This document shows positions 1 through 64,000 of a DNA stretch of 64,000 nt, piece after piece (within the stretch, counting starts at the first letter, position 1; every line of letters begins with the position of its first letter). Below the pieces are notes generated by a model. It was given only the letters and a program-made list of their open reading frames with translations, did not search any database and had not been told where the DNA came from. The translations under genes and the position numbers were made by a program. Location: positions 124,001-188,000 of the forward strand of contig CANLRK010000003.1 of assembly GCA_947493535.1 (NCBI GenBank), given 5' to 3'. Source of the stretch: an uncultured Flavobacteriaceae bacterium. Lineage in GTDB: Bacteria; Bacteroidota; Bacteroidia; Flavobacteriales; Flavobacteriaceae.

Positions 1-533
1 ATACGTGTTTCTCTAGTTTCCCCTTTATGCGTAGAACTTGGATCCGGATCTAAATAATGAGGATTTATATTAAACGAAATACATCCTAGTGTACTAAAAC
101 TTGGGGGGTAAACTATAGGCATATCATTTGTAGTATTCATGGTAAGTCCGCAAATATTACTTCCTGCGCTTGTGCCTAGGTATGGAGTTCCATTGTTAAT
201 TATTTGCTTTAAGGTAGCCATTACATTGTGTTTATATAGTTGGCTTACCAATAAAAAGGTGTTTCCGCCTCCGGTAAATATTCCTTGTGCATTGTGTAAA
301 GCTTTACTAAAATCATCAAACTCATGTAACCCTTTAACTTGTATGTTAATAGTTGCAAATGCTTTTTTAGCTATGGTTGTATATTCATCATGACTGATTC
401 CGCTAGGCCTAGCAAAAGGAATAAAGACTATTTCGGTACAATTTTTAAAATGTTGTTGTAAAGTAGGTAGTAAATATTCTAAGTAACCACTCCCGTGTAT
501 TGTTGAAGTACTAGCAATAATTAGTTTTTTCAT
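1..533 (-). CDS. pepE: Dipeptidase E / peptidase E (S51 family), 3' end truncated by window start
   Basis: Minus-strand translation from CAT at 531-533: MKKLIIASTSTIHGSGYLEYLLPTLQQHFKN..EIVFIPFARPSG..GIFTGGGNTFLL..YLGTSAGSNICG; GGGNTF and TSAGSN motifs are typical of PepE. Confidence 0.85.
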   Translation of the reverse strand, partial: MKKLIIASTSTIHGSGYLEYLLPTLQQHFKNCTEIVFIPFARPSGISHDEYTTIAKKAFATINIQVKGLHEFDDFSKALHNAQGIFTGGGNTFLLVSQLYKHNVMATLKQIINNGTPYLGTSAGSNICGLTMNTTNDMPIVYPPSFSTLGCISFNINPHYLDPDPSSTHKGETRETR

Positions 534-636
534 AATATAGTTGTGTATTGTTGTAAAATTACTGAATATGTTTCTTTAACAAAACTTTACATTCAATTAA
601 ACTATTATTTAACAAATAATGAATTTGCTTTATAGC

Positions 637-1392
637 ATGAAAAAAATATTACATTATTTATTTTTGTTATGCTTCCTTAATTCTTTTAGTCAAGTATTAT
701 TACATGGTGAGGTAGGTAATTCAGGAGACACTGAGGGAATTCATGTGTTTAATAAAACCTATCAAAAATATACAATAACCGACGAGAAAGGAAAGTTTTT
801 AATTCCTGTACGAGTTAATGATACATTGGTTTTAAGTGCAATACAGTATCAATTAAAACGAATAGTGATTACTAAAAAAATGCTTGCAAATGGTCCTTTA
901 TATATTATGTTAGAAACAAAAGTTAATGAGTTAGATGCTGTATATATAAAACCCAAGTTATCAGGTAATTTATTATCCGATTCTCAACGAATACATACAA
1001 CTGATAAAGTTACAGCTATTACTTTGGGCTTGCCTAATGCCCATGTAAAACCACCTTCAGCACCTGAAAGGAAGTTGTACACGGCAACGCATACAGGAGG
1101 TGGTTTACCTTTGGAAGCATTGATTAATGCAATAAATGGCCGAACAAAAATGTTGAAAAAACAAGTAGCACGTTATAAAAAAGTTAAGTTGGAAAATTCA
1201 GTTTTTGAAAATTTTAAAAGCATACTGCTGAATGATTTTGGCATACCTAATGATAAATTATACGACTTTCTATACTATAGTTCCAATGATACTTTGTTTG
1301 CACAAATCGTGAAAACTAATAGTAAAATTGTTATTTATGATTTTTTACAAGCGAAAGCAGTAAAGTATAGAGCATTGCAAAAGTTAAAATAA
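637..1392 (+). CDS. Secreted protein with carboxypeptidase-regulatory-like N-terminal domain
   Basis: Signal peptide MKKILHYLFLLCFLNSFSQ, then GEVGNSGDTEGIHVFNKTYQKYTITDEKGKFLIPVRVNDTLVLSAIQY (CarboxypepD_reg-like); start chosen at internal ATG 637. Confidence 0.6.
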   Translation: MKKILHYLFLLCFLNSFSQVLLHGEVGNSGDTEGIHVFNKTYQKYTITDEKGKFLIPVRVNDTLVLSAIQYQLKRIVITKKMLANGPLYIMLETKVNELDAVYIKPKLSGNLLSDSQRIHTTDKVTAITLGLPNAHVKPPSAPERKLYTATHTGGGLPLEALINAINGRTKMLKKQVARYKKVKLENSVFENFKSILLNDFGIPNDKLYDFLYYSSNDTLFAQIVKTNSKIVIYDFLQAKAVKYRALQKLK

Positions 1393-1436
1393 TACATGGC
1401 GTAGTATTTGTAACAATTTTGAAAAAATAACTACTA

Positions 1437-1949
1437 ATGAAAAAATCAATTATAATGAATGGTAAAATAAAAGCATTGGTGATTTTTCTATTTATTGTGT
1501 TGTCAGGTTTTACCTCAATACATAAATATTATGTTAGTGTTACGGATGTTGAATATTCAGGAAAGTCAAAGGCTTTACAAATAACATCCCGTTTGTTTAT
1601 TGATGATTTTGAAAAAGTATTGCACGAACGTTATGAGAATTCAATTAAAATAGACAATCAAAACAAGGCTGATTACTACATAGCAAGTTACTATACTAAA
1701 AAGTTTGTGGTTACAGTAAATAAGCAACCTCAAAAGCTAAAATTTATAGGAAAAGAAATTGAAGATGATATGGTGGTTAGTTATTTTGAAATTGAAAATG
1801 TGCCCACAATCAACACTCTAGCGATAACAAATAAATTGTTGTTTGATCAATTTGAAGGACAACAAAACATAACTCATATTAAGATTAACAACACAAAGAA
1901 AAGTTTTTTACTCATAAAAGATAAGCCTTCAGGACTGTTAAATTTATAA
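1437..1949 (+). CDS. DUF6702-like family protein
   Basis: Signal peptide, YYVSVTDVEYSGKSKALQITSRLFIDDFEKVL; directly upstream of an M1 peptidase. Confidence 0.55.
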   Translation: MKKSIIMNGKIKALVIFLFIVLSGFTSIHKYYVSVTDVEYSGKSKALQITSRLFIDDFEKVLHERYENSIKIDNQNKADYYIASYYTKKFVVTVNKQPQKLKFIGKEIEDDMVVSYFEIENVPTINTLAITNKLLFDQFEGQQNITHIKINNTKKSFLLIKDKPSGLLNL

Positions 1950-2005
1950 TAATTTATCGGCAGTTTTTAATAAAAAGGCTATATTTCAGACCAAATTTTT
2001 TCAAA

Positions 2006-4315
2006 ATGAAGCAAAGTAAGTATCTATTATTATCCTTAGCGTTTTTAGTAAGTGGAATATCATTTGCACAAGAACAATCAAAAGAAGAGCAAAGAGAAGG
2101 TGGGCATATTAACCAAAATAAGTTCCGTCAGTTATATCAAGAGTTTTCAACTCCTAACCAGTACAGAACAGCTTCTGGTGCACCCGGTCATGCCTATTAT
2201 CAGCAGCAAGCCGATTATAAAATAGATCTTGAGTTAGATGATGCAAATCAAAAAATTTATGGACAAGAAACAATAACTTACACTAATAATTCACCAGATG
2301 ATTTAGAGTATTTATGGTTGCAATTAGATCAGAATATAAGAGCCAAAGATGCACAAGCACATCATAAAAATGGTCAAGGTGTTCCTGCTGCTGATCAGCC
2401 AGGAACTTTTATAGGAAAACATTTCGGAACTCGTTTTGACGGAGGTTTTAATATAGAGTATGTAAAGGATGCAAACGGAAAAGCTTTGAAATACGTAGTT
2501 AATGAAACGATGATGCGTGTTGATATTGCTCAGCCGTTAAAGGCAGGAGAGAAAATATCGTTTAGTGTAAAATGGTGGTATAACATAAATGACCATGTAA
2601 ACGGAAGAGGACGTTCTGGGTATGAATACTTTAAAAAAGATGATAATTATGCTTATGTTATTGCGCAGTTTTTTCCAAGGATGTGCGTGTATAATGATGT
2701 AGAAGGATGGCAAAATTATCAGTTTTGGGGTAATGGAGAATTTGCTTTACCATTTGGGAATTACGATGTAAACATAACAGTCCCTTCAGATCATATTGTT
2801 GACGCTACGGGTGAATTACAAAACAGAAAAGAAGTGTTTTCAAAAACAATGATGCAGCGCTATAATCAAGCAAGAAAATCGTTTGATAAGCCAGTAATGA
2901 TTGTTACCCAAGCTGAAGCCGAAGCAAATGAGAAAAGTCGTTCTACAAAAAAGAAAACGTGGAAGTTTAGCGCTAAAAATGTAAGAGATTTTGGATTTAC
3001 ATCTTCACGTAAATATATTTGGGATATGCAGGCAGTTAAGCTTGGAGGGCGTACAGTAATGGCGGTTTCGTTATATCCTAAAGAAGGTAACCCATTATGG
3101 GAAGAGTATTCTACTAAAGCAGTTGTGAGTACACTAAAATCATATTCAGATAAAACATTTAATTATCCATATCCAAAGGCAATTTCTGTACATGCTAAAA
3201 ATCAAGGTATGGAATACCCTATGATATGCTGGAATTATGGGCGCCCAAATGAAGATGGTACCTATAGCGATAGAACTAAGTATGGAATGATTAGTGTAAT
3301 TATACACGAAGTCGGGCATAATTTTTTCCCTATGATTGTTAACTCTGATGAGCGTCAGTGGGGCTGGATGGATGAAGGATTAGATACTTTTATGCAATAT
3401 ATTGCAGAGCAAGATTTCGGAAAGTGGTTTCCAGAAGCCATTGCACCTAATAGTAAGTACCCATCAAGAAGAGGTGAACCTGCAAAGATTGTAAATTACA
3501 TGAAAGGTGATCAAGACTTTATCGCACCGATAATGTCAAATCCAGAAAATGTATATCAATTGGGGAATAATGCTTATGGAAAGCCAGCAACCGCATTAAA
3601 TATTTTGCGTGAGACTATTATGGGTAGAGAGTTGTTTGATCATGCATTTAAAACCTATGCACAACGTTGGATGTTTAAACACCCAACACCAGAAGATTTT
3701 TTCAGAACTATGGAAGATGCTTCAGGAGTAGATTTAGACTGGTATTGGAGAGGTTGGTTTTATTCAACCGATTATGTTGACATAGGAGTTAAGGGAGTTA
3801 AGAAATTTTATGTTAGTTCAAAACCAACTGCTGAAATTAGAAAAATAATGGAAGCTAGAGGGATGAAAGAATCTGATTTACCACCATTAGTATATATGGC
3901 AGAAGAGGGGAGTGAAGATTATACAGAAAGTTTAACAAAAGGTTCAGCGTTAGATAATTCATCAACTTTAAAAGAGTATATGATGGATAACTTTACAGCG
4001 GAAGAAAGAGCTAAAATGACTACACCAAAATATTTCTATGAAGTTGAGTTCGATAAGCCAGGTGGTTTAGTTATGCCTATAATAGTAGAGTATACTTATG
4101 CTGATGGAACTACAGAAAAGGTAACTTATCCAGCGCAAGTTTGGAGAAAAAATGATACTGAGGTACGTAAAGTAATTGCTTCTGAAAAAGAATTAATAGG
4201 TATAGTTGTAGACCCTAATTTAGAAACTGCTGATATTGATGTTTCTAATAACTCTTGGCCTAAGCAAGAGAAAGAAAATAAGTTTGAGAAGTTTAAGAAT
4301 AAAGTAAAAGGATAA
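2006..4315 (+). CDS. M1 family metallopeptidase
   Basis: Signal peptide; HEVGHNFFP plus downstream DEGLDTFMQYIAEQ (HExxH-x18-E-like zinc site). Confidence 0.85.
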   Translation: MKQSKYLLLSLAFLVSGISFAQEQSKEEQREGGHINQNKFRQLYQEFSTPNQYRTASGAPGHAYYQQQADYKIDLELDDANQKIYGQETITYTNNSPDDLEYLWLQLDQNIRAKDAQAHHKNGQGVPAADQPGTFIGKHFGTRFDGGFNIEYVKDANGKALKYVVNETMMRVDIAQPLKAGEKISFSVKWWYNINDHVNGRGRSGYEYFKKDDNYAYVIAQFFPRMCVYNDVEGWQNYQFWGNGEFALPFGNYDVNITVPSDHIVDATGELQNRKEVFSKTMMQRYNQARKSFDKPVMIVTQAEAEANEKSRSTKKKTWKFSAKNVRDFGFTSSRKYIWDMQAVKLGGRTVMAVSLYPKEGNPLWEEYSTKAVVSTLKSYSDKTFNYPYPKAISVHAKNQGMEYPMICWNYGRPNEDGTYSDRTKYGMISVIIHEVGHNFFPMIVNSDERQWGWMDEGLDTFMQYIAEQDFGKWFPEAIAPNSKYPSRRGEPAKIVNYMKGDQDFIAPIMSNPENVYQLGNNAYGKPATALNILRETIMGRELFDHAFKTYAQRWMFKHPTPEDFFRTMEDASGVDLDWYWRGWFYSTDYVDIGVKGVKKFYVSSKPTAEIRKIMEARGMKESDLPPLVYMAEEGSEDYTESLTKGSALDNSSTLKEYMMDNFTAEERAKMTTPKYFYEVEFDKPGGLVMPIIVEYTYADGTTEKVTYPAQVWRKNDTEVRKVIASEKELIGIVVDPNLETADIDVSNNSWPKQEKENKFEKFKNKVKG

Positions 4316-4345
4316 GAATTATCAAACTTGAACTACTATAAAAAT

Positions 4346-4372
4346 GCCAACTATGTATAGTTGGCGTTTTTA
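4346..4372 (+). terminator. Intrinsic terminator after M1 peptidase
   Basis: GCCAACTATGTATAGTTGGC followed by GTTTTT. Confidence 0.8.
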
Positions 4373-4373
4373 G

Positions 4374-4913
4374 TTAATTGCTACTTACTAATGAAACAAG
4401 TTTACTGACAGTTCTCCAGTTACGAGTAGTGGCTTCTGTTTGTAGTTTTTTTTCAAATTGTATGTTGGTAAATTTAGTTTTAGCAAAACCATCTGGAGTG
4501 TGTAAGTATATAAACTTATCAATTATTTGATAAGACTCATTTTCTTGAGTATGAATATTTAGTGTTGTTATGGTTTGTTTTGTTGGGGGATGTTTTATAA
4601 AAGTTACATGTAAAAATTTACTATCGTTCTCAGTGGTTAAAAAAGGATTGTTATTGTAACAACGAGTCAGCTCATCAGTTGTTAATGTAACTACAGGAGT
4701 TGTATAATTAAACGCGTTCTTTATAAGGTTTTTAATGTCGTTATTAATATAGTCAATGCTATTACTAGAAGATAAAATAATATTACCACTCTGGATATAT
4801 GTACTAACGTTTTGATATCCATTCTCACTAAGAAGTTCTCGTAAATCGACCATAGGTAATTTATTTTTACCACCTACATTAATACCTCTAAGTAAAACAA
4901 TGTATGTATTCAT
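4374..4913 (-). CDS. DUF1697 domain-containing protein
   Basis: MNTYIVLLRGINVGGKNKLPMVDLRELLSENGYQNVSTYIQSGNII is the typical DUF1697 N-terminus. Confidence 0.85.
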   Translation of the reverse strand: MNTYIVLLRGINVGGKNKLPMVDLRELLSENGYQNVSTYIQSGNIILSSSNSIDYINNDIKNLIKNAFNYTTPVVTLTTDELTRCYNNNPFLTTENDSKFLHVTFIKHPPTKQTITTLNIHTQENESYQIIDKFIYLHTPDGFAKTKFTNIQFEKKLQTEATTRNWRTVSKLVSLVSSN

Positions 4914-4922
4914 CTTGTTTTT

Positions 4923-5162
4923 TTATTCATTATAATATTGACCTCTGTGTGGTTTAAGTGCTGCTTTAACCTTATCGAGTTCTATTTCTTCAATAATCAT
5001 ATAAGCAGATGCACTAAACTCACTGTGTACCTCCATAAAGGTTTTGTTTAAAGAAAGCTTTTCTAGTAAAATGTACTCATTTAAGTGTATAATATGGTGC
5101 TTAGCGGTTTGTTCAGCAGCAGGTCCTCTAAACTCCCAGATTAATTTTATTTTTTTTTGCAT
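4923..5162 (-). CDS. Small conserved hypothetical protein
   Basis: 79 aa ORF, same strand as and 10 nt from the DUF1697 gene. Confidence 0.5.
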   Translation of the reverse strand: MQKKIKLIWEFRGPAAEQTAKHHIIHLNEYILLEKLSLNKTFMEVHSEFSASAYMIIEEIELDKVKAALKPHRGQYYNE

Positions 5163-5209
5163 TGAAGTAATAATTAGTCTGCAAGATACTTAAAATACGT
5201 AATAAGCAT

Positions 5210-5217
5210 TATATTTG
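5210..5217 (+). promoter_or_regulatory. Bacteroidetes -7 box upstream of tatA
   Basis: TATATTTG(C) just before the start at 5222. Confidence 0.5.
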
Positions 5218-5221
5218 CAGT

Positions 5222-5503
5222 ATGCATATACAATTTTTATTTATTAGTGGTGTAGAAATTATCTTTATCCTATTTATAGTGGTAATGATTTTTGGTGCAG
5301 ATAAATTGCCAGAGATAGCAAGAGGCTTAGGAAAAGGAATGACGCAATTAAAAAATGCAACTAATGAAATAAAATCAGAAATTAATAATAGTGCAAAAGA
5401 TTATGGAGTTGATACAGAGTTAGGTGCCTCTGTAACCAATGAAATAAATAAAGTTAAGGACGAGATAGATGATATTACTGGGCCTATTAAGCGTCAGTTC
5501 TAA
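5222..5503 (+). CDS. tatA: Twin-arginine translocase TatA/TatE family subunit
   Basis: FILFIVVMIFGADKLPEIARGLGKGMTQLKNATNEIKSEI: TM helix, hinge and amphipathic helix. Confidence 0.85.
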   Translation: MHIQFLFISGVEIIFILFIVVMIFGADKLPEIARGLGKGMTQLKNATNEIKSEINNSAKDYGVDTELGASVTNEINKVKDEIDDITGPIKRQF

Positions 5504-5507
5504 AAAC

Positions 5508-6149
5508 TTATTTTACTCTACTTATTGTCAAACCATCTCGAATGGGTAAAAGCACTGTTTCAAGTCTATCATCTTCATTGAGTAACTTGTTATATTCTAA
5601 TAAGATTTTTGTTGATTGATCTTTAGGATTAAGTTTTTCTAGAACTTTACCACTCCATAATACATTGTCAGATAAGATAATTCCACCAGAATCAATTTTA
5701 TCAATAATAGTATGAAAGTAGTTAATGTAATTAGGCTTATCAGCGTCAATAAAAACTAAATCAAATTTCAAGTCAAGTGTAGGAATAATATCTAATGCTT
5801 GCCCGAGGTGTTGGTGTATTTGTTTTCCGTAATCAGACATGTCAAAGTATTTCCGTTGAAAATCAATCAGCTCTTCATTGATATCAATCGTATGTAATTG
5901 TCCATTTTTTTGTAATCCTTCAGCTAAGCATAATGCTGAATACCCTGTATAAGTACCTATTTCTAGAATGTTTTTAGGGTTAATTAGTTTAGCAATCATA
6001 CTTAAGATTCTCCCTTGAAAAGCGCCACTTAACATACGAGGTTGTAAAATTTTTTGATAAGTTTCTCGTGTTAACCTTTGAAGTAGTTCAGGCTCTTGTT
6101 CAGAATGTGCTACTACATAATCGTCTAATTCTTGTGGGATAAAATGCAT
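5508..6149 (-). CDS. SAM-dependent O-methyltransferase
   Basis: ILEIGTYTGYSALCLAEGL, DLVFIDADKPNYINYF, LSDNVLWSGKV; start set at MHFIPQELDD because the upstream extension overlaps a terminator hairpin. Confidence 0.85.
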   Translation of the reverse strand: MHFIPQELDDYVVAHSEQEPELLQRLTRETYQKILQPRMLSGAFQGRILSMIAKLINPKNILEIGTYTGYSALCLAEGLQKNGQLHTIDINEELIDFQRKYFDMSDYGKQIHQHLGQALDIIPTLDLKFDLVFIDADKPNYINYFHTIIDKIDSGGIILSDNVLWSGKVLEKLNPKDQSTKILLEYNKLLNEDDRLETVLLPIRDGLTISRVK

Positions 6150-6161
6150 AATAGTATAAAT

Positions 6162-6200
6162 AAAAAGACCTCGCAAATATATAATAATGTGAGGTCTTTT
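6162..6200. terminator. Terminator-like hairpin between ACMSD-like gene and O-methyltransferase gene
   Basis: AAAAAGACCTCGCA..TGTGAGGTCTTTT inverted repeat. Confidence 0.6.
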
Positions 6201-6217
6201 GAGTACTGTTTATATAA

Positions 6218-7303
6218 TTAGGAAAGAATCTTTTTTACTAAGTCATCCTTTGCTTTTTGATCATCACCAAATAGCCAATTTAGTACATTATCTTCCCACA
6301 TAGCATCTTTTTGGGATTCTGTTACAATGCCTCTATCTGCAGCTAAATCTAATATTTTACCTGGATATGAAGACTGTCTGTCACTTTCCATTTCCCCTAG
6401 CGGATAAGGGTCATCTAAGCCAATTAAAACTTGATTAGCTCCTTGGTTTTTAATTAATAAATCTAATGATCCGGTATCATGCACCAAAGTGTCAAAGAAA
6501 ATATTTTTATGACCTACAGCTCTCCTAGGGTGTTGTTTTCCTTCAAATAAATCAGGTCTACCATCAAAACCTTGAATACGTCTACCTAAATTCATCTGTG
6601 CTAATTGTCCTCCATGAGCAAAACAAACACGCATATTAGGGTATTTTTCGTAGTATCCATTTAGTGTAAGGAAATGATAAGCATCTGCACATTGTGCTAA
6701 CATCCAAATTAAATGAAAGCGCCAAGAAGTATTTTGAAGTTTAATAAACTTCTCTCCATCATAAGGGTGAATTTCTACTGCTAAATTGTACTTGTCTGCC
6801 AACTCAAAAATTGGTTCATTTTCTTCATCAAAAATGCAACGCCAAGTACCTATAGTATCCATATAGTGAGTAGGTAAACATAATAAGCGCATTCCTAACT
6901 CTTTTACACAACGTTCAATTTCCCAACATGCGCCCCTAACAAAACCTGGATGCACAACGAATCCACAAGTAAATTTACTAGGGTTTTCATGTTGAACTTT
7001 AGCATTAAAATCGTTTTGAAAACGCAATGCTTGCTTCATTTCTTCGAGGCGTAAACCATTACCATATAACTGGGAAAGATTTAAGACAACAGCATGGTCT
7101 ATTTTAAAATGTTCCATCCAAGCCAGTTTTTCGTCTAGGAAAAAACTTGAGTCAGTAACAGGTCTGCTCCAATCTTTTTGAAGCATATATTTACGATCTT
7201 TATCTACCCAAAATATTCCTTTGTCTTTCATAAACTGAGGAATTTCCTCTGGATAGGGAAGAAGGTGAGAGTGACCGTTTATTCGTAATTTTCTTTTTTT
7301 CAT
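6218..7303 (-). CDS. Amidohydrolase, probable 2-amino-3-carboxymuconate-6-semialdehyde decarboxylase (ACMSD)
   Basis: NGHSHLLPYPEEIP, FAHGGQLAQMNLGRR, GLDDPYPLGEMES; next to 3-hydroxyanthranilate dioxygenase. Confidence 0.85.
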   Translation of the reverse strand: MKKRKLRINGHSHLLPYPEEIPQFMKDKGIFWVDKDRKYMLQKDWSRPVTDSSFFLDEKLAWMEHFKIDHAVVLNLSQLYGNGLRLEEMKQALRFQNDFNAKVQHENPSKFTCGFVVHPGFVRGACWEIERCVKELGMRLLCLPTHYMDTIGTWRCIFDEENEPIFELADKYNLAVEIHPYDGEKFIKLQNTSWRFHLIWMLAQCADAYHFLTLNGYYEKYPNMRVCFAHGGQLAQMNLGRRIQGFDGRPDLFEGKQHPRRAVGHKNIFFDTLVHDTGSLDLLIKNQGANQVLIGLDDPYPLGEMESDRQSSYPGKILDLAADRGIVTESQKDAMWEDNVLNWLFGDDQKAKDDLVKKILS

Positions 7304-7305
7304 AA

Positions 7306-7827
7306 TTATTTACCAGGTTCTTGCATTACTTTTCCGCAGTTAGTACAAGTACATTTTTTTTTGTCACTATAGTATTTATCAAAAATGATAGGCATATCTG
7401 TTACAATATTATCTAAAGCAAACTCTTCTCTATATAAAAGGGTGTCACAGTTTTCACAATACCATTCTAGAGCATCCATAACTCCTTTGTCTCGTGGCAT
7501 TTCAATTACTAATCCAACAGTATTAGCTTTGCGTTGTGGAGAATGTGGAACTTTCGCAGGTAGCAAATAAATGTCACCTTCTTTAATATGCACATCTTTT
7601 TGTTCTCCATTATCAATAATTTTTAATACCATATCACCTTCTACTTGATAAAAGAATTCTGGAGTTTCGTTGTAATGATAATCTTTACGGCTATTAGGGC
7701 CACCAACTACCATAACAATATATTCTCCGTCATCCCACACACATTTGTTTCCTACTGGTGGTTTTAATAAGTGACGGTTTTCATCTATCCAAGCTTTAAA
7801 ATTTAATGGAGAAACTAGTTTACTCAT
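7306..7827 (-). CDS. 3-hydroxyanthranilate 3,4-dioxygenase
   Basis: Cupin with GGPNSRKDYHYNETPEFFYQVEGDM and C-terminal Cys pairs (CENC, CTNC). Confidence 0.9.
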   Translation of the reverse strand: MSKLVSPLNFKAWIDENRHLLKPPVGNKCVWDDGEYIVMVVGGPNSRKDYHYNETPEFFYQVEGDMVLKIIDNGEQKDVHIKEGDIYLLPAKVPHSPQRKANTVGLVIEMPRDKGVMDALEWYCENCDTLLYREEFALDNIVTDMPIIFDKYYSDKKKCTCTNCGKVMQEPGK

Positions 7828-7882
7828 GGTGGTTGTTTTTTAAATTATTGATGTATAAAGTTAGTTAAAAACTAATAATTAA

Positions 7883-8662
7883 TTATAAGGATTTTGTTCT
7901 GCCTCCATCTACAGGAACATTAATTCCGTTAATGTAGGATGCAGCTGGAGAAGCTAAAAAGGCAACAGCATTAGCAATCTCTTCGGGTTTTGCAAAACGA
8001 TTAGCAGGAACTTGAGCTTTCATGGCATTAGCCACTTCATCAATTGACTTACCAGTTTTCTTAGCTTTGTTATTGATAATTTCGTTCAAACGCTCAGTTC
8101 CTGTTGCGCCAGGTAACACATTGTTTACCGTTATTCCAAATTCACCTAATTCATTTGCTAAAGTTTTAGACCAATTAGCTACAGCTCCTCTAATGGTGTT
8201 AGAAACCCCTAATCCATTTAAGGGTTGTTTTACTGATGTGGAAATGATATTGATAATTCTACCGTAACCTTCTTTTTTCATTGAAGGGACAACAGCTTGT
8301 GCTAATACATGATTACATTTTAAATGTTGAGTAAAAGCAGATTCGAACTGGTCTAAAGTAGCATTAAATACAGGGCCTCCAGCTGGACCTCCTGTATTGT
8401 TTATTAGAATATGGAATTTTTGATTAGCTCCATTAATTTTAGAACTTAATTCTGAAGGGTTTTGAAAATCAGCCACAATATAATTGTGACTTTGGCCTTT
8501 AGATGAGTCTAATTCTTTCAACACATTTGTTAATTTTTCTTCATTTCTAGCCACTAAAGTAATGTTAGCTCCCATAGCAGCTAATTCTTTAGCAGAAGCT
8601 TTACCAATACCTTGAGTACTTCCGCACACTAAAGCGTTTTTATTTGTTAAATCTAGGTTCAT
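7883..8662 (-). CDS. SDR family oxidoreductase
   Basis: ALVCGSTQGIGKASAKELAAMGANI; NNTGGPAGG; C-terminal INGINVPVDGGRTKSL. Confidence 0.85.
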   Translation of the reverse strand: MNLDLTNKNALVCGSTQGIGKASAKELAAMGANITLVARNEEKLTNVLKELDSSKGQSHNYIVADFQNPSELSSKINGANQKFHILINNTGGPAGGPVFNATLDQFESAFTQHLKCNHVLAQAVVPSMKKEGYGRIINIISTSVKQPLNGLGVSNTIRGAVANWSKTLANELGEFGITVNNVLPGATGTERLNEIINNKAKKTGKSIDEVANAMKAQVPANRFAKPEEIANAVAFLASPAASYINGINVPVDGGRTKSL

Positions 8663-8707
8663 CTTTTTATGTTTTATTAAATAGTTTATTATTACTATTT
8701 ATTGTTT

Positions 8708-10150
8708 TTAATATTTAATGCAAACGTTTTTAGGTTCCGTAAAAAAACGAAGCGCTTCAAATCCTCCTTCACGTCCAACACCAGAGTTTTTCATACCTCC
8801 AAAAGGAGTGCGTAAATCACGCATAAGCCAAGTGTTTATCCATACAATTCCTGCGTGGATGTTTTTAGCCAAATACATGCTTCTGTTAAGGTTGTTGGTC
8901 CATATTGTACTTGATAACCCGTATGGTACATCATTAGCTAGGGATAAGGCTTCCTGATCAGTATCAAAAGGCATTAAAGTAACTACGGGTCCAAAAATTT
9001 CTTCTTGTGTTAACTTACAATTGTTATTAGTGACTTCGATAACAGTAGGTTCTAGGTAAAAACCTTCTTCATAATTTGTTACTTTAACGTAGTTTCCTCC
9101 ACATAGAATAGTACCTCCTTCTTGACTAGCTATATCAATATATGATTTTACTTTTTCAAGATGAGCTTTGGATACTAAGGCACCAATATTTGTAGTATTA
9201 TCAAGTGGATTTCCTACTTTTAGAGTTTTTACTTTTGCTATAAAATCGGTTTTAAATTGATCATAAATACTGCGTTCAATATATATGCGCGACCCACATA
9301 AACAAATTTGCCCTTGATTAGCAAAACTTGATTTTAATGTTACATTAAGCATTTTGTCATAATCACAATCAGCAAATATTAAATTTGGGTTTTTTCCTCC
9401 TAATTCTAAGGATAATTTTTTAAACATCGGAGCTGCAGTGCGTGCTATATGAGCACCAGTTGCGGTACCTCCTGTAAATGAAATAGCCTTAATGTTTTTG
9501 TGTGCAACAATTGCTTGTCCAGTAGTATGTCCTAAACCGTGTACAATGTTTAATACACCTTTTGGTAATCCTGCTTTATTGCAGATTTCTCCTAGGAGGT
9601 ACGCCGTCATGGGAGTAACTTCACTAGGTTTGGCAACTACGGTGTTTCCAGCGGCTAAAGCTGGAGCTATTTTCCAAGAAAATAAATACAAGGGTAAATT
9701 CCAAGGAGAAATACACCCAACTACACCAATAGGGTTGCGTAAAGTAAAATTAAAGGCATTTAAACCAACACTTTCATGAGCTTCGCTTGAAAATTGAGTA
9801 ATAGCATTTGCAAAAAACTGAAAGTTACTGGATGCTCTAGGAATATCAACAGTAGTGGCTAAACTTAAAGGTTTTCCGTTGTCAATGGCTTCTGCTTCTG
9901 CAAATGTTTCTAGGTTTTCTTCGATTAATGATGCTATTTTTGAAAGGATCTTACTGCGCTGTTCAAGCGTAGTGTTTGACCATGCTTCAAAAGCGTTATT
10001 TGCGGCTTGATAGGCATTCTCTACATCATCACTAGATGAGTTGGGTAAAATGCTATATATTTTACCAGTAGATGGGTTGTAATTGTCAAGCCATTCATTA
10101 TGTTTAGGTGCTGTAAAAGCTCCGTTTATGTAGTTTAGTATTTTCTTCAT
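8708..10150 (-). CDS. Aldehyde dehydrogenase, probable 2-aminomuconic 6-semialdehyde dehydrogenase
   Basis: ISPWNLPLYLFSWKIAPALAAGNTVVAKPSE, LELGGKNPNLIFADCDYD, FANQGQICLCGSRIYIE; operon context. Confidence 0.85.
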   Translation of the reverse strand: MKKILNYINGAFTAPKHNEWLDNYNPSTGKIYSILPNSSSDDVENAYQAANNAFEAWSNTTLEQRSKILSKIASLIEENLETFAEAEAIDNGKPLSLATTVDIPRASSNFQFFANAITQFSSEAHESVGLNAFNFTLRNPIGVVGCISPWNLPLYLFSWKIAPALAAGNTVVAKPSEVTPMTAYLLGEICNKAGLPKGVLNIVHGLGHTTGQAIVAHKNIKAISFTGGTATGAHIARTAAPMFKKLSLELGGKNPNLIFADCDYDKMLNVTLKSSFANQGQICLCGSRIYIERSIYDQFKTDFIAKVKTLKVGNPLDNTTNIGALVSKAHLEKVKSYIDIASQEGGTILCGGNYVKVTNYEEGFYLEPTVIEVTNNNCKLTQEEIFGPVVTLMPFDTDQEALSLANDVPYGLSSTIWTNNLNRSMYLAKNIHAGIVWINTWLMRDLRTPFGGMKNSGVGREGGFEALRFFTEPKNVCIKY

Positions 10151-10155
10151 AAGTA

Positions 10156-10917
10156 CTAACTAAAAATTTGTTCTAATTGTTTTGCCGTATGTTTTAAATC
10201 GCCAGTATAGGTTTGTATTTCATTTTCATTAAAGCGAGCCGATGGACCTGAGGTGCTTATGGCGGCTATAAATTTACCATGCACGTTTATAACAGGTACA
10301 GCAACACATACCAAACCTATTTCATTTTCTTCTAAATCTAAAGCAAAGCCCTGTGTTTTGATGTTTTCAATTTCTTTAGAAAGTTTTTTTATGTTTGTTA
10401 TGGTGTTTTTGGTTACTTTTTCTAAAGGTAGTTCACTAATAATTGTTTTAAAATCAGGTTCAGCAAAGGCGAGCATTATTTTACCAAGTGCTGTACAATG
10501 TACGGGTTTTTCGCTTCCTATTTGTGAGTTGATTTGTAAATCGTGCCTGCTGATTACTTTATCGATAAAATATACTTTTTTATTTTTATAAATTGCTAAA
10601 TGAGCTGTTTCTCCGGCTTGTTTTGCCAGTGCCTCCATGTAAGGTCTAGCTTTAGCAATAAAGTTTTTGTTGATAGGAACTTTTTGACCTAGTTCAAATA
10701 ATTTGAGTCCTAAACGATACTTTCCGTTTTCAGGGTTTTGCTGAATAACGTTTAGGTTTTCCATGGTAGCTAACATTCTATACACAGCACTTTTGTTGGT
10801 GTTTAGCTGTTGCGCAAGCTCAGTAACACCAAGTTCATTATTGTGCGATGTGAAACATTCTAAAATTTGAAATGCTTTAGCTACAGAGGTATTTAATATT
10901 TTCTTTTCGTTACTCAT
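10156..10917 (-). CDS. IclR family transcriptional regulator
   Basis: VAKAFQILECFTSHNNELGVTELAQQLNTNKSAVYRMLATMENL (wHTH) with IclR ligand-binding domain. Confidence 0.88.
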   Translation of the reverse strand: MSNEKKILNTSVAKAFQILECFTSHNNELGVTELAQQLNTNKSAVYRMLATMENLNVIQQNPENGKYRLGLKLFELGQKVPINKNFIAKARPYMEALAKQAGETAHLAIYKNKKVYFIDKVISRHDLQINSQIGSEKPVHCTALGKIMLAFAEPDFKTIISELPLEKVTKNTITNIKKLSKEIENIKTQGFALDLEENEIGLVCVAVPVINVHGKFIAAISTSGPSARFNENEIQTYTGDLKHTAKQLEQIFS

Positions 10918-11330
10918 TATGCTTTTTTATAAGCAACCACTTTAATTTCAATTAATAAATGAGGGTGAGGTAATTGGTGTACCGCAACTGTTGTTCTTGT
11001 TGGTCCATCGTAATCAAAATATTGAGCATATACTTCATTGTATCCTCCAAAGTCATTCATGTTAACTAAAAAAGAAGTAACATCAACTATATCTTTTAAG
11101 CTAGCGCCTTCTTCTTTTAAGATGTCATTGATGTTTTCTAAAACAGCTTTAGTTTGTGCTTTAATATCTAAGTTAGTGGTTCCAAACTCATCAACTTCTA
11201 CACCTTCAAAAGAGTTGTCTGGACGTCTAGAACTGGTGCCTGATACGTAAATAAAATCACCTACACGTTTTACGTGTGGAAATTTACCTCTTGGTGTAGC
11301 TTTACCGTCTATTAATTTTCCTTTGTTCAT
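10917..11330 (-). CDS. RidA family protein, probable 2-aminomuconate deaminase
   Basis: [30 protein letters not shown]; embedded in kynurenine-catabolism operon. Confidence 0.8.
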
Positions 11331-11340
11331 AATGTTGTAT

Positions 11341-12738
11341 TTATTTTAAACCAGCAACCTTATCTTCTTCAAGAATCTCGTTGGTATGCTGTTGTACTTG
11401 TTTTAAAATGTTGTTTAGGTTTTCTGTAGTATCAATTTCTTTGTCTGCTATCATATTTAATAGGGCTTTGTCTTGCGCACGACCTATTTTCATAGCTTTA
11501 GCATAATTGATGTTTTCATTAAAGGTAACCATAGAGTATTTAGAAAAGTACTCAGTTGGGAATGTTTTTTCTAAATCCATTTCTAGCTTGCGCTTTTCCT
11601 TAAAAATAGGATTGGCTACATGATCACGCATTTCGTAATAGTTATCTATAGCCAAATCTGCAATTGCATCGGTATCTTCTTTTCTAGCTTTTTCATAAGT
11701 TTTAAAGGTAGCATTCCAATCACCAGAATGCTGATCTAGAATACTGTCAAAAACGACTACATCTTCAAATGAAGCATTCATCCCTTGTCCGTAAAACGGA
11801 ACAATGGCATGAGCAGCATCACCCATTAACAAGGTATTACCTTTATACTGCCATGGGCTACACTTTACGGTTCCTAAAGCTCCAGTTGGATTACCAAAAA
11901 ATTCTTTATCTAAATCAGGGATTAATTTTAAAGCATCTGGAAATTGAGTTTCAAAAAACTCGGTTACCTTTTCTATAGTAGTTAAATTATTAAAGTTGTA
12001 CTCACCTTCATCATAACTTAAAAATAAAGTAACGGTAAAGCTTCCATCTAAATTAGGTAATGCAATTAGCATATACTGTCCGCGTGGCCAAATATGTAAA
12101 TGATCTTTACTAATTAAATGTTTACCATCACTGTCAGCAGGAATTTCTAATTCTTTGTAGCCATGAGTCAAATAGTTTTGTGAGTAGCTAAATAGGAACT
12201 TTTTTTCTAGGTAGTAACTCTTTCTTAGTGCAGATCCAGCACCATCTGTTCCGAAAACAACATCACCTGTAACTGAAAACTCTTCTTTTGATTCATAACA
12301 TTTAAAATGAACAGTATTTTTTTCAATATCTACACTGGTACATTTCTTATTAAAATGTAGGGTTACATTTTCATGTTGTTCAGCCTCGTCTAGAAGTAAA
12401 CCATTTAAACCACCTCTGGAAATAGAATTGATATACTCACCATCTCTTCCTGAATAGTTTGATGAAAAAGTATTTCCTTCTGTATTGTGAATCAATCTTC
12501 CGTACATGGGAATACATAGAGGCTCTACTTTATCTTTAATACCAACCAGCTTCATGGCTTTAATTCCTCTATCTGATAAAGCTAAGTTAATAGATCGACC
12601 AGCAGAAATATCTGTTGTTCTTAAATCTGGTCTGCTCTCGTATAAATCTACTTTATAGCCGCGTTGTGCTAGGCGTAAACCTAATAACGAACCACAAAGT
12701 CCTGCTCCGATAATGATAATATGTTCTTGTTTATCCAT
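11341..12738 (-). CDS. kmo: Kynurenine 3-monooxygenase (FAD-dependent)
   Basis: [50 protein letters not shown]; adjacent to kynureninase. Confidence 0.92.
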
Positions 12739-14006
12739 TATAGTAATGTTTTTAATTTTTCTACCATATTAAACACGTCTTGAAAAGTGTTGTACATTGG
12801 TACAGGAGCACAACGTATTACATCTGGTTCTCGCCAATCTGTTATAATATGATTGTCTGTTAAGGCTTTGTGTAAACTTTTATCAGCATTTTTTACTTGA
12901 ACTGATAGTTGACAACCTCTTTCTTGTGGATTTGTTGGAGTAATAACCTTGATTCTATCAGTGTCAATTTGATTGATTAAGAACTCGAAATAACCTGTTA
13001 ATTGTTCTGATTTTTCACGTAAAGCATCCATGCCTACATCATTAAACATATCTAACGAGGCTTTAATTGCTGCCATAGATAAAATAGGAGGGTTGCTTAA
13101 TTGGTAGCCTTCTGCTCCTGGGATTATATCAAGCTCTTGACGCATGTTAAAACGTGTTGCTTTATTGTGGCTCCACCAGCCAGAAAACTTTTTTAAGTCT
13201 TTATTATGTGCGTGTTTTTCATGTATAAACAAGCCTCCTAAACTACCTGGGCCTGAGTTTAAGTATTTGTAGGTACACCATGCAGCAAAATCAACCCCAG
13301 AATCATGTAGGTCTGGCTTAATATTTCCTACTCCATGCGCTAAATCAATACCTACCATACAATTTTTAGCATGACCTAAAGTTGCAATTTTTTTAATATC
13401 TAAGTATTGGCCCGTATAATAGTTAACCCCACCAATTAATAGTAATGCAATTTCATCACCTTGCTCATCAAGAATAGTTTCAAGGTCTTCCATTCTTAAC
13501 AACTCTTCTCCTTCTCGAGGTTTCCATTCAATAACCCCATCTTTAGAGTTAAATCCATGAAAATTTAATTGTGATTCTACCGCGTAGCGATCTGATGGAA
13601 ATGCGTCACTTTCAATAACAATTTTATATTTCTTTTTAGTTGGTTGGTAAAAAGAAACCATTAGCAAATGAAGGTTAGTTGTTAAAGTGTTCATAACCAC
13701 AACTTCTATAGGTTTAGCTCCTACAATTTTTGCCATAGCATCAGTTAAAAATTCGTGGTAAGGCATCCATGGATTTTGTGCTTCAAAATGCCCTTCAACG
13801 CCTAAGTTGGCCCAGTCATTTAACTCTTGATTAATATATTGCTTTGTCGTTTTAGGTTGTAAGCCTAACGAGTTTCCACACATGTAAATCCAGTCTTTCC
13901 CATTATTGTCTTTTGGAATATGAAACTGATTTCGTAGGTGTTTTAAGGTATCTTTTTGATCTAAACTTTTAGCAAAGTCTAATGTAGCTTTAAATGTAGA
14001 AGACAT
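12738..14006 (-). CDS. kynU: Kynureninase
   Basis: YMCGNSLGLQPK; IGGVNYYTGQ; GIDLAHGVGN; WCTYKYLNSGPGSLGGLFIHEKH (PLP Lys context). Confidence 0.93.
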   Translation of the reverse strand: MSSTFKATLDFAKSLDQKDTLKHLRNQFHIPKDNNGKDWIYMCGNSLGLQPKTTKQYINQELNDWANLGVEGHFEAQNPWMPYHEFLTDAMAKIVGAKPIEVVVMNTLTTNLHLLMVSFYQPTKKKYKIVIESDAFPSDRYAVESQLNFHGFNSKDGVIEWKPREGEELLRMEDLETILDEQGDEIALLLIGGVNYYTGQYLDIKKIATLGHAKNCMVGIDLAHGVGNIKPDLHDSGVDFAAWCTYKYLNSGPGSLGGLFIHEKHAHNKDLKKFSGWWSHNKATRFNMRQELDIIPGAEGYQLSNPPILSMAAIKASLDMFNDVGMDALREKSEQLTGYFEFLINQIDTDRIKVITPTNPQERGCQLSVQVKNADKSLHKALTDNHIITDWREPDVIRCAPVPMYNTFQDVFNMVEKLKTLL

Positions 14007-14120
14007 GTTTGTTGTTTTAATAATTGAAACAGTGTTTTACAAATGTAGTTTTTTTTAATGAAACACTAAATAATACACGCAATAAAAACTTAAGAGTTAT
14101 TGTTGTATATTTAAGTTCGA

Positions 14121-15371
14121 ATGAGGTTAAAAAATAAAATAGAAAAATTCTTGAATTGCAGTTTTTCGGAAGAAAAAAGTAAAGATATTTTCCATGTACA
14201 TAAAGTTAAATTGATTAATAATGTGTTAATGGTTTATGTAGTAATGCAGCTGTTTTCGGTAGTGTTTTCTGTATTTTTTACTGAATGTACATTAGTGGGG
14301 TTTTATATATATGCTTTACTAATTAATGCAATATTATTACTCTGGTTAAGAAAAACTGGAAATGTAAATTATGTGTCCGTAGTATTCATTTTAGCCAATT
14401 GGTTACCAACCCCAGTTTTTATTTATTTATACGGAGACCCTTACATGACTAATAATTTATGGATAATAGCATTATCCTTACTAGCGTTATTTACATTAGG
14501 AAGAAAATGGAGGTATATAGCCGTATTGTACGCGCTATTAAACTTGTTTTATAGCTTGTATATCGTTATTCAGAAAAAAGGAGTTAGTATTCAAAATTAT
14601 ACAATAACAGATTATTGTTCTGCAGCAATTGACACCATTTTTATATTAGTAATTATTTATATGGTAGTGTTGCAGTATATTAAATTTAACGAGGCAGTAA
14701 ATACTAGCATTAGAAAGAAAAATAAAGAATTAGAAAAGCAAAATATAATAATTGAAAACCAGAATAGAATAAAAACTAACTTATTAAAAGAAGTACATCA
14801 TCGTGTAAAAAATAATTTACAAATGGTAAATAGTATGGTGCATATGCAGTATAGGGGTAATGTTGATGAAAGTGTAAAACATACTTTAAAAAAAGTTGAG
14901 CGGAGAATTTTAACTATGGCCAAACTGCATGAAAAAATTTATCAGTCTGATAGTTTCGAGATAGTTAATATGAAGGGATATATTAAAGAATTACTGTATG
15001 ATTTATTACATATAAATGAAGATGTTGAATTAACGTATACTATAGATGTAGATAAAAAATTGAAATTTAGTAATGAAGTAAGCTTGTATATTGGTTTGTT
15101 AATTACAGAATTAGTTATTAATGTGTTAAAACATGCGTTTGATTCCGATAAAGGTCATTTAACAATAAGTCTTAAAAAAGTTGCAACTAATAATTATGAG
15201 TTAAAAGTTGCAGATAATGGTAAAGGTTTTGATTATGAAGAATCAAAATTAAAAAGTAAAGGTTTAGGACAACAATTAATAAACTCGTTTACACGTCAAA
15301 TTAACGGCGAGCTTCAAATTTCTAGCAGTAATGTAGGTACAGAATATAAGGTGTTTTTTAGTGACTATTAG
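14121..15371 (+). CDS. Membrane sensor histidine kinase, HisKA_2 type
   Basis: Multiple N-terminal TM segments; LLKEVHHRVKNNLQMVNSMVHMQYR; ADNGKGFDYEESKLKSKGLGQQLINSF. Confidence 0.88.
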   Translation: MRLKNKIEKFLNCSFSEEKSKDIFHVHKVKLINNVLMVYVVMQLFSVVFSVFFTECTLVGFYIYALLINAILLLWLRKTGNVNYVSVVFILANWLPTPVFIYLYGDPYMTNNLWIIALSLLALFTLGRKWRYIAVLYALLNLFYSLYIVIQKKGVSIQNYTITDYCSAAIDTIFILVIIYMVVLQYIKFNEAVNTSIRKKNKELEKQNIIIENQNRIKTNLLKEVHHRVKNNLQMVNSMVHMQYRGNVDESVKHTLKKVERRILTMAKLHEKIYQSDSFEIVNMKGYIKELLYDLLHINEDVELTYTIDVDKKLKFSNEVSLYIGLLITELVINVLKHAFDSDKGHLTISLKKVATNNYELKVADNGKGFDYEESKLKSKGLGQQLINSFTRQINGELQISSSNVGTEYKVFFSDY

Positions 15372-15987
15372 CGTTTGTTTTTAAAAGTTCGGGGAACTTT
15401 TGCTTAAATTTATTTAGCCTAGGTACAGAAACTGCCTTTATATAACTGTTGTTGGGATGTAAGCTTTTATAGTTTTGATGATATTGTTCTGCTATCCAAA
15501 AAGTTTCAAAAGCAACTACTTCTGCAGCAATTTCAGCATTTAGTTTTGCAGATAACGCTTTTTTCTTTTTTAAGATTATGTTTTTTTGTGCTTCATTTTT
15601 ATAAAAAATGATGGACCTGTATTGTGAACCAATATCTGGGCCTTGACCATTAAATTGAGTCGGGTTTTGTGAACCAAAATACACGTCAACTAAAGTGCTA
15701 AAAGAAACTGTTTTAGGATTGTAAATAACTTCTACGGATTCTGCGTGTCCAGTACGTCCGGTATTACTACTTTCATAGGTAGGGTTTTTGGTATGCCCAC
15801 CAGCATAGCCGCTAACAACTTCTTCAACGCCGTTAACACTTTCAAAAATAGATTCAACACACCAAAAACAGCCACTTGCAAAATATGCTCTTTCAAGTTT
15901 TGAATTTTTCAACTCTTGAGAAGTTGAGGTGTTTGTGCACGATAAAGTAAGGAAGGTAAATACAAAAAGAATTAAATAGTTTTTCAT
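15358..15987 (-). CDS. msrA: Peptide-methionine (S)-S-oxide reductase
   Basis: ASGCFWCVESIFESVNGVEEVVSGYAGGHTKNPTYE; lipoprotein-like N-terminus MKNYLILFVFTFLTLSC; start placed at internal ATG. Confidence 0.9.
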   Translation of the reverse strand: MKNYLILFVFTFLTLSCTNTSTSQELKNSKLERAYFASGCFWCVESIFESVNGVEEVVSGYAGGHTKNPTYESSNTGRTGHAESVEVIYNPKTVSFSTLVDVYFGSQNPTQFNGQGPDIGSQYRSIIFYKNEAQKNIILKKKKALSAKLNAEIAAEVVAFETFWIAEQYHQNYKSLHPNNSYIKAVSVPRLNKFKQKFPELLKTNANSH

Positions 15988-16055
15988 GTAAAGTAGTTTT
16001 TTTACTTCTGTCGAAAAACTATTTAATTCCTTATAAAGAATGTTAGGTTTAGATA

Positions 16056-16607
16056 TTAAAACCAATCTAAGCGCATGCTTTTAACTTTAGCAGCATCTGG
16101 TATGCTGGCTTCGTCTATAGTGGTGTTGTAATCAAATTTGTATGCACTAGGTAGTTGATCTACAGAAATAGTAATGTAAAAGTCTTCATTTTTAAATTCA
16201 ACATTAATATTGTTTAAAATTCGATCAATTTTTGAGACTTCATAATTCTCTCTAAAATCTTTAAAAGTACTCTCTAAACTTATGTTTTTAGCTGTTTTGT
16301 AGCGCTTGTCTCTTAGTGTAACTATATTAATTTTTGCATTCTCATCAAAAGGATCAGAAGGTGATAATGATAATAAGTGCGCTCCTTGTTTATTGTATAT
16401 TTCAATGTCAGTATTTCTCCCTGCAAACTCATCACCAGCTACTCTTTTTACAATGGAATCGTTTGCAAAAACAGAATCGATTTGTTTAAGGGTGTAGTTT
16501 CGTTTTAATACACCAATTTGATTTTTTTGTATTAAAAACGGATCTTCTTTTTTAGCACATTGAACAAATAGAATACTTGTTAAAACTATTAAAAATATTT
16601 TTTTCAT
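16056..16607 (-). CDS. Hypothetical lipoprotein
   Basis: MKKIFLIVLTSILFVQCAKKEDP lipobox; no family recognised. Confidence 0.6.
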   Translation of the reverse strand: MKKIFLIVLTSILFVQCAKKEDPFLIQKNQIGVLKRNYTLKQIDSVFANDSIVKRVAGDEFAGRNTDIEIYNKQGAHLLSLSPSDPFDENAKINIVTLRDKRYKTAKNISLESTFKDFRENYEVSKIDRILNNINVEFKNEDFYITISVDQLPSAYKFDYNTTIDEASIPDAAKVKSMRLDWF

Positions 16608-16614
16608 AAGTGTT

Positions 16615-18132
16615 TTATTTTATAAATTTCTTTAAAATTCCTAGAGCACTTCTTATAAATGTAGCGCTAGTTAGAACTTTTATTACAGGGTTTTGGCGTG
16701 TACTTCTTCGGGAAGAACTACGTCGGTTTCTTTTTTCTTCTTCTTTTCGTGCTTCGGTTTTTTCACGTTCTTTTTCAGAAGCTTTTATTTTGGCTTCTAA
16801 AATTTCATAAGCACTCTCGCGATCTATTTCTTTTTCGTATTTTTTTACTAAATCGGAATTACTAATTAGTTCATTTAATTCTGAATTGGTTAATACATCC
16901 ATTCTACTCATTGGCGCACGGAGTAGTGTTGCTGCTAAAGGAGTAGGGCGTCCTTTTTCATCTAACGCAGAAACTAATGCCTCGCCAATACCTAAAGAAG
17001 TTAACATTTCAGTAGTGTCGTAATAATCAGTTTCAGGGTAATTTTGGGCAGTAAGCTTTATAGCTTTGCGGTCTTTTGCTGTAAAAGCTCTCAAGGCGTG
17101 CTGAATTTTTAAACCTAGCTGACTTAAAACCGCATCAGGAACATCAGTTGGGTTTTGGGTTACAAAATACAGTCCAATTCCTTTGGAGCGAATAAGTTTA
17201 ACAATACTTTCTAACTGATTTAATAGGGCTTTAGAGGCATTGTTAAAAATAAGATGTGCTTCATCAATAAATAAAACAAGTTCGGGCCTATCTGTATCCC
17301 CTTGCTCAGGAAAAGTTTCATAAATTTCTGCAAGCAAGCTTAGCATGAAAGTTGAAAACAATTTAGGCTTATCTTGTATGTCGGTAAGACGTAAAATATT
17401 AATATATCCTTTTCCGTTTTTATCAATTCGGGTTAAGTCATTAACATCAAACGATTTTTCGCCAAAAAAGAGATCTCCTCCTTGTTGTTCAATTTCAATA
17501 ATTTTACGAAGTATAGCTCCTGTTGAAGCAGTTGAAATACGCCCATATAACTCTTGAAATTCTTCTTTTCCTTCGCCTGTAGCATATTGTAAAACTTTTT
17601 TAAAATCTTTTAAATCGAGTAAACCTAGTTGGTTGTCATCACAATATTTAAATATTACCGAAATAATTCCAGCCTGTGTTTCGGTAACATCTAAAATACG
17701 CGACAAGAGCACTGGTCCAAACTCTGAAACAGTTGCACGCATGCGAACACCACCTTGTTCTGATAAGGACAAAATTTCTACAGGAAAATCATTAGGAGTA
17801 AAAGGGATGCCTATTTTTTCATGACGTTCATCTATTTTAGGGTGTCCGGCACTTGCTTGAGCAATACCACTTAAATCTCCTTTCATGTCCATTAACAGAA
17901 CAGGAATTCCTTTTTCTGATAGATTTTCAGCCAATACTTGTAAAGATTTTGTTTTTCCAGTACCTGTAGCACCTGCAATTAAACCGTGCCTATTCAAGGT
18001 TTTTAAAGGGATTTTCACAAAAGCATCGGTTAGCGTAGTGCCGTTTAACATAGCTGCACCTAATGTAATAGCGTCTCCTTTTGTAGTGTATCCGGAGTTA
18101 ATATGATTAAAGAATTGTTCTGAAGTACCCAT
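16615..18132 (-). CDS. HerA/DUF853-like ATPase (helicase HerA-like domain)
   Basis: GLIAGATGTGKTKSLQVLAENL (Walker A); ELVLFIDEAHLIFNNASKALLNQLESIVKLIRSKGIGLYFVTQNPTDVPD. Confidence 0.88.
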   Translation of the reverse strand: MGTSEQFFNHINSGYTTKGDAITLGAAMLNGTTLTDAFVKIPLKTLNRHGLIAGATGTGKTKSLQVLAENLSEKGIPVLLMDMKGDLSGIAQASAGHPKIDERHEKIGIPFTPNDFPVEILSLSEQGGVRMRATVSEFGPVLLSRILDVTETQAGIISVIFKYCDDNQLGLLDLKDFKKVLQYATGEGKEEFQELYGRISTASTGAILRKIIEIEQQGGDLFFGEKSFDVNDLTRIDKNGKGYINILRLTDIQDKPKLFSTFMLSLLAEIYETFPEQGDTDRPELVLFIDEAHLIFNNASKALLNQLESIVKLIRSKGIGLYFVTQNPTDVPDAVLSQLGLKIQHALRAFTAKDRKAIKLTAQNYPETDYYDTTEMLTSLGIGEALVSALDEKGRPTPLAATLLRAPMSRMDVLTNSELNELISNSDLVKKYEKEIDRESAYEILEAKIKASEKEREKTEARKEEEKRNRRSSSRRSTRQNPVIKVLTSATFIRSALGILKKFIK

Positions 18133-18227
18133 TATGTAATTAATATAATTTGGCTAAAAATACAATATCTGAGAGCAACTAAAAAATGGAAAGATTTAAA
18201 AAGTAAAGATATGTTCGTGTTAAAATG

Positions 18228-18235
18228 TATCTTTG
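18228..18235 (+). promoter_or_regulatory. Bacteroidetes -7 box upstream of queE
   Basis: TATCTTTG(C) just before ATG 18244. Confidence 0.5.
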
Positions 18236-18243
18236 CATCACTT

Positions 18244-18873
18244 ATGCGAAAAGAAATACAAGAATTAGTAGATAAAGGTGAAATGCTTCCGTTAATGGAA
18301 GAGTTTTATACAATTCAAGGAGAAGGTTATTACAAAGGTACAGCTGCCTATTTTGTACGAATTGGTGGTTGTGATGTTGGTTGCCATTGGTGTGATGTTA
18401 AAGAAAGCTGGGATGCAGATTTGCATCCGCCTACTGCTACAAAAACTATTGCAGAAAATGCAGCAAAATACTCTGATACGGTTGTGGTAACAGGAGGGGA
18501 GCCTTTAATGTGGGATATGAATCCATTAACCAGTGCTTTAAAAGAAAAAGGGGCAAAAACACATATAGAAACCTCTGGAGCATATGCCTTATCTGGTACT
18601 TGGGATTGGATATGCTTATCGCCTAAAAAAACTAAGTTGCCTACACAAGAGGTTTGTGATGTTGCTCATGAGTTAAAAGTAATTATTTACAATAAGCACG
18701 ATTTTAAATTTGCCGAAGAGCAAGCCGCAAGAGTAGGGAAAGATTGTATTTTATTTATACAACCAGAATGGAGTAAGAAAGATGAAATGATACCACTTAT
18801 GGTGGAGTATGTAATGAAAAATCCTAAATGGAAAATGTCATTACAAACACATAAATATATGAATATTCCGTAA
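18244..18873 (+). CDS. queE: 7-carboxy-7-deazaguanine synthase (radical SAM)
   Basis: EEFYTIQGEGYYKGTAAYFVRIGGCDVGCHWCDVKESW (CxxxCxxC variant), VVTGGEPLMW; start moved to ATG 18244 because a -7 box lies inside the 18211 extension. Confidence 0.9.
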   Translation: MRKEIQELVDKGEMLPLMEEFYTIQGEGYYKGTAAYFVRIGGCDVGCHWCDVKESWDADLHPPTATKTIAENAAKYSDTVVVTGGEPLMWDMNPLTSALKEKGAKTHIETSGAYALSGTWDWICLSPKKTKLPTQEVCDVAHELKVIIYNKHDFKFAEEQAARVGKDCILFIQPEWSKKDEMIPLMVEYVMKNPKWKMSLQTHKYMNIP

Positions 18874-18876
18874 ACT

Positions 18877-19584
18877 TTATTGAGGTAGCGTTAAGCGTGC
18901 TAAGAAATCATAATGTTCTCCTTCAGCACTTAGTTCGCAATGTAAGCCGTTTGCATGACAAGCGTTTTGTAAGGTGTTATAATCAAGGTACAACCAATCA
19001 AAATTTGTTGAGGTTTGCCCTTTGTAGCTCATAGTGAATTCTACTTCTCCATAATACTCGTTTGGGTTTACCCAAAAACCTCCTTCTTCATCTTTGTCAA
19101 ACATATAGGAAATGTCAGAGGAGTCTACCAATATTTGCCCGTTAGGAGTAAGTAAGTTTTTTAGGTGTTGTAAAAATAAATTGATACGCTCTAATTTACC
19201 ACAAAGTCCAATACCATTCATAAGTAATAGTATCGTATCGTACTTTTCTTTTATCTCAAAGAGTTTTTTTTGTTGTACATTTTTTACACCTCTTTGTTTA
19301 CATACATCAACAGCTCCTTTTGAAATATCTATAGCGGTAACGGAAAGTTTTTTTACATTTTGTAAGTATAAACTATGCCCGCCAGCCCCGCAACCTACAT
19401 CCAACACATTTCCTTTGGCTAACTGAAGTGCTTTTTGTTCTATGGCTGGCATATCATTATAGGCTCTAAAAAGGTAAGGAAGTGGCATTTCATCTGCTTC
19501 AGAAATGGTAGATTCTGTAATAATATCTTCAGTATATAAACCATTGAAGTAATCTAACAGGGCATTACCTAATATATCAGCCAT
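18877..19584 (-). CDS. Class I SAM-dependent methyltransferase
   Basis: AKGNVLDVGCGAGGHSLYLQ; VTAIDISKGAVDVCKQRG. Confidence 0.85.
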   Translation of the reverse strand: MADILGNALLDYFNGLYTEDIITESTISEADEMPLPYLFRAYNDMPAIEQKALQLAKGNVLDVGCGAGGHSLYLQNVKKLSVTAIDISKGAVDVCKQRGVKNVQQKKLFEIKEKYDTILLLMNGIGLCGKLERINLFLQHLKNLLTPNGQILVDSSDISYMFDKDEEGGFWVNPNEYYGEVEFTMSYKGQTSTNFDWLYLDYNTLQNACHANGLHCELSAEGEHYDFLARLTLPQ

Positions 19585-19605
19585 AGTAGTATCTTTGTAC
19601 GCTAA

Positions 19606-20130
19606 ATGCGTGATGTTAATAATAAATTAGTGATGAAAGATTTTTTAGAACAACTTCCAAAACTTGCCAAAGATACACATATCGAAAACAAAAAGTTTTT
19701 TAAAAAACTAAAAAAGCATCCGCCTAAAAATTTAGATTATATCATGCAAGATTTGCACGAAGAGCAATTTGAAAATACCGATTGCTTAACTTGTGCGAAT
19801 TGTTGTAAAACAACAAGCCCTATTTTTACTGATAAAGATATTGCACGTATTGCAAAACATTTTAAAATGAAAGAACATCAATTTGTAAGTACTTATTTGC
19901 GAGTTGATGAAGATAATTTTCATGTATTAAAATCTTCTCCATGCACTTTTTTAGCCGAAGATAATTATTGTATGATTTATGATGTGCGTCCAAAAGCATG
20001 CAGAGAATACCCGCATACCGATAGAAGAAAGTTTCAAACTATACTAGATATAACACTTAAAAACACAGAAGTATGTCCCGCAGTATATCATATAGTTGAA
20101 AAAATGAAAACAACCATTAAAGTTCGTTAA
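19606..20130 (+). CDS. YkgJ family cysteine cluster protein
   Basis: DCLTCANCCKTTSPIF; SPCTFLAEDNYCMIYDVRPKACREYPHTD. Confidence 0.88.
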   Translation: MRDVNNKLVMKDFLEQLPKLAKDTHIENKKFFKKLKKHPPKNLDYIMQDLHEEQFENTDCLTCANCCKTTSPIFTDKDIARIAKHFKMKEHQFVSTYLRVDEDNFHVLKSSPCTFLAEDNYCMIYDVRPKACREYPHTDRRKFQTILDITLKNTEVCPAVYHIVEKMKTTIKVR

Positions 20131-20184
20131 AAATACCTGTGAAAAGTTGTAACTTAGTGTGACTAATTTCTAGTAATTATATAG

Positions 20185-20991
20185 ATGGAGGTTATTGGTC
20201 ACCGTGGTTGTCGTGGGTTGTTTCCAGAAAATACTCTTGTAGCTTTTAAGGAGGCTATAAACCTTGGTGTGCGTAGCATTGAGTTTGATGTAGTGGTTTC
20301 TGGTGATAATCAAATTGTGGTGTCTCATGAGCCGTTTATGTCGCGCGTAACTTGTTTAAAACCAAACGGCGAAGAGCTTTCTTTAGCAGAAGATCAGCAG
20401 TATAATTTATTTCAAATGTCTTATGATAACATAAAGAGATTTGATTGTGGACTGAAACAAAACCCGAAATTTCCTAATCAAAAAGCTATAGCTTCATACA
20501 AACCGTTGCTAGCTGAAACTATTCGTTTTTGTGAAGCGTATAAGCCTTTAGCAATTACTTATGTTATTGAAATTAAGAGTGATTCAGAGCATTACGGGAA
20601 ATTTTATCCTCAGCCTGAACAGTATGTGTCTTTAGTATTAAAAACCTTGAATGAATTTAATTTAAGGAGTAGGGTGATTTTAAAATCGTTTGATGTTACT
20701 ATTTTGAATGAAATATATAAGCAAGTTCCTGAGCAACAAATGTCTTTGTTGATAAACAGAGATGAAACTATTGAACAAAAGCTAAAACTACTAACTTTTA
20801 CACCTCAAATATTAGGACCTTATTTTAAGTTGTTAAATGAGTATGAAGTGAAAGAATATAAAGATAGAGGATTTTTAATCTACCCATGGACGGTTAATAA
20901 AATTACCAATATTGAAAAAGTACTAGCGTTAGATATTGATGGTATAATAACAGATTATCCTGATAGAATTTTTTCGTTACTCATACAATAA
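20185..20991 (+). CDS. Glycerophosphodiester phosphodiesterase family protein
   Basis: IGHRGCRGLFPENTLVAFKEAINLGVRSIEFDVV; GIITDYPDRI. Confidence 0.92.
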   Translation: MEVIGHRGCRGLFPENTLVAFKEAINLGVRSIEFDVVVSGDNQIVVSHEPFMSRVTCLKPNGEELSLAEDQQYNLFQMSYDNIKRFDCGLKQNPKFPNQKAIASYKPLLAETIRFCEAYKPLAITYVIEIKSDSEHYGKFYPQPEQYVSLVLKTLNEFNLRSRVILKSFDVTILNEIYKQVPEQQMSLLINRDETIEQKLKLLTFTPQILGPYFKLLNEYEVKEYKDRGFLIYPWTVNKITNIEKVLALDIDGIITDYPDRIFSLLIQ

Positions 20992-22212
20992 ATAAGCTTT
21001 TCTCATTTGGTTGTAATTGCGCAAATCATTTTGCCATGAAACTCTAATTTCTTCGACAGATTTACCAGATATGATTTGTTTTTGCAGGTTTTTAGTTCCT
21101 GCTAATTTGGTGAAAAAAATATTCCAAAATTTAGAATCATCGTTACTACTTTGCTTATAAGCTTTTATTAGCCATTCTAAATTTAATTGCTTTAGAGATT
21201 CGTGGTTTGATAAGTCAAACCCATAACAAATTTTATTTTCATGTTTCGGGTGTTTCGCACCTTCATTAGGTTTTGGTATAAAAAAGAATTCAGTTTTGTT
21301 TAAAAATGGCGATCCAAATAGTTGAAATTGTTTTTCAGTACCTCTTCCAACACTTACGTTTGTACCTTCAAAAAAACATAAGCTTGGATATAAATTAATA
21401 GCCACATCATTTGGTAAGTTTGGCGATGGTTTTATTGGTAAAGAATATGTTTTGTTTTTTGTATAGTTTTTGCAGGGTATTATAGTAATGGTACATTGTA
21501 TACCATTGTTTAACCAATGTTGTCCGTTTATCATAAGCGCATATTCACCAATAGTCATTCCGTGCACTACAGGTATAGGATGCATTCCTACAAAACTTTT
21601 GTGCTCAGGTTCTAAAATAGGGCCGTCAATGTAATGACCGTTAGGGTTGGGGCGATCCAGAATTAATAAAGGAATATTATTTTCGGCACAAGCTTCCATA
21701 ACATAGTGTAAAGAAGAAATATAAGTGTAAAATCGTGCACCAACATCTTGAATGTCAAAAATTATTAGGTCTAAATCACTTAACTGTTCTATGGAAGGTT
21801 TTTTATTTTTTCCGTAAATTGATACAATGTCAATTCCTGTTTTAGCATCTTTACCACTGGTTATGTGTTCGCCAGCATCAGCTTTACCTCTAAAACCATG
21901 TTCGGGAGCAAATACTTTTTTTACGGAAACCTGTAGTGAAAGGAGCGAGTCAACTAAATGGGTATGACCTTTCTTATTGAAAATAACACTGGTTTGATTG
22001 GCTACAACACCTATTTTTTTCTTTTGTAATAGAGGTAAGTATTCGTTTAGCTGATTTGCTCCAACGATAATAGAATTGTCTTCAGCTGTTTTTAATGTTT
22101 TTGCCTGTGGTGTTTTTTCATTTTTTTGCGACTGGCAACTTCCTAATGAAAAAAGTGAAACTAAAACGATTAAAAATGTATTTTTGAGGTGAATTGTAAT
22201 AAAATTGCACAT
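20977..22212 (-). CDS. DUF1343 domain-containing lipoprotein
   Basis: FSLGSC lipobox; KIGVVANQTSVI; FAPEHGFRGKADAGE; IFDIQDVGARFYTYISSLHYVMEA; LDRPNPNG. Confidence 0.88.
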   Translation of the reverse strand: MCNFITIHLKNTFLIVLVSLFSLGSCQSQKNEKTPQAKTLKTAEDNSIIVGANQLNEYLPLLQKKKIGVVANQTSVIFNKKGHTHLVDSLLSLQVSVKKVFAPEHGFRGKADAGEHITSGKDAKTGIDIVSIYGKNKKPSIEQLSDLDLIIFDIQDVGARFYTYISSLHYVMEACAENNIPLLILDRPNPNGHYIDGPILEPEHKSFVGMHPIPVVHGMTIGEYALMINGQHWLNNGIQCTITIIPCKNYTKNKTYSLPIKPSPNLPNDVAINLYPSLCFFEGTNVSVGRGTEKQFQLFGSPFLNKTEFFFIPKPNEGAKHPKHENKICYGFDLSNHESLKQLNLEWLIKAYKQSSNDDSKFWNIFFTKLAGTKNLQKQIISGKSVEEIRVSWQNDLRNYNQMRKAYLLYE

Positions 22213-23468
22213 TGAACTTTGAATTATTTATAGCGAAACGAATTATAGCCGCAAAGCAGTATAAAAGTAATGTATCCTCTCCAATAATAAAAATTGCAGT
22301 GCTGGCAATTGCATTAGGAATGATTATGATGCTTATAGCTGTTGCCGCTGGAGTAGGGTTGCAAGAAAAAATTCAAGAAAAAGTAGCCGCTTTTAATGGG
22401 CACATAATCATTTCGAAATATGATACCAATACCTCTGATGTTTCTGCTAAACCTATTAGTTTACATCAAGATTTTTACCCAAAGTTTACCGCTGTTTCTG
22501 GTATAAAATATTTACAACCTGTTGCTAGTAAGGCTGGTATTATACGTACAGAAAATGATTTTGAAGGGGTAACTTTAAAGGGGGTTGGTAAAGAGTATAA
22601 TTGGACCTATTTTACAGATTTTTTAACTCAAGGACAACTGCCTAATGTTAACGATGCAAGAGAAAATAATCAAGTATTAATTTCTGAATACTTGGCAAAT
22701 AGATTAGGGTTTAAGTTGGGTGATACTGTAGTGACTCACTTTCCTAAAAAAGACTTAGAAAAACTCCCCAACACTAGAAATTTTAAAATTGTTGGATTGT
22801 ATAATTCAGGTTTTCAAGATTTTGATAAAACAGTTATTGTTGCAGATATACGTCATATACAGCGTATGAATAAATGGGAAAAAAATGAATATAAAGAATA
22901 TACCCAAGTAGGAAGCTTTGAAGTGTTTTTAGATAATTTTGATGAATTAGACTTAAAGGCAAAAGAAATCTATCAAAATACCGATTCATTTTTAAAAGTA
23001 ACTTCTATAAAAGACAAGTACTATACTATTTTTGAATGGATAAAAATTTTCGACTTCAATATTTATATTATCATTGGGGTAATGATATTAATTTCAGTAA
23101 TTAACATGAGTGTAATGTTGTTGGTGTTAATATTAGAAAAAACCAAGTTAATAGGTATGTTAAAAGGGCTAGGAGGAAACAATTGGAGTATCCGTAAAAT
23201 ATTTTTATACAATGCATCTTATATTGTATTGGTAGGGTTGTTTTGGGGTAATTTAATAGGTTTAAGCTTATTGTTTTTGCAAAAATATTTTAAGTTATTT
23301 CCTTTAGATCCTAGCAGCTATTATGTTACAGAAGTACCTGTATATATTAACCTATGGTATATATTAGCTTTAAATATTGGAACCTTTTTAATTTGTTTTT
23401 TACTGTTGTTGATACCTTCACAAATCATTACTAAAATATCACCAGTTAAAGCTATTCGTTTTGAGTAA
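22212..23468 (+). CDS. ABC transporter permease, FtsX/LolC-E-like
   Basis: TTG start; FELFIAKRIIAAKQYKSNVSSPIIKIAVLAIALGMIMMLIAVAAGVGLQ; C-terminal FtsX TM block. Confidence 0.85.
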   Translation: MNFELFIAKRIIAAKQYKSNVSSPIIKIAVLAIALGMIMMLIAVAAGVGLQEKIQEKVAAFNGHIIISKYDTNTSDVSAKPISLHQDFYPKFTAVSGIKYLQPVASKAGIIRTENDFEGVTLKGVGKEYNWTYFTDFLTQGQLPNVNDARENNQVLISEYLANRLGFKLGDTVVTHFPKKDLEKLPNTRNFKIVGLYNSGFQDFDKTVIVADIRHIQRMNKWEKNEYKEYTQVGSFEVFLDNFDELDLKAKEIYQNTDSFLKVTSIKDKYYTIFEWIKIFDFNIYIIIGVMILISVINMSVMLLVLILEKTKLIGMLKGLGGNNWSIRKIFLYNASYIVLVGLFWGNLIGLSLLFLQKYFKLFPLDPSSYYVTEVPVYINLWYILALNIGTFLICFLLLLIPSQIITKISPVKAIRFE

Positions 23469-23501
23469 TTAAAGTAAGTTACTTGCTAAATAAGTTTTCA
23501 C

Positions 23502-23509
23502 TACTTTTG
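23502..23509 (+). promoter_or_regulatory. Bacteroidetes -7 box upstream of cysteine synthase family gene
   Basis: TACTTTTG(C), 20 nt upstream of ATG 23530. Confidence 0.5.
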
Positions 23510-23529
23510 CATCCGCAATTAAGAAAATT

Positions 23530-24510
23530 ATGGAGTACGCAGAAAATATATTAGAAACAATAGGTAACACACCTTTAGTAAAATTAAATAAAATTACAGC
23601 AGAACTACCGTGCTTAGTTTTAAGTAAATACGAAACTTTTAATCCAGGTAACTCGGTTAAAGATCGTATGGCTTTAAAAATGATTGAAGATGCTGAAGCA
23701 GATGGACGTCTAAAGCCAGGAGGAACTATTATTGAAGGAACTTCCGGAAACACAGGTATGGGGTTGGCTTTAGCGGCTATTGTAAAAGGGTATAAGTGTA
23801 TTTTTGTAATTAGTGATAAGCAATCAAAAGAAAAAATGGATATTCTACGTGCTGTTGGTGCAGAGGTAGTGGTTTGTCCTACAGATGTTGAACCAGAAGA
23901 TCCTCGTAGTTATTATTCGGTATCTAAGCGTTTAGGAGAAGAAACACCAAACTCATGGTATGTAAATCAGTATGATAACCCTAGTAACGCCGCTGCTCAT
24001 TATGAAAGTACTGGGCCAGAAATTTGGAAACAAACAGAAGGTAAAATAACACACTTTGTTGTAGGAGTAGGTACAGGCGGAACAATTTCAGGAGTAGGAA
24101 AATATCTAAAAGAACAAAACCCGAATATTAAAATTTGGGGTGTTGATACTTACGGATCGGTTTTTAAAAAATACCATGAAACAGGTATTTTTGATGAAAA
24201 CGAAATTTATCCATATGTAACTGAAGGAATAGGAGAAGATATTTTACCAGAAAATGTAAACTTTGATATTATTGACGGATTTACAAAGGTAACCGATAAA
24301 GATGCGGCAGTATACACACAAAAATTAGCGAAGGAAGAAGGAATGTTTTTGGGTAATTCAGCTGGGGCAGCTGTAAAAGGATTGTTGCAGTTAAAAGATA
24401 AGTTTACAAAAGATGATGTTGTGGTAGTGTTGTTTCACGATCACGGGAGTCGTTATGTAGGAAAAATGTTTAACAATGATTGGATGAGAAAAATGGGGTA
24501 CATTGAGTAG
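23530..24510 (+). CDS. PLP-dependent cysteine synthase family protein
   Basis: ETIGNTPLVKLNKI; NPGNSVKDRMALKMIEDAE; EGTSGNTGMGLALAA; GVGTGGTISGVGKYLKE. Confidence 0.9.
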   Translation: MEYAENILETIGNTPLVKLNKITAELPCLVLSKYETFNPGNSVKDRMALKMIEDAEADGRLKPGGTIIEGTSGNTGMGLALAAIVKGYKCIFVISDKQSKEKMDILRAVGAEVVVCPTDVEPEDPRSYYSVSKRLGEETPNSWYVNQYDNPSNAAAHYESTGPEIWKQTEGKITHFVVGVGTGGTISGVGKYLKEQNPNIKIWGVDTYGSVFKKYHETGIFDENEIYPYVTEGIGEDILPENVNFDIIDGFTKVTDKDAAVYTQKLAKEEGMFLGNSAGAAVKGLLQLKDKFTKDDVVVVLFHDHGSRYVGKMFNNDWMRKMGYIE

Positions 24511-24533
24511 TGCTGTTTTTTAAACGAATACAT

Positions 24534-24568
24534 AAAACCCTGTGTTGAATTTTCAACATAGGGTTTTT
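24534..24568. terminator. Bidirectional intrinsic terminator between convergent genes
   Basis: AAAACCCTGTGTTGAATTTTCAACATAGGGTTTTT. Confidence 0.85.
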
Positions 24569-24571
24569 AAA

Positions 24572-25249
24572 TTAAAAGAGTAGCTGTTCATAAAAACCAC
24601 CAATTTCTAATGCAGTATTAACAAAGTGAATTTCATAAATCCAGAACCGCTCTTTGCCAAATTTATCTTTTTCGCACATTAACTGATGATTGTTTGGATG
24701 GATATAATTAATATGAGTTTCACCAAGCAACTTCTCGTGAGGAAAATCACCAATTAAATGCCCACAATGTTCATTACCGTAATCCCAGCCATATTTAGCA
24801 GCTAATTTTTGTGTGTAAGCATAAAAGTCAGCTCCTGTGAGCTCATTTTTGTGTGTCATAAAAAAATGCTTACCCTCTTGCCAAGCAGTAGCAACATCTT
24901 GCTGTAATTGGATTTTTTTTTGGTTATTACCTAAAACATATGTCCTGCCAATATCGGCTTCCCATTCTTCAAATACAGGTCCGAAGTCAAAAAAAACAAT
25001 GTCGTCTTCTTGAATTGTTAAATTTGGAGGATTTTCTCTATAGGGTAAAAGCGTGTTTTTACCAGCACGCACTATACGTTTATGCCAAAATTTTTTTATA
25101 CCAAAAAGTTCAAATGCCAGCTGAAAAACTTCGTTATTTAATTCTTTTTCAGTTTTCCCTGCCAAAACAAGATTTCGTAATTCTAATTGATTAAAGAGAA
25201 GTGTGGCTTTTTTTTCTGCTGCGATAAGGTTTTGTAATACAGATGTCAT
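24572..25249 (-). CDS. M24 family metallopeptidase
   Basis: DIVFFDFGPVFEEWEADIGRTYVLG; NEHCGHLIGDFPHE; WIYEIHF. Confidence 0.8.
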   Translation of the reverse strand: MTSVLQNLIAAEKKATLLFNQLELRNLVLAGKTEKELNNEVFQLAFELFGIKKFWHKRIVRAGKNTLLPYRENPPNLTIQEDDIVFFDFGPVFEEWEADIGRTYVLGNNQKKIQLQQDVATAWQEGKHFFMTHKNELTGADFYAYTQKLAAKYGWDYGNEHCGHLIGDFPHEKLLGETHINYIHPNNHQLMCEKDKFGKERFWIYEIHFVNTALEIGGFYEQLLF

Positions 25250-25336
25250 ATATAGGTGTTCATTGTGTATAAAATTATGCTTAGCTAAGTTAGTTTTTTC
25301 TGTTTATATACTAATGAAAAATTGTAACTTAGAGAA

Positions 25337-26604
25337 ATGCAAGAAGATTTTTTACATTTCATATGGCAATATCAAAAGTTTTCAACAGCTAACTTAACTA
25401 CGGTGTGTGGTAAGCCTATTCAGGTAATTACTGTAGGAGCTCATAACGTAAATTCAGGGCCAGATTTTTTTAATTCAAAAATTAATATAGATAATCAATT
25501 ATGGGTAGGAACTGTAGAGTTACATATTAAAGCATCTGATTGGTATGTACATAAACATCAACATGATTCAGCTTATTCAAATGTTATTTTACATGTAGTT
25601 TGGGAAGCTAATGATAGAATATATGATAGTCATGAAAATGAAATAGTAACATTAGAGCTTAAATCTATTGTTGATGTTTCTTTATTACAGAAATATAAAA
25701 AGTTAATAGCTCAAAAGAGCTGGATAAATTGCGAAAATGAAATACATACGGTAGGCTCCTTTACGATATCTAACTGGAAAGAGAAGTTGTTAATTAATAG
25801 GTTGCAGCGTAAAGCAGAATTTCTTGAAGAATTACTTTGTAAATCACAAAATAACTGGGAGGAAGTATTGTTTATAATGTTAGCAGAAAGTTTTGGACTA
25901 AAAATTAATGCTAATCAGTTTAAATTAATGGCAGAAAGTATTTCGTTTAGCGTTTTAAAAAAAGAACGTGTTAATAGAACAAATTTAGAGGCTTTATTTT
26001 TTGGGCAATCAAATCTATTAGCAGGAAACGAGGTTGATAGCTATTATGATGAGTTAAAAAAGACTTACACTTATTTGAAACAAAACATGGGCTAAAAAAT
26101 AGTTTGGTAAAATTAGATTTCTTTAGATTAAGACCAGCAAATTTCCCAACAATACGCTTATCTCAATTAGCTTCTTTGTATAGTGAAAATCAAAACTTGT
26201 TTTCAAAAATAATTGTTACTAATCAAATTAAGGATTTGTATAAAGTTTTAACAGTATCGGCATCTGACTATTGGGATATACATTACACATTTGGTAATAG
26301 CTCTATTAAAAGAAAGAAAGTGTTGAGTGAATCTTTTGTTAATGTGCTTATTATTAACACAGTAATTCCTTTAAAATATGCATATGAGAAGAGTTTAGGG
26401 AGTAACGAATTTGAAAAAACAATGAGCTTATATGCAGCTTTAAAGAGCGAAAACAATTCTATAGTAAATAATTTTAAAGAGTTAGAGGTGTCAGCCGAAT
26501 CAGCATTAGATTCTCAGGCGTTAATAGAACTTAAAACACAGTATTGCGACAAGCACAAGTGTTTGCATTGTGAAATAGGAAATAAATTATTGAATACGTT
26601 ATAA
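25337..26604 (+). pseudogene. DUF2851 family protein gene disrupted by a single-base frameshift near 26078-26085
   Basis: ORF 25337-26095 ends ..YDELKKTYTYLKQNMG*; the +1-registered frame reads TKHGLKNSLVKLDFFRLRPANFPTIRLSQLASLY.. through 26604; both halves fit one DUF2851 protein. Confidence 0.8.
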
Positions 26605-26625
26605 AATTAGTATTTTGCATTCTTT

Positions 26626-26853
26626 ATGAAAATGATAAACAACTTAAAATATTTTTTTGAAAAACATGGTTTTGCCGTGTCATCACGGTTAGCAGATCGA
26701 TTGGGTATGCGAGCAAAAAATGTTAGGTTGTTTTTTATTTATCTAACATTTGCAACATTAGGGGTGTCTTTTGCAATATATTTAACTACAGCGTTCTTAT
26801 TAAAGTTAAAAGATTTGGTTTATACCAAACGCTCCTCTGTATTTGATTTGTAA
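26626..26853 (+). CDS. PspC-like small membrane protein
   Basis: FFEKHGFAVSSRLADRLGMRAKNVRLFFIYLTFATLGVSFAIYLTTAFLLKLKD. Confidence 0.65.
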   Translation: MKMINNLKYFFEKHGFAVSSRLADRLGMRAKNVRLFFIYLTFATLGVSFAIYLTTAFLLKLKDLVYTKRSSVFDL

Positions 26854-26855
26854 CT

Positions 26856-27860
26856 ATGACAAATTTTTTTAAATCTAAATTTAAAATAGCAAACATACTT
26901 ATCTTAAGTGTAGTTTGTATTGGAGTAATAGGATATAAATTTTTAGTGGGGTATAATTGGATTGACGCCCTTTACATGACTATTATTACCATAACAACGG
27001 TGGGGTTTGCAGAAGTAGTGCCATTAGATCCTGTAGGAAAGCTATTTACCATAGGGTTAATTTCAGCTTCAGCTGTAACTGTAGCCTTTTCTATTTCGGT
27101 AATTACAGAATACTTAGTGAATAAAAATTCTTTTGAACAATTTAAAAATAGAAAGACGATGAAGAAAATCGATAGTTTATCCGATCATATAATTATTTGT
27201 GGTTTTGGTCGTAATGGAAAACAGGCGGCTCAGAAATTAGCGATTTATAAACGCCCTTTTGTAGTTATTGAAAAAAATAAAGAACTTATTGAAAAACATG
27301 ATGATGAAATACTTTTTGTTCATGGTAATGCTAATGAGGATGAGGTTTTAGTAGCTTCAGGTATTGAAAGAGCGCATAGTATAATAGTAGCTTTGCCTAA
27401 TGATGCTGATAACTTGTTTGTGGTACTTTCCGCTAGACAAATTAATAAAAGGGTAAAAATTATTAGTCGTGCATCTCAAGAAACATCTTATAAAAAATTA
27501 AAATTAGCAGGAGCGGATAATGTAATAATGCCAGATAGGATAGGAGGAGATCATATGGCATCATTGGTAGTAATGCCTGATTTAGTAGAGTTTTTAGATA
27601 ACCTTTCTATTATTGATGATAAAAAAGTAAATGTAGAGGAGGTGCCAATTGAAGCAATAACCACTAGCAAAATACCTTTAACAATAAAAGATTTAGATTT
27701 TAGAAATAAAACTGGTTGTAGTATTATTGGGTATAAAACTCCAGAAAGAGAGTATATAATTAATCCTGAGGCAGATACGGTTTTGTTGCCAAAATCAAGA
27801 ATAATTGTTTTAGGACGACCAGAACAAATAGCCAATTTAAACCAAATGTACGATATATAA
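26856..27860 (+). CDS. Potassium channel family protein with TrkA-N/TrkA-C (RCK) domains
   Basis: ALYMTIITITTVGFAEVVPLD (pore); HIIICGFGRNGKQAAQKLAIYKRPFVVIEKN (Rossmann fold). Confidence 0.9.
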   Translation: MTNFFKSKFKIANILILSVVCIGVIGYKFLVGYNWIDALYMTIITITTVGFAEVVPLDPVGKLFTIGLISASAVTVAFSISVITEYLVNKNSFEQFKNRKTMKKIDSLSDHIIICGFGRNGKQAAQKLAIYKRPFVVIEKNKELIEKHDDEILFVHGNANEDEVLVASGIERAHSIIVALPNDADNLFVVLSARQINKRVKIISRASQETSYKKLKLAGADNVIMPDRIGGDHMASLVVMPDLVEFLDNLSIIDDKKVNVEEVPIEAITTSKIPLTIKDLDFRNKTGCSIIGYKTPEREYIINPEADTVLLPKSRIIVLGRPEQIANLNQMYDI

Positions 27861-27968
27861 CAAATAAGTCCTTTTAACAACAAAAATTTTAATATGCGTT
27901 TTTTTTTTGCCATATTGCTACACCAAATAAAAACTTACTCAAAAATTTAATCAATTAAAATTATACGA

Positions 27969-29546
27969 ATGAAGAAAAGTATTCTCTCATTATTTTTTAC
28001 CATATTACCCTTATTAACTTTTGCTCAAGATAAAGGATTGGATGAGCGATTTAACGAAGCTTTTAAACCTATTGCAGATGCATGGGGAGGACTTGTTTTT
28101 TACTCAGTAAACTTTAGCGATTCTGTTAGTATGCCAATAGTAATTATAATGTTATTATTGTCTGGGTTACTGTTTAGTATCTTATTTAAGTTTGTGAACA
28201 TTAGAAATTTCCCTGTTTCTATAAATATTTTACGTGGGAAATATGATGATTTAGATCACCATGAAGTAGATCCAAAAGCAATGGTAAACATTGTTGATGG
28301 TGATGCAGTTGATACTATAGCTATTGAAGGTCATGAAGGAGAAGTTTCACACTTTCAGGCACTAACTGCAGCGTTATCAGGAACTGTTGGTTTAGGAAAT
28401 ATAGCTGGTGTAGCTATAGCAATTTCTATTGGAGGACCAGGAGCTACTTTTTGGATGATTGTAGCCGGATTACTTGGAATGTCATCAAAATTTGTAGAAT
28501 GTACTCTGGGAGTGAAATATCGTGATGTTGGTGAAGATGGAACTGTGTACGGTGGGCCAATGTATTATTTGAAAAAAGGATTAACTGATGTGGGTAAATC
28601 TGGTTTAGGAAAAGTATTAGCAGCTGTTTTTGCTATTATGTGTGTAGGAGGTTCTTTTGGAGGAGGAAACATGTTTCAGGCTAATCAGGCTGCGCAACAG
28701 TTCAATACAATGTTAGGGGTTCAGTCAACTTCTGCTGGGGTTATTTTCGGATTAATAATGGCAACAATTGTAGCTATTGTTATTATTGGAGGAATAAAAA
28801 GAATAGGTAGTATTACAGAAAAAATAGTTCCTTTTATGGTAGGAATCTATTTTATTGCTGCACTAATTATATTGGTGGTAAATATAGCACATATAGGTGA
28901 TGCTTTTGGTCAAATATTTGACGGTGCATTTAATGCTGCTGGAATTTCTGGAGGAGTTTTAGGGGTTTTAATTGTTGGTTTTCAACGTGCCGCATTTTCA
29001 AATGAAGCAGGAGTTGGTTCTGCAGCTATCGCACACTCTGCTGTAAAAACTAAGTATCCAGCTTCAGAAGGGTTGGTGGCTTTGTTAGAGCCGTTTATTG
29101 ATACTGTAGTTGTATGTACTATGACAGCCTTAGTAATTATAATAACTAATGGTGATGGAGCTATTATGGAGTATGGGGTTAAAGCGCCAGATGGAGTATT
29201 GGCAACATCTAAAGCGTTTGCTTCTGTATTACCATGGTTTCCATACGTGTTAACTATTGCGGTAGTATTATTTGCTTTGTCAACAATGTTGTCTTGGTCG
29301 TATTATGGTTTGCAGTCATGGATGTTCTTATTCGGTAAATCTAAAGTGGCTGATTATAGTTATAAAATATTATTCTGTATCTTTATTGTTGTTGGTTCTG
29401 CAGTAAGTTTAGGTGCGGTTGTAGATTTTTCTGACGCAATGATTTTTGCAATGGCAGTACCTAACATAATAGGTTGCTTTATACTATTCCCTAAAGTTCG
29501 TGAAGAATTGGCAAAATATTTAAAAGCGATTAAAAGCGTGAAATAA
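27969..29546 (+). CDS. Alanine/glycine:cation symporter family protein (AGCS)
   Basis: ALSGTVGLGNIAGVAIAISIGGPGATFWMIVAGLLGMSSKFVECTLGVKYR; GFQRAAFSNEAGVGSAAIAHSA. Confidence 0.92.
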   Translation: MKKSILSLFFTILPLLTFAQDKGLDERFNEAFKPIADAWGGLVFYSVNFSDSVSMPIVIIMLLLSGLLFSILFKFVNIRNFPVSINILRGKYDDLDHHEVDPKAMVNIVDGDAVDTIAIEGHEGEVSHFQALTAALSGTVGLGNIAGVAIAISIGGPGATFWMIVAGLLGMSSKFVECTLGVKYRDVGEDGTVYGGPMYYLKKGLTDVGKSGLGKVLAAVFAIMCVGGSFGGGNMFQANQAAQQFNTMLGVQSTSAGVIFGLIMATIVAIVIIGGIKRIGSITEKIVPFMVGIYFIAALIILVVNIAHIGDAFGQIFDGAFNAAGISGGVLGVLIVGFQRAAFSNEAGVGSAAIAHSAVKTKYPASEGLVALLEPFIDTVVVCTMTALVIIITNGDGAIMEYGVKAPDGVLATSKAFASVLPWFPYVLTIAVVLFALSTMLSWSYYGLQSWMFLFGKSKVADYSYKILFCIFIVVGSAVSLGAVVDFSDAMIFAMAVPNIIGCFILFPKVREELAKYLKAIKSVK

Positions 29547-29556
29547 ACTAAATAAA

Positions 29557-30405
29557 ATGAAAAATATTAAATCCCACTTCGTGTTTACAAAAGAGCAACG
29601 TAGTGGGATTTTTGCTTTATTAGTTGTAATAATTGCTTTGCAATGCATTTATTTTTTTTATGATTTTTCATCAGAGTATCAGGTTTCAGAGAAGGAGAAG
29701 CAAGAGTTAGTTGTTTTTCAGAAAAAGATTGATAGTCTGGCTCAAGTAACAAAGCGAAGTACGTACGAAATTAAGCCTTACAACCCCAATTATATAACAG
29801 ATTATAAAGGGTATGTATTAGGAATGTCTGTAGAAGAAATAGACCGATTGCATGAGTATAGAAAATCAGGTAAGTATGTAAATTCAGCGAAAGAATTTCA
29901 GCAGGTAACCAAAGTATCAGATTCCTTATTAATGAAGATGCGCGAAAAATTTAAATTTCCTGACTGGGTTATTAATAAGCAGAAACAATCAAGCACCTCT
30001 TATTATCAAAAGGATATAAATAGGGCAGAAGCTAAAGATATCAATAAAGCAACAGGGTTAGAATATAAACTAGCTTATAGAATAATTAATTTTAGAAAAA
30101 AACTGGGAGGTTTTTTGGTTTTAAATCAGTTAGAAGATGTTTATGGAATAACCGAGGAAGAGGTGCAATTGGTCAAACAAAAATTTGTATTGAAAACAAT
30201 TCCAGATATTCAAAAAATAAACGTTAATTTAGCCAACGTTTCTGAGTTGTCATCTCTAGCTTATATAAACGATTATTTAGCAAATAATATAGTTGATGAG
30301 CGTGTATTGAGAGAAGGGTTTAAAAGTTTAGACGAGTTAAAATACGTTTCAAATTTTCCTGAAGAACAATTAGAGCATATAAAATTATATTTGACCTTAA
30401 ATTAA
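29557..30405 (+). CDS. Helix-hairpin-helix (ComEA-like) protein
   Basis: One TM segment; DINKATGLEYKLAYRIINFRKKLGGFLVLNQLEDVYGITEEEVQLVK. Confidence 0.8.
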   Translation: MKNIKSHFVFTKEQRSGIFALLVVIIALQCIYFFYDFSSEYQVSEKEKQELVVFQKKIDSLAQVTKRSTYEIKPYNPNYITDYKGYVLGMSVEEIDRLHEYRKSGKYVNSAKEFQQVTKVSDSLLMKMREKFKFPDWVINKQKQSSTSYYQKDINRAEAKDINKATGLEYKLAYRIINFRKKLGGFLVLNQLEDVYGITEEEVQLVKQKFVLKTIPDIQKINVNLANVSELSSLAYINDYLANNIVDERVLREGFKSLDELKYVSNFPEEQLEHIKLYLTLN

Positions 30406-30419
30406 ACATTAACAACACA

Positions 30420-31586
30420 ATGGATAAAAGATATTTTACAGAGGAACATCAGCTTTTTAGAGAAAGTCTTCAATATTTTTTAAAAAAAGAAGTCGTGCCA
30501 CATATTGATAAATGGGAAAAAACAGGAACTGTTGAGCGTTTTATTTGGAAAAAATTTGGCGATATGGGATACTTTGGTTTGGCAACTCCTGAAGAATACG
30601 GAGGGTTAAATCTAGATTTATTTTATACGGTAATTTTATTGGAAGAATTGCAAAAAATAAACTCAAGTGGTTTTGCTGCAAATATGTGGGCGCATGCCTA
30701 TTTAGCAATGACACACCTAAATAAAGAAGGTAGTCATGAAATAAAAAAGAAATACCTTGAGCCAAGTGCGCTGGGTGATATGATAGGGTGTTTATGTATA
30801 ACAGAACCATTTGGAGGTTCTGATGTGGCAGGAATGCGTACCACGGCTGTTAAAAAAGGAGATGCCTATGTGATAAATGGTTCGAAAACCTTTATTACTA
30901 ACGGTGTATATTCTGATTACTTAGTGGTGGCTGCTAAAACATCTCCTGAACTTGGGGGAAAAGGAATAAGTATTTTTGTAATGGATAGGGATACACCAGG
31001 TATTTCTGCAACAAAATTAGATAAGTTGGGTTGGCGTGCTTCTGATACTGCTGAAATTGCTTTTGATAACGTGGTTATTCCTGCAGAAAATTTAATGGGT
31101 GAAGAAAACCAAGGATTTCCATACATCATGCAGCACTTTGCTTTGGAGCGTTTAATAATGGCTATTAATGCACATGCGCGTGCAGAATATGCAATTGATT
31201 ATGCAGTGCAATACATGTCAGAGCGTTCTGCGTTTGGGAAAACTATCAATAATTTTCAGGTATTGCGTCATAAAATAGCTGATGCATCTACGCAAATGGA
31301 ATTGTGTAAAGAGTTTAACTATTCAGTAGCTAAGCGTTTGAATGATGGTGAATATGTGGTTAAAGAAGCGACAATGTCAAAATTGGCTGCTACTAAAATG
31401 GCAGATGAAGTTATTTATGATTGCTTGCAATTATTAGGAGGATATGGTTATATGGAAGAGTACCCTATGGCACGTTTGTTACGTGATAGTCGTTTAGGCC
31501 CAATAGGAGGAGGTACTTCTGAAATATTGAAAGAAATTATCGCAAAACTGATAATTGACAAGAAGGAGTATAAGCCGGCAACCTAA
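30420..31586 (+). CDS. Acyl-CoA dehydrogenase family protein
   Basis: CLCITEPFGGSDVAGMRTTAVKKGDAYVINGSKTFITNG; LLGGYGYMEEYPMARLLRDSRLGPIGGGTSEILKEIIAK. Confidence 0.92.
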   Translation: MDKRYFTEEHQLFRESLQYFLKKEVVPHIDKWEKTGTVERFIWKKFGDMGYFGLATPEEYGGLNLDLFYTVILLEELQKINSSGFAANMWAHAYLAMTHLNKEGSHEIKKKYLEPSALGDMIGCLCITEPFGGSDVAGMRTTAVKKGDAYVINGSKTFITNGVYSDYLVVAAKTSPELGGKGISIFVMDRDTPGISATKLDKLGWRASDTAEIAFDNVVIPAENLMGEENQGFPYIMQHFALERLIMAINAHARAEYAIDYAVQYMSERSAFGKTINNFQVLRHKIADASTQMELCKEFNYSVAKRLNDGEYVVKEATMSKLAATKMADEVIYDCLQLLGGYGYMEEYPMARLLRDSRLGPIGGGTSEILKEIIAKLIIDKKEYKPAT

Positions 31587-31631
31587 TAGGGTTTTAGTTT
31601 TTTTTTTTTTTGAAAAAAAGATAAAAATTAA

Positions 31632-31661
31632 TTGTGCAATTGTAATTAATACTTACTTTTG
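31632..31661 (+). promoter_or_regulatory. Bacteroidetes-type promoter of rpsU
   Basis: TTG (31632-31634), 19-nt spacer, TACTTTTG (31654-31661). Confidence 0.7.
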
Positions 31662-31680
31662 CAGTCTGAACGCTAAAAGA

Positions 31681-31689
31681 GAGGAGGTT
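31681..31689 (+). promoter_or_regulatory. Strong Shine-Dalgarno sequence of rpsU
   Basis: GAGGAGGTT, with GGAGG 9 nt upstream of ATG 31697. Confidence 0.75.
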
Positions 31690-31696
31690 AAGACAT

Positions 31697-31891
31697 ATGT
31701 TAATTATACCAGTTAAAGACGGAGAAAACATTGATAGAGCTTTAAAGCGCTACAAAAGAAAATTTGATCGTACAGGTACGAAGAAGTCACTTAGAGAGAG
31801 AAGATATTTTACAAAACCTTCAATCGCAAAAAGAGCGGGTCTTCAAAAAGCACAGTATATACAATCATTAAGAGATCAAGAGGAAATCTAA
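31697..31891 (+). CDS. rpsU: 30S ribosomal protein S21
   Basis: MLIIPVKDGENIDRALKRYKRKFDRTGTKKSLRERRYFTKPS. Confidence 0.95.
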   Translation: MLIIPVKDGENIDRALKRYKRKFDRTGTKKSLRERRYFTKPSIAKRAGLQKAQYIQSLRDQEEI

Positions 31892-31912
31892 TCTCTAATA
31901 CAGTATAGAGTT

Positions 31913-31950
31913 AAAACCGTTTAGTATATTTGATACTAAACGGTTTTTTT
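31913..31950 (+). terminator. Intrinsic terminator of rpsU
   Basis: AAAACCGTTTAGTATATTTGATACTAAACGGTTTTTTT. Confidence 0.85.
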
Positions 31951-32847
31951 ATGGGGCAATTTTCTAGTTTTATTGATTATTTATCTCTCGAGAAGAAATA
32001 TTCCTTACATACAATAAATGCTTATTCTAAAGATTTAGATGCTTTTGCAAGTTTTTGCGCGAAAGAATTTGATTCCGACAACATAAAAAAATGCTCCTAT
32101 GTACAAATTAGAAGTTGGATAGTAGTGTTGTTGGAAAACGGTGTAGGAAATAGAACGGTAAATAGAAAAATTGCGTCTCTAAAAAGTTATTATAAATTTT
32201 TGCTTAAAACCGAGCAAATAAAAGTATCACCGCTATTAAAGCATAAAGCATTAAAGGTAGATAAAAAAATACAGGTACCTTTTTCAAAAAAAGAAATGAC
32301 AACCGTATTGGAGCAAATTGACTTCGATGATTCTTTTGAAGGTTGTAGAGATAAGTTAATTGTTGAGTTATTTTATGCAACAGGAATACGTAAATCAGAA
32401 TTAATAGGTTTAAAATTGTCTGATGTTAATTATGATTCAGAGGTAATTAAAGTGTTAGGAAAACGTAATAAAGAAAGAATTCTTCCAATGATTACTAGTT
32501 TAAAACTCTCATTAAAAAAATATCTTATTGAACGAAGTAAATTACCAGTTGTTAAGGATGAGGAGTATTTATTTTTAACTAAGCGAGGTGCTAAAATTTA
32601 TGATTCACTTGTGTATAGAATAATAAATTTGTATTTTAGTAGAGCTTCTTCTAAGTTAAAAAAGAGTCCGCATGTATTACGGCATACGTTCGCTACCCAT
32701 TTATTAAATGAAGGAGCCGATTTAAATGCGGTTAAAGAATTATTAGGTCATACTAGTCTTGCGGCTACTCAAGTTTACGTACATAATGGTATGGCTAAAC
32801 TAAAGGAAGTATATCGTAATTCTCATCCGCGTAATAATAAAACCTAA
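31951..32847 (+). CDS. xerC: Tyrosine-type recombinase XerC
   Basis: LFYATGIRKSELIGLKLSDV; HVLRHTFATHLLNEGADLNAVKELLGHTSLAATQVYVH; start set at ATG 31951 because the upstream extension is the rpsU terminator. Confidence 0.85.
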   Translation: MGQFSSFIDYLSLEKKYSLHTINAYSKDLDAFASFCAKEFDSDNIKKCSYVQIRSWIVVLLENGVGNRTVNRKIASLKSYYKFLLKTEQIKVSPLLKHKALKVDKKIQVPFSKKEMTTVLEQIDFDDSFEGCRDKLIVELFYATGIRKSELIGLKLSDVNYDSEVIKVLGKRNKERILPMITSLKLSLKKYLIERSKLPVVKDEEYLFLTKRGAKIYDSLVYRIINLYFSRASSKLKKSPHVLRHTFATHLLNEGADLNAVKELLGHTSLAATQVYVHNGMAKLKEVYRNSHPRNNKT

Positions 32848-32873
32848 TACTCATATTTAAAGCTTAAGTAATT

Positions 32874-33176
32874 ATGAAAGTAAACACGCAATCAGTAAAT
32901 TTTGTAGCAGATAAAAAGTTAATCGATTTTGTTCAGGTTAAATTAGATAAACTTGATCAGTTTTTTGACAAAGTAATTCGTGCAGATGTATTTTTGAAAG
33001 TTGACAACACAAGCGAAAAAGAGAATAAAATAGTTGAGGTTAAACTGAGTGTTCCTGGAGATTCGTTTATGGTGAAAAAGCAATGCAGAACGTTTGAAGA
33101 AGGAGTGGATTTAGCACAACAATCATTAGAGCGATTGTTAAAAAAGCGAAAAGAGAAATTAAGAGCACATGCTTAA
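32874..33176 (+). CDS. hpf: Ribosome hibernation promoting factor / RaiA family
   Basis: MKVNTQSVNFVADKKLIDFVQVKLDKLDQFFDKVIRADVFLKVDN; about 100 aa short form. Confidence 0.85.
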   Translation: MKVNTQSVNFVADKKLIDFVQVKLDKLDQFFDKVIRADVFLKVDNTSEKENKIVEVKLSVPGDSFMVKKQCRTFEEGVDLAQQSLERLLKKRKEKLRAHA

Positions 33177-33219
33177 TGAAAAAAAAGCAAAAATTGTTTT
33201 GTAAAAAAGAATAATTACA

Positions 33220-33227
33220 TACATTTG
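33220..33227 (+). promoter_or_regulatory. Bacteroidetes -7 box before tRNA cluster
   Basis: TACATTTG(C) with TTG at 33199-33201 (18-nt spacer). Confidence 0.6.
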
Positions 33228-33228
33228 C

Positions 33229-33256
33229 AGTCCGTTAGAAATAACGGGCTTTTTTA
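33229..33256 (+). terminator. Terminator-like hairpin between hpf and the tRNA cluster
   Basis: GTCCGTTAGAAATAACGGGCTTTTTT. Confidence 0.65.
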
Positions 33257-33267
33257 TTTTTCTAAAA

Positions 33268-33341
33268 GCCGATGTAGCTCAGCTGGCTAGAGCAGCTGAT
33301 TTGTAATCAGCAGGTCGGGGGTTCGAGTCCCTTCATCGGCT
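33268..33341 (+). tRNA. tRNA-Thr (anticodon TGT)
   Basis: GCCGATG/CATCGGC acceptor stem, CTGATTTGTAATCAG anticodon arm, GGTTCGAGTCC T arm; 74 nt. Confidence 0.95.
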
Positions 33342-33381
33342 CAGTAAAATAAAGGTTCTTTGAATATAATGAAGAATTTTA

Positions 33382-33464
33382 GGGGAGATTCCAGAGCGGC
33401 CAAATGGGACGGACTGTAACTCCGTTGTCTTTCGACTTCGCAGGTTCGAATCCTGCTCTCCCCA
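33382..33464 (+). tRNA. tRNA-Tyr (anticodon GTA), long variable arm
   Basis: GGGGAGA/TCTCCCC acceptor, GGACTGTAACTCC anticodon arm, class II variable arm. Confidence 0.93.
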
Positions 33465-33477
33465 CAAATAAAAGAAT

Positions 33478-33550
33478 GCGAGAGTAGCTCAGTTGGTAGA
33501 GCGTCAGCCTTCCAAGCTGAATGTCGCCGGTTCGAACCCGGTCTCTCGCT
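33478..33550 (+). tRNA. tRNA-Gly (anticodon TCC)
   Basis: GCGAGAG/CTCTCGC acceptor, TCAGCCTTCCAAGCTGA anticodon arm. Confidence 0.95.
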
Positions 33551-33622
33551 CAAAAATTTCTTTATCACATGATATTGAAATTGGTTTTTTCTGGTTATGT
33601 TTGCATAGCCGGAAGGGAATAC

Positions 33623-33695
33623 GCCGGTGTAGCTCAGTTGGTAGAGCGCATCCTTGGTAGGGATGAGGTCACGGGTTCAAGTCCCGTCATTGGCT
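33623..33695 (+). tRNA. tRNA-Thr (anticodon GGT)
   Basis: GCCGGTG/CATTGGC acceptor (two G-U pairs), CATCCTTGGTAGGGATG anticodon arm. Confidence 0.93.
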
Positions 33696-33768
33696 CTAGT
33701 GGGTTGGTGTAAGAATAATGTATTGAATTAACACTAAATATAATAACTAAGAATTAAAATTAATAATC

Positions 33769-34956
33769 ATGGCTAAAGGAACTTTTGACCGCTCGAAACC
33801 ACATTTAAATATTGGTACAATTGGTCACGTTGACCACGGTAAGACTACATTAACAGCTGCTATTACTAAAGTATTAGCTGAAGCTGGATTATCTGAAGTT
33901 AAAGATTTCGATCAAATCGATAACGCTCCAGAAGAAAAAGAAAGAGGTATTACAATTAATACATCTCACGTAGAATATCAAACTGCTAATCGTCACTATG
34001 CTCACGTTGACTGTCCAGGTCACGCGGATTACGTAAAGAACATGGTAACGGGAGCAGCTCAAATGGATGGTGCTATCTTAGTAGTTGCTGCTACGGATGG
34101 TCCAATGCCTCAAACTCGTGAGCACATCTTATTAGGAAAGCAAGTAGGTATTCCTAGAATTGTTGTTTTCATGAACAAGGTTGACTTAGTTGATGATGAG
34201 GAATTATTAGAGTTAGTTGAGATGGAGGTAAGGGACTTACTTTCTTTTTATGACTACGATGGAGATAATGGGCCGGTTATTGCTGGATCTGCGTTAGGAG
34301 GATTAAATGGTGATGCAAAATGGTCTGAGAAGATTATGGAGTTAATGGAAGCTTGTGATACTTGGATCGAAGAGCCATTAAGAGAGGTTGATAAAGATTT
34401 CTTAATGCCAATCGAGGATGTGTTCTCAATTACAGGTCGTGGTACAGTAGCAACTGGACGTATTGAAACTGGTATTGCTAACACGGGAGATCCTGTAGAG
34501 ATTATCGGTATGGGAGCTGAGAAATTAACATCTACTATTACTGGTATCGAAATGTTCCGTCAAATCTTAGATAGAGGTGAGGCAGGAGATAACGCTGGTA
34601 TCTTATTAAGAGGTATTGATAAGACTGAGATTAAGAGAGGAATGGTAATTGTTAAGCCAGGATCTATTACTCCACACGCTAAGTTTAAAGCTGAGGTGTA
34701 TATCTTAAAGAAAGAAGAAGGTGGACGTCACACTCCATTCCATAACAACTACCGTCCACAGTTCTATGTACGTACAACTGATGTAACAGGAAATATTAAC
34801 TTACCTGATGGAGTTGAAATGGTAATGCCTGGAGATAACTTAACTATTACAGTTGATTTAATTCAGCCAATTGCATTAAACTTAGGTTTACGTTTTGCTA
34901 TCCGTGAAGGAGGTAGAACTGTAGGTGCAGGACAGGTTACTGAGATTTTAGATTAA
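33769..34956 (+). CDS. tuf: Elongation factor Tu
   Basis: [64 protein letters not shown]. Confidence 0.98.
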
Positions 34957-34982
34957 TTTCTGAAATTTAATAAATAAAAAGT

Positions 34983-35018
34983 AAGGTATCTCGGTAAGAA
35001 AAATCCGAGATGCCTTTC
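34983..35018 (+). terminator. Intrinsic terminator downstream of tuf
   Basis: AAGGTATCTCGG-loop-CCGAGATGCCTTT. Confidence 0.65.
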
Positions 35019-35025
35019 TAAATAA

Positions 35026-35098
35026 ACGGGTTTAGCTCAGTTGGTAGAGCACTGGTCTCCAAAACCAGGTGTCGTGAGTTCGAGTCTCTCAACCCGTG
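35026..35098 (+). tRNA. tRNA-Trp (anticodon CCA)
   Basis: ACGGGTT/AACCCGT acceptor, CTGGTCTCCAAAACCAG anticodon arm. Confidence 0.95.
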
Positions 35099-35121
35099 CA
35101 AAATGCTAATTATAATTAATA

Positions 35122-35304
35122 ATGAGTTATATAAAAGAATCTTTTGGAGAATTGAAAAATAATGTTACTTGGCCAACGTTGGTTAATGCGCAAAAGTTAA
35201 CTGTGTTGGTGGCTGTTTTTTCTATTCTTTTTTCTCTTGCTATATGGGGAGTGGATACTGTTTTTTCAAAATTAGTGGATGCTTATTTTAGCTTAATGAA
35301 CTAA
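35122..35304 (+). CDS. secE: Preprotein translocase subunit SecE
   Basis: 60 aa with one TM; ELKNNVTWPT; between tRNA-Trp and nusG. Confidence 0.93.
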   Translation: MSYIKESFGELKNNVTWPTLVNAQKLTVLVAVFSILFSLAIWGVDTVFSKLVDAYFSLMN

Positions 35305-35324
35305 TTTTTTAAAGGTATAGAGTT

Positions 35325-35858
35325 ATGAATTGGTATGTAGTTAGAGCTATTAGTGGTAAAGAAAATAAGGTTAAGAATTATATTGAAACCGAAATTTCTA
35401 GGCTAGGTTTGGATGAGTTTGTTGAAGAGGTTTTAGTGCCTACTGAAAAAGTAGTTCAAATCCGTAATGGTAAAAAGATTAATAAAGAGCGAGTTTATTT
35501 CTCTGGTTATATAATGATAAAAGCAAATCTAGTAGGTGAGGTTCCTCATGTTATTAGATCGGTAAATGGAGTTATTGGTTTCTTGGGAGAGGTAAAAGGA
35601 GGAGATCCGGTACCTTTAAGGAAATCAGAAGTAAATAGGATGTTAGGTAAGGTAGATGAGTTAGCTGTGCAATCTGATAACGTACATATTCCTTATACGG
35701 TTGGAGAAACAATCAAGGTTATCGATGGGCCTTTTAATGGGTTTAACGGTACTATTGAGAATGTAAATGAAGAGAAGCGTAAGCTTGAGGTAATGGTTAA
35801 GATTTTTGGAAGAAAAACACCATTAGAGTTAAGTTTTATGCAGGTTGAAAAAGTATAA
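35325..35858 (+). CDS. nusG: Transcription termination/antitermination factor NusG
   Basis: MNWYVVRAISGKENKVKNYIE; KVIDGPFNGFNGTIENVNEEKRKLEVMVKIFGRKTPLEL (KOW). Confidence 0.96.
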   Translation: MNWYVVRAISGKENKVKNYIETEISRLGLDEFVEEVLVPTEKVVQIRNGKKINKERVYFSGYIMIKANLVGEVPHVIRSVNGVIGFLGEVKGGDPVPLRKSEVNRMLGKVDELAVQSDNVHIPYTVGETIKVIDGPFNGFNGTIENVNEEKRKLEVMVKIFGRKTPLELSFMQVEKV

Positions 35859-35887
35859 TATTGTTACATTAATATATTATTAAAACG

Positions 35888-35913
35888 GTCTTTATGCTTC
35901 AATTTATAAAGAC
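35888..35913 (+). promoter_or_regulatory. Hairpin in rplK leader
   Basis: GTCTTTAT-gcttcaattt-ATAAAGAC, 8-bp perfect stem, 16 nt upstream of the rplK ATG. Confidence 0.5.
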
Positions 35914-35929
35914 AATTAAATTTTAAACA

Positions 35930-36370
35930 ATGGCAAAAGAGTTAAGTAAAGTAGTAAAACTACAAGTTAGGGGAGGTGCAGCGAATCCGTCGCCACCGGT
36001 TGGACCCGCTCTAGGTGCTGCTGGTGTAAACATCATGGAATTCTGTAAGCAGTTTAATGCTCGTACACAGGATAAACAAGGAAAAGTTTTACCAGTTGTA
36101 ATTTCTGTTTACAAGGACAAGTCATTTGACTTTGTAATCAAAACTCCACCTGCAGCAGTTCAATTGATGGAAGCAGCAAAGATTAAAAAAGGTTCAGGAG
36201 AGCCTAATCGTAAAAAAGTAGCTAATGTTTCTTGGGATCAAGTTAAAACAATTGCTGAAGACAAGATGGCAGATTTAAACTGCTTCGAAATTGAGTCGGC
36301 AATGAGAATGGTGGCTGGTACAGCACGTTCTATGGGGTTAACTGTTTCTGGAGGAGATGCTCCTAATTAA
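35930..36370 (+). CDS. rplK: 50S ribosomal protein L11
   Basis: [38 protein letters not shown]. Confidence 0.97.
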
Positions 36371-36388
36371 TCTAAAAGTATTTAAAAA

Positions 36389-37084
36389 ATGGCAAGATTA
36401 ACAAAAAAGCAAAAAGAAGCAAGAGCTAAAATTGAAAAGGATAGATTATATTCTGTTTCAGAAGCATCTGCTTTAGTAAAGGATATTACCAATGCAAATT
36501 TTGATGCTTCAGTAGATTTAGCAGTAAGATTAGGTGTAGATCCTCGTAAAGCTAACCAAATGGTTAGAGGTGTGGTAACTTTACCGCACGGAACTGGTAA
36601 GGATGTTAAAGTGTTAGCTTTAGTAACACCAGATAAAGAGGCTGAAGCTACGGCAGCAGGAGCTGACTATGTAGGTTTAGATGAGTATTTAACAAAAATA
36701 AAATCTGGTTGGACAGATGTTGATGTAATTATCACTATGCCATCAGTAATGGGTAAATTAGGTCCTTTAGGACGTGTGTTAGGTCCTCGTGGTTTAATGC
36801 CAAACCCAAAAACCGGTACGGTTACTATGGATATAGCTAAAGCTGTAACTGAAGTAAAAGCTGGTAAGATTGACTTTAAAGTTGATAAAACAGGTATCGT
36901 ACATGCTTCAATAGGAAAGGTGTCTTTTGATGCTAAGAAAATTGAAGAAAACGCAAACGAATTAATTCAAACACTAATGAAGCTTAAGCCAGTTGCGGCA
37001 AAAGGTACTTATGTGAAAAGTGTTCACATGTCTAGTACAATGAGTCCATCAATTGCAATATCTTCAAAAGAGGCGGCTCTTTAA
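36389..37084 (+). CDS. rplA: 50S ribosomal protein L1
   Basis: [51 protein letters not shown]. Confidence 0.97.
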
Positions 37085-37107
37085 TTAGTAGTTAAAAACT
37101 TTATATT

Positions 37108-37623
37108 ATGAACAGAGAAGAAAAATCACAAGTAATAGAAGACTTAACTGCTCAGTTAGCTGAAAACGCAAATATTTATATTGCAGATATTACAGGTTTA
37201 AACGCGGCAGATACTTCTGACTTAAGAAGAGCTTGTTTTAAAGCAAATGTATCTTTAGCAGTAGTTAAAAATACATTGTTGACTAAAGCAATGGAAGCTT
37301 CAGATAAAGAATTTGGTGACCTTCCTTCAGTACTAAAAGGGAATTCATCATTAATGTTTTCTGAAACAGGTAATGCTCCAGCTAAAGTAATCAAAGCATT
37401 CCGTAAAAAAGCTAAGATGCCTTTATTGAAAGGTGCTTATGTAGAGGAAGCGGTGTTTATTGGAGATGACCAGTTAGATACATTAGTAGATATTAAATCT
37501 AAAGAAGAGTTGATTGGAGAAATCGTTGGATTATTACAATCTCCTGCTAAAAATGTTATTTCTGCACTTAAATCAGGTGGAGGAACAATTGCAGGTCTTC
37601 TTAAAACATTGTCTGAAAAATAG
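37108..37623 (+). CDS. rplJ: 50S ribosomal protein L10
   Basis: MNREEKSQVIEDLTAQLAENANIYIADITGLNAADTSDLRR; between rplA and rplL. Confidence 0.95.
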   Translation: MNREEKSQVIEDLTAQLAENANIYIADITGLNAADTSDLRRACFKANVSLAVVKNTLLTKAMEASDKEFGDLPSVLKGNSSLMFSETGNAPAKVIKAFRKKAKMPLLKGAYVEEAVFIGDDQLDTLVDIKSKEELIGEIVGLLQSPAKNVISALKSGGGTIAGLLKTLSEK

Positions 37624-37690
37624 GCAATTTAGCGAGTACGCACTTAATAACAAATATAAATTTAATTAGAACATTTTAAAACGATAGAAA

Positions 37691-38068
37691 ATGGCAGATT
37701 TAAAAGATTTCGCAGAGCAATTAGTAAACTTAACAGTAAAAGAAGTTAACGAATTAGCTGACATATTAAAAGAAGAGTACGGTATTGAGCCTGCTGCTGC
37801 TGCAGTAGCTGTAGCTGCTGGTGGTGGTGCTGCTGGTGGAGATGCTGGAGAAGAAAAATCAGAATTTGATGTAATCTTAAAAGCAGCTGGAGGATCTAAG
37901 CTTGCAGTTGTTAAATTAGTTAAAGAATTAACTGGATTAGGATTAAAAGAAGCTAAAGGAATCGTAGATAGCGCACCAGCTCCATTAAAAGAGGGTGTGT
38001 CTAAAGACGAAGCTGAAGCATTAAAAGCATCTTTAGAAGAAGCAGGAGCTGAAGTAGAGTTAAAGTAA
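37691..38068 (+). CDS. rplL: 50S ribosomal protein L7/L12
   Basis: [71 protein letters not shown]. Confidence 0.97.
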
Positions 38069-38089
38069 TTTATACTCTTTAGCATAAAA

Positions 38090-38158
38090 GGTTTAGGTCT
38101 TGGGAACGCGTCCCATAGGCCTAAACCATTTTGCGTATATAAAAAGTACGCTTTTTTT
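38090..38158 (+). promoter_or_regulatory. Tandem hairpins between rplL and rpoB (putative attenuator)
   Basis: GGTTTAGGTCTTGGGAACGCGTCCCATAGGCCTAAACC (38090-38127), then GCGTATATAAAAAGTACGC + TTTTTTT (38133-38158). Confidence 0.6.
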
Positions 38159-38191
38159 GAATTATTTTTTTAATCTAATTTCTAAATATTG

Positions 38192-41100
38192 ATGTTAGCA
38201 ACGCCAAACGAAAGAGTGAATTTTTCTTCTGTGCTAAACAGACCTGATTATCCTGACTTTTTGGATATTCAAATTAAATCATTCCAAGATTTTTTTCAGT
38301 TAGAAACAAAATCAGATGAAAGAGGTAATGAAGGTTTGTATAACACCTTCATGGAAAATTTTCCTATTACAGATACCAGAAATCAGTTTGTATTAGAATT
38401 CCTTGATTATTTTGTGGACCCTCCACGCTATTCTCTTCAAGAATGTATTGAAAGAGGATTGACCTATTGTGTTCCGTTAAAAGCACGTTTAAAATTATAT
38501 TGTACTGACCCTGAGCATGAAGATTTTGAAACTATTGTTCAAGACGTATACTTAGGAACAATACCATACATGACACCTAGTGGTACATTTTGTATTAACG
38601 GTGCAGAGCGTGTAATTGTATCGCAACTACACAGGTCGCCAGGGGTATTCTTCGGACAATCATTCCATGCCAACGGTACTAAGTTATATTCTGCCAGAGT
38701 AATTCCTTTTAAAGGTTCTTGGATTGAGTTTGCTACCGACATCAATCAGGTAATGTATGCCTATATTGATAGAAAGAAAAAATTACCTGTAACTACTCTT
38801 TTCAGAGCTATTGGTTTTGAAAGAGATAAAGATATTCTGGAATTATTTGATTTAGCTGATGAAGTTAAAGTAAGTAAATCTGGTCTTAAAAAATATTTAG
38901 GGCGTAAATTAGCGGCACGTGTATTAAATACATGGCACGAAGATTTCGTTGATGAAGATACTGGAGAAGTAGTATCTATAGAAAGAAATGAAATAGTACT
39001 TGATCGTGACACTACTCTTGATAAAGAAAATATCGAAGAGATTTTAGAAGCCGATGTAAAAACTATTTTATTACACAAAGAGGAAGGGCAATCTGCTCAA
39101 TATGCTATTATTCATAATACATTACAGAAAGATCCTACAAACTCTGAAAAAGAAGCTGTAGAACATATTTATAGACAATTACGTAATGCTGAACCGCCAG
39201 ATGAAGAAACGGCAAGAGGTATTATAGATAAGTTATTCTTCTCAGACCAACGTTATAACTTAGGTGAAGTAGGTCGTTACAGAATGAATAAAAAGTTAGG
39301 ACTTGATATCGATATGGATAAACGAGTACTAACTAAGTTAGATATTATCACCATCATTAAATACTTAATTGAGTTAATTAACTCTAAAGCAGAAATTGAT
39401 GATATTGATCACTTATCTAACCGTCGTGTAAGAACTGTAGGTGAACAATTATCACAACAGTTTGGAGTTGGTTTATCTCGTATGGCACGTACTATTCGTG
39501 AGCGTATGAACGTTCGTGACAACGAAGTATTTACACCAATTGATTTGATTAATGCTAAAACATTATCGTCAGTAATCAACTCGTTCTTTGGTACCAACCA
39601 ATTATCTCAATTTATGGATCAAACCAATCCATTAGGAGAGATTACACATAAACGTAGATTATCAGCATTAGGACCAGGTGGTCTGTCTCGTGAAAGAGCA
39701 GGTTTTGAGGTTCGTGATGTTCACTATACACACTATGGTCGTTTATGTCCTATTGAAACACCAGAAGGGCCAAATATTGGTCTGATATCATCATTAGCAG
39801 TTTATGCTAAGGTAAACTCATTAGGTTTCTTAGAAACACCATACCGTAAGGTAGTTGATGGTGTGGTTGATTTAGACGCTAAACCACAATATTTAAGTGC
39901 AGAGGAAGAAGAAGGGATGAAAATTGCACAAGCAAATAACCCTGTAGAAGCTAACGGAACGTTAACGGATGACAAGGTAATTGCGCGTATGGAAGGTGAT
40001 TTTCCAGTGGTAACACCAGCAGATGTAAATTATGCAGATGTATCACCAAATCAAATAGCTTCTATATCAGCATCGTTAATTCCTTTCTTAGAGCATGATG
40101 ATGCCAACCGTGCCTTGATGGGGTCTAACATGATGCGTCAAGCTGTACCATTATTACGTCCAGAAGCACCAATTGTAGGAACAGGATTAGAGCGTCAAGT
40201 AGCTAAAGATTCTAGAGTATTAATTAATGCTGAAGGTACAGGAACTGTACAGTATGTAGATGCTAATGTTATTACCATTAAGTATGACCGAACTGAAGAA
40301 GATGCTTTAGTAAGTTTTGATACAGATGAGAAAACGTATAGCTTAATTAAGTTTAGAAAAACAAACCAAGGTACTTCAATTAACTTAAAGCCTATTGTGA
40401 AAGTTGGTGATAGAGTAGAAGAAGGTCAAGTACTTTGTGAAGGTTATGCTACACAGCAAGGAGAACTTGCCTTAGGAAGAAATATGAAAGTAGCCTTTAT
40501 GCCTTGGAAAGGGTATAACTTTGAGGATGCGATTGTGATTTCTGAAAAAGTTGTACGTGAAGATATCTTTACTTCTATACATATAGATGAGTACTCGTTA
40601 GATGTACGTGATACTAAATTAGGTAATGAAGAGTTGACTAACGATATTCCTAACGTTTCAGAAGAGGCTACAAAAGACCTTGATGAAAACGGAATGATTC
40701 GTATTGGAGCAGAAGTAAACCCAGGAGATATCTTAATAGGTAAGATTACACCTAAGGGAGAGTCTGACCCAACACCAGAAGAAAAATTATTACGTGCCAT
40801 TTTTGGTGATAAAGCAGGTGATGTAAAAGATGCCTCTTTAAAAGCTTCAGCATCATTGCATGGTGTGGTAATTAATAAAAAATTATTTGCACGTTTAATT
40901 AAAGATAAGCGTCGCCGTAATCAAGATAAAGAAGAGTTAACAGCAGTTGAATTAAAATACGAAACTAAATTTGAAGAGTTAAAATCAATCTTAGTTGAAA
41001 AATTATTCGCTATTGTTAACGGAAAAACTGCTCAAGGTGTATTTAATGACTTAGGAGAAGAAGTATTACCAAAAGGTAAAAAATTCTCTCAAAAAATGTT

Positions 41101-42004
41101 AAACTCTGTTGATGATTACGCACATTTAGTAAGTGGTACATGGACAACAGATAGCCATTCTAATGACTTAGTAAAAGACTTATTACACAACTATAAAATT
41201 AAAGTAAACGACTTGCAAGGTGCGTTACGTAGAGAGAAGTTTACTATTTCAGTTGGAGATGAGTTACCGGCAGGAATTATAAAACTTGCTAAGGTTTATA
41301 TAGCTAAAAAGCGTAAACTTAAAGTGGGTGATAAAATGGCAGGACGTCACGGAAATAAAGGTATTGTTGCACGTATAGTACGTGAAGAAGATATGCCTTT
41401 CCTAGAAGATGGAACGCCAGTAGATATCGTATTAAACCCATTAGGGGTACCATCGCGTATGAATATTGGACAAATTTATGAAACTGTTCTTGGTTGGGCA
41501 GGTAAAAATTTAGGTAAAAAATATGCCACTCCAATTTTTGACGGTGCCACTTTAGATCAAATAAATGAAATTACTGACGAGGCTGGAGTACCACGTTTCG
41601 GACACACACATTTATACGACGGAGGAACAGGAGAACGTTTTGATCAAGCTGCAACTGTAGGTATTATTTACATGTTAAAGCTAGGTCACATGGTTGATGA
41701 TAAAATGCACGCGCGTTCTATTGGGCCATACTCATTAATTACGCAGCAACCATTAGGAGGTAAAGCGCAGTTTGGAGGACAACGTTTTGGAGAGATGGAA
41801 GTATGGGCATTAGAAGCATATGGTGCATCTAGTACGCTTAGAGAAATCTTAACTGTTAAATCTGATGATGTAATAGGTAGAGCTAAAACTTACGAAGCAA
41901 TCGTTAAGGGAGAGCCGATGCCAGAACCAGGATTACCAGAATCATTCAATGTATTAATGCATGAATTGAAAGGGTTAAGCTTAGACATCAGATTAGAAGA
42001 GTAA
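38192..42004 (+). CDS. rpoB: DNA-directed RNA polymerase subunit beta
   Basis: Full-length Rpo[40 protein letters not shown] 38192 preferred over TTG 38189. Confidence 0.98.
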
Positions 42005-42058
42005 GAAGCGGTTTCGCTATTTAAAAAGAATATTTTTAAAATTTTATTGCATCATATT

Positions 42059-45000
42059 ATGGCAAGAAAACAAGATAAAAATACACAAAAGAGGTTTAAT
42101 AAAATCTCTATCGGTTTAGCTTCTCCGGAGTCAATTTTGGCTGAGTCAAAAGGAGAGGTGTTAAAGCCGGAAACTATAAACTATCGTACACATAAGCCAG
42201 AGCGTGACGGACTATTCTGTGAACGTATTTTCGGACCTGTAAAAGATTATGAATGTGCTTGTGGTAAGTACAAACGTATTCGTTATAGAGGAATTGTATG
42301 TGATAGATGTGGTGTTGAAGTAACTGAAAAGAAAGTACGTCGTGACCGTATTGGGCATATTAACTTAGTTGTTCCTGTGGCACATATCTGGTATTTCCGT
42401 TCGTTACCAAACAAAATAGGATACTTATTAGGATTACCGTCTAAGAAATTAGATATGATTATTTACTACGAGCGTTACGTAGTAATTCAAGCAGGTATAG
42501 CTAAAAATGCTGAAGGAGAACCGTTACAGAAAATGGATTTCCTTACAGAAGAAGAGTACTTAAATATTGTTGATGAGTTGCCTCAAGAAAATCAATATTT
42601 AGAAGATTCAGATCCAAATAAGTTTATAGCTAAAATGGGTGCTGAATGTTTAATTGACTTATTAAGGAGAATTGATTTAGATGAATTATCTTATGAGTTA
42701 AGGCACAGTGCAAACAATGAAACATCAAAACAACGTAAAACGGAAGCCTTAAAAAGGTTACAAGTTGTTGAGTCGTTACGTGATGCAAACAAGAATCGTG
42801 AAAACCTTCCAGAGTGGATGATCATGAAGGTTATTCCTATCATTCCACCAGAATTACGTCCGTTAGTACCATTAGATGGAGGTCGTTTTGCAACGTCTGA
42901 TTTGAATGATTTATACCGTAGAGTAATTATCCGTAACAACCGTTTAAAGCGTTTGGTAGAGATAAAAGCTCCTGAGGTAATTTTACGTAACGAGAAACGT
43001 ATGTTACAAGAATCGGTAGATTCATTATTTGATAACACACGTAAATCATCAGCAGTAAAGACAGAATCTAACCGTCCTTTAAAATCTTTATCAGATTCTT
43101 TAAAGGGAAAGCAAGGTCGTTTCCGTCAAAATTTACTTGGTAAGCGTGTTGATTATTCTGCACGTTCTGTAATTGTTGTAGGGCCAACTTTGCGTTTATA
43201 CGAATGTGGTTTACCTAAAAATATGGCAGCTGAGCTATACAAACCTTTTGTAGTTAGAAAATTAATTGAAAGAGGAATTGTAAAAACGGTAAAGTCTGCT
43301 AAAAAAATAATAGACAGAAAAGAACCAGTAGTATGGGATATTTTAGAAAATGTAATTAAAGGACATCCAGTATTACTTAACCGTGCACCTACGCTTCACC
43401 GTTTAGGTATACAGGCTTTTCAACCAAAATTAATTGAAGGTAAAGCAATTCAGCTACACCCATTAGTATGTACGGCATTTAACGCCGATTTCGATGGGGA
43501 TCAAATGGCAGTACACTTACCATTAGGGCCTGAAGCAATTTTAGAGGCTCAAATGTTAATGTTAGCTTCTCATAATATATTAAACCCAGCAAACGGGCAG
43601 CCAGTTACCGTACCATCTCAAGACATGGTATTAGGACTGTATTATATGACGAAGTTGCGTAAATCTACTCCAGAATTAGAAATAAAAGGAGAAGGTTTAA
43701 CGTTCTACTCGCCAGAAGAAGTTATTATTGCTTACAATGAAAAAAGAGCAAACATTAACGCATCTATTAAAGTACGTACAAAAGACTTTAATGAAGCTGG
43801 TGAGTTAGTATATAAAGTAATTGAAACAACTGTAGGTAGAGTATTATTTAATGAAGTAGTACCAGAAGCTGCAGGATATATTAATGAGGTTTTAACTAAA
43901 AAAGCCTTAAGGGATATTATCCACAGAATATTAAAAGCAACAAGTGTTCCTGAAACAGCTGATTTCCTTGATAGAATTAAGGATATGGGATATGGTTTCG
44001 CATTTAAAGGAGGATTATCATTCTCATTAGGAGATATTATCATACCTGAAGAGAAAACCAAGATGGTAGCTGATGCTAACGAACAAGTTGATGCTATTAT
44101 GGGTAACTATAACATGGGATTAATAACAAACAACGAGCGTTATAATCAAGTTATTGATATCTGGACATCAACAAATGCTGCTTTAACAGAGTTATCTATG
44201 AAAAATATCTCTGAAGATCAACAAGGATTCAACTCAGTATATATGATGCTTGATTCTGGAGCCCGTGGATCTAAAGAGCAAATACGTCAGTTAACAGGTA
44301 TGCGTGGATTAATGGCAAAGCCTAAAAAATCTGCTGATGGAAGTGGTGCTATTATTGAAAACCCAATTCTTTCTAACTTTAAAGAAGGACTTTCAATTTT
44401 AGAATACTTTATCTCTACGCACGGTGCGCGTAAAGGACTTGCCGATACCGCATTAAAAACTGCCGATGCCGGATACTTAACACGTCGTTTAGTAGATGTA
44501 TCGCAAGATGTGATTGTAAACTCTGTAGATTGTGGTACATTAAGAGGATTAGACGTTTCTGCATTAAAGAAAAATGAAGAAATTGTTGAGCCTTTAGGAG
44601 ACCGTATCTTAGGGCGTATCGCTTTAAATGATGTAATTAATCCTACAACTGGAGATGTAATTGTAGCTAATGGCGAACAAATTACAGAAGATAAAATTGA
44701 AGAAATAAACCAATCACCAATTGATACTGTAGCAGTACGTTCAGCCTTAACATGTGAGGCAGAACAAGGAATTTGCGCAAAATGTTACGGACGTAATTTA
44801 GCAACCGGTAAAATGGTACAGCGTGGTGAAGCTGTAGGAGTTGTTGCAGCACAGTCAATTGGAGAGCCTGGTACACAGTTAACATTACGTACATTCCACC
44901 TTGGAGGTACAGCAGGAAACATATCAGAAGAAAATAGTTTAAAAGCTAAATTTGATGGTATTGCTGAATTAGATGAATTGCGTACGGTTAAAGGAGAAGA

Positions 45001-46354
45001 TGCAGAAGGTAATAAGGTAGATATCGTAATTTCTCGTACTACTGAGGTGAAGTTAGTAGATAAAAACACTGGAATTGTATTAGCTACTAACAACATCCCT
45101 TACGGAGCATTTATTTATATTAAGGACAAACAAGCCTTAAAGAAAGGTGATGTTATTTGTCAATGGGACCCGTTTAATGGAGGTATTGTTTCTGAATTTG
45201 CAGGTAAAATTAAGTTCGAGAATATTGAACAAGGTGTTACTTACCAAGTTGAAGTTGATGAACAAACAGGATATCAAGAAAAAGTAATTTCTGAATCACG
45301 AAATAAAAAAATCATCCCTACATTATTAATTTTAGGAAAGGATGATGAAGTGTTACGTTCGTACAATTTACCAGTAGGAGCACACTTAATGATTGATGAT
45401 GGTGATAAAATTCAAGCAGGTAAAATATTAGTTAAAATACCACGTAAATCATCTAAAGCAGGTGATATTACGGGAGGATTACCACGTATTACCGAGTTGT
45501 TTGAAGCACGTAATCCATCTAACCCTGCAGTAGTTTCTGAAATTGACGGAGTAGTATCTTTTGGAAAAATTAAGCGTGGTAACCGTGAGATTATTGTTGA
45601 ATCTAAATTAGGTGAAGTTAAGAAGTACTTAGTAAAATTAGCAAACCAAATTTTAGTACAAGAAAACGATTTCGTTAAAGCAGGTATGGCTTTATCGGAT
45701 GGATCAATTACTCCAAAGGATATCTTAGCTATTAAAGGACCTGCGGCAGTACAACAATACTTAGTAAATGAAGTACAAGAAGTATATCGTTTACAAGGGG
45801 TAAAAATTAATGATAAGCACTTTGAGGTTGTTGTTAGACAAATGATGCGTAAAGTTCAAATTAATGATTCGGGAGATACTATTTTCCTAGAAAATCAATT
45901 GATTCATAAAGAAGACTTTATTAAGGAAAATGATGCTATATACGGAATGAAAGTAGTTGAAGATGCTGGAGATTCTGAAACATTAAAACCTGGTCAAATT
46001 GTTTCGCCTAGAGAGTTAAGAGATGAAAACTCTATTTTAAAGCGTAATGATAAGAACTTAGTAGTAGCTAGAGAAGCGGTTCCTGCAACAGCAACTCCTA
46101 TATTACAAGGTATTACCAGAGCATCGCTTCAAACAAAATCATTTATTTCAGCGGCATCATTCCAAGAAACTACTAAAGTATTAAACGAAGCAGCTGTAGC
46201 TGGTAAAGTAGATACTTTAGAAGGATTGAAAGAAAATGTTATTGTTGGTCATAGAATTCCTGCAGGAACAGGTATGAGAAACTACGAAAAAATTATTGTA
46301 GGTTCTAGAGAAGAATATGATGAGATGACAAAAGTTGAAGAAAATTTTAGTTAA
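42059..46354 (+). CDS. rpoC: DNA-directed RNA polymerase subunit beta'
   Basis: [15 protein letters not shown] catalytic motif; [23 protein letters not shown] zinc site; start set at ATG 42059 ([13 protein letters not shown]). Confidence 0.98.
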
Positions 46355-46357
46355 AAA

Positions 46358-46672
46358 ATGGCTGATACTAATAATCCAAAAGGACAGCAAATAAATATTG
46401 AGCTAGATGCAGATGTAGCGCAAGGAATTTATTCCAATTTAGCTATAATCAATCATTCAGCTTCTGAGTTTGTTGTTGATTTTGTAAGCATTATGCCAGG
46501 AGTGCCAAAGAGCAAAGTGAAGTCGCGTATTATACTTACGCCACAACACGCTAAACGATTATTAAAAGCCTTAGCCGATAATGTAAATCGATTTGAGCAA
46601 GCTCATGGTGAAATTAAAGATTTCGAGCAACCACCTATTCCGATGAATTTCGGACCAACAGGGGAAGCATAA
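46358..46672 (+). CDS. DUF3467 domain-containing protein
   Basis: INIELDADVAQGIYSNLAIINHSASEFVVDFVSIMPGVPKSKVKSRIILTPQHAKRLLKAL; 3 nt after the rpoC stop. Confidence 0.88.
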   Translation: MADTNNPKGQQINIELDADVAQGIYSNLAIINHSASEFVVDFVSIMPGVPKSKVKSRIILTPQHAKRLLKALADNVNRFEQAHGEIKDFEQPPIPMNFGPTGEA

Positions 46673-46675
46673 AAT

Positions 46676-46709
46676 AAAAACCGCAAACTTTAAAGTTTGC
46701 GGTTTTTTT
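46676..46709. terminator. Bidirectional terminator at the end of the rpoBC operon
   Basis: AAAAACCGCAAACTTTAAAGTTTGCGGTTTTTTT, perfect palindromic stem. Confidence 0.9.
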
Positions 46710-46758
46710 ATAGCGTTATATTAAAAAATCTAACTAAGTAGACTTTTTCTATTAAGCA

Positions 46759-48345
46759 TTAAAATTCACTTGTAAAATGAAGCTTAACTGTAGGATATTT
46801 TTGCTGCGTCATTTGTAAAGAAAACATCGAGTCGGCTAAAAATACTAGTTGCCCACTTTTATCTTTAGCTAAAAACTTTTGTTTTACTCTTTTAAACTCT
46901 TTGTATTCTTCATTGCTATCATCTTCAGGGTCAACCCAACAAGCTTTATGTACATTTAAGTTTTCATAAGTACACTTGGCTCCATATTCATGCTCTAAAC
47001 GGTATTGAATAACCTCGTATTGTAATGCTCCAACAGTACCAATTACTTTACGTCCGTTTAATTCTAATGTGAATAATTGTGCAACTCCTTCGTCCATTAA
47101 TTGGTCAATACCTTTGTAAAGTTGTTTAGATTTTAATGGATCAGCGTTATTAATGTATCTAAAGTGTTCTGGAGAGAAACTAGGAACACCTTTGTAATTC
47201 ATTACTTCGCCTTCAGTAAGTGTATCACCTATTTTAAAATTACCTGTGTCATGTACTCCTACAATGTCTCCTGGGTATGACATGTCTACAATTTCTTTTT
47301 TATCAGCAAAAAAGGTATTCGGGCTTGAAAACTTAACTTTTTTATTATTCCTCACATGTAGGTATTGTGTATTTCTTTTAAAAATACCTGATACAATTTT
47401 GATAAAAGCTAAGCGGTCACGGTGCTTTGGATCCATGTTAGCATGAATTTTAAACACAAAACCAGTAAATGTATCTTCTTGAGGTTTAACTTCTCTAGTG
47501 TCTGATTGCTTGGGTCTTGGGTCTGGAGCAATATTAATAAAGCAATCTAATAATTCACGTACTCCGAAATTATTTAATGCAGAACCAAAAAATACAGGTT
47601 GTAATTCCCCGTTTAAATATTCTTCTTGATTAAAATTAGGGTAAACTTCATATACTAATTCTAGCTCTTCACGAAGTGTGTTTGCAGCTGCCTCCCCAAT
47701 ATGATTTTCTAATTCAGGATTGTTAACATCTTCAAAAGAAATGGTATCGGTAATATGTTGCTTACTTTCTTCAGAGAATAAGTTAATGTTCTTTTCCCAA
47801 AGGTTGTAAATACCTTTAAAATTGTATCCCATACCAATAGGAAAACTTAAAGGCGTAACTCGCAGGCCTAGTTTTTGTTCTACTTCATCAAGCAGGTCAA
47901 AGGCGTCTTTTCCTTCACGATCCATTTTGTTAATAAATACAATCATAGGTATGTTGCGCATACGACAAACCTCCACTAATTTTTCAGTTTGCTCTTCTAC
48001 ACCTTTTGCGACATCAATTACAACAATTACACTGTCAACGGCGGTAAGTGTACGGAAAGTATCCTCGGCAAAATCTTTATGCCCTGGAGTATCTAAAATA
48101 TTTATTTTTTTGTTTTTGTATATAAATGCTAATACTGATGTAGCTACAGAAATACCACGCTGACGCTCAATTTCCATAAAATCAGAGGTAGCTCCTTTTT
48201 TTATTTTATTAGACTTAACGGCTCCTGCTTCTTGAATTGCTCCTCCAAAAAGTAGTAACTTTTCCGTTAATGTGGTTTTTCCAGCATCAGGGTGTGAAAT
48301 GATACCGAAAGTTCTTCTTTTTGCAATTTCCTCTTGTAAACTCAT
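46759..48345 (-). CDS. prfC: Peptide chain release factor 3
   Basis: RRTFGIISHPDAGKTTLTEKLLLFGGAIQEAGAVK; MEIERQRGISVATSV; LDTPGHKDFAEDTFRTLTAVDS. Confidence 0.96.
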   Translation of the reverse strand: MSLQEEIAKRRTFGIISHPDAGKTTLTEKLLLFGGAIQEAGAVKSNKIKKGATSDFMEIERQRGISVATSVLAFIYKNKKINILDTPGHKDFAEDTFRTLTAVDSVIVVIDVAKGVEEQTEKLVEVCRMRNIPMIVFINKMDREGKDAFDLLDEVEQKLGLRVTPLSFPIGMGYNFKGIYNLWEKNINLFSEESKQHITDTISFEDVNNPELENHIGEAAANTLREELELVYEVYPNFNQEEYLNGELQPVFFGSALNNFGVRELLDCFINIAPDPRPKQSDTREVKPQEDTFTGFVFKIHANMDPKHRDRLAFIKIVSGIFKRNTQYLHVRNNKKVKFSSPNTFFADKKEIVDMSYPGDIVGVHDTGNFKIGDTLTEGEVMNYKGVPSFSPEHFRYINNADPLKSKQLYKGIDQLMDEGVAQLFTLELNGRKVIGTVGALQYEVIQYRLEHEYGAKCTYENLNVHKACWVDPEDDSNEEYKEFKRVKQKFLAKDKSGQLVFLADSMFSLQMTQQKYPTVKLHFTSEF

Positions 48346-48476
48346 TTTTGCGGTGTATTTAGCGTTTGCAAATGTAATTATTTCAATAATTTAGTTTGTG
48401 TATTTGCTAAAGTTTATTTGTGTAACGCTACTAAAAGGTTTTTAGTAGTGAAGCAAGCAAAATACTATTATTTTCA

Positions 48477-48484
48477 TACTTTTG
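48477..48484 (+). promoter_or_regulatory. Bacteroidetes -7 box upstream of idi
   Basis: TACTTTTG immediately before ATG 48490. Confidence 0.45.
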
Positions 48485-48489
48485 TCTGT

Positions 48490-49008
48490 ATGATGGAAGA
48501 ACAAGTGATATTAGTTGATATTAATGATAATCAAATTGGGTTAATGCCTAAAATGGAAGCACATGAAAAGGCATTACTTCATAGAGCATTTTCAGTATTT
48601 ATATTTAATAAGAAAAACCAATTAATGTTACAGCAACGAGCGTTAGAAAAGTATCATTCTCCTGGTTTGTGGACTAATACCTGTTGTAGCCATCAAAGAG
48701 AAGGTGAGAGTAATATTGAAGCTGGAAAAAGAAGATTGCAAGAAGAAATGGGATTTGTTACGGAACTTAAAGAAACCACATCGTTTATTTATAAAGCTCC
48801 GTTTGATAACGGGTTGACGGAGCATGAATTAGATCATATTTTGGTAGGTTATTATAATGACGACCCAAACCCTAATAATGAGGAGGTAGTTGCATGGAAA
48901 TGGATGGATTTGGAAGAGGTAAAGAAAGATGTACTACAAAACCCTCAGGTATACACCGCATGGTTTAAAATTATTTTTGATAAGTTTTATAATTTTTTAA
49001 ATCAATAG
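48490..49008 (+). CDS. idi: Isopentenyl-diphosphate Delta-isomerase (type 1, Nudix fold)
   Basis: LLHRAFSVFIFNKKNQLMLQQRALEKYHSPGLWTNTCCSHQREGE; start revised from 48418 because a -7 box falls within the extension. Confidence 0.93.
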   Translation: MMEEQVILVDINDNQIGLMPKMEAHEKALLHRAFSVFIFNKKNQLMLQQRALEKYHSPGLWTNTCCSHQREGESNIEAGKRRLQEEMGFVTELKETTSFIYKAPFDNGLTEHELDHILVGYYNDDPNPNNEEVVAWKWMDLEEVKKDVLQNPQVYTAWFKIIFDKFYNFLNQ

Positions 49009-49009
49009 A

Positions 49010-49417
49010 ATGGCGGTTACAGTAAGTAGAAAAGCTCACTTTAATGCTGCACATAGGCTATATAATAAATCATGGTCTGATGCAAAAAATTATGAGGTGT
49101 TTGGTAAATGTAGTAATCCAAATTACCACGGCCATAATTATGAGCTAATTGTAAGTTTAACGGGTGAAATAGATGAAAACACAGGTTATGTTTTTGATAT
49201 GAAATTATTGAAAGATATTATTTATAATCATGTTGAAAAAAAACTAGACCATAAAAACTTAAACCTAGATGTTAGTTATTTTGAAAATATAATTCCTACA
49301 GCTGAGCATATTGTTATGTATATATGGGAATTGTTACGTAATGAAATACCTAAGCATTTAAAGTTAGAGGTGACTCTTTATGAAACTCCTAGAAATTTTG
49401 TAACCTATTCTGCATAA
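49010..49417 (+). CDS. 6-carboxytetrahydropterin synthase / 6-pyruvoyl-tetrahydropterin synthase family
   Basis: RKAHFNAAHRL; NYHGHNYELIVSLTGEIDENTGYVFDMKLLKDI; LDHKNLN. Confidence 0.88.
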   Translation: MAVTVSRKAHFNAAHRLYNKSWSDAKNYEVFGKCSNPNYHGHNYELIVSLTGEIDENTGYVFDMKLLKDIIYNHVEKKLDHKNLNLDVSYFENIIPTAEHIVMYIWELLRNEIPKHLKLEVTLYETPRNFVTYSA

Positions 49418-49418
49418 T

Positions 49419-50387
49419 ATGGTAAATTGGTATCCAATAAAATGTAAGCCTATCCTCAAAGAAAAAATTTGGGGAGGAACTAAGTTGAACACTATTTTAG
49501 GTAAGCAAAATAGCAAGGATAATATAGGTGAAAGTTGGGAAATATCATCAGTAAAAAATAATGAGTCAATAATTATAAACGGTGAGTTTAAAGGAAAAAC
49601 TTTAAAAGAACTTATAAAAAAATATAAAGCTGAGTTAGTAGGAAACACAGTGTATAAAACTTTTAAAAGTAATTTTCCGTTATTAGTAAAGTTTATTGAT
49701 GCTAAAACCGATTTGTCAGTACAGTTACACCCAAATGACTTACTTGCAAAAAGACGCCACAATTCGTATGGAAAAACAGAGATGTGGTATATAATGGACG
49801 CTGAAAAATCTTCAAGGTTAATTTTGGGGTTTAATGATGGCGTAACTTCATTAGACTATCAAAAACATTTGGAAGAAAAAACATTACCCTCCATTTTAAA
49901 TGAGGTGCCTGTTGAAAAAGGCGATACATTTTTTATTCCTACTGGTACAGTTCATGCAATAGGAGAAGGGATTTTACTAGCTGAAATACAGCAAACATCT
50001 GATATTACTTATCGTGTTTACGATTGGGATAGAGTTCAGCCTAATGGAAAATCAAGAACACTTCATAAACGCGAAGCTTTAGAGGCGATTAATTTTGGCT
50101 TTAAAGGAGAAAAAATGGTATATGATAAGGTAGAAAACAAACCAAATTCATTAGTATCATGCAACTATTTTACAACAAACTACCTGCATATAACGTCTAA
50201 TAAAGAAATTAATAACAAAGATAAAGATTCCTTTGTGATATATATGTGTATAGAGGGAGCTGCAACATTAAGCGGCTATGAATTTGAAGAGACTATTAGT
50301 TTTGGTGAAACCATATTGATACCCGCATCATTAAAGCAATTTGATATAATTACAAAAAATGTGAAACTTTTAGAAGTTTTTATATAA
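49419..50387 (+). CDS. manA: Type I phosphomannose isomerase (class I mannose-6-phosphate isomerase)
   Basis: PILKEKIWGGTKL; LSVQLHPNDLLAKRRHNSYGKTEMWYIMDAE; FFIPTGTVHAIGEGILLAEIQQTSDITYRVYDW. Confidence 0.93.
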   Translation: MVNWYPIKCKPILKEKIWGGTKLNTILGKQNSKDNIGESWEISSVKNNESIIINGEFKGKTLKELIKKYKAELVGNTVYKTFKSNFPLLVKFIDAKTDLSVQLHPNDLLAKRRHNSYGKTEMWYIMDAEKSSRLILGFNDGVTSLDYQKHLEEKTLPSILNEVPVEKGDTFFIPTGTVHAIGEGILLAEIQQTSDITYRVYDWDRVQPNGKSRTLHKREALEAINFGFKGEKMVYDKVENKPNSLVSCNYFTTNYLHITSNKEINNKDKDSFVIYMCIEGAATLSGYEFEETISFGETILIPASLKQFDIITKNVKLLEVFI

Positions 50388-50405
50388 CCCTATTAGGTTA
50401 ATGTT

Positions 50406-50413
50406 TACTTTTG
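50406..50413 (+). promoter_or_regulatory. Bacteroidetes -7 box upstream of 50436 gene
   Basis: TACTTTTG(C). Confidence 0.5.
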
Positions 50414-50435
50414 CAACAGCTAAAAAAATAAAATT

Positions 50436-50702
50436 ATGGCAAGTATAAAGAATTTAAAAAAAGATGTAAACTTTGTTTTTGGTGATATTATAGAAGCGGT
50501 TTACGTTTGGCAATTAACAAACCCTGAAAAAGATGCGACTTCTTCAGAAGCAATTATTGATGAAGCAATTGTTGCATTTGATGAGGCAATGGCACAAATA
50601 AATGCAAAAAACATTGATAATAAGAGAGTTCACTTTTCTAACTTAAAAAAATCAGTAGAAGAGAAGGGAATGGCTTTAATTAACAAGATTAATAACTTGT
50701 AA
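50436..50702 (+). CDS. Small uncharacterised helical protein
   Basis: 88 aa; MASIKNLKKDVNFVFGDIIEAVYVWQLTNPEKDATSSEAIIDEAI; own promoter. Confidence 0.65.
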   Translation: MASIKNLKKDVNFVFGDIIEAVYVWQLTNPEKDATSSEAIIDEAIVAFDEAMAQINAKNIDNKRVHFSNLKKSVEEKGMALINKINNL

Positions 50703-50719
50703 AAAAAAATAAAAAGTGT

Positions 50720-50749
50720 TTGCAAATATAAAAATCAAGTTTATATTTG
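50720..50749 (+). promoter_or_regulatory. Bacteroidetes promoter of tRNA-Thr
   Basis: TTG (50720-50722), 19 nt, TATATTTG (50742-50749). Confidence 0.65.
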
Positions 50750-50759
50750 CACCCGCAAT

Positions 50760-50833
50760 GCCGATGTAGCTCAGCTGGCTAGAGCAGCTGATTTGTAATC
50801 AGCAGGTCGGGGGTTCGAGTCCCTTCATCGGCT
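50760..50833 (+). tRNA. tRNA-Thr (anticodon TGT), second identical copy
   Basis: 74 nt identical to 33268-33341. Confidence 0.95.
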
Positions 50834-50834
50834 C

Positions 50835-50872
50835 AAAAAGTATCAATTTTAATATTGATACTTTTTTTTTTT
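50835..50872 (+). terminator. Intrinsic terminator of tRNA-Thr
   Basis: AAAAAGTATCAATTTTAATATTGATACTTTTTTTTTTT. Confidence 0.85.
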
Positions 50873-50948
50873 GCGCTAGCCTTAAATTTATTTTTTGTGT
50901 TTCTGAGGCTTAACACTTAAATTTGTGCTATTAAAATCATTAGAGTAA

Positions 50949-51278
50949 ATGAAAAATTTAACAATAGACGAGTGGAAGTCACAATTATTATCAGATAGTA
51001 ATGCTATAGTGTTAGATGTAAGAACCACAGATGAAATAGAGGAAGGAGTTATACCTAACGCAATACATGCTGATGTAAAGCAACCACAATTATTTTTAGA
51101 TACTGTAAATGCTTTAGATAAAACAAAAAATTATTACGTATACTGCCAATCTGGTGCAAGGAGCCTAGAAGCCTGTGCAGTATTAAATTTATTGTGTAAT
51201 ATTACTGAAGCTTATAGTCTTACAGGTGGATTTTCCGTTTGGGATGGTGAAGTAGAGGTAGTATCAATTTTAAATTAA
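50949..51278 (+). CDS. Rhodanese-like domain-containing protein
   Basis: AIVLDVRTTDEIEEGVIPNAIHAD; YYVYCQSGARSLEAC. Confidence 0.88.
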   Translation: MKNLTIDEWKSQLLSDSNAIVLDVRTTDEIEEGVIPNAIHADVKQPQLFLDTVNALDKTKNYYVYCQSGARSLEACAVLNLLCNITEAYSLTGGFSVWDGEVEVVSILN

Positions 51279-51285
51279 TTAAATT

Positions 51286-51645
51286 ATGAAAAGTGTTTTT
51301 TTAGCTATAGTATGTTTTTTGTTTTCTTGCACTGAGCAAAAAACACCTAAGATATTAGTATTAGAGCCAACTGCTTTTGAACAAAAAATAGCAGAAGAAA
51401 ATGTACAATTAGTAGATGTGCGAACAGAGAGCGAATGGAATGAAGGAATTATAGAAGGTGCTCTGCTAATTGATTTTTTACAAGATGATTTTGCTACAAA
51501 AGTAGAGGAGTTAGATAAAAGTAAACCCATTGCGGTGTATTGTAGGAGTGGAGGAAGAAGTGGTAAAGCTTCTAAGTTATTAAAAGATTTAGGGTTTAAT
51601 GAAATTTACGACTTAAAAGGAGGGTATTTAAATTGGAATAAATAA
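51286..51645 (+). CDS. Rhodanese-like domain lipoprotein
   Basis: Lipobox CFLFSC; VQLVDVRTESEWNEGIIEGALLIDF; IAVYCRSGGRSGKASKLLKDLGF. Confidence 0.88.
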   Translation: MKSVFLAIVCFLFSCTEQKTPKILVLEPTAFEQKIAEENVQLVDVRTESEWNEGIIEGALLIDFLQDDFATKVEELDKSKPIAVYCRSGGRSGKASKLLKDLGFNEIYDLKGGYLNWNK

Positions 51646-51646
51646 T

Positions 51647-51676
51647 AAAAAAAGCAGCTGTAAGCTGCTTTTTTTT
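51647..51676. terminator. Bidirectional terminator between convergent genes
   Basis: AAAAAAAGCAGCTGTAAGCTGCTTTTTTTT. Confidence 0.85.
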
Positions 51677-51677
51677 A

Positions 51678-52214
51678 TTAAAAGAAATTGGCAATATTCT
51701 TAAAGGTTTCTGAATCTGGTTTTGATTTTTTTAATATTTCTATAAGTTCTATTAATTGAGCAGGATTCATGTCATTTCCTAATACACGAACTATTCCAAA
51801 CCCCTTAGAATCATCAGAACCATAAATAATAACTTCTTTAATAGCATCATCATCACCTAAGTACTTTATAACGGCACCTTGCTTATCTCCTCCGTATTTT
51901 ATAAGAGGTTTATAAGCGTTATCTGCAAGAATACTCGTTACTTTTTTGCTTTCAGATAAATATTCCGATGAATTATCAGAAGTTTTTTTAAAGCCTAAAA
52001 AGTTTACTTTTTCAATAGCTTTAAATGTTTTTAGTTGTTTCTTAGAAAGTGAATCTTCATTAATGTTTAATATGCTTGTAGGTATATCAATAACCATGAA
52101 GTTTTGGTTTTCTTGGTTTTCAACGTAGTATTTTTGTAAAGAAGGTTTACTTGTACAACTTATTAATAAAAGCGTGATTAATACTACAGATAGATTGTTT
52201 TTGATTGATTTCAT
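51678..52214 (-). CDS. DUF4252 domain-containing lipoprotein
   Basis: LLLISCTSKPS lipobox; AIEKVNFLGFKK, VIIYGSDDSKGFGIVRVLGNDMNPAQLIELIEIL. Confidence 0.75.
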   Translation of the reverse strand: MKSIKNNLSVVLITLLLISCTSKPSLQKYYVENQENQNFMVIDIPTSILNINEDSLSKKQLKTFKAIEKVNFLGFKKTSDNSSEYLSESKKVTSILADNAYKPLIKYGGDKQGAVIKYLGDDDAIKEVIIYGSDDSKGFGIVRVLGNDMNPAQLIELIEILKKSKPDSETFKNIANFF

Positions 52215-52280
52215 GACTGTATTTTTAAAATTACCTCCTTTTATATAACTAGATTTATAGAAGGAGGTAATTAAAGGTTA

Positions 52281-52820
52281 TTATTTTTTCTCTACTTTTT
52301 TCAAATGATCACCACCAGGAATGTTCATTTCTTTAGTTAATTTTGATACTTTTTTTAAGTCAAAGTCACCAGTAAGTGTAAGTAATACAGTTTCAATATT
52401 TTTATTATTTACTTCCATATCTGTCCCCTTAACAAACATTAGTAGTTCGCTAACTCTGTTTGGGTTGCTACCTTCTTTCATAAAGAACTTAACATTTGTA
52501 TCACCATCTTTTACGCGCATTAATTCTTGTAAATTTGATTTTTTTAGATACTGATTTAACATGTTTTGCATTTTTACAGATGTAGCTTCTTGTTTAGAAA
52601 CAAAAACTTTTAGGCTTGTAATATCTTTTATTAATTCTAAATATTCTTTAGCTTCAGGGTCATCTGTACTTACATCAATTTTACTCATTAAGTTAAACAT
52701 ATTAGCATTGACAATTACTGAGGTAACATCATCTTGATCTTCTAAAGAGTCAAAGTAACTTTGTGCCGATGTTAATATTGGCATAAGAGTTAAAACTGTT
52801 ATTAAAAATAATTTTTTCAT
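52281..52820 (-). CDS. DUF4252 domain-containing protein
   Basis: Signal peptide; YFDSLEDQDDVTSVIVNANMFNLMSKID; ITSLKVFVSKQEATSVKMQNMLNQYLK. Confidence 0.75.
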   Translation of the reverse strand: MKKLFLITVLTLMPILTSAQSYFDSLEDQDDVTSVIVNANMFNLMSKIDVSTDDPEAKEYLELIKDITSLKVFVSKQEATSVKMQNMLNQYLKKSNLQELMRVKDGDTNVKFFMKEGSNPNRVSELLMFVKGTDMEVNNKNIETVLLTLTGDFDLKKVSKLTKEMNIPGGDHLKKVEKK

Positions 52821-52843
52821 GATTTTAAAATTTTACGGTTTGA

Positions 52844-53275
52844 TTAATGATTCGATTTAAAAATTTGCTGCTTTGTGGTTTCAAATGTTTTTAGGTGCGT
52901 TATTTTGCTAGCTCCCGTATTTAAATTTCCTGACACCAACTGTAAAGCTGCTTTCGTTTGATAATAAGCTTGTAAAGCTTCTTGTTGATTTTGTTTTTGT
53001 TGATTGTTAATATAGGTAACAAAACCAATAGCTAAAATAAAACTAGCGGCAATCGAACTCCATTTCAAATAATTTTTTCTAGGTTTTAAAGGAATTTCTC
53101 TGCTGGAGGTTTCATTTTTTGCTTGATTAAAATATTGAAACAAGTATTGATATTGCTTTAAGTGCGGTGCAACTTTTTCAGAGGAGAAGTAAAGCTGTAA
53201 CTTTTTCTCTTCAGCAATAGAAGTTGTTGCTTCTAAATATTTTTGTACTAATTGTTCTATGTTATTTAATTCCAT
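52844..53275 (-). CDS. Putative anti-sigma factor-like single-pass membrane protein
   Basis: N-terminal cytosolic region, one TM (WSSIAASFILAIGFVTYI), overlaps the upstream sigma factor gene. Confidence 0.6.
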   Translation of the reverse strand: MELNNIEQLVQKYLEATTSIAEEKKLQLYFSSEKVAPHLKQYQYLFQYFNQAKNETSSREIPLKPRKNYLKWSSIAASFILAIGFVTYINNQQKQNQQEALQAYYQTKAALQLVSGNLNTGASKITHLKTFETTKQQIFKSNH

Positions 53276-53771
53276 AGTTGTGTTTTTGTATTAGTTGTTC
53301 TCTAATTGTTTTACGGGCTCTTGATAATGTTACTCTTACTGCAGTTTCTTTCATGTTAGTTACTTTTGCAATGTCTGAAAACTCATAATGTTCAATATCT
53401 CTTAATTGCATTACTAAACGTTGTTGTGCAGGTAATTTTGCCATTAATTTTCCAACCCATTCTAAACTATCTTTGTGCTCTACTTGCTTTTGCAGTTGTA
53501 CCGAATCATCATTAAAATTATTATGTACAATTCTAAGGTTTTGAGCTTGTTTTGACTTTAAACGGTCTAAGCAATAATTTTTAGTCATGGTCATTGCAAA
53601 GGCCTCAGTGTTTTTATAGGTAGCAATTTTACCTTTGTTATTCCATAGCTTTAATAGAATTTCTTGTGTTGCATCTTCAGCCTCTTCATTAGATATTAAC
53701 AAACGCTTTGCCAAACGATATAATTTGTCCTTAAAAGGAGATACCAAGTTTAAAAAAGCTGTCTGGTTCAT
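53262..53771 (-). CDS. RNA polymerase sigma-70 factor (ECF type)
   Basis: LVSPFKDKLYRLAKRLLISNEEAEDATQEILLKLWNNKGKI; LPAQQRLVMQLRDIEHYEFSDIAKVTNMKETAVRVTLSRARKTIREQL. Confidence 0.92.
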   Translation of the reverse strand: MNQTAFLNLVSPFKDKLYRLAKRLLISNEEAEDATQEILLKLWNNKGKIATYKNTEAFAMTMTKNYCLDRLKSKQAQNLRIVHNNFNDDSVQLQKQVEHKDSLEWVGKLMAKLPAQQRLVMQLRDIEHYEFSDIAKVTNMKETAVRVTLSRARKTIREQLIQKHNYGIK

Positions 53772-53861
53772 ATTGTTTTAGTTGGCTCTTATAATTAAGA
53801 CGATAATAACATTGTTTTGTAACAGGTAAATAGGAATTTATTTTTTGAACAAAATAATTTT

Positions 53862-53900
53862 ATAAAAAACAAGCCATTCTTTACAGAAGAATGGCTTGTT
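53862..53900 (-). terminator. Intrinsic terminator of the btuB-like/propeller transcription unit
   Basis: AACAAGCCATTCTT-acag-AAGAATGGCTTGTT, 14-bp stem, U-tract on minus strand. Confidence 0.8.
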
Positions 53901-53921
53901 AGGTTTGCTTATATAATACAA

Positions 53922-55280
53922 TTAATTAAAATAAATACCATTAGGGACAATTCCAGTATTAATAGTTTGAATTGGAGTGTTATCCGTTAAATTAAAAATA
54001 GTCAGTGATCCGTTATTAATACTGTTGTCAATATCAAGAGTGTATAGTCTATCTTCATTAACAGAAATATCATTTGAAATAGTAGTAATAATAGGGGTAA
54101 CAGGTAGTGTGCTTTCTGTTTCGTCCAATGCATAAACAGCATCATTCAGGCTATAGTACAGTGTGCCATTACTATAAGTTAAATTGTTGGGGTGCTCGGT
54201 GGTGGCAAAATCAATAGTACTAAAAGTACCGTCAGCAATTGTATATAAAATCAATTTCCCTGATGTTTCCATACCACTAGTTGCAGGATTTCCTTCTGCT
54301 AAAATCCATAGGTTGTTAGCACTATCAATTACCATATCACTAAGCATATTTCCGGGTAGTGTTACTGTGCTCAAGCTATTATCTGCTGTATTGATAATAC
54401 TCAAGTTATTTACTGAACCACTATGAGCTATATAAATTTTTCCGTTTTTAGCAAGGATTTTTTCTGGTTTTTCATCAACTGCTATTGTTGTTTCAATAGT
54501 ATTGGTGCTTAAATCGATAACTGCAATAAAATCATCAGTAGAAATAGTTGTATCTCCCCAGTTTGTAACGTAGCCCTTAGTCCCAGAAGCAGCAAAATGA
54601 CGAGGAGTGTTAAGTGTTGTACTGATAGTAGATTCTTTTAAAAAAGAATTTCTATTTACAACTATTATTTGATTATCAATAGATGAAACCAGGTAAGCTT
54701 TTGTTCCGTTAAAACCAATAGATTGTAAGCCGCTTCCAATAATTTCAGTATTTACAGTATTGTAAATTTGTTGTTCAGTAACGGTAAAGTCATTATTTAC
54801 ATAGGTAATCGTACTTGTAGGGTTACCGTAATTACTTATTAAAACACTATTTTGAAAAGCATTACTTTCATCGTCAATAATAGTGATTGTTATTGTGTCA
54901 GAATCATCTATATATAGGTTTGAATTAGAAGCGCTAATAACTGTAAGAATAATATTCTCTTGGTCTTCAATGATGGTGTCATCAATTAAATCAATTGTTA
55001 ATGTTGCAGTAAGCTCGCCAGCAGGAATTGTAATATTTTGATTAGGAATGTTATAGTCTACAGCAACTTCTGAAGTTCCAGATAACTCAAAACTGATATT
55101 TATATCGTTAGCAAAGGTTTTAGCAATATGAAAGCTAATGGTTACAATTCCGTCAGCTTCATTAACAGTAGGTGTATCTGTATTAAGATAAAATGTATCT
55201 GGTTGGAAGTGCACGCCTTCATCATCTGTACATGAAAATAGTATAACGAAAAATAAAGATAGGTATAAAAGATGCTTCAT
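53922..55280 (-). CDS. Surface lipoprotein with Calx-beta-like N-terminus and YncE/DUF5074-like beta-propeller; candidate BtuG analogue
   Basis: Lipobox VILFSC followed by acidic TDDEG; TVNEADGIVTISFHIAKTF..DDTIIEDQENIILTVISASNSNLYIDDSDTITITIIDDE (Calx-beta); repeated propeller-like blades; downstream of btuB-like gene on the same strand. Confidence 0.7.
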   Translation of the reverse strand: MKHLLYLSLFFVILFSCTDDEGVHFQPDTFYLNTDTPTVNEADGIVTISFHIAKTFANDINISFELSGTSEVAVDYNIPNQNITIPAGELTATLTIDLIDDTIIEDQENIILTVISASNSNLYIDDSDTITITIIDDESNAFQNSVLISNYGNPTSTITYVNNDFTVTEQQIYNTVNTEIIGSGLQSIGFNGTKAYLVSSIDNQIIVVNRNSFLKESTISTTLNTPRHFAASGTKGYVTNWGDTTISTDDFIAVIDLSTNTIETTIAVDEKPEKILAKNGKIYIAHSGSVNNLSIINTADNSLSTVTLPGNMLSDMVIDSANNLWILAEGNPATSGMETSGKLILYTIADGTFSTIDFATTEHPNNLTYSNGTLYYSLNDAVYALDETESTLPVTPIITTISNDISVNEDRLYTLDIDNSINNGSLTIFNLTDNTPIQTINTGIVPNGIYFN

Positions 55281-55346
55281 TTAATATGTTTTTAGTGATA
55301 AATAACCACTTAAAGAAATGTAAATGTACGCTATTTTAAATAAAAA

Positions 55347-55374
55347 GAAAAGACTGCCATTTGCAGCCTTTTTT
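55347..55374. terminator. Weak terminator-like hairpin between btuB-like and propeller lipoprotein genes
   Basis: AAAAGACTGCCATTTGCAGCCTTTTTT; short stem with one mismatch. Confidence 0.4.
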
Positions 55375-55399
55375 AGTATAGGATAAAATAATAAAACAC

Positions 55400-57340
55400 T
55401 TAAAAATTTAATTTTAACCCTAATCTGTAATTTCTTCCTAAAGTAGAAGCGCCTTGTATTTCTGTATAATCTTCATCAAAAATATTTAACAGAGTCCCAA
55501 ATATTTCTAAGTTATTAGTAAGCTGATGGTTTGCAAAAAAGTTCACCAAATTGTAAGCGTCAACTGTGTCGCCTCCATAAATAAAACGATGGTCTACAAA
55601 TTGGTAGGCAAAGGATAAGTTTGTTTTTTGGTTATAGTTATAGGCAAGCATAGCATTAACCTTGTGTTTAGGAACATTTAAACTCAATGCATCTTCTTCA
55701 AATTGTGTAAAGGTGTAGTTAGCGTTTAACGTTAATGATTTATGAACTGTAACATTGGTTTCAAGTTCTACTCCTTGTGTTTTTACATTATCATCTACAT
55801 TGTAATAAACACCGCCAATCCACCAACCAGATACGCTATCGTAAATATTCAAAAAATCTATTTTATTTTGATCTTCTCTATGAAATACAACTGTACTAAA
55901 TCGATGTTTTTTGTTGTAGTTTAATTCAAAACCGGCTTCACCATTTAAACTTTCTTGAGCATCTAAATCCTTAAATCCGTAATCTGGTGAATATTGTTGG
56001 TAAATAGTAGGTGCAATAAAAGCAGTACTACCGGTAGCGAAAACCTTAGCTTTTAACTTTTCTGTAGCAGTAAAATTATAAGAAGGGTTTATGCTATATA
56101 CAAAATGACTACCAAAGTTGGTGTGATTTGTCATACGAACTCCAGCGTTTACCGTTAAACCAAAATTAGAAAAGTAGGTGAAATTAGCATAAGGATCAAC
56201 AAGGTTGATTTTAGTATTGTCTTTTTCATAATCAGAAACTAAAGTTGTACTCCCGAAAGTAGTGCTAGCCTGCGTTGCTTTTTGTTCTTGAAAATTTATT
56301 CCTATAACTGCCCAAAAGTTTTTATTGAATTTGTATTTGTTGTATAAATCTATAACAATAGAGTTACTAGCGTAGGTTCTTTTTGAACTATCATTTTTAT
56401 TGATTCTATCGGTTTTTGCAATAGATGAATTTAAAACAATACTTCCTTTATTGTATTGGTATGTAGAGGTAATACCATATTGAATATTTTCTGAGTTAGC
56501 TTCATTAAAGCCGTCAGGAGTACCAAAGGAATTATCGTATTGATTTTTAAAATGATTATAGTTCATGTAAGTCCCTAAGTTAAAAGTGTCAGAAAAATGA
56601 TACCCCAATCGGATATTTGCATTTTCTCTTTCAAAAGGATCGTCTTCAAAAACCAATGTGTTATTGGAAGGTCTTGCTGCTGACATGCCTTTTGTGTTTT
56701 CTGTAGAAGCGCCTAAAAAATACGTAAACTTATTAAGTGTACCATTAACGTTTGCGCCTAAGGTAGCGGTGTTTAATTTGTACTTATTGGTTATTACAGA
56801 ACGGTTACTTCCGGCACTCATAATAACATTGGTGTTAGCTTTTTTGTCAAGTGCTTTTTTAGTGGTAATGTTAATAACCCCAGTAGTTGCCCCAGTACCA
56901 TATAAGGTGCTTACACCTCCTTTAATGATTTCTATACTTTTTACGGTGTTGGCGTCTAAAGAACGTAAATCAAATTCACCATTAATGTTTGAAGGGTCAT
57001 TAACTTGAACACCATCAATGAGAATAACAACTTGAAAGTTATTACCTCCTCTTACTCGGTACCCTAAAACAGTACCTGCATTACTTTTCGCACCTGTCAC
57101 TTCAATACCAGAAATTGTATTAATGGTTTGTGCTAAACTTTGCCCTTTAACTTTAGCTAAATCTTCTTCTGAAATTTTGTAGATAACTTTCCCTGATTTT
57201 TCTCTGTTCAGTTTAAACTTTGTGTCTAATACTACTGTTTCTAGTTGTTCAACTGTAGCACTGTCTTGTTGTTTTTCTTGGGCATTTACAGTACATGCCA
57301 AGAAAGCCATACCTAAAAGGCTAAGCACTCTTTTGTTCAT
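55400..57340 (-). CDS. btuB: TonB-dependent receptor, BtuB-like (cobalamin)
   Basis: Plug VKGQSLAQTINTISGIEVTGAKSNAGTVLGYRVRGGNNFQVVILIDGVQVNDPSNINGEFDLRSLDANTVKSIEIIKGGVSTLYGTGATTGVINITTKK; C-terminal NYRLGLKLNF; preceded by cobalamin riboswitch. Confidence 0.85.
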   Translation of the reverse strand: MNKRVLSLLGMAFLACTVNAQEKQQDSATVEQLETVVLDTKFKLNREKSGKVIYKISEEDLAKVKGQSLAQTINTISGIEVTGAKSNAGTVLGYRVRGGNNFQVVILIDGVQVNDPSNINGEFDLRSLDANTVKSIEIIKGGVSTLYGTGATTGVINITTKKALDKKANTNVIMSAGSNRSVITNKYKLNTATLGANVNGTLNKFTYFLGASTENTKGMSAARPSNNTLVFEDDPFERENANIRLGYHFSDTFNLGTYMNYNHFKNQYDNSFGTPDGFNEANSENIQYGITSTYQYNKGSIVLNSSIAKTDRINKNDSSKRTYASNSIVIDLYNKYKFNKNFWAVIGINFQEQKATQASTTFGSTTLVSDYEKDNTKINLVDPYANFTYFSNFGLTVNAGVRMTNHTNFGSHFVYSINPSYNFTATEKLKAKVFATGSTAFIAPTIYQQYSPDYGFKDLDAQESLNGEAGFELNYNKKHRFSTVVFHREDQNKIDFLNIYDSVSGWWIGGVYYNVDDNVKTQGVELETNVTVHKSLTLNANYTFTQFEEDALSLNVPKHKVNAMLAYNYNQKTNLSFAYQFVDHRFIYGGDTVDAYNLVNFFANHQLTNNLEIFGTLLNIFDEDYTEIQGASTLGRNYRLGLKLNF

Positions 57341-57424
57341 TGTCAATAAATTTAATTTCAATACTAATTTGAGTACAGTTACGTTTATGCTTCTATTCCC
57401 GGAAGTGTAAACATTGTACAGAAA

Positions 57425-57605
57425 ATGGCAGGTCTCCTGACTTACTTGTTGTTACGTACCTTCCCGCCAATATTTTTTTGGCAGTGGTTTTTGAAAGCGT
57501 AACACATGGCATCAATAGCCAAAGCATACAGTTGCGGGTACAGTTTAGGACTTACACCTAATTCCCTTTAATTAATACTAAAGTGATTAGTATTAAAACC
57601 AAATT
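57425..57605 (-). promoter_or_regulatory. Cobalamin (B12) riboswitch
   Basis: Minus strand reads AAAGGGAATTAGGTGTAAGTCCTAAACTGTACCCGCAACTG ... AACCACTGCCA..TGGCGGGAAGGTA ... AGTCAGGAGACCTGCC, the conserved B12-element core. Confidence 0.95.
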
Positions 57606-57675
57606 CGGCACGAATATACGTTGTTTTGTAGGTTTAAAGCAACACTTTTTTTAAATATGTTTTCAGAAACACTTT

Positions 57676-58299
57676 TTAAACATGTAACCCACATTCTCTA
57701 TTTTCTAAAACTTTAGTAGGGTCAAAATAGTTAAACTCATTGGGAAGTTGGTTTTCATTTAAGTAGTCATCTAATTGTTTATCTGACCAATGATAAAAAG
57801 GACTAACTTTTAGTACACCATCTTTTGAAAAACTAAAAATATCTAAATTGTCTCTATGGGAAGTTTGCCCTTTTCTTAGGTTTGTAAACCAAACATCCGG
57901 ATTATGTTCTTTCATGGCTCTTTGAAAAGGTTCTAATTTAACTTGCTGAGTAAAAATTTGATGTCTTGGGTCATCAATTTGAGGTATTCCTAAAACTACA
58001 TCACGATGTGCTGTAGTTTGTTGAGGTACATATAATTTTACATTTAGTGATAGCTTATTAATGAGTTCCTGTGCGTGTTTATAAGTGTTAGGAGTGTTAT
58101 AACCAGTATCACACCAAATTACAGTAATATCATTTAGTAAACGAGTTACAGCGTGTAGTATAGCTACTTCATAGGGCCTGAAATTAGTTGTCACAACAGG
58201 TTTAGTTGAAAAACTTAATACCCATGATATAACTTCAAAAGGTGGTTTATTTCTAAAATCATTATTATACTTTTCTAAAAGGTCTTTATTTATATTCAT
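57676..58299 (-). CDS. cysH: Phosphoadenosine phosphosulfate reductase family protein
   Basis: VLSFSTKPVVTTNFRPYEVAILHAVTRL; VWFTNLRKGQTSHRDNLD; KVSPFYHWSDKQLDDYL; C-terminal RECGLHV. Confidence 0.9.
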   Translation of the reverse strand: MNINKDLLEKYNNDFRNKPPFEVISWVLSFSTKPVVTTNFRPYEVAILHAVTRLLNDITVIWCDTGYNTPNTYKHAQELINKLSLNVKLYVPQQTTAHRDVVLGIPQIDDPRHQIFTQQVKLEPFQRAMKEHNPDVWFTNLRKGQTSHRDNLDIFSFSKDGVLKVSPFYHWSDKQLDDYLNENQLPNEFNYFDPTKVLENRECGLHV

Positions 58300-58302
58300 T
58301 GC

Positions 58303-58566
58303 TTATTGTTTTATTTTTCCCCATGTTATTTGATTCCACATACGCTCATGAAAGAAGTATAATACCATTTTTGAAATCAATTCAATTGCACCTATTGAAA
58401 AAGCTAAACTTAAGGTGCCTGTGATTAACCATGAAATAACTATAGTGTCAATTGTACCAATAGTTCGCCAACTAATAGTTTTTATTATACTGCGTTTAAG
58501 ATTTTCATTGTTTTTGTGTTGAACTTTTTTAGCAGAATTGTTAGTAAAAATGGAATCTAGTAACAT
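58303..58566 (-). CDS. DUF2061 domain-containing membrane protein
   Basis: SIIKTISWRTIGTIDTIVISWLITGTLSLAFSIGAIELISKMVLYFFHERMWNQI. Confidence 0.88.
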   Translation of the reverse strand: MLLDSIFTNNSAKKVQHKNNENLKRSIIKTISWRTIGTIDTIVISWLITGTLSLAFSIGAIELISKMVLYFFHERMWNQITWGKIKQ

Positions 58567-58584
58567 AAATTATTTTAATACTAT

Positions 58585-58618
58585 AATCCTATCGGATTAA
58601 TAGGGTTTTGCAAATGTA
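58585..58618 (-). promoter_or_regulatory. Promoter -7 box plus palindromic candidate operator of DUF2061-cysH
   Basis: Minus strand TACATTTG(C) (58611-58618) followed by palindrome AATCCGATAGGATT (58585-58598). Confidence 0.55.
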
Positions 58619-58691
58619 GAAATATTTTATGCTTAAAAAACACTTTTTGAGTTAAATTTTAAAAGAGTAGAAAATAGTATTAATTACAGTA

Positions 58692-59099
58692 CTAAGTGAT
58701 ATCTGATAAGGTGTTGTTTTTTAACACCTTAAGTGTGTTGTCACGCACTTGAATCATTAACTTGTGTACACTACAGGCTTTTTCATCTGGACAATCATCA
58801 CATTTTTCATAAAAATTTAAGCTTACACAAGGCAGCATGGCTATAGGTCCTTCAAGAGCTCTAATAACATCAGTCATTAAAATTTTAGAAGGATTTTCTA
58901 ATAAATAATATCCTCCATTTTTTCCTTTTTTTGATCCTAAAAAACCAGCCTTTCTTAAGGTAAGTAATATACTTTCTAAAAATTTATGTGAGATGTTTTC
59001 ACTCTTAGAAATTACGGCAATAGGTACAGGAATATTTTCCTTTTGTCTAGCTATAAACGCAAGCGCCTTTAATCCGTATTTGGTTTTTTTAGAAAGCAT
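58692..59099 (-). CDS. Rrf2 family transcriptional regulator
   Basis: MLSKKTKYGLKALAFIARQKENIPVPIAVISKSENISHKFLESILLTLRKAGFLGSKKGKNGGYYLLENP. Confidence 0.92.
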   Translation of the reverse strand: MLSKKTKYGLKALAFIARQKENIPVPIAVISKSENISHKFLESILLTLRKAGFLGSKKGKNGGYYLLENPSKILMTDVIRALEGPIAMLPCVSLNFYEKCDDCPDEKACSVHKLMIQVRDNTLKVLKNNTLSDIT

Positions 59100-59361
59100 A
59101 TTGCGAATATAAAAATTAAATTGTTAAGAAATACCTGAGTTAAGTCATAATATAAATTCTTATCCTATTTGATATTTTTCTAATCAATATAGGTACTTGT
59201 GATTAATTTGATTAGTATAAAGACAATAATTTAAAAAGCGAGGAGTAGCAGGGTTGGTAAATGTTATTTATTGGTGATTTTGATGTTTTTTTGGCGGGCA
59301 GAGTTTTTTTTTAGAATAAATTTAAGGAGATGGAGTAAAGCTTTTTTTCATAAAATAGAGG

Positions 59362-59369
59362 TACTTTTG
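59362..59369 (+). promoter_or_regulatory. Bacteroidetes -7 box upstream of DPH6-like gene
   Basis: TACTTTTG; no clear -33 TTG seen. Confidence 0.35.
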
Positions 59370-59400
59370 AGGGGTATAAAAGGAATAAAAAGATAATTCT

Positions 59401-60129
59401 ATGTTGAATAAAGCGGTTTTTAATTGGAGTGGAGGGAAAGATAGCGCCTTAGCGTTGCACTATATACAGCAACAAAAAGAATTTGAAATTCGCACCTTAC
59501 TAACTTCAATTAATGATACTTATAATAGGATTTCTATGCATGGTGTACGTGCCGAGTTACTACATAATCAAGCAAGTGCTCTAGAAATACCACTTACTGA
59601 GTTGCGTTTACCAGAAAACCCAACAATGGAGGAGTACAATGTTTTGTTATCAGAATTAAATGCCGACTTAAAATTGCAAGGTATTACACATAGTATTTTT
59701 GGTGATATTTTTTTAGAAGATTTAAGGAAGTATCGTGAAGAACAATTGACTAAAGTTGGTATAAAGGCTCATTTTCCTTTATGGAAAAGAAATACAAAGG
59801 AGTTGATACATGAGTTTATTGATTTAGGTTTTAAAACAATTGTGGTATGTACTAAAGCTGAATTGTTAGGGAAAGATTTTGTTGGTGAAGTAATTACGAA
59901 AGATTTTTTAAAAGAACTACCTAAAAATGTAGACCCTTGTGGTGAAAATGGCGAGTTTCATACCTTTGTTTATGACGGGCCAATATTTAAGAAAGCTATA
60001 AGTTTTACAGTAGGCGATAAAATATATCGCACTTATGAGGCACCAAAGAAAAAAGAAGATGCTTGCTTTTCAACTACATCAACACTGAAAGAAATAGGGT
60101 TTCACTTTTGTGATTTAGTACCAAAATAA
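59401..60129 (+). CDS. DPH6-like (diphthine--ammonia ligase-related) PP-loop ATP pyrophosphatase
   Basis: FNWSGGKDSALALHYIQ (PP-loop SGGKDS); MHGVRAELLHNQASALEIPL; FGDIFLEDLRKYREEQLTKVGIKAHFPLWKRNTKEL; DPCGENGEFHTFVYDGPIF. Confidence 0.9.
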   Translation: MLNKAVFNWSGGKDSALALHYIQQQKEFEIRTLLTSINDTYNRISMHGVRAELLHNQASALEIPLTELRLPENPTMEEYNVLLSELNADLKLQGITHSIFGDIFLEDLRKYREEQLTKVGIKAHFPLWKRNTKELIHEFIDLGFKTIVVCTKAELLGKDFVGEVITKDFLKELPKNVDPCGENGEFHTFVYDGPIFKKAISFTVGDKIYRTYEAPKKKEDACFSTTSTLKEIGFHFCDLVPK

Positions 60130-60138
60130 ATAAAAACA

Positions 60139-61275
60139 ATGTTTAAAAAAATAAGCATAATAGTATTAGTTGCTTTCATATTTGTAGCATGTAAAAAACA
60201 AAACCAGGTAGAAAATCACGAAATTCAACACGGTGTTGAATTTTCTACAACATACGCTACAGGGTTTAAAGTTGTTAATTATAATAGCTATACCACGATT
60301 CATATAAAATCACCTTGGCCAAATTCCGATAAAAGCTTCACTTATTTATTAGTTGATAAAGGCAAAAATGTACCTGAACATATAGCACATGATGCATTGA
60401 TTCATGTGCCTGTTGAAAAAGTAATAGTTACTTCTACCACACATATTCCAATATTAGAAGCTTTAAATGAATTGGATAAATTAGTGGGTTTTCCGAATAC
60501 AAATTTTATTTCATCAGAAAAGGCAAGAGATCGTATAGGAAAAGGTATAATAAAAGAACTTGGAGAAAATGAAGCTCTAAATACGGAGCTAGTATTAGAT
60601 TTAGAGCCAGATGTAGTAATTGGTTTTGCTATTAACGGAAATAATAAAACATTTAATACATTACAAAAATCAGGTATACCTGTGGTTTACGATGCAGCAT
60701 GGATAGAAAAACATGCCTTGGGAAGAGCAGAGTGGATTAAATTTTTTGGATGCTTATTTAAAAAAGAAGAAAAAGCCAACCAGGTATTTAATCAAATAGT
60801 AAGTAATTATGCAATAGCAAAAAATAGTGTTGCTGATATAGTTGATAAACCATCAGTATTGGCAGGATCGATGTTTAAAGATATTTGGCATGTGCCTTAC
60901 GGGAATTCTTGGGCAGCTCAATTTATAGCTGATGCTGGAGGAAATTACCTTTGGGGCAATACCTTAGGGTCAGGAAGCATAGCCTTAAATATTGAATCGG
61001 TACTAACCAAAGGGAAACAAGCTGATTTTTGGTTTACTTTAGGAAGTGCAACTACAAAACAAGAATTTAAGGAAGGTAATAAACATTACATACAATTTGA
61101 TGCTTTTATAAATAATAACGTATATATAGCAAACAAAAAAGGAGCAACAGGAGGATTATTTTTTTATGAGCTGGGACCTAATAGACCTGATTTAATTTTA
61201 AAAGATTTAATTAAAATTATGCACCCCGATAGGTTGCCTAACCATGAGTTGTTTTTTTATCAACAGTTACAATAG
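60139..61275 (+). CDS. ABC transporter substrate-binding lipoprotein, BtuF-like
   Basis: Lipobox FVACKKQ; KVIVTSTTHIPILEALNELDKLVGFPN; LDLEPDVVIGFAINGN; LAGSMFKDIWHVPYGNSWAAQFIADAGGNYLW. Confidence 0.85.
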   Translation: MFKKISIIVLVAFIFVACKKQNQVENHEIQHGVEFSTTYATGFKVVNYNSYTTIHIKSPWPNSDKSFTYLLVDKGKNVPEHIAHDALIHVPVEKVIVTSTTHIPILEALNELDKLVGFPNTNFISSEKARDRIGKGIIKELGENEALNTELVLDLEPDVVIGFAINGNNKTFNTLQKSGIPVVYDAAWIEKHALGRAEWIKFFGCLFKKEEKANQVFNQIVSNYAIAKNSVADIVDKPSVLAGSMFKDIWHVPYGNSWAAQFIADAGGNYLWGNTLGSGSIALNIESVLTKGKQADFWFTLGSATTKQEFKEGNKHYIQFDAFINNNVYIANKKGATGGLFFYELGPNRPDLILKDLIKIMHPDRLPNHELFFYQQLQ

Positions 61276-61408
61276 CGATTATGTAGCATAGTTTTCAAAA
61301 AAAAGAAATTACTCGAAAACAAAACAGACATATATGAAAATTATTGTTTGACATGACAACTAGTTTTAATTTGTATTTTTACTCAAAAATTAAGCCTTAA
61401 ATATCAAT

Positions 61409-62440
61409 TTGGAAAACAAAAAATCATATTCATTAATACTTGTACTACTTATAGTTGTTACCTTATTTTTTGTGTTTTTAAACATTAGTTTAGGGTCTGT
61501 TCATATTCCTTTTTCAGAGGTGATAGGTGTGATGCTTGACACTACTGAAGTAAAACAATCTTGGGAATATATTATTTTAAATTATAGGTTGCCTAAAGCA
61601 ATTACAGCTGTAATTGTAGGATCAGGCTTAGGGATTTCTGGGCTGCTAATGCAAACATTATTTCGTAACCCTTTAGCTGGACCATATGTATTAGGCTTAA
61701 GTTCAGGGGCTAGCTTAGGTGTTGCAACTGTGGTGCTAGGAGCTTCCTTTTTTTCGGCTACTTTTGCTTCGTTATTAATAAGTCAATGGAGTTTGGTTAT
61801 TGCGGCTAGTATTGGTAGTTTTTTGGTACTACTAGCCGTAGTTATTGTAAGTTCTCGAGTTAAAGATACTATGGCTATATTGATAATTGGGTTAATGTTT
61901 GCTAGTGTTTCGGCAGCTATTGTAAGTGTATTATCATACTTTTCTTCCGCAGAACAATTACAACGATATATTTTTTGGAGCTTTGGTAGCCTAGGTAATT
62001 TAGCTTGGGAAGAGTTGTTTGTTTTAATATTGTTATTTGGTTTGGGGGTATTAGCTACTATTATATCTATTAAACCATTAAATGCCTTATTGTTGGGGGA
62101 CAACTATGCTAGTAGTTTGGGGGTAAACTTAAAAAAATCTCGATTTATAATTATACTAGCTACAAGTTTTTTTGCTGGAAGTATAACAGCATTTGCTGGG
62201 CCAATTGCTTTTATTGGTTTAGCTGTGCCGCACTTAACAAAATTATTATTTAACACCTCTAACCATAAAATTCTATTGCCCGCAGTAGCACTTTCTGGAG
62301 CAATATTGATGTTGTTTTGTGATAGTGTTTCTCAATTACCCATGAGTGAATATACCTTGCCAATTAATGCAGTAACGTCTTTAGTAGGAGCACCAGTGGT
62401 AATATGGTTGTTGGTACGTAAAAAGAAACTGTTTGTGTAA
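61409..62440 (+). CDS. FecCD/BtuC-like iron-siderophore/cobalamin ABC transporter permease
   Basis: LNYRLPKAITAVIVGSGLGISGLLMQTLFRNPLAGPYVLGLSSGASLG; FAGPIAFIGLAVPHLTKLLF; TTG start. Confidence 0.9.
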   Translation: MENKKSYSLILVLLIVVTLFFVFLNISLGSVHIPFSEVIGVMLDTTEVKQSWEYIILNYRLPKAITAVIVGSGLGISGLLMQTLFRNPLAGPYVLGLSSGASLGVATVVLGASFFSATFASLLISQWSLVIAASIGSFLVLLAVVIVSSRVKDTMAILIIGLMFASVSAAIVSVLSYFSSAEQLQRYIFWSFGSLGNLAWEELFVLILLFGLGVLATIISIKPLNALLLGDNYASSLGVNLKKSRFIIILATSFFAGSITAFAGPIAFIGLAVPHLTKLLFNTSNHKILLPAVALSGAILMLFCDSVSQLPMSEYTLPINAVTSLVGAPVVIWLLVRKKKLFV

Positions 62441-62443
62441 CTT

Positions 62444-63235
62444 ATGAAGAAAAAAAATATCAATACAGTTTTAGAAGTAAAAAACTTAGCAATTGGTTAT
62501 CAAACTAAAAAGAAAGAAATACGCGTTGCTGAAAAAATCAATTTTGCACTAAAACAAGGTGAGTTGGTAGGGTTAATTGGTGCTAATGGTATAGGGAAAT
62601 CAACATTATTAAAAACAATAACTAATGCAGAGAAGTGTTTGGAAGGAGATGTGTATATTAATAATGAATCACTAAATTCTATAACAAGTATTAATCTAGC
62701 GAAAGAAATTAGTGTCGTGTTGACCGATAATATTTCACATACAAATTTATCGGTACAAGAACTTATTGCTTTAGGGAGACAGCCATATACCAATTGGATA
62801 GGCACACTTACTGAAGCCGATAAATTAAAAACCAAAGAAGCAATAGCGGCAATTCAAATTACTGATTTAGTAGATAAAAAATGCTATGAGTTAAGTGATG
62901 GGCAATTACAAAAAGTAATGCTAGCTAGGGCATTGGCACAGGATACAGCTATAATTGTATTAGATGAACCTACTACGCATTTAGATTTGTACCATAAAGT
63001 ATCGGTACTTAAATTATTGCAAAAGTTAGCTAAGGAAACTCAAAAAACAATTTTATTTTCAACACACGAAATAAATGTAACCCTATCACTTTGCGATAAA
63101 ATTATTTTAATGAAAGAAAACCAAACTTATTTTGGTACACCAAAAGAGTTAATAGCTCAGCAGGCATTTGATAAACTATTCCCTGATGATTTGGTCTTTT
63201 TTGATGAGTTGAGCGGTGCTTTTAAAATAAAATAG
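62444..63235 (+). CDS. ABC transporter ATP-binding protein, BtuD/FecE-like
   Basis: GLIGANGIGKSTLLKTITN (Walker A), LSDGQLQKVMLARALAQDTAIIVLDEPTTHLDL (signature, Walker B). Confidence 0.93.
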   Translation: MKKKNINTVLEVKNLAIGYQTKKKEIRVAEKINFALKQGELVGLIGANGIGKSTLLKTITNAEKCLEGDVYINNESLNSITSINLAKEISVVLTDNISHTNLSVQELIALGRQPYTNWIGTLTEADKLKTKEAIAAIQITDLVDKKCYELSDGQLQKVMLARALAQDTAIIVLDEPTTHLDLYHKVSVLKLLQKLAKETQKTILFSTHEINVTLSLCDKIILMKENQTYFGTPKELIAQQAFDKLFPDDLVFFDELSGAFKIK

Positions 63236-63299
63236 CCTACACACTTTAGTATCTTCGGTAAAATCAAATTATCTTTACCCTAAATAGTTAATAGTACAA

Positions 63300-64000
63300 A
63301 TGACAGAAGCGATTATTATAATTTTCTCCGGTGTAGTATTTGGAGTAATTGGATTTTTAATAGGAAAGCGAATTACAAAGTTGCAACAAGAAGCTACGTT
63401 TAATGGGGTTCAACAGCGTACAGTGGCACTAGAGCAACAGTTAAACGAAGTCAAGAATTCATCGGTACATGAGCGTAAAAAACAAGAAGAGGTTTCTCAA
63501 CAGCAACAAACTGAATTAAAAGAGCAAATACAACAATTAATTGCCGAAAAGGAGGTTGTAAGAAAGCAAAAAGACGATGTTACTATTGCGCTTACCAAAC
63601 TTCAAGTTGACTTTAAAAACTTGCAATTAAAAAGTGATGAGCAAAAAGAAGAGGTAAGTAAGTTACAAGAAAAGTTTAGTAAAGAGTTTGAAAATTTAGC
63701 AAACAAAATTCTTGATGAAAAAGCCAATAAGTTTACTGAGCTAAATAGAGAAAACATAAAAGGAATTTTAAATCCGTTACAAGAAAAAATATTACACTTT
63801 GAAAAGAAAATAGAAGACACACATAAAGAAAGCATAGGACAACATGCTAGCTTGAAAGAACAAATACTTGGGTTAAAAGATTTGAACTTGCAAATGAGTA
63901 AAGAAGCATTAAACTTAACTAAAGCATTAAAAGGCGATAGTAAAATGCAAGGAAATTGGGGCGAGTTAGTTTTAGAGCGCGTATTGGAAAAATCTGGTTT
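63300..64000 (+). CDS. rmuC: DNA recombination protein RmuC, 3' end truncated by window end
   Basis: ATG 63300; MTEAIIIIFSGVVFGVIGFLIGKRITKLQQEATF, long coiled coil, then KGDSKMQGNWGELVLERVLEKSG (RmuC motif). Confidence 0.9.
   Translation, partial: MTEAIIIIFSGVVFGVIGFLIGKRITKLQQEATFNGVQQRTVALEQQLNEVKNSSVHERKKQEEVSQQQQTELKEQIQQLIAEKEVVRKQKDDVTIALTKLQVDFKNLQLKSDEQKEEVSKLQEKFSKEFENLANKILDEKANKFTELNRENIKGILNPLQEKILHFEKKIEDTHKESIGQHASLKEQILGLKDLNLQMSKEALNLTKALKGDSKMQGNWGELVLERVLEKSG

Follow-up and report, generated by a model that had tools for sequence, protein, structure and literature searches.

A lipoprotein encoded beside a cobalamin (B12) riboswitch and its receptor gene in an uncultured marine Flavobacteriaceae bacterium is probably an orphaned BtuG homologue, standing next to a swapped receptor, stripped of canonical B12 capture and kept for another role at the cell surface. 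The genes lie in a 64,000-nucleotide stretch of DNA, the whole of which we call the window. Five observations carry this reading: the homology to BtuG, the type of the receptor, a conserved hairpin between the two genes, the loss of pocket residues and the maintenance of the gene. That a BtuG without a B12 pocket has been re-partnered with a type of receptor that does not need BtuG we put forward more tentatively, at somewhat short of an even chance.

A BtuG homologue at a cobalamin uptake locus

The only cobalamin riboswitch in the genome, at 57410..57618 on the minus strand, is a full-length match to the RF00174 aptamer (cmscan 96.4 bits against a gathering threshold of 31.5; E 8.7e-23; model positions 1-189). 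Behind it follow, in order of transcription, a TonB-dependent receptor gene, a 119-bp gap and, on the same strand as this btuB, the gene for a 452-aa lipoprotein. A canonical cobalamin riboswitch ahead of the receptor gene had been recognised in a sequence-only reading, and the match bears it out; the same reading missed the hairpin in the gap and, on the plus strand, the btuF-like (60139-61275; Peripla_BP_2), btuC-like (61409-62440; FecCD, with an NCBIfam BtuC match at E 7e-62, below cut-off) and btuD-like (62444-63235; ABC_tran) genes that belong to the same uptake locus.

A Dph6-like ATP pyrophosphatase gene (Diphthami_syn_2; 59401-60129, plus strand) adjoins the btuF/C/D-like genes, the four lying 2-6 kb to the right of the minus-strand unit. 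Such a gene also adjoins seven other B12 uptake loci (L042, L045, L047, L050, L052, L058 and L060), with receptors of both types described below, and could be an unrecognised corrinoid gene. At two loci (L054, L061) a second cobalamin riboswitch precedes corrinoid-biosynthesis-like genes; at L061, in the related genome G002, a TonB receptor with a carboxypeptidase-like domain lies between them. The window genome uses B12, since it encodes methylmalonyl-CoA mutase and IcmF; a search of the genome for the MetH activation and MetE N-terminal domains found neither. Elsewhere, the window contains a cluster of five tRNA genes (33268-33695 and 35026-35098) and a neighbouring pair of rhodanese-like open reading frames (50949-51645), the second with a lipoprotein-like signal.

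The lipoprotein (53922..55280, minus strand) has three parts. Its signal peptide (55230..55280) carries a lipobox, ..ILFSC, whose Cys17 is invariant among relatives and is followed by an acidic TDDEG, supporting export as a surface lipoprotein. A Calx-beta domain (aa 27-137; 54870..55202) scores 31.2 bits against PF03160, where the gathering threshold is 27. The remainder (aa 150-452; 53925..54833) is a seven-blade DUF5074/BtuG propeller, with PF16819 above gathering at aa 150-360. All three parts had been read correctly from the sequence, and an AlphaFold2 model built from 37 sequences (the window's and those of other fetched loci) agrees, predicting the propeller with a mean pLDDT of 92.

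Kinship with BtuG, also proposed in the sequence-only reading, holds. The first 15 Foldseek matches of the model are all BtuG (best TMt 0.86, rmsd 2.1; 0.78-0.86 for propeller-only BtuG chains), and phmmer against the PDB places BtuG chains first (8puj, 8okv, 8p97; E 5e-6). A profile made from 20 relatives reaches E 4e-61 with BtuG3 (8p97) and 3e-59 with BtuG2 (8bmx) over the full propeller; with BtuK1 (9s6c), the other B12 propeller, it reaches 3.5e-16. Profiles and predicted fold thus indicate that the window propeller descends from BtuG.

A receptor type normally found without BtuG

The receptor gene (55400..57340, minus strand) occupies an open reading frame of 55400-57361, in which the ATG at 57340 is the probable start because the G002 homologue begins alike. 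Its product has a TonB plug (PF07715), and its best NCBIfam match is TIGR01779, TonB-B12 (E 4e-54), at 184 bits against a cut-off of 599.7, so that it misses the equivalog threshold; its context is that of a functional BtuB, with the riboswitch directly upstream and btuF, btuC and btuD homologues in the locus. The description of the receptor as BtuB-like therefore stands, but it is not the type of BtuB that partners BtuG. Flavobacterial receptors of that type, which we call type A, are closest in the PDB to BtuB2, BtuB3 and BtuB1 of Bacteroides thetaiotaomicron (E 9e-45), whereas the window receptor scores 608 bits with a profile of the second type, type B, and 75 bits with that of type A. Its closest PDB entries are Cir and BtuB of Escherichia coli, and no Bacteroides BtuB is among its matches at E 1e-3.

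Among 250 Flavobacteriaceae genomes, 226 have a cobalamin riboswitch and 78 a BtuG propeller match; where both are listed, BtuG lies directly downstream of the riboswitch in at least 41 of 54, typically at a spacing of about 2 kb, or one receptor gene. The expected tie between homologues of the lipoprotein and btuB or B12 riboswitches was thus found, with type-A partners. In a table compiled from 80 loci and further ones, with riboswitches located by an nhmmer profile, duplicates included, and restricted to BtuGs with a recognised receptor immediately upstream, all 113 pairs outside the window genus have a type-A receptor; the gap is -4 to 22 bp in 110 of them, the other three being second BtuG copies further downstream. 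Pairing with type B occurs in the window genus alone, across gaps of 119, 136 and 141 bp.

The same split appears between genomes. Over 120 genomes, BtuG is present in 2 of the 70 with a type-B receptor and in 34 of the 50 without one (p 2e-15, which overstates independence because the genomes are related, although the split is still almost complete), and both exceptions belong to the window genus: the window genome and G002. The same hybrid arrangement is found on a short contig of G003, so that hybrids are known from three species, two of them metagenome-assembled. Solo type-B receptors occupy the same kind of riboswitch locus without BtuG (about 21 such loci were read). An alignment search for a full BtuG elsewhere in 21 solo genomes yielded only partial propeller matches and one remnant, and we rejected a divergent BtuG hidden in these genomes.

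The remnant lies in G060, where a type-B btuB and an unrelated gene precede the C-terminal ~130 aa of a BtuG with no intact N-terminal part (locus L154, contig G060:C3, 3918-5753). By its sequence this would be a second case of orphaning, with BtuG in decay; since only this fragment is left beside the type-B receptor, decay is the other possible outcome. Other loci depart from the usual arrangement in other ways. A 431-aa BtuG of G006 (L041 4312-5607) carries a PKD/Ig-like insert between anchor and propeller and has an intact pocket and a type-A BtuB, while second, tandem BtuG-like propellers of 430-657 aa are found at L037 5494-7467, L038 4513-5805 and L116 6087-7379; the second copies of L037 and L038 lack the lipobox, having instead a plain signal peptide together with an extension at the C-terminus, and may be secreted.

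A fourth member of the window genus, G001, encodes a BtuG that lacks Calx-beta and has its pocket intact; in the propeller tree G001 and the three hybrids are sisters. Of the contig, 97 bases remain upstream of this BtuG, and their translation shows RPMPNRN-type residues, as is typical at the C-terminus of a type-A BtuB. In the receptor tree (the G003 N-terminal fragment disregarded), hybrid receptors branch beside the sampled solo receptors and not inside them, and no donor was identified for this reason. Many related flavobacteria have a riboswitch that controls closely spaced genes for a Bacteroides-type BtuB and for BtuG, the latter acting as its lid if B. thetaiotaomicron is a guide. In the window genus a solo-type BtuB, with a terminator behind it, is found instead at such a locus, and the BtuG homologue is still there. 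We infer a receptor swap.

The gap between the two hybrid genes contains an intrinsic-terminator-like hairpin (55348..55372, minus strand) of 10 pairs followed by CTTTTTATTT. Each of the three hybrid gaps has a 10-bp hairpin and a T-rich tail; none of the 10 pairs is broken in any of the three species, and four of them have changed on both sides, in compensatory fashion. This covariation was matched by 9 of 500 shuffles and by no slid version, a modest statistic from three sequences, and the hairpin looks like a selected terminator. Downstream is a conserved block, AAAATAGCGTACATTTACATTTC in the window (approximately 55313..55337, minus strand) and ATAGC(G/T)TACATTTACA(T/C)TT in the hybrids, which resembles the Bacteroidota -7 box TAnnTTTG and may function as a promoter; sigma-70 promoter matches showed no excess over the shuffled expectation. 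A strong bidirectional terminator-like hairpin (53868..53900; terminator scan) follows btuG.

In the proposed riboswitch-controlled unit of receptor and lipoprotein, the riboswitch stands ahead of the receptor gene. Its control over the lipoprotein gene is doubtful, with the conserved, covarying terminator lying between this gene and btuB in all three hybrid species. Given the terminator and the promoter-like block, the riboswitch may control the receptor alone, and read-through could still bring btuG partly under its control.

Pocket residues, Calx-beta domain and selection

As Abellon-Ruiz et al. describe BtuG2 in the main text of PMC10404256, the Asn54-Thr64 loop and the blade-5 loop hold B12 like pliers, Trp194, Trp272 and Tyr316 narrow the cavity, Tyr239 lies in the blade-5 loop and Tyr335 contacts the adenosyl ligand. 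From these main-text residues we scored the seven features conserved in flavobacteria (E55, G56 and an aromatic residue at 58, 194, 239, 316 and 335), a set that leaves out 13 hydrogen-bonding residues. Read from sequence, 91 of 112 other BtuGs have all seven, 16 have six and 5 have five. The window protein has one, with Y, G, a gap, V, T, N and S at these positions; G002 has two, and of the five positions covered in G003 one is kept.

To judge from these main-text positions, the propeller has lost its canonical B12 pocket almost entirely. Plain divergence does not account for this, because BtuGs at a greater overall distance retain 5-6 features, and at other columns conserved in at least 90% of sequences the window protein keeps 26 of 34 residues against 1 of 7 in the pocket (Fisher p 0.004). 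N54, G56, Q93 and H272 are kept; N107 and S109, which are conserved also in BtuG2, have changed too. High-affinity B12 capture would have gone with the loop and the aromatic residues that clamp the vitamin in known BtuGs. The proposed B12 capture lipoprotein under riboswitch control thus finds no support in its residues (1/7 pocket features), its receptor (type B) or its transcript architecture (the terminator).

A working flavobacterial BtuG, one that captures B12 at the surface for delivery to the adjacent receptor and uses Calx-beta as a stalk, would fit the homology and fold, the neighbouring B12-riboswitch receptor, the purifying selection on the gene and a genome that needs B12 for methylmalonyl-CoA mutase and IcmF. 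With six of the seven pocket features gone, a receptor of the BtuG-less type and a terminator ahead of btuG, we consider it unlikely. Less likely still is a pocket remodelled to bind another cobamide or small ligand and pass it to the new receptor: the changes are alike in kind in three divergent species, each with a shortened blade-1 loop, and outside the pocket the propeller is conserved and under purifying selection, but the substituted residues at 194, 239, 316 and 335 differ between the species, which looks more like relaxation than like a new conserved pocket.

The gene is maintained. Pairwise among the hybrids, dN is ~0.30-0.32 and dS 1.6-1.9, giving dN/dS ~0.16-0.2 (~0.16-0.19 for the window gene against its relatives), a rough figure because dS is near saturation. 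This substitution pattern indicates purifying selection, and unconstrained drift over such a distance would leave little alignment. The reading frame is intact both in the window and in G002, and likewise in G003 up to where its contig ends. That the gene is a relic heading for loss, as in G060, is consistent with the usual absence of BtuG from type-B genomes, with the G060 remnant and with the eroded pocket; against intact reading frames, a kept lipobox, a high-confidence fold and a dN/dS of ~0.2, which disfavours simple decay of the window BtuG, we regard it as very improbable. Because nearly all the vitamin-holding residues are lost, the lipoprotein of the window probably has another job.

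The Calx-beta domain follows the export signal and precedes the propeller; by eye, the window protein retains the acidic motifs VDY, IDDTIIEDQE and IDDE of this domain. In BtuG2 a linker at the anchor-propeller position acts as a hinge with the BtuB loops EL2 and EL11, according to PMC10404256. Calx-beta BtuGs occur in the window genus, a Maribacter-centred group, the Dokdonia lineage and Arcticiflavibacter, a distribution that takes four or more changes on a quick tree; a single origin was rejected (AU p 0.0003). We likewise rejected a dependence of pocket loss on Calx-beta, since in 27 other such BtuGs the domain is paired with 6-7 of the 7 pocket features and with type-A receptors. A putative hinge extension or stalk is plausible, and other BtuGs, with the pocket intact, also carry the domain at this site; among open-licence PMC papers we found no description of a flavobacterial BtuG or of its Calx-beta form. 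With orphaning as the preferred reading, the lipoprotein would now most likely serve as a lid or shield that binds weakly or not at all, held on a Calx-beta stalk.

Relation to known B12 uptake systems

BtuG has been presented as near-universal in the B12 loci of gut Bacteroidetes, and capture is the step of uptake ascribed to it. More than half of the sampled Flavobacteriaceae use a type of BtuB without BtuG, and the two systems exclude each other; one genus has a hybrid whose lid lost its pocket, which makes it testable whether the lid does more than bind substrate. A DUF5074 protein beside a B12 riboswitch is, moreover, insufficient for calling a B12 binder. If our reading is true, the window genus is a natural receptor-swap experiment, showing that a lid of the BtuG type can be kept for some purpose besides substrate capture, for instance to gate or shield the receptor.

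No surface lipoprotein takes part in the work of E. coli BtuB, which resembles the type-B receptor more than Bacteroides BtuB does; the window receptor differs from E. coli BtuB in being flavobacterial, in standing behind a riboswitch at a btuFCD-type locus and in having a BtuG homologue alongside. BtuB1-3 of B. thetaiotaomicron (8blw, 8bmx, 8p97) and the flavobacterial type-A BtuB are, like the window receptor, B12-riboswitch receptors at the same kind of locus; the window receptor, in contrast, is nearer to E. coli Cir and BtuB, and its PDB matches at E 1e-3 include no Bacteroides BtuB.

The Calx-beta BtuGs of Maribacter, Kriegella, Croceivirga and Dokdonia are likewise lipoproteins of B12 riboswitch loci with the domain at the same place; unlike the window protein, they keep the pocket (6-7/7), lie ~3 bp from a type-A BtuB and have separate placements in the tree. 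BtuG2 and BtuG3 of B. thetaiotaomicron (PMC6143338; PMC10404256) share with the window protein the seven-blade DUF5074-like propeller, the acidic export signal and a position beside a riboswitch-led btuB. The window protein differs from them in the Calx-beta domain between anchor and propeller, in lacking the blade-1 pliers loop and equivalents of Trp194, Tyr239, Tyr316 and Tyr335, and in its partner, a receptor of the other type, from whose gene btuG is cut off by a terminator.

Follow-up and report, generated by a model that had tools for sequence, protein, structure and literature searches.

Why does a bacterium carry a homologue of Dph6, an enzyme that modifies a protein in archaea and eukaryotes, at the head of a set of genes resembling the B12 importer BtuFCD? 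The question is raised by a 64,000-nucleotide stretch of contig CANLRK010000003.1 from an uncultured Flavobacteriaceae bacterium, the whole of which is referred to here as the window.

The locus and its import genes

A sequence-only reading of the window had described a Dph6-type gene with the motif SGGKDS that precedes a btuF-like gene by 9 nt, with btuC- and btuD-like genes coming next, and this arrangement is confirmed by the open reading frames and by Pfam searches (Table 1), with the 9 nt lying between the DUF71 stop and the btuF-like ATG. The DUF71 frame starts with ATG and is intact, and its product matches PF01902 at 141.9 bits (cut-off 23.2) and no other Pfam domain, that of CbiZ (PF01955) included. 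All parts of a BtuFCD-type importer (FecCD permease, ABC ATPase and PF01497 binding protein) are present by Pfam, and the best NCBIfam model for the permease is BtuC (PRK03784), which it matches at 209.5 bits, below the model cut-off of 334 bits. The btuF homologues in the closest other genera directly adjoin a cobalamin riboswitch, which supports B12 as the putative substrate of the importer. Since btuF and btuC are separated by 133 nt, a single transcript for the operon is only presumed; an alignment of this gap with the corresponding region of G054, the other genome of the genus, revealed no clean deletion scar. Upstream of DUF71 there is no exact match to the Bacteroidetes-type promoter consensus, and matches across the window are no more frequent than expected by chance.

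Table 1. Features of the DUF71 operon and of the divergent btuB unit in the window.
Feature	Position	Strand	Basis or remark
DUF5074/Calx-beta lipoprotein-like protein, downstream of btuB	53922..55280	-	PF16819
btuB-like TonB-dependent receptor	55400..57361	-	Plug PF07715; TIGR01779 184 bits, under cut-off
Cobalamin riboswitch of divergent btuB unit	57410..57618	-	RF00174 96.4 bits
rrf2-DUF2061-cysH, between riboswitch unit and DUF71 operon	57676-59099	-	
A-type DUF71/COG2102 PP-loop protein, 242 aa	59401..60129	+	PF01902, CGENGEFH signature, AF2 model
PP-loop SGGKDS, ATP-binding motif, residues 10-15	59428..59445	+	sequence
CGENGEFH, residues 180-187, subfamily signature	59938..59961	+	His at Dph6 Glu188 position
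btuF-like substrate-binding lipoprotein	60139..61275	+	PF01497 89.8 bits, lipoprotein-like N-terminus
btuF-btuC gap, 133 nt	61276..61408	+	G054 (sister genome) holds cobU-DUF71B-cobT-cobS-cobC here
btuC-like FecCD permease	61409..62440	+	PF01032 262.8 bits
btuD-like ABC ATPase	62444..63235	+	PF00005 105.4 bits

The divergent B12 riboswitch unit of the same reading is also present, in that an RF00174 match precedes the btuB-like gene, but it does not abut the DUF71 operon, as rrf2-DUF2061-cysH intervenes. An RF00174 search of the window genome found no riboswitch upstream of DUF71 itself; in G054 the spacing between riboswitch and DUF71 is 48 nt. Gene content and riboswitch are common to the window locus and to the Bacteroidota BtuB-BtuFCD loci with RF00174, from which it differs in that the riboswitch governs the btuB side only and DUF71 heads the btuFCD side. 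Relatives of the DUF5074/Calx-beta protein also flank DUF71 in B12 loci elsewhere (L151, L152, L158, L169 and L176).

A DUF71-B12 protein and its two types

A DUF71-B12 subfamily of COG2102 has already been described (de Crecy-Lagard 2012, PMC3541065), in which 75 of 102 genes adjoin B12 transport genes and an ENGEF/YH signature replaces EGGE/DxE; the link to B12 has thus been known since 2012 and is not new. A CbiZ-like function in pseudo-B12 salvage was predicted from the anti-correlation of CbiZ with DUF71 and from clustering with btuCDF and cbiB (PMC3541065). Judged by its sequence, the window protein almost certainly belongs to this subfamily, with which it has PF01902, SGGKDS, ENGEF/YH for EGGE/DxE and a bacterial btuFCD neighbourhood in common, and from whose description it departs in a genome without CbiB, CobS and CobU. 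The co-distribution with CbiB and the complementarity with CbiZ are not seen here, which bears on the predicted function and not on sequence membership.

In an alignment with 36 relatives, S10, G12 and K13 of the PP-loop and C180, G181, E182, G184, E185 and H187 of the signature are invariant, while N183 and F186 vary. The AF2 model (pLDDT 92.5) finds its top PDB matches by Foldseek in the Dph6-type structures 2d13, 3rjz and 3rk1 (E 3.5e-15 to 3rjz, the PP-loop fold of PF0828) and is next nearest to other carbonyl-activating PP-loop enzymes, with NcsA and YcfA also among the ranked matches. Fold (TM 0.69-0.72 on the query), PP-loop and 24-27% identity tie the protein to Dph6; unlike Dph6, it has His for Glu188, Cys180 for Ala (Pyrococcus Dph6 has Ala and Glu at the C180 and H187 positions), a C-terminal extension and a bacterial host without diphthamide. 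None of 205 DUF71 hits is a gene fusion, the longest being N-terminal ORF extensions.

The window protein is of the A-type, from which a second paralogue, the B-type, is cleanly separated; we found no earlier description of this split. The A-type loop GDIFLEDLRxYRE corresponds to GDIDLxxHRxWE in co-occurring B-type proteins, and both types keep C180 and H187 invariant; apart from C180, near-invariance among the A-type cysteines is limited to C150, which is replaced by Ser in the B-type. In a sample of 121 Flavobacteriaceae genomes (50 with and 71 without an A-type gene), the B-type is restricted to genomes with cobU and cobS, and all six of its genes adjoin that cluster (p=1e-6).

Linkage to B12 genes among relatives

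Of 80 A-type relatives in Bacteroidota, 30 are located in B12 loci; by parsimony, this label changes 8 times on the tree. Together with the riboswitch close upstream of DUF71 in G054, this count places the linkage above chance. Outside Flavobacteriaceae, 12 of 31 A-type loci, from 5 families, are found downstream of RF00174 in the same orientation, and one of them (L246, 53% identity) repeats the order riboswitch-DUF71-btuF-btuC-btuD. Two points of the earlier reading are supported: that a bacterial Dph6 homologue should have a substrate other than EF2, and the B12 link, which recurs in other genomes, also under cobalamin riboswitches. A tight coupling to import is opposed by the 34 of the 80 genes that stand beside neither a B12 gene nor aroQ nor a mutase gene, and by the 14 that lie behind aroQ. 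Furthermore, a riboswitch, an adenosyltransferase and a B12-dependent mutase occur in all 50 A-type Flavobacteriaceae genomes, BtuF in 48, and the A-type gene is found in 0 of 10 riboswitch-less genomes (Fisher p=0.005 for the riboswitch). A missing adenosyltransferase was considered and ruled out, PF01923 being present in the window genome and in 115 of 121.

A role of the DUF71 protein in B12 use is, on this evidence, highly probable. The opposite reading, in which the function is unrelated to B12 and B12 loci are merely frequent landing places of a mobile accessory gene, with the aroQ-DUF71 tandem indicating another small molecule, appears improbable. It draws on the 14 Flavobacteriaceae genera in which DUF71 stands behind aroQ, in most cases overlapping it or no more than 15 nt away, on the many solitary genes and on the absence of the gene from about half of the B12-importing genomes. 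The 18 B12-linked Flavobacteriaceae cases belong mostly to one clade and the window's genus and so represent few independent events, and no B12 neighbours accompany the plasmid-borne relatives in other phyla (Meiothermus, Cetobacterium, Priestia). Against it stand the restriction of the gene to genomes with riboswitch, adenosyltransferase and mutase and its position downstream of riboswitches in five families; the aroQ tandem is confined to one A-type clade (17 rows, support 96), consistent with a single event.

The putative substrate

We tentatively favour, at rather less than even confidence, an A-type DUF71-B12 protein that is a cytosolic PP-loop ATP pyrophosphatase of B12 acquisition, acting after import on a complete corrinoid that is not taken apart. 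If its chemistry is that of related enzymes, a carboxylate would be adenylated with ATP, giving an AMP-intermediate with release of PPi, and would then be attacked by ammonia; the replacement of the presumed Glu of Dph6 by His means that this ligase chemistry may have changed (PMC3541065).

It is doubtful that DUF71 instead amidates or derivatises a side chain of a B12-use protein (transporter, mutase or chaperone), as Dph6 does on EF2. Dph6 ancestrally acts on a protein (PMC3541065), some relatives have a fused methylmalonyl-CoA-mutase-type neighbour (L028 and others, L221, L222) and the B-type gene at L231 adjoins MeaB; however, there is no constant partner, the neighbours being btuFCD, btuB-DUF6580-btuF, a mutase or none, and this subfamily reportedly lacks the residues that bind EF2 (PMC3541065).

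The published proposal, that DUF71-B12 replaces CbiZ in converting adenosyl-pseudo-B12 to cobyric acid (or in another step of pseudo-B12 salvage), after which CbiB and the nucleotide-loop enzymes rebuild the preferred cobamide, rests on the anti-correlation and clustering cited above and may still hold for the B-type, given its place beside cobU and cobS. For the A-type it is rather improbable. CbiZ and CbiR (PF01955; PMC7733943) have a like proposed place in cobamide salvage, but their fold is unrelated to DUF71 and they need CbiB and nucleotide-loop enzymes; in profile searches the window genome (99.6% complete) gave no match to CbiB, CobS, CobU, CbiZ or GATase_3 (corrinoid amidotransferases). 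CobS, CobU and CbiB are all absent from 40 of the 50 A-type genomes, in which the cobyric-acid route therefore cannot be completed. Presence of the A-type is independent of CbiB (3/50 versus 4/71, p=1), CbiZ occurs in 0 of 121 genomes, which leaves nothing to replace in Flavobacteriaceae, and 3 of the 7 CbiB genomes (G013, G064, G107) lack both CbiZ and an intact DUF71. Weak CobU matches (20-26 bits, ORFs of about 450-520 aa) were left out of these counts. GATase_3 was rejected as a marker, its weak matches in most genomes being other glutamine amidotransferase-like ORFs; strong matches (>100 bits) are restricted to the 7 CbiB genomes. A CbiZ-type route is thus probably not used in the window organism.

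Less probable again is other ATP-driven corrinoid chemistry through Cys180 and His187, such as thiolation or cobalt-ligand chemistry (compare the PP-loop thiolases). The invariance of both residues in the two types, their difference from Pyrococcus Dph6 and the ranking of NcsA and YcfA by Foldseek agree with it; the protein has neither a further set of conserved Cys nor an Fe-S site, C150 is not kept in the B-type, and we know of no thio-corrinoid. That the protein is a bona fide diphthamide synthase, whose Pfam family and fold it shares, is contradicted by signature and domain of life and is scarcely credible, with TIGR03679 at 98.3 bits against a cut-off of 197.3 (NCBIfam), His187 for the catalytic Glu188 and no diphthamide in bacteria (PMC3541065).

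For the favoured enzyme acting on an intact corrinoid, the likeliest class of substrate would be cobamides from which side-chain amides have been lost; an import-only cell would otherwise have no means of repairing them. Amide formation on a corrinoid by a DUF71 protein, which the earlier reading had proposed for free carboxylates, is possible rather than probable, and agrees with the genome content more closely than the CbiZ-like idea does because CbiB, CobS and CobU have no match. The narrower proposal, that A-type proteins are cobamide-repair ligases which, once a complete cobamide has been imported, use ATP and free ammonia to restore the amides of its hydrolysed side chains, is unlikely in this exact form; no report of natural deamidated cobamides needed by such bacteria was found in the literature.

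In the open literature searched, the named subfamily has had a predicted pathway since 2012 and neither experimental follow-up nor a shown reaction. The comparison separates two paralogues, indicates A-type activity in cells importing only complete cobamides, makes the published CbiZ-like function unlikely in the window organism, and steers the biochemical search towards intact corrinoids and away from cobyric-acid chemistry. The comparison also speaks against the database name 'diphthine--ammonia ligase' for such bacterial genes. If true, a repair ligase would amidate corrinoids by a route other than that of the glutamine-dependent CbiA/CbiP enzymes, in bacteria that are unable to build corrinoids.

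Subfamily membership and the window locus

By sequence, the PP-loop protein of the window is a member of the known DUF71-B12 subfamily, since it carries the signature CGENGEFH, in which Cys180 and His187 are invariant among 36 aligned relatives. COG2102 was divided into Dph6 and DUF71-B12 by De Crecy-Lagard et al. (2012; PMC3541065), the latter having ENGEF/YH in place of EGGE/DxE, with 75 of 102 genes adjoining B12 transport genes and 18 adjoining cbiB. Against the Dph6 equivalog model the window protein scores 98.3 bits, far under the cut-off of 197.3. Its AlphaFold2 model is confident (pLDDT 92.5) and best matches Dph6-type structures (2d13, 3rjz, 3rk1), followed after a wide gap by NcsA, YcfA and LarE-like PP-loop enzymes.

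The sequence-only reading had placed this gene at the head of a btuFCD-like operon, divergent from a B12 riboswitch unit, and ORF, domain and riboswitch searches of the Flavobacteriaceae-type genome (2.30 Mb, 37 contigs, 99.63% complete) bear out its coordinates and gene calls.

Features of the window and of recurrent DUF71 neighbourhoods (L numbers are loci read around DUF71 matches)
Feature	Position	Strand	Remarks
DUF71 PP-loop gene	59401-60129	+	intact 242-aa ORF; PF01902 (Diphthami_syn_2), 141.9 bits
PF01497 binding protein gene	9 nt downstream of window DUF71	+	PF01497 match
FecCD permease gene	133 nt downstream of PF01497 gene	+	domain match
ABC ATPase gene	3 nt downstream of FecCD permease gene	+	domain match
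Cobalamin riboswitch	57410-57618	-	opposite strand to DUF71; upstream of BtuB-like receptor and DUF5074 protein genes
rrf2-DUF2061-cysH block	57676-59099	-	separates riboswitch/btuB unit from DUF71-btuFCD unit
aroQ-DUF71 tandem	L139, L162, L164, L171-L175, L177-L182
DUF6580	L227:4653-5240; L234:7627-8214; L244:8565-9149; L247:5380-6051
IcmF-like fused protein	L028:2410-5784; L221:7984-11376; L222:2296-5757
SIR2-family gene	L227:6295-6987		between btuF-like gene and DUF71 in riboswitch operon

A-type genes and B12 loci across Bacteroidota

The sample comprised 121 genomes of Flavobacteriaceae, chosen at about one per genus, and 198 of Bacteroidota, with some 15 kb inspected around each DUF71 match. 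The DUF71 tree splits at full support into an A-type, which includes the window protein, and a B-type. The association with B12 genes recurs in other genomes, 30 of 80 A-type genes lying in a B12 locus (18/49 in Flavobacteriaceae and 12/31 elsewhere), while 14 directly follow aroQ, 2 stand beside a fused mutase and 34 have none of these contexts. By parsimony the B12-locus label requires 8 changes on the tree, and the 30 cases are therefore neither 30 independent events nor one.

Outside Flavobacteriaceae, the 12 B12-linked loci, from five families, are all preceded by a co-directional cobalamin riboswitch; given one or two riboswitches per 3-5 Mb genome, a rough estimate of the chance expectation is fewer than one such case among the 31 genes. 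The most informative of these loci, L246, has a riboswitch at 6689-6904 and DUF71 from 7001, then btuF, btuC and btuD, a gene order identical to that of the window, at 53% identity; at L234 the order is riboswitch-DUF6580-DUF71, with overlapping genes. Within the Flavobacteriaceae sample, the A-type occurs only in genomes with a B12 riboswitch, an adenosyltransferase and a methylmalonyl-CoA-mutase-type enzyme (50/50), and the window's type of BtuF is present in 48 of the 50; these co-occurrence tests are supportive only, because kinship is uncorrected and the background of the partner traits is high (106-115/121).

Against this stand the absence of DUF71 from half of the B12-importing genera, the many solitary copies, and the aroQ (type II dehydroquinase)-DUF71-A tandem of 14 Flavobacteriaceae genera. 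The tandem, mostly with gaps of at most 15 nt or small overlaps, is confined to a single supported clade (17 rows, 14 with aroQ) and is therefore taken as one event, though its conservation may have meaning. The A-type very probably plays a B12 role of some kind.

Several cobalamin-riboswitch operons that contain btuB, a btuF-like gene and DUF71, with no btuC or btuD nearby, also include DUF6580 (PF20221; about 196 aa, membrane-like), which is a candidate permease for B12 or part of its transport system. A fused B12-binding/MeaB/mutase protein adjoins DUF71-A in Chryseobacterium-type and f2 genomes.

The proposed CbiZ-like function and the B-type

The 2012 proposal was that DUF71-B12 substitutes for bacterial CbiZ in pseudo-B12 salvage, by a reaction stated as unknown (PMC3541065), and the subfamily's entry in a 2016 review from some of the same field still read 'function unknown, B12 salvage' (PMC5041015). 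Cleavage of cobamides to cobyric acid is useful only with CbiB and the nucleotide-loop enzymes for rebuilding. In profile searches of assemblies rather than closed genomes, the window's genome gave no match to CbiB, CobS, CobU or CbiZ, and CobS, CobU and CbiB are all absent from 40 of 50 A-type Flavobacteriaceae genomes. CbiB is distributed independently of the A-type (3/50 genomes with it, 4/71 without; p=1), and strong PF07685 matches (glutamine-dependent corrinoid amidotransferases) are restricted to these 7 CbiB genomes. CbiZ was found in 0 of 121, and therefore the CbiZ/DUF71 anti-correlation behind the proposal cannot operate here. Three of the 7 CbiB genomes, lacking both CbiZ and an intact DUF71 (none in G064, broken remnants only in G013 and G107), are exceptions to the 2012 co-distribution rule.

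All six B-type carriers in the Flavobacteriaceae sample have CobU and CobS (p=1e-6), the B-type gene lying between cobC/cobS and btuF; L002 and L231, with B-type beside btuB and btuF and no cob cluster in view, are exceptions. The other genome of the window's genus, G054, has both types (L138, DUF71A-btuF-cobU-DUF71B-cobT-cobS-cobC-btuC-btuD), with cobU to cobC lying between btuF and btuC at 8916-12462, whereas the window's counterpart is just 133 nt (61276-61408), in the order DUF71A-btuF-btuC-btuD without cob block or B-type. The riboswitch-DUF71 distance is only 48 nt in G054; in the window the rrf2-DUF2061-cysH block intervenes. The window lineage would thus have lost the cob block along with B while retaining A, a direction of change that we infer.

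A putative reaction

The PP-loop for ATP binding is retained, and the residues distinguishing A-type, B-type and Dph6 lie in the Cys/His signature and the loop after strand 97-99 (GDIFLEDLRxYRE in A-type, GDIDLxxHRxWE in B-type). Dph6 is understood to activate a carboxylate through adenylation. By analogy, the A-type enzyme would adenylate a carboxylate, and the two types would differ in substrate. As the useful corrinoid carboxylates of a cell that only imports complete cobamides would come from lost side-chain amides, re-amidation of corrinoid side chains after import, as the sequence-only reading had suggested, is the simplest single proposal, albeit a tentative one that we consider rather unlikely to be correct.

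The DUF71-B12 subfamily was already known and is still uncharacterised, and the original observation of the gene beside btuFCD was correct. What is added here is the division into A- and B-types, riboswitch control in relatives and the independence of the A-type from cobyric-acid chemistry.
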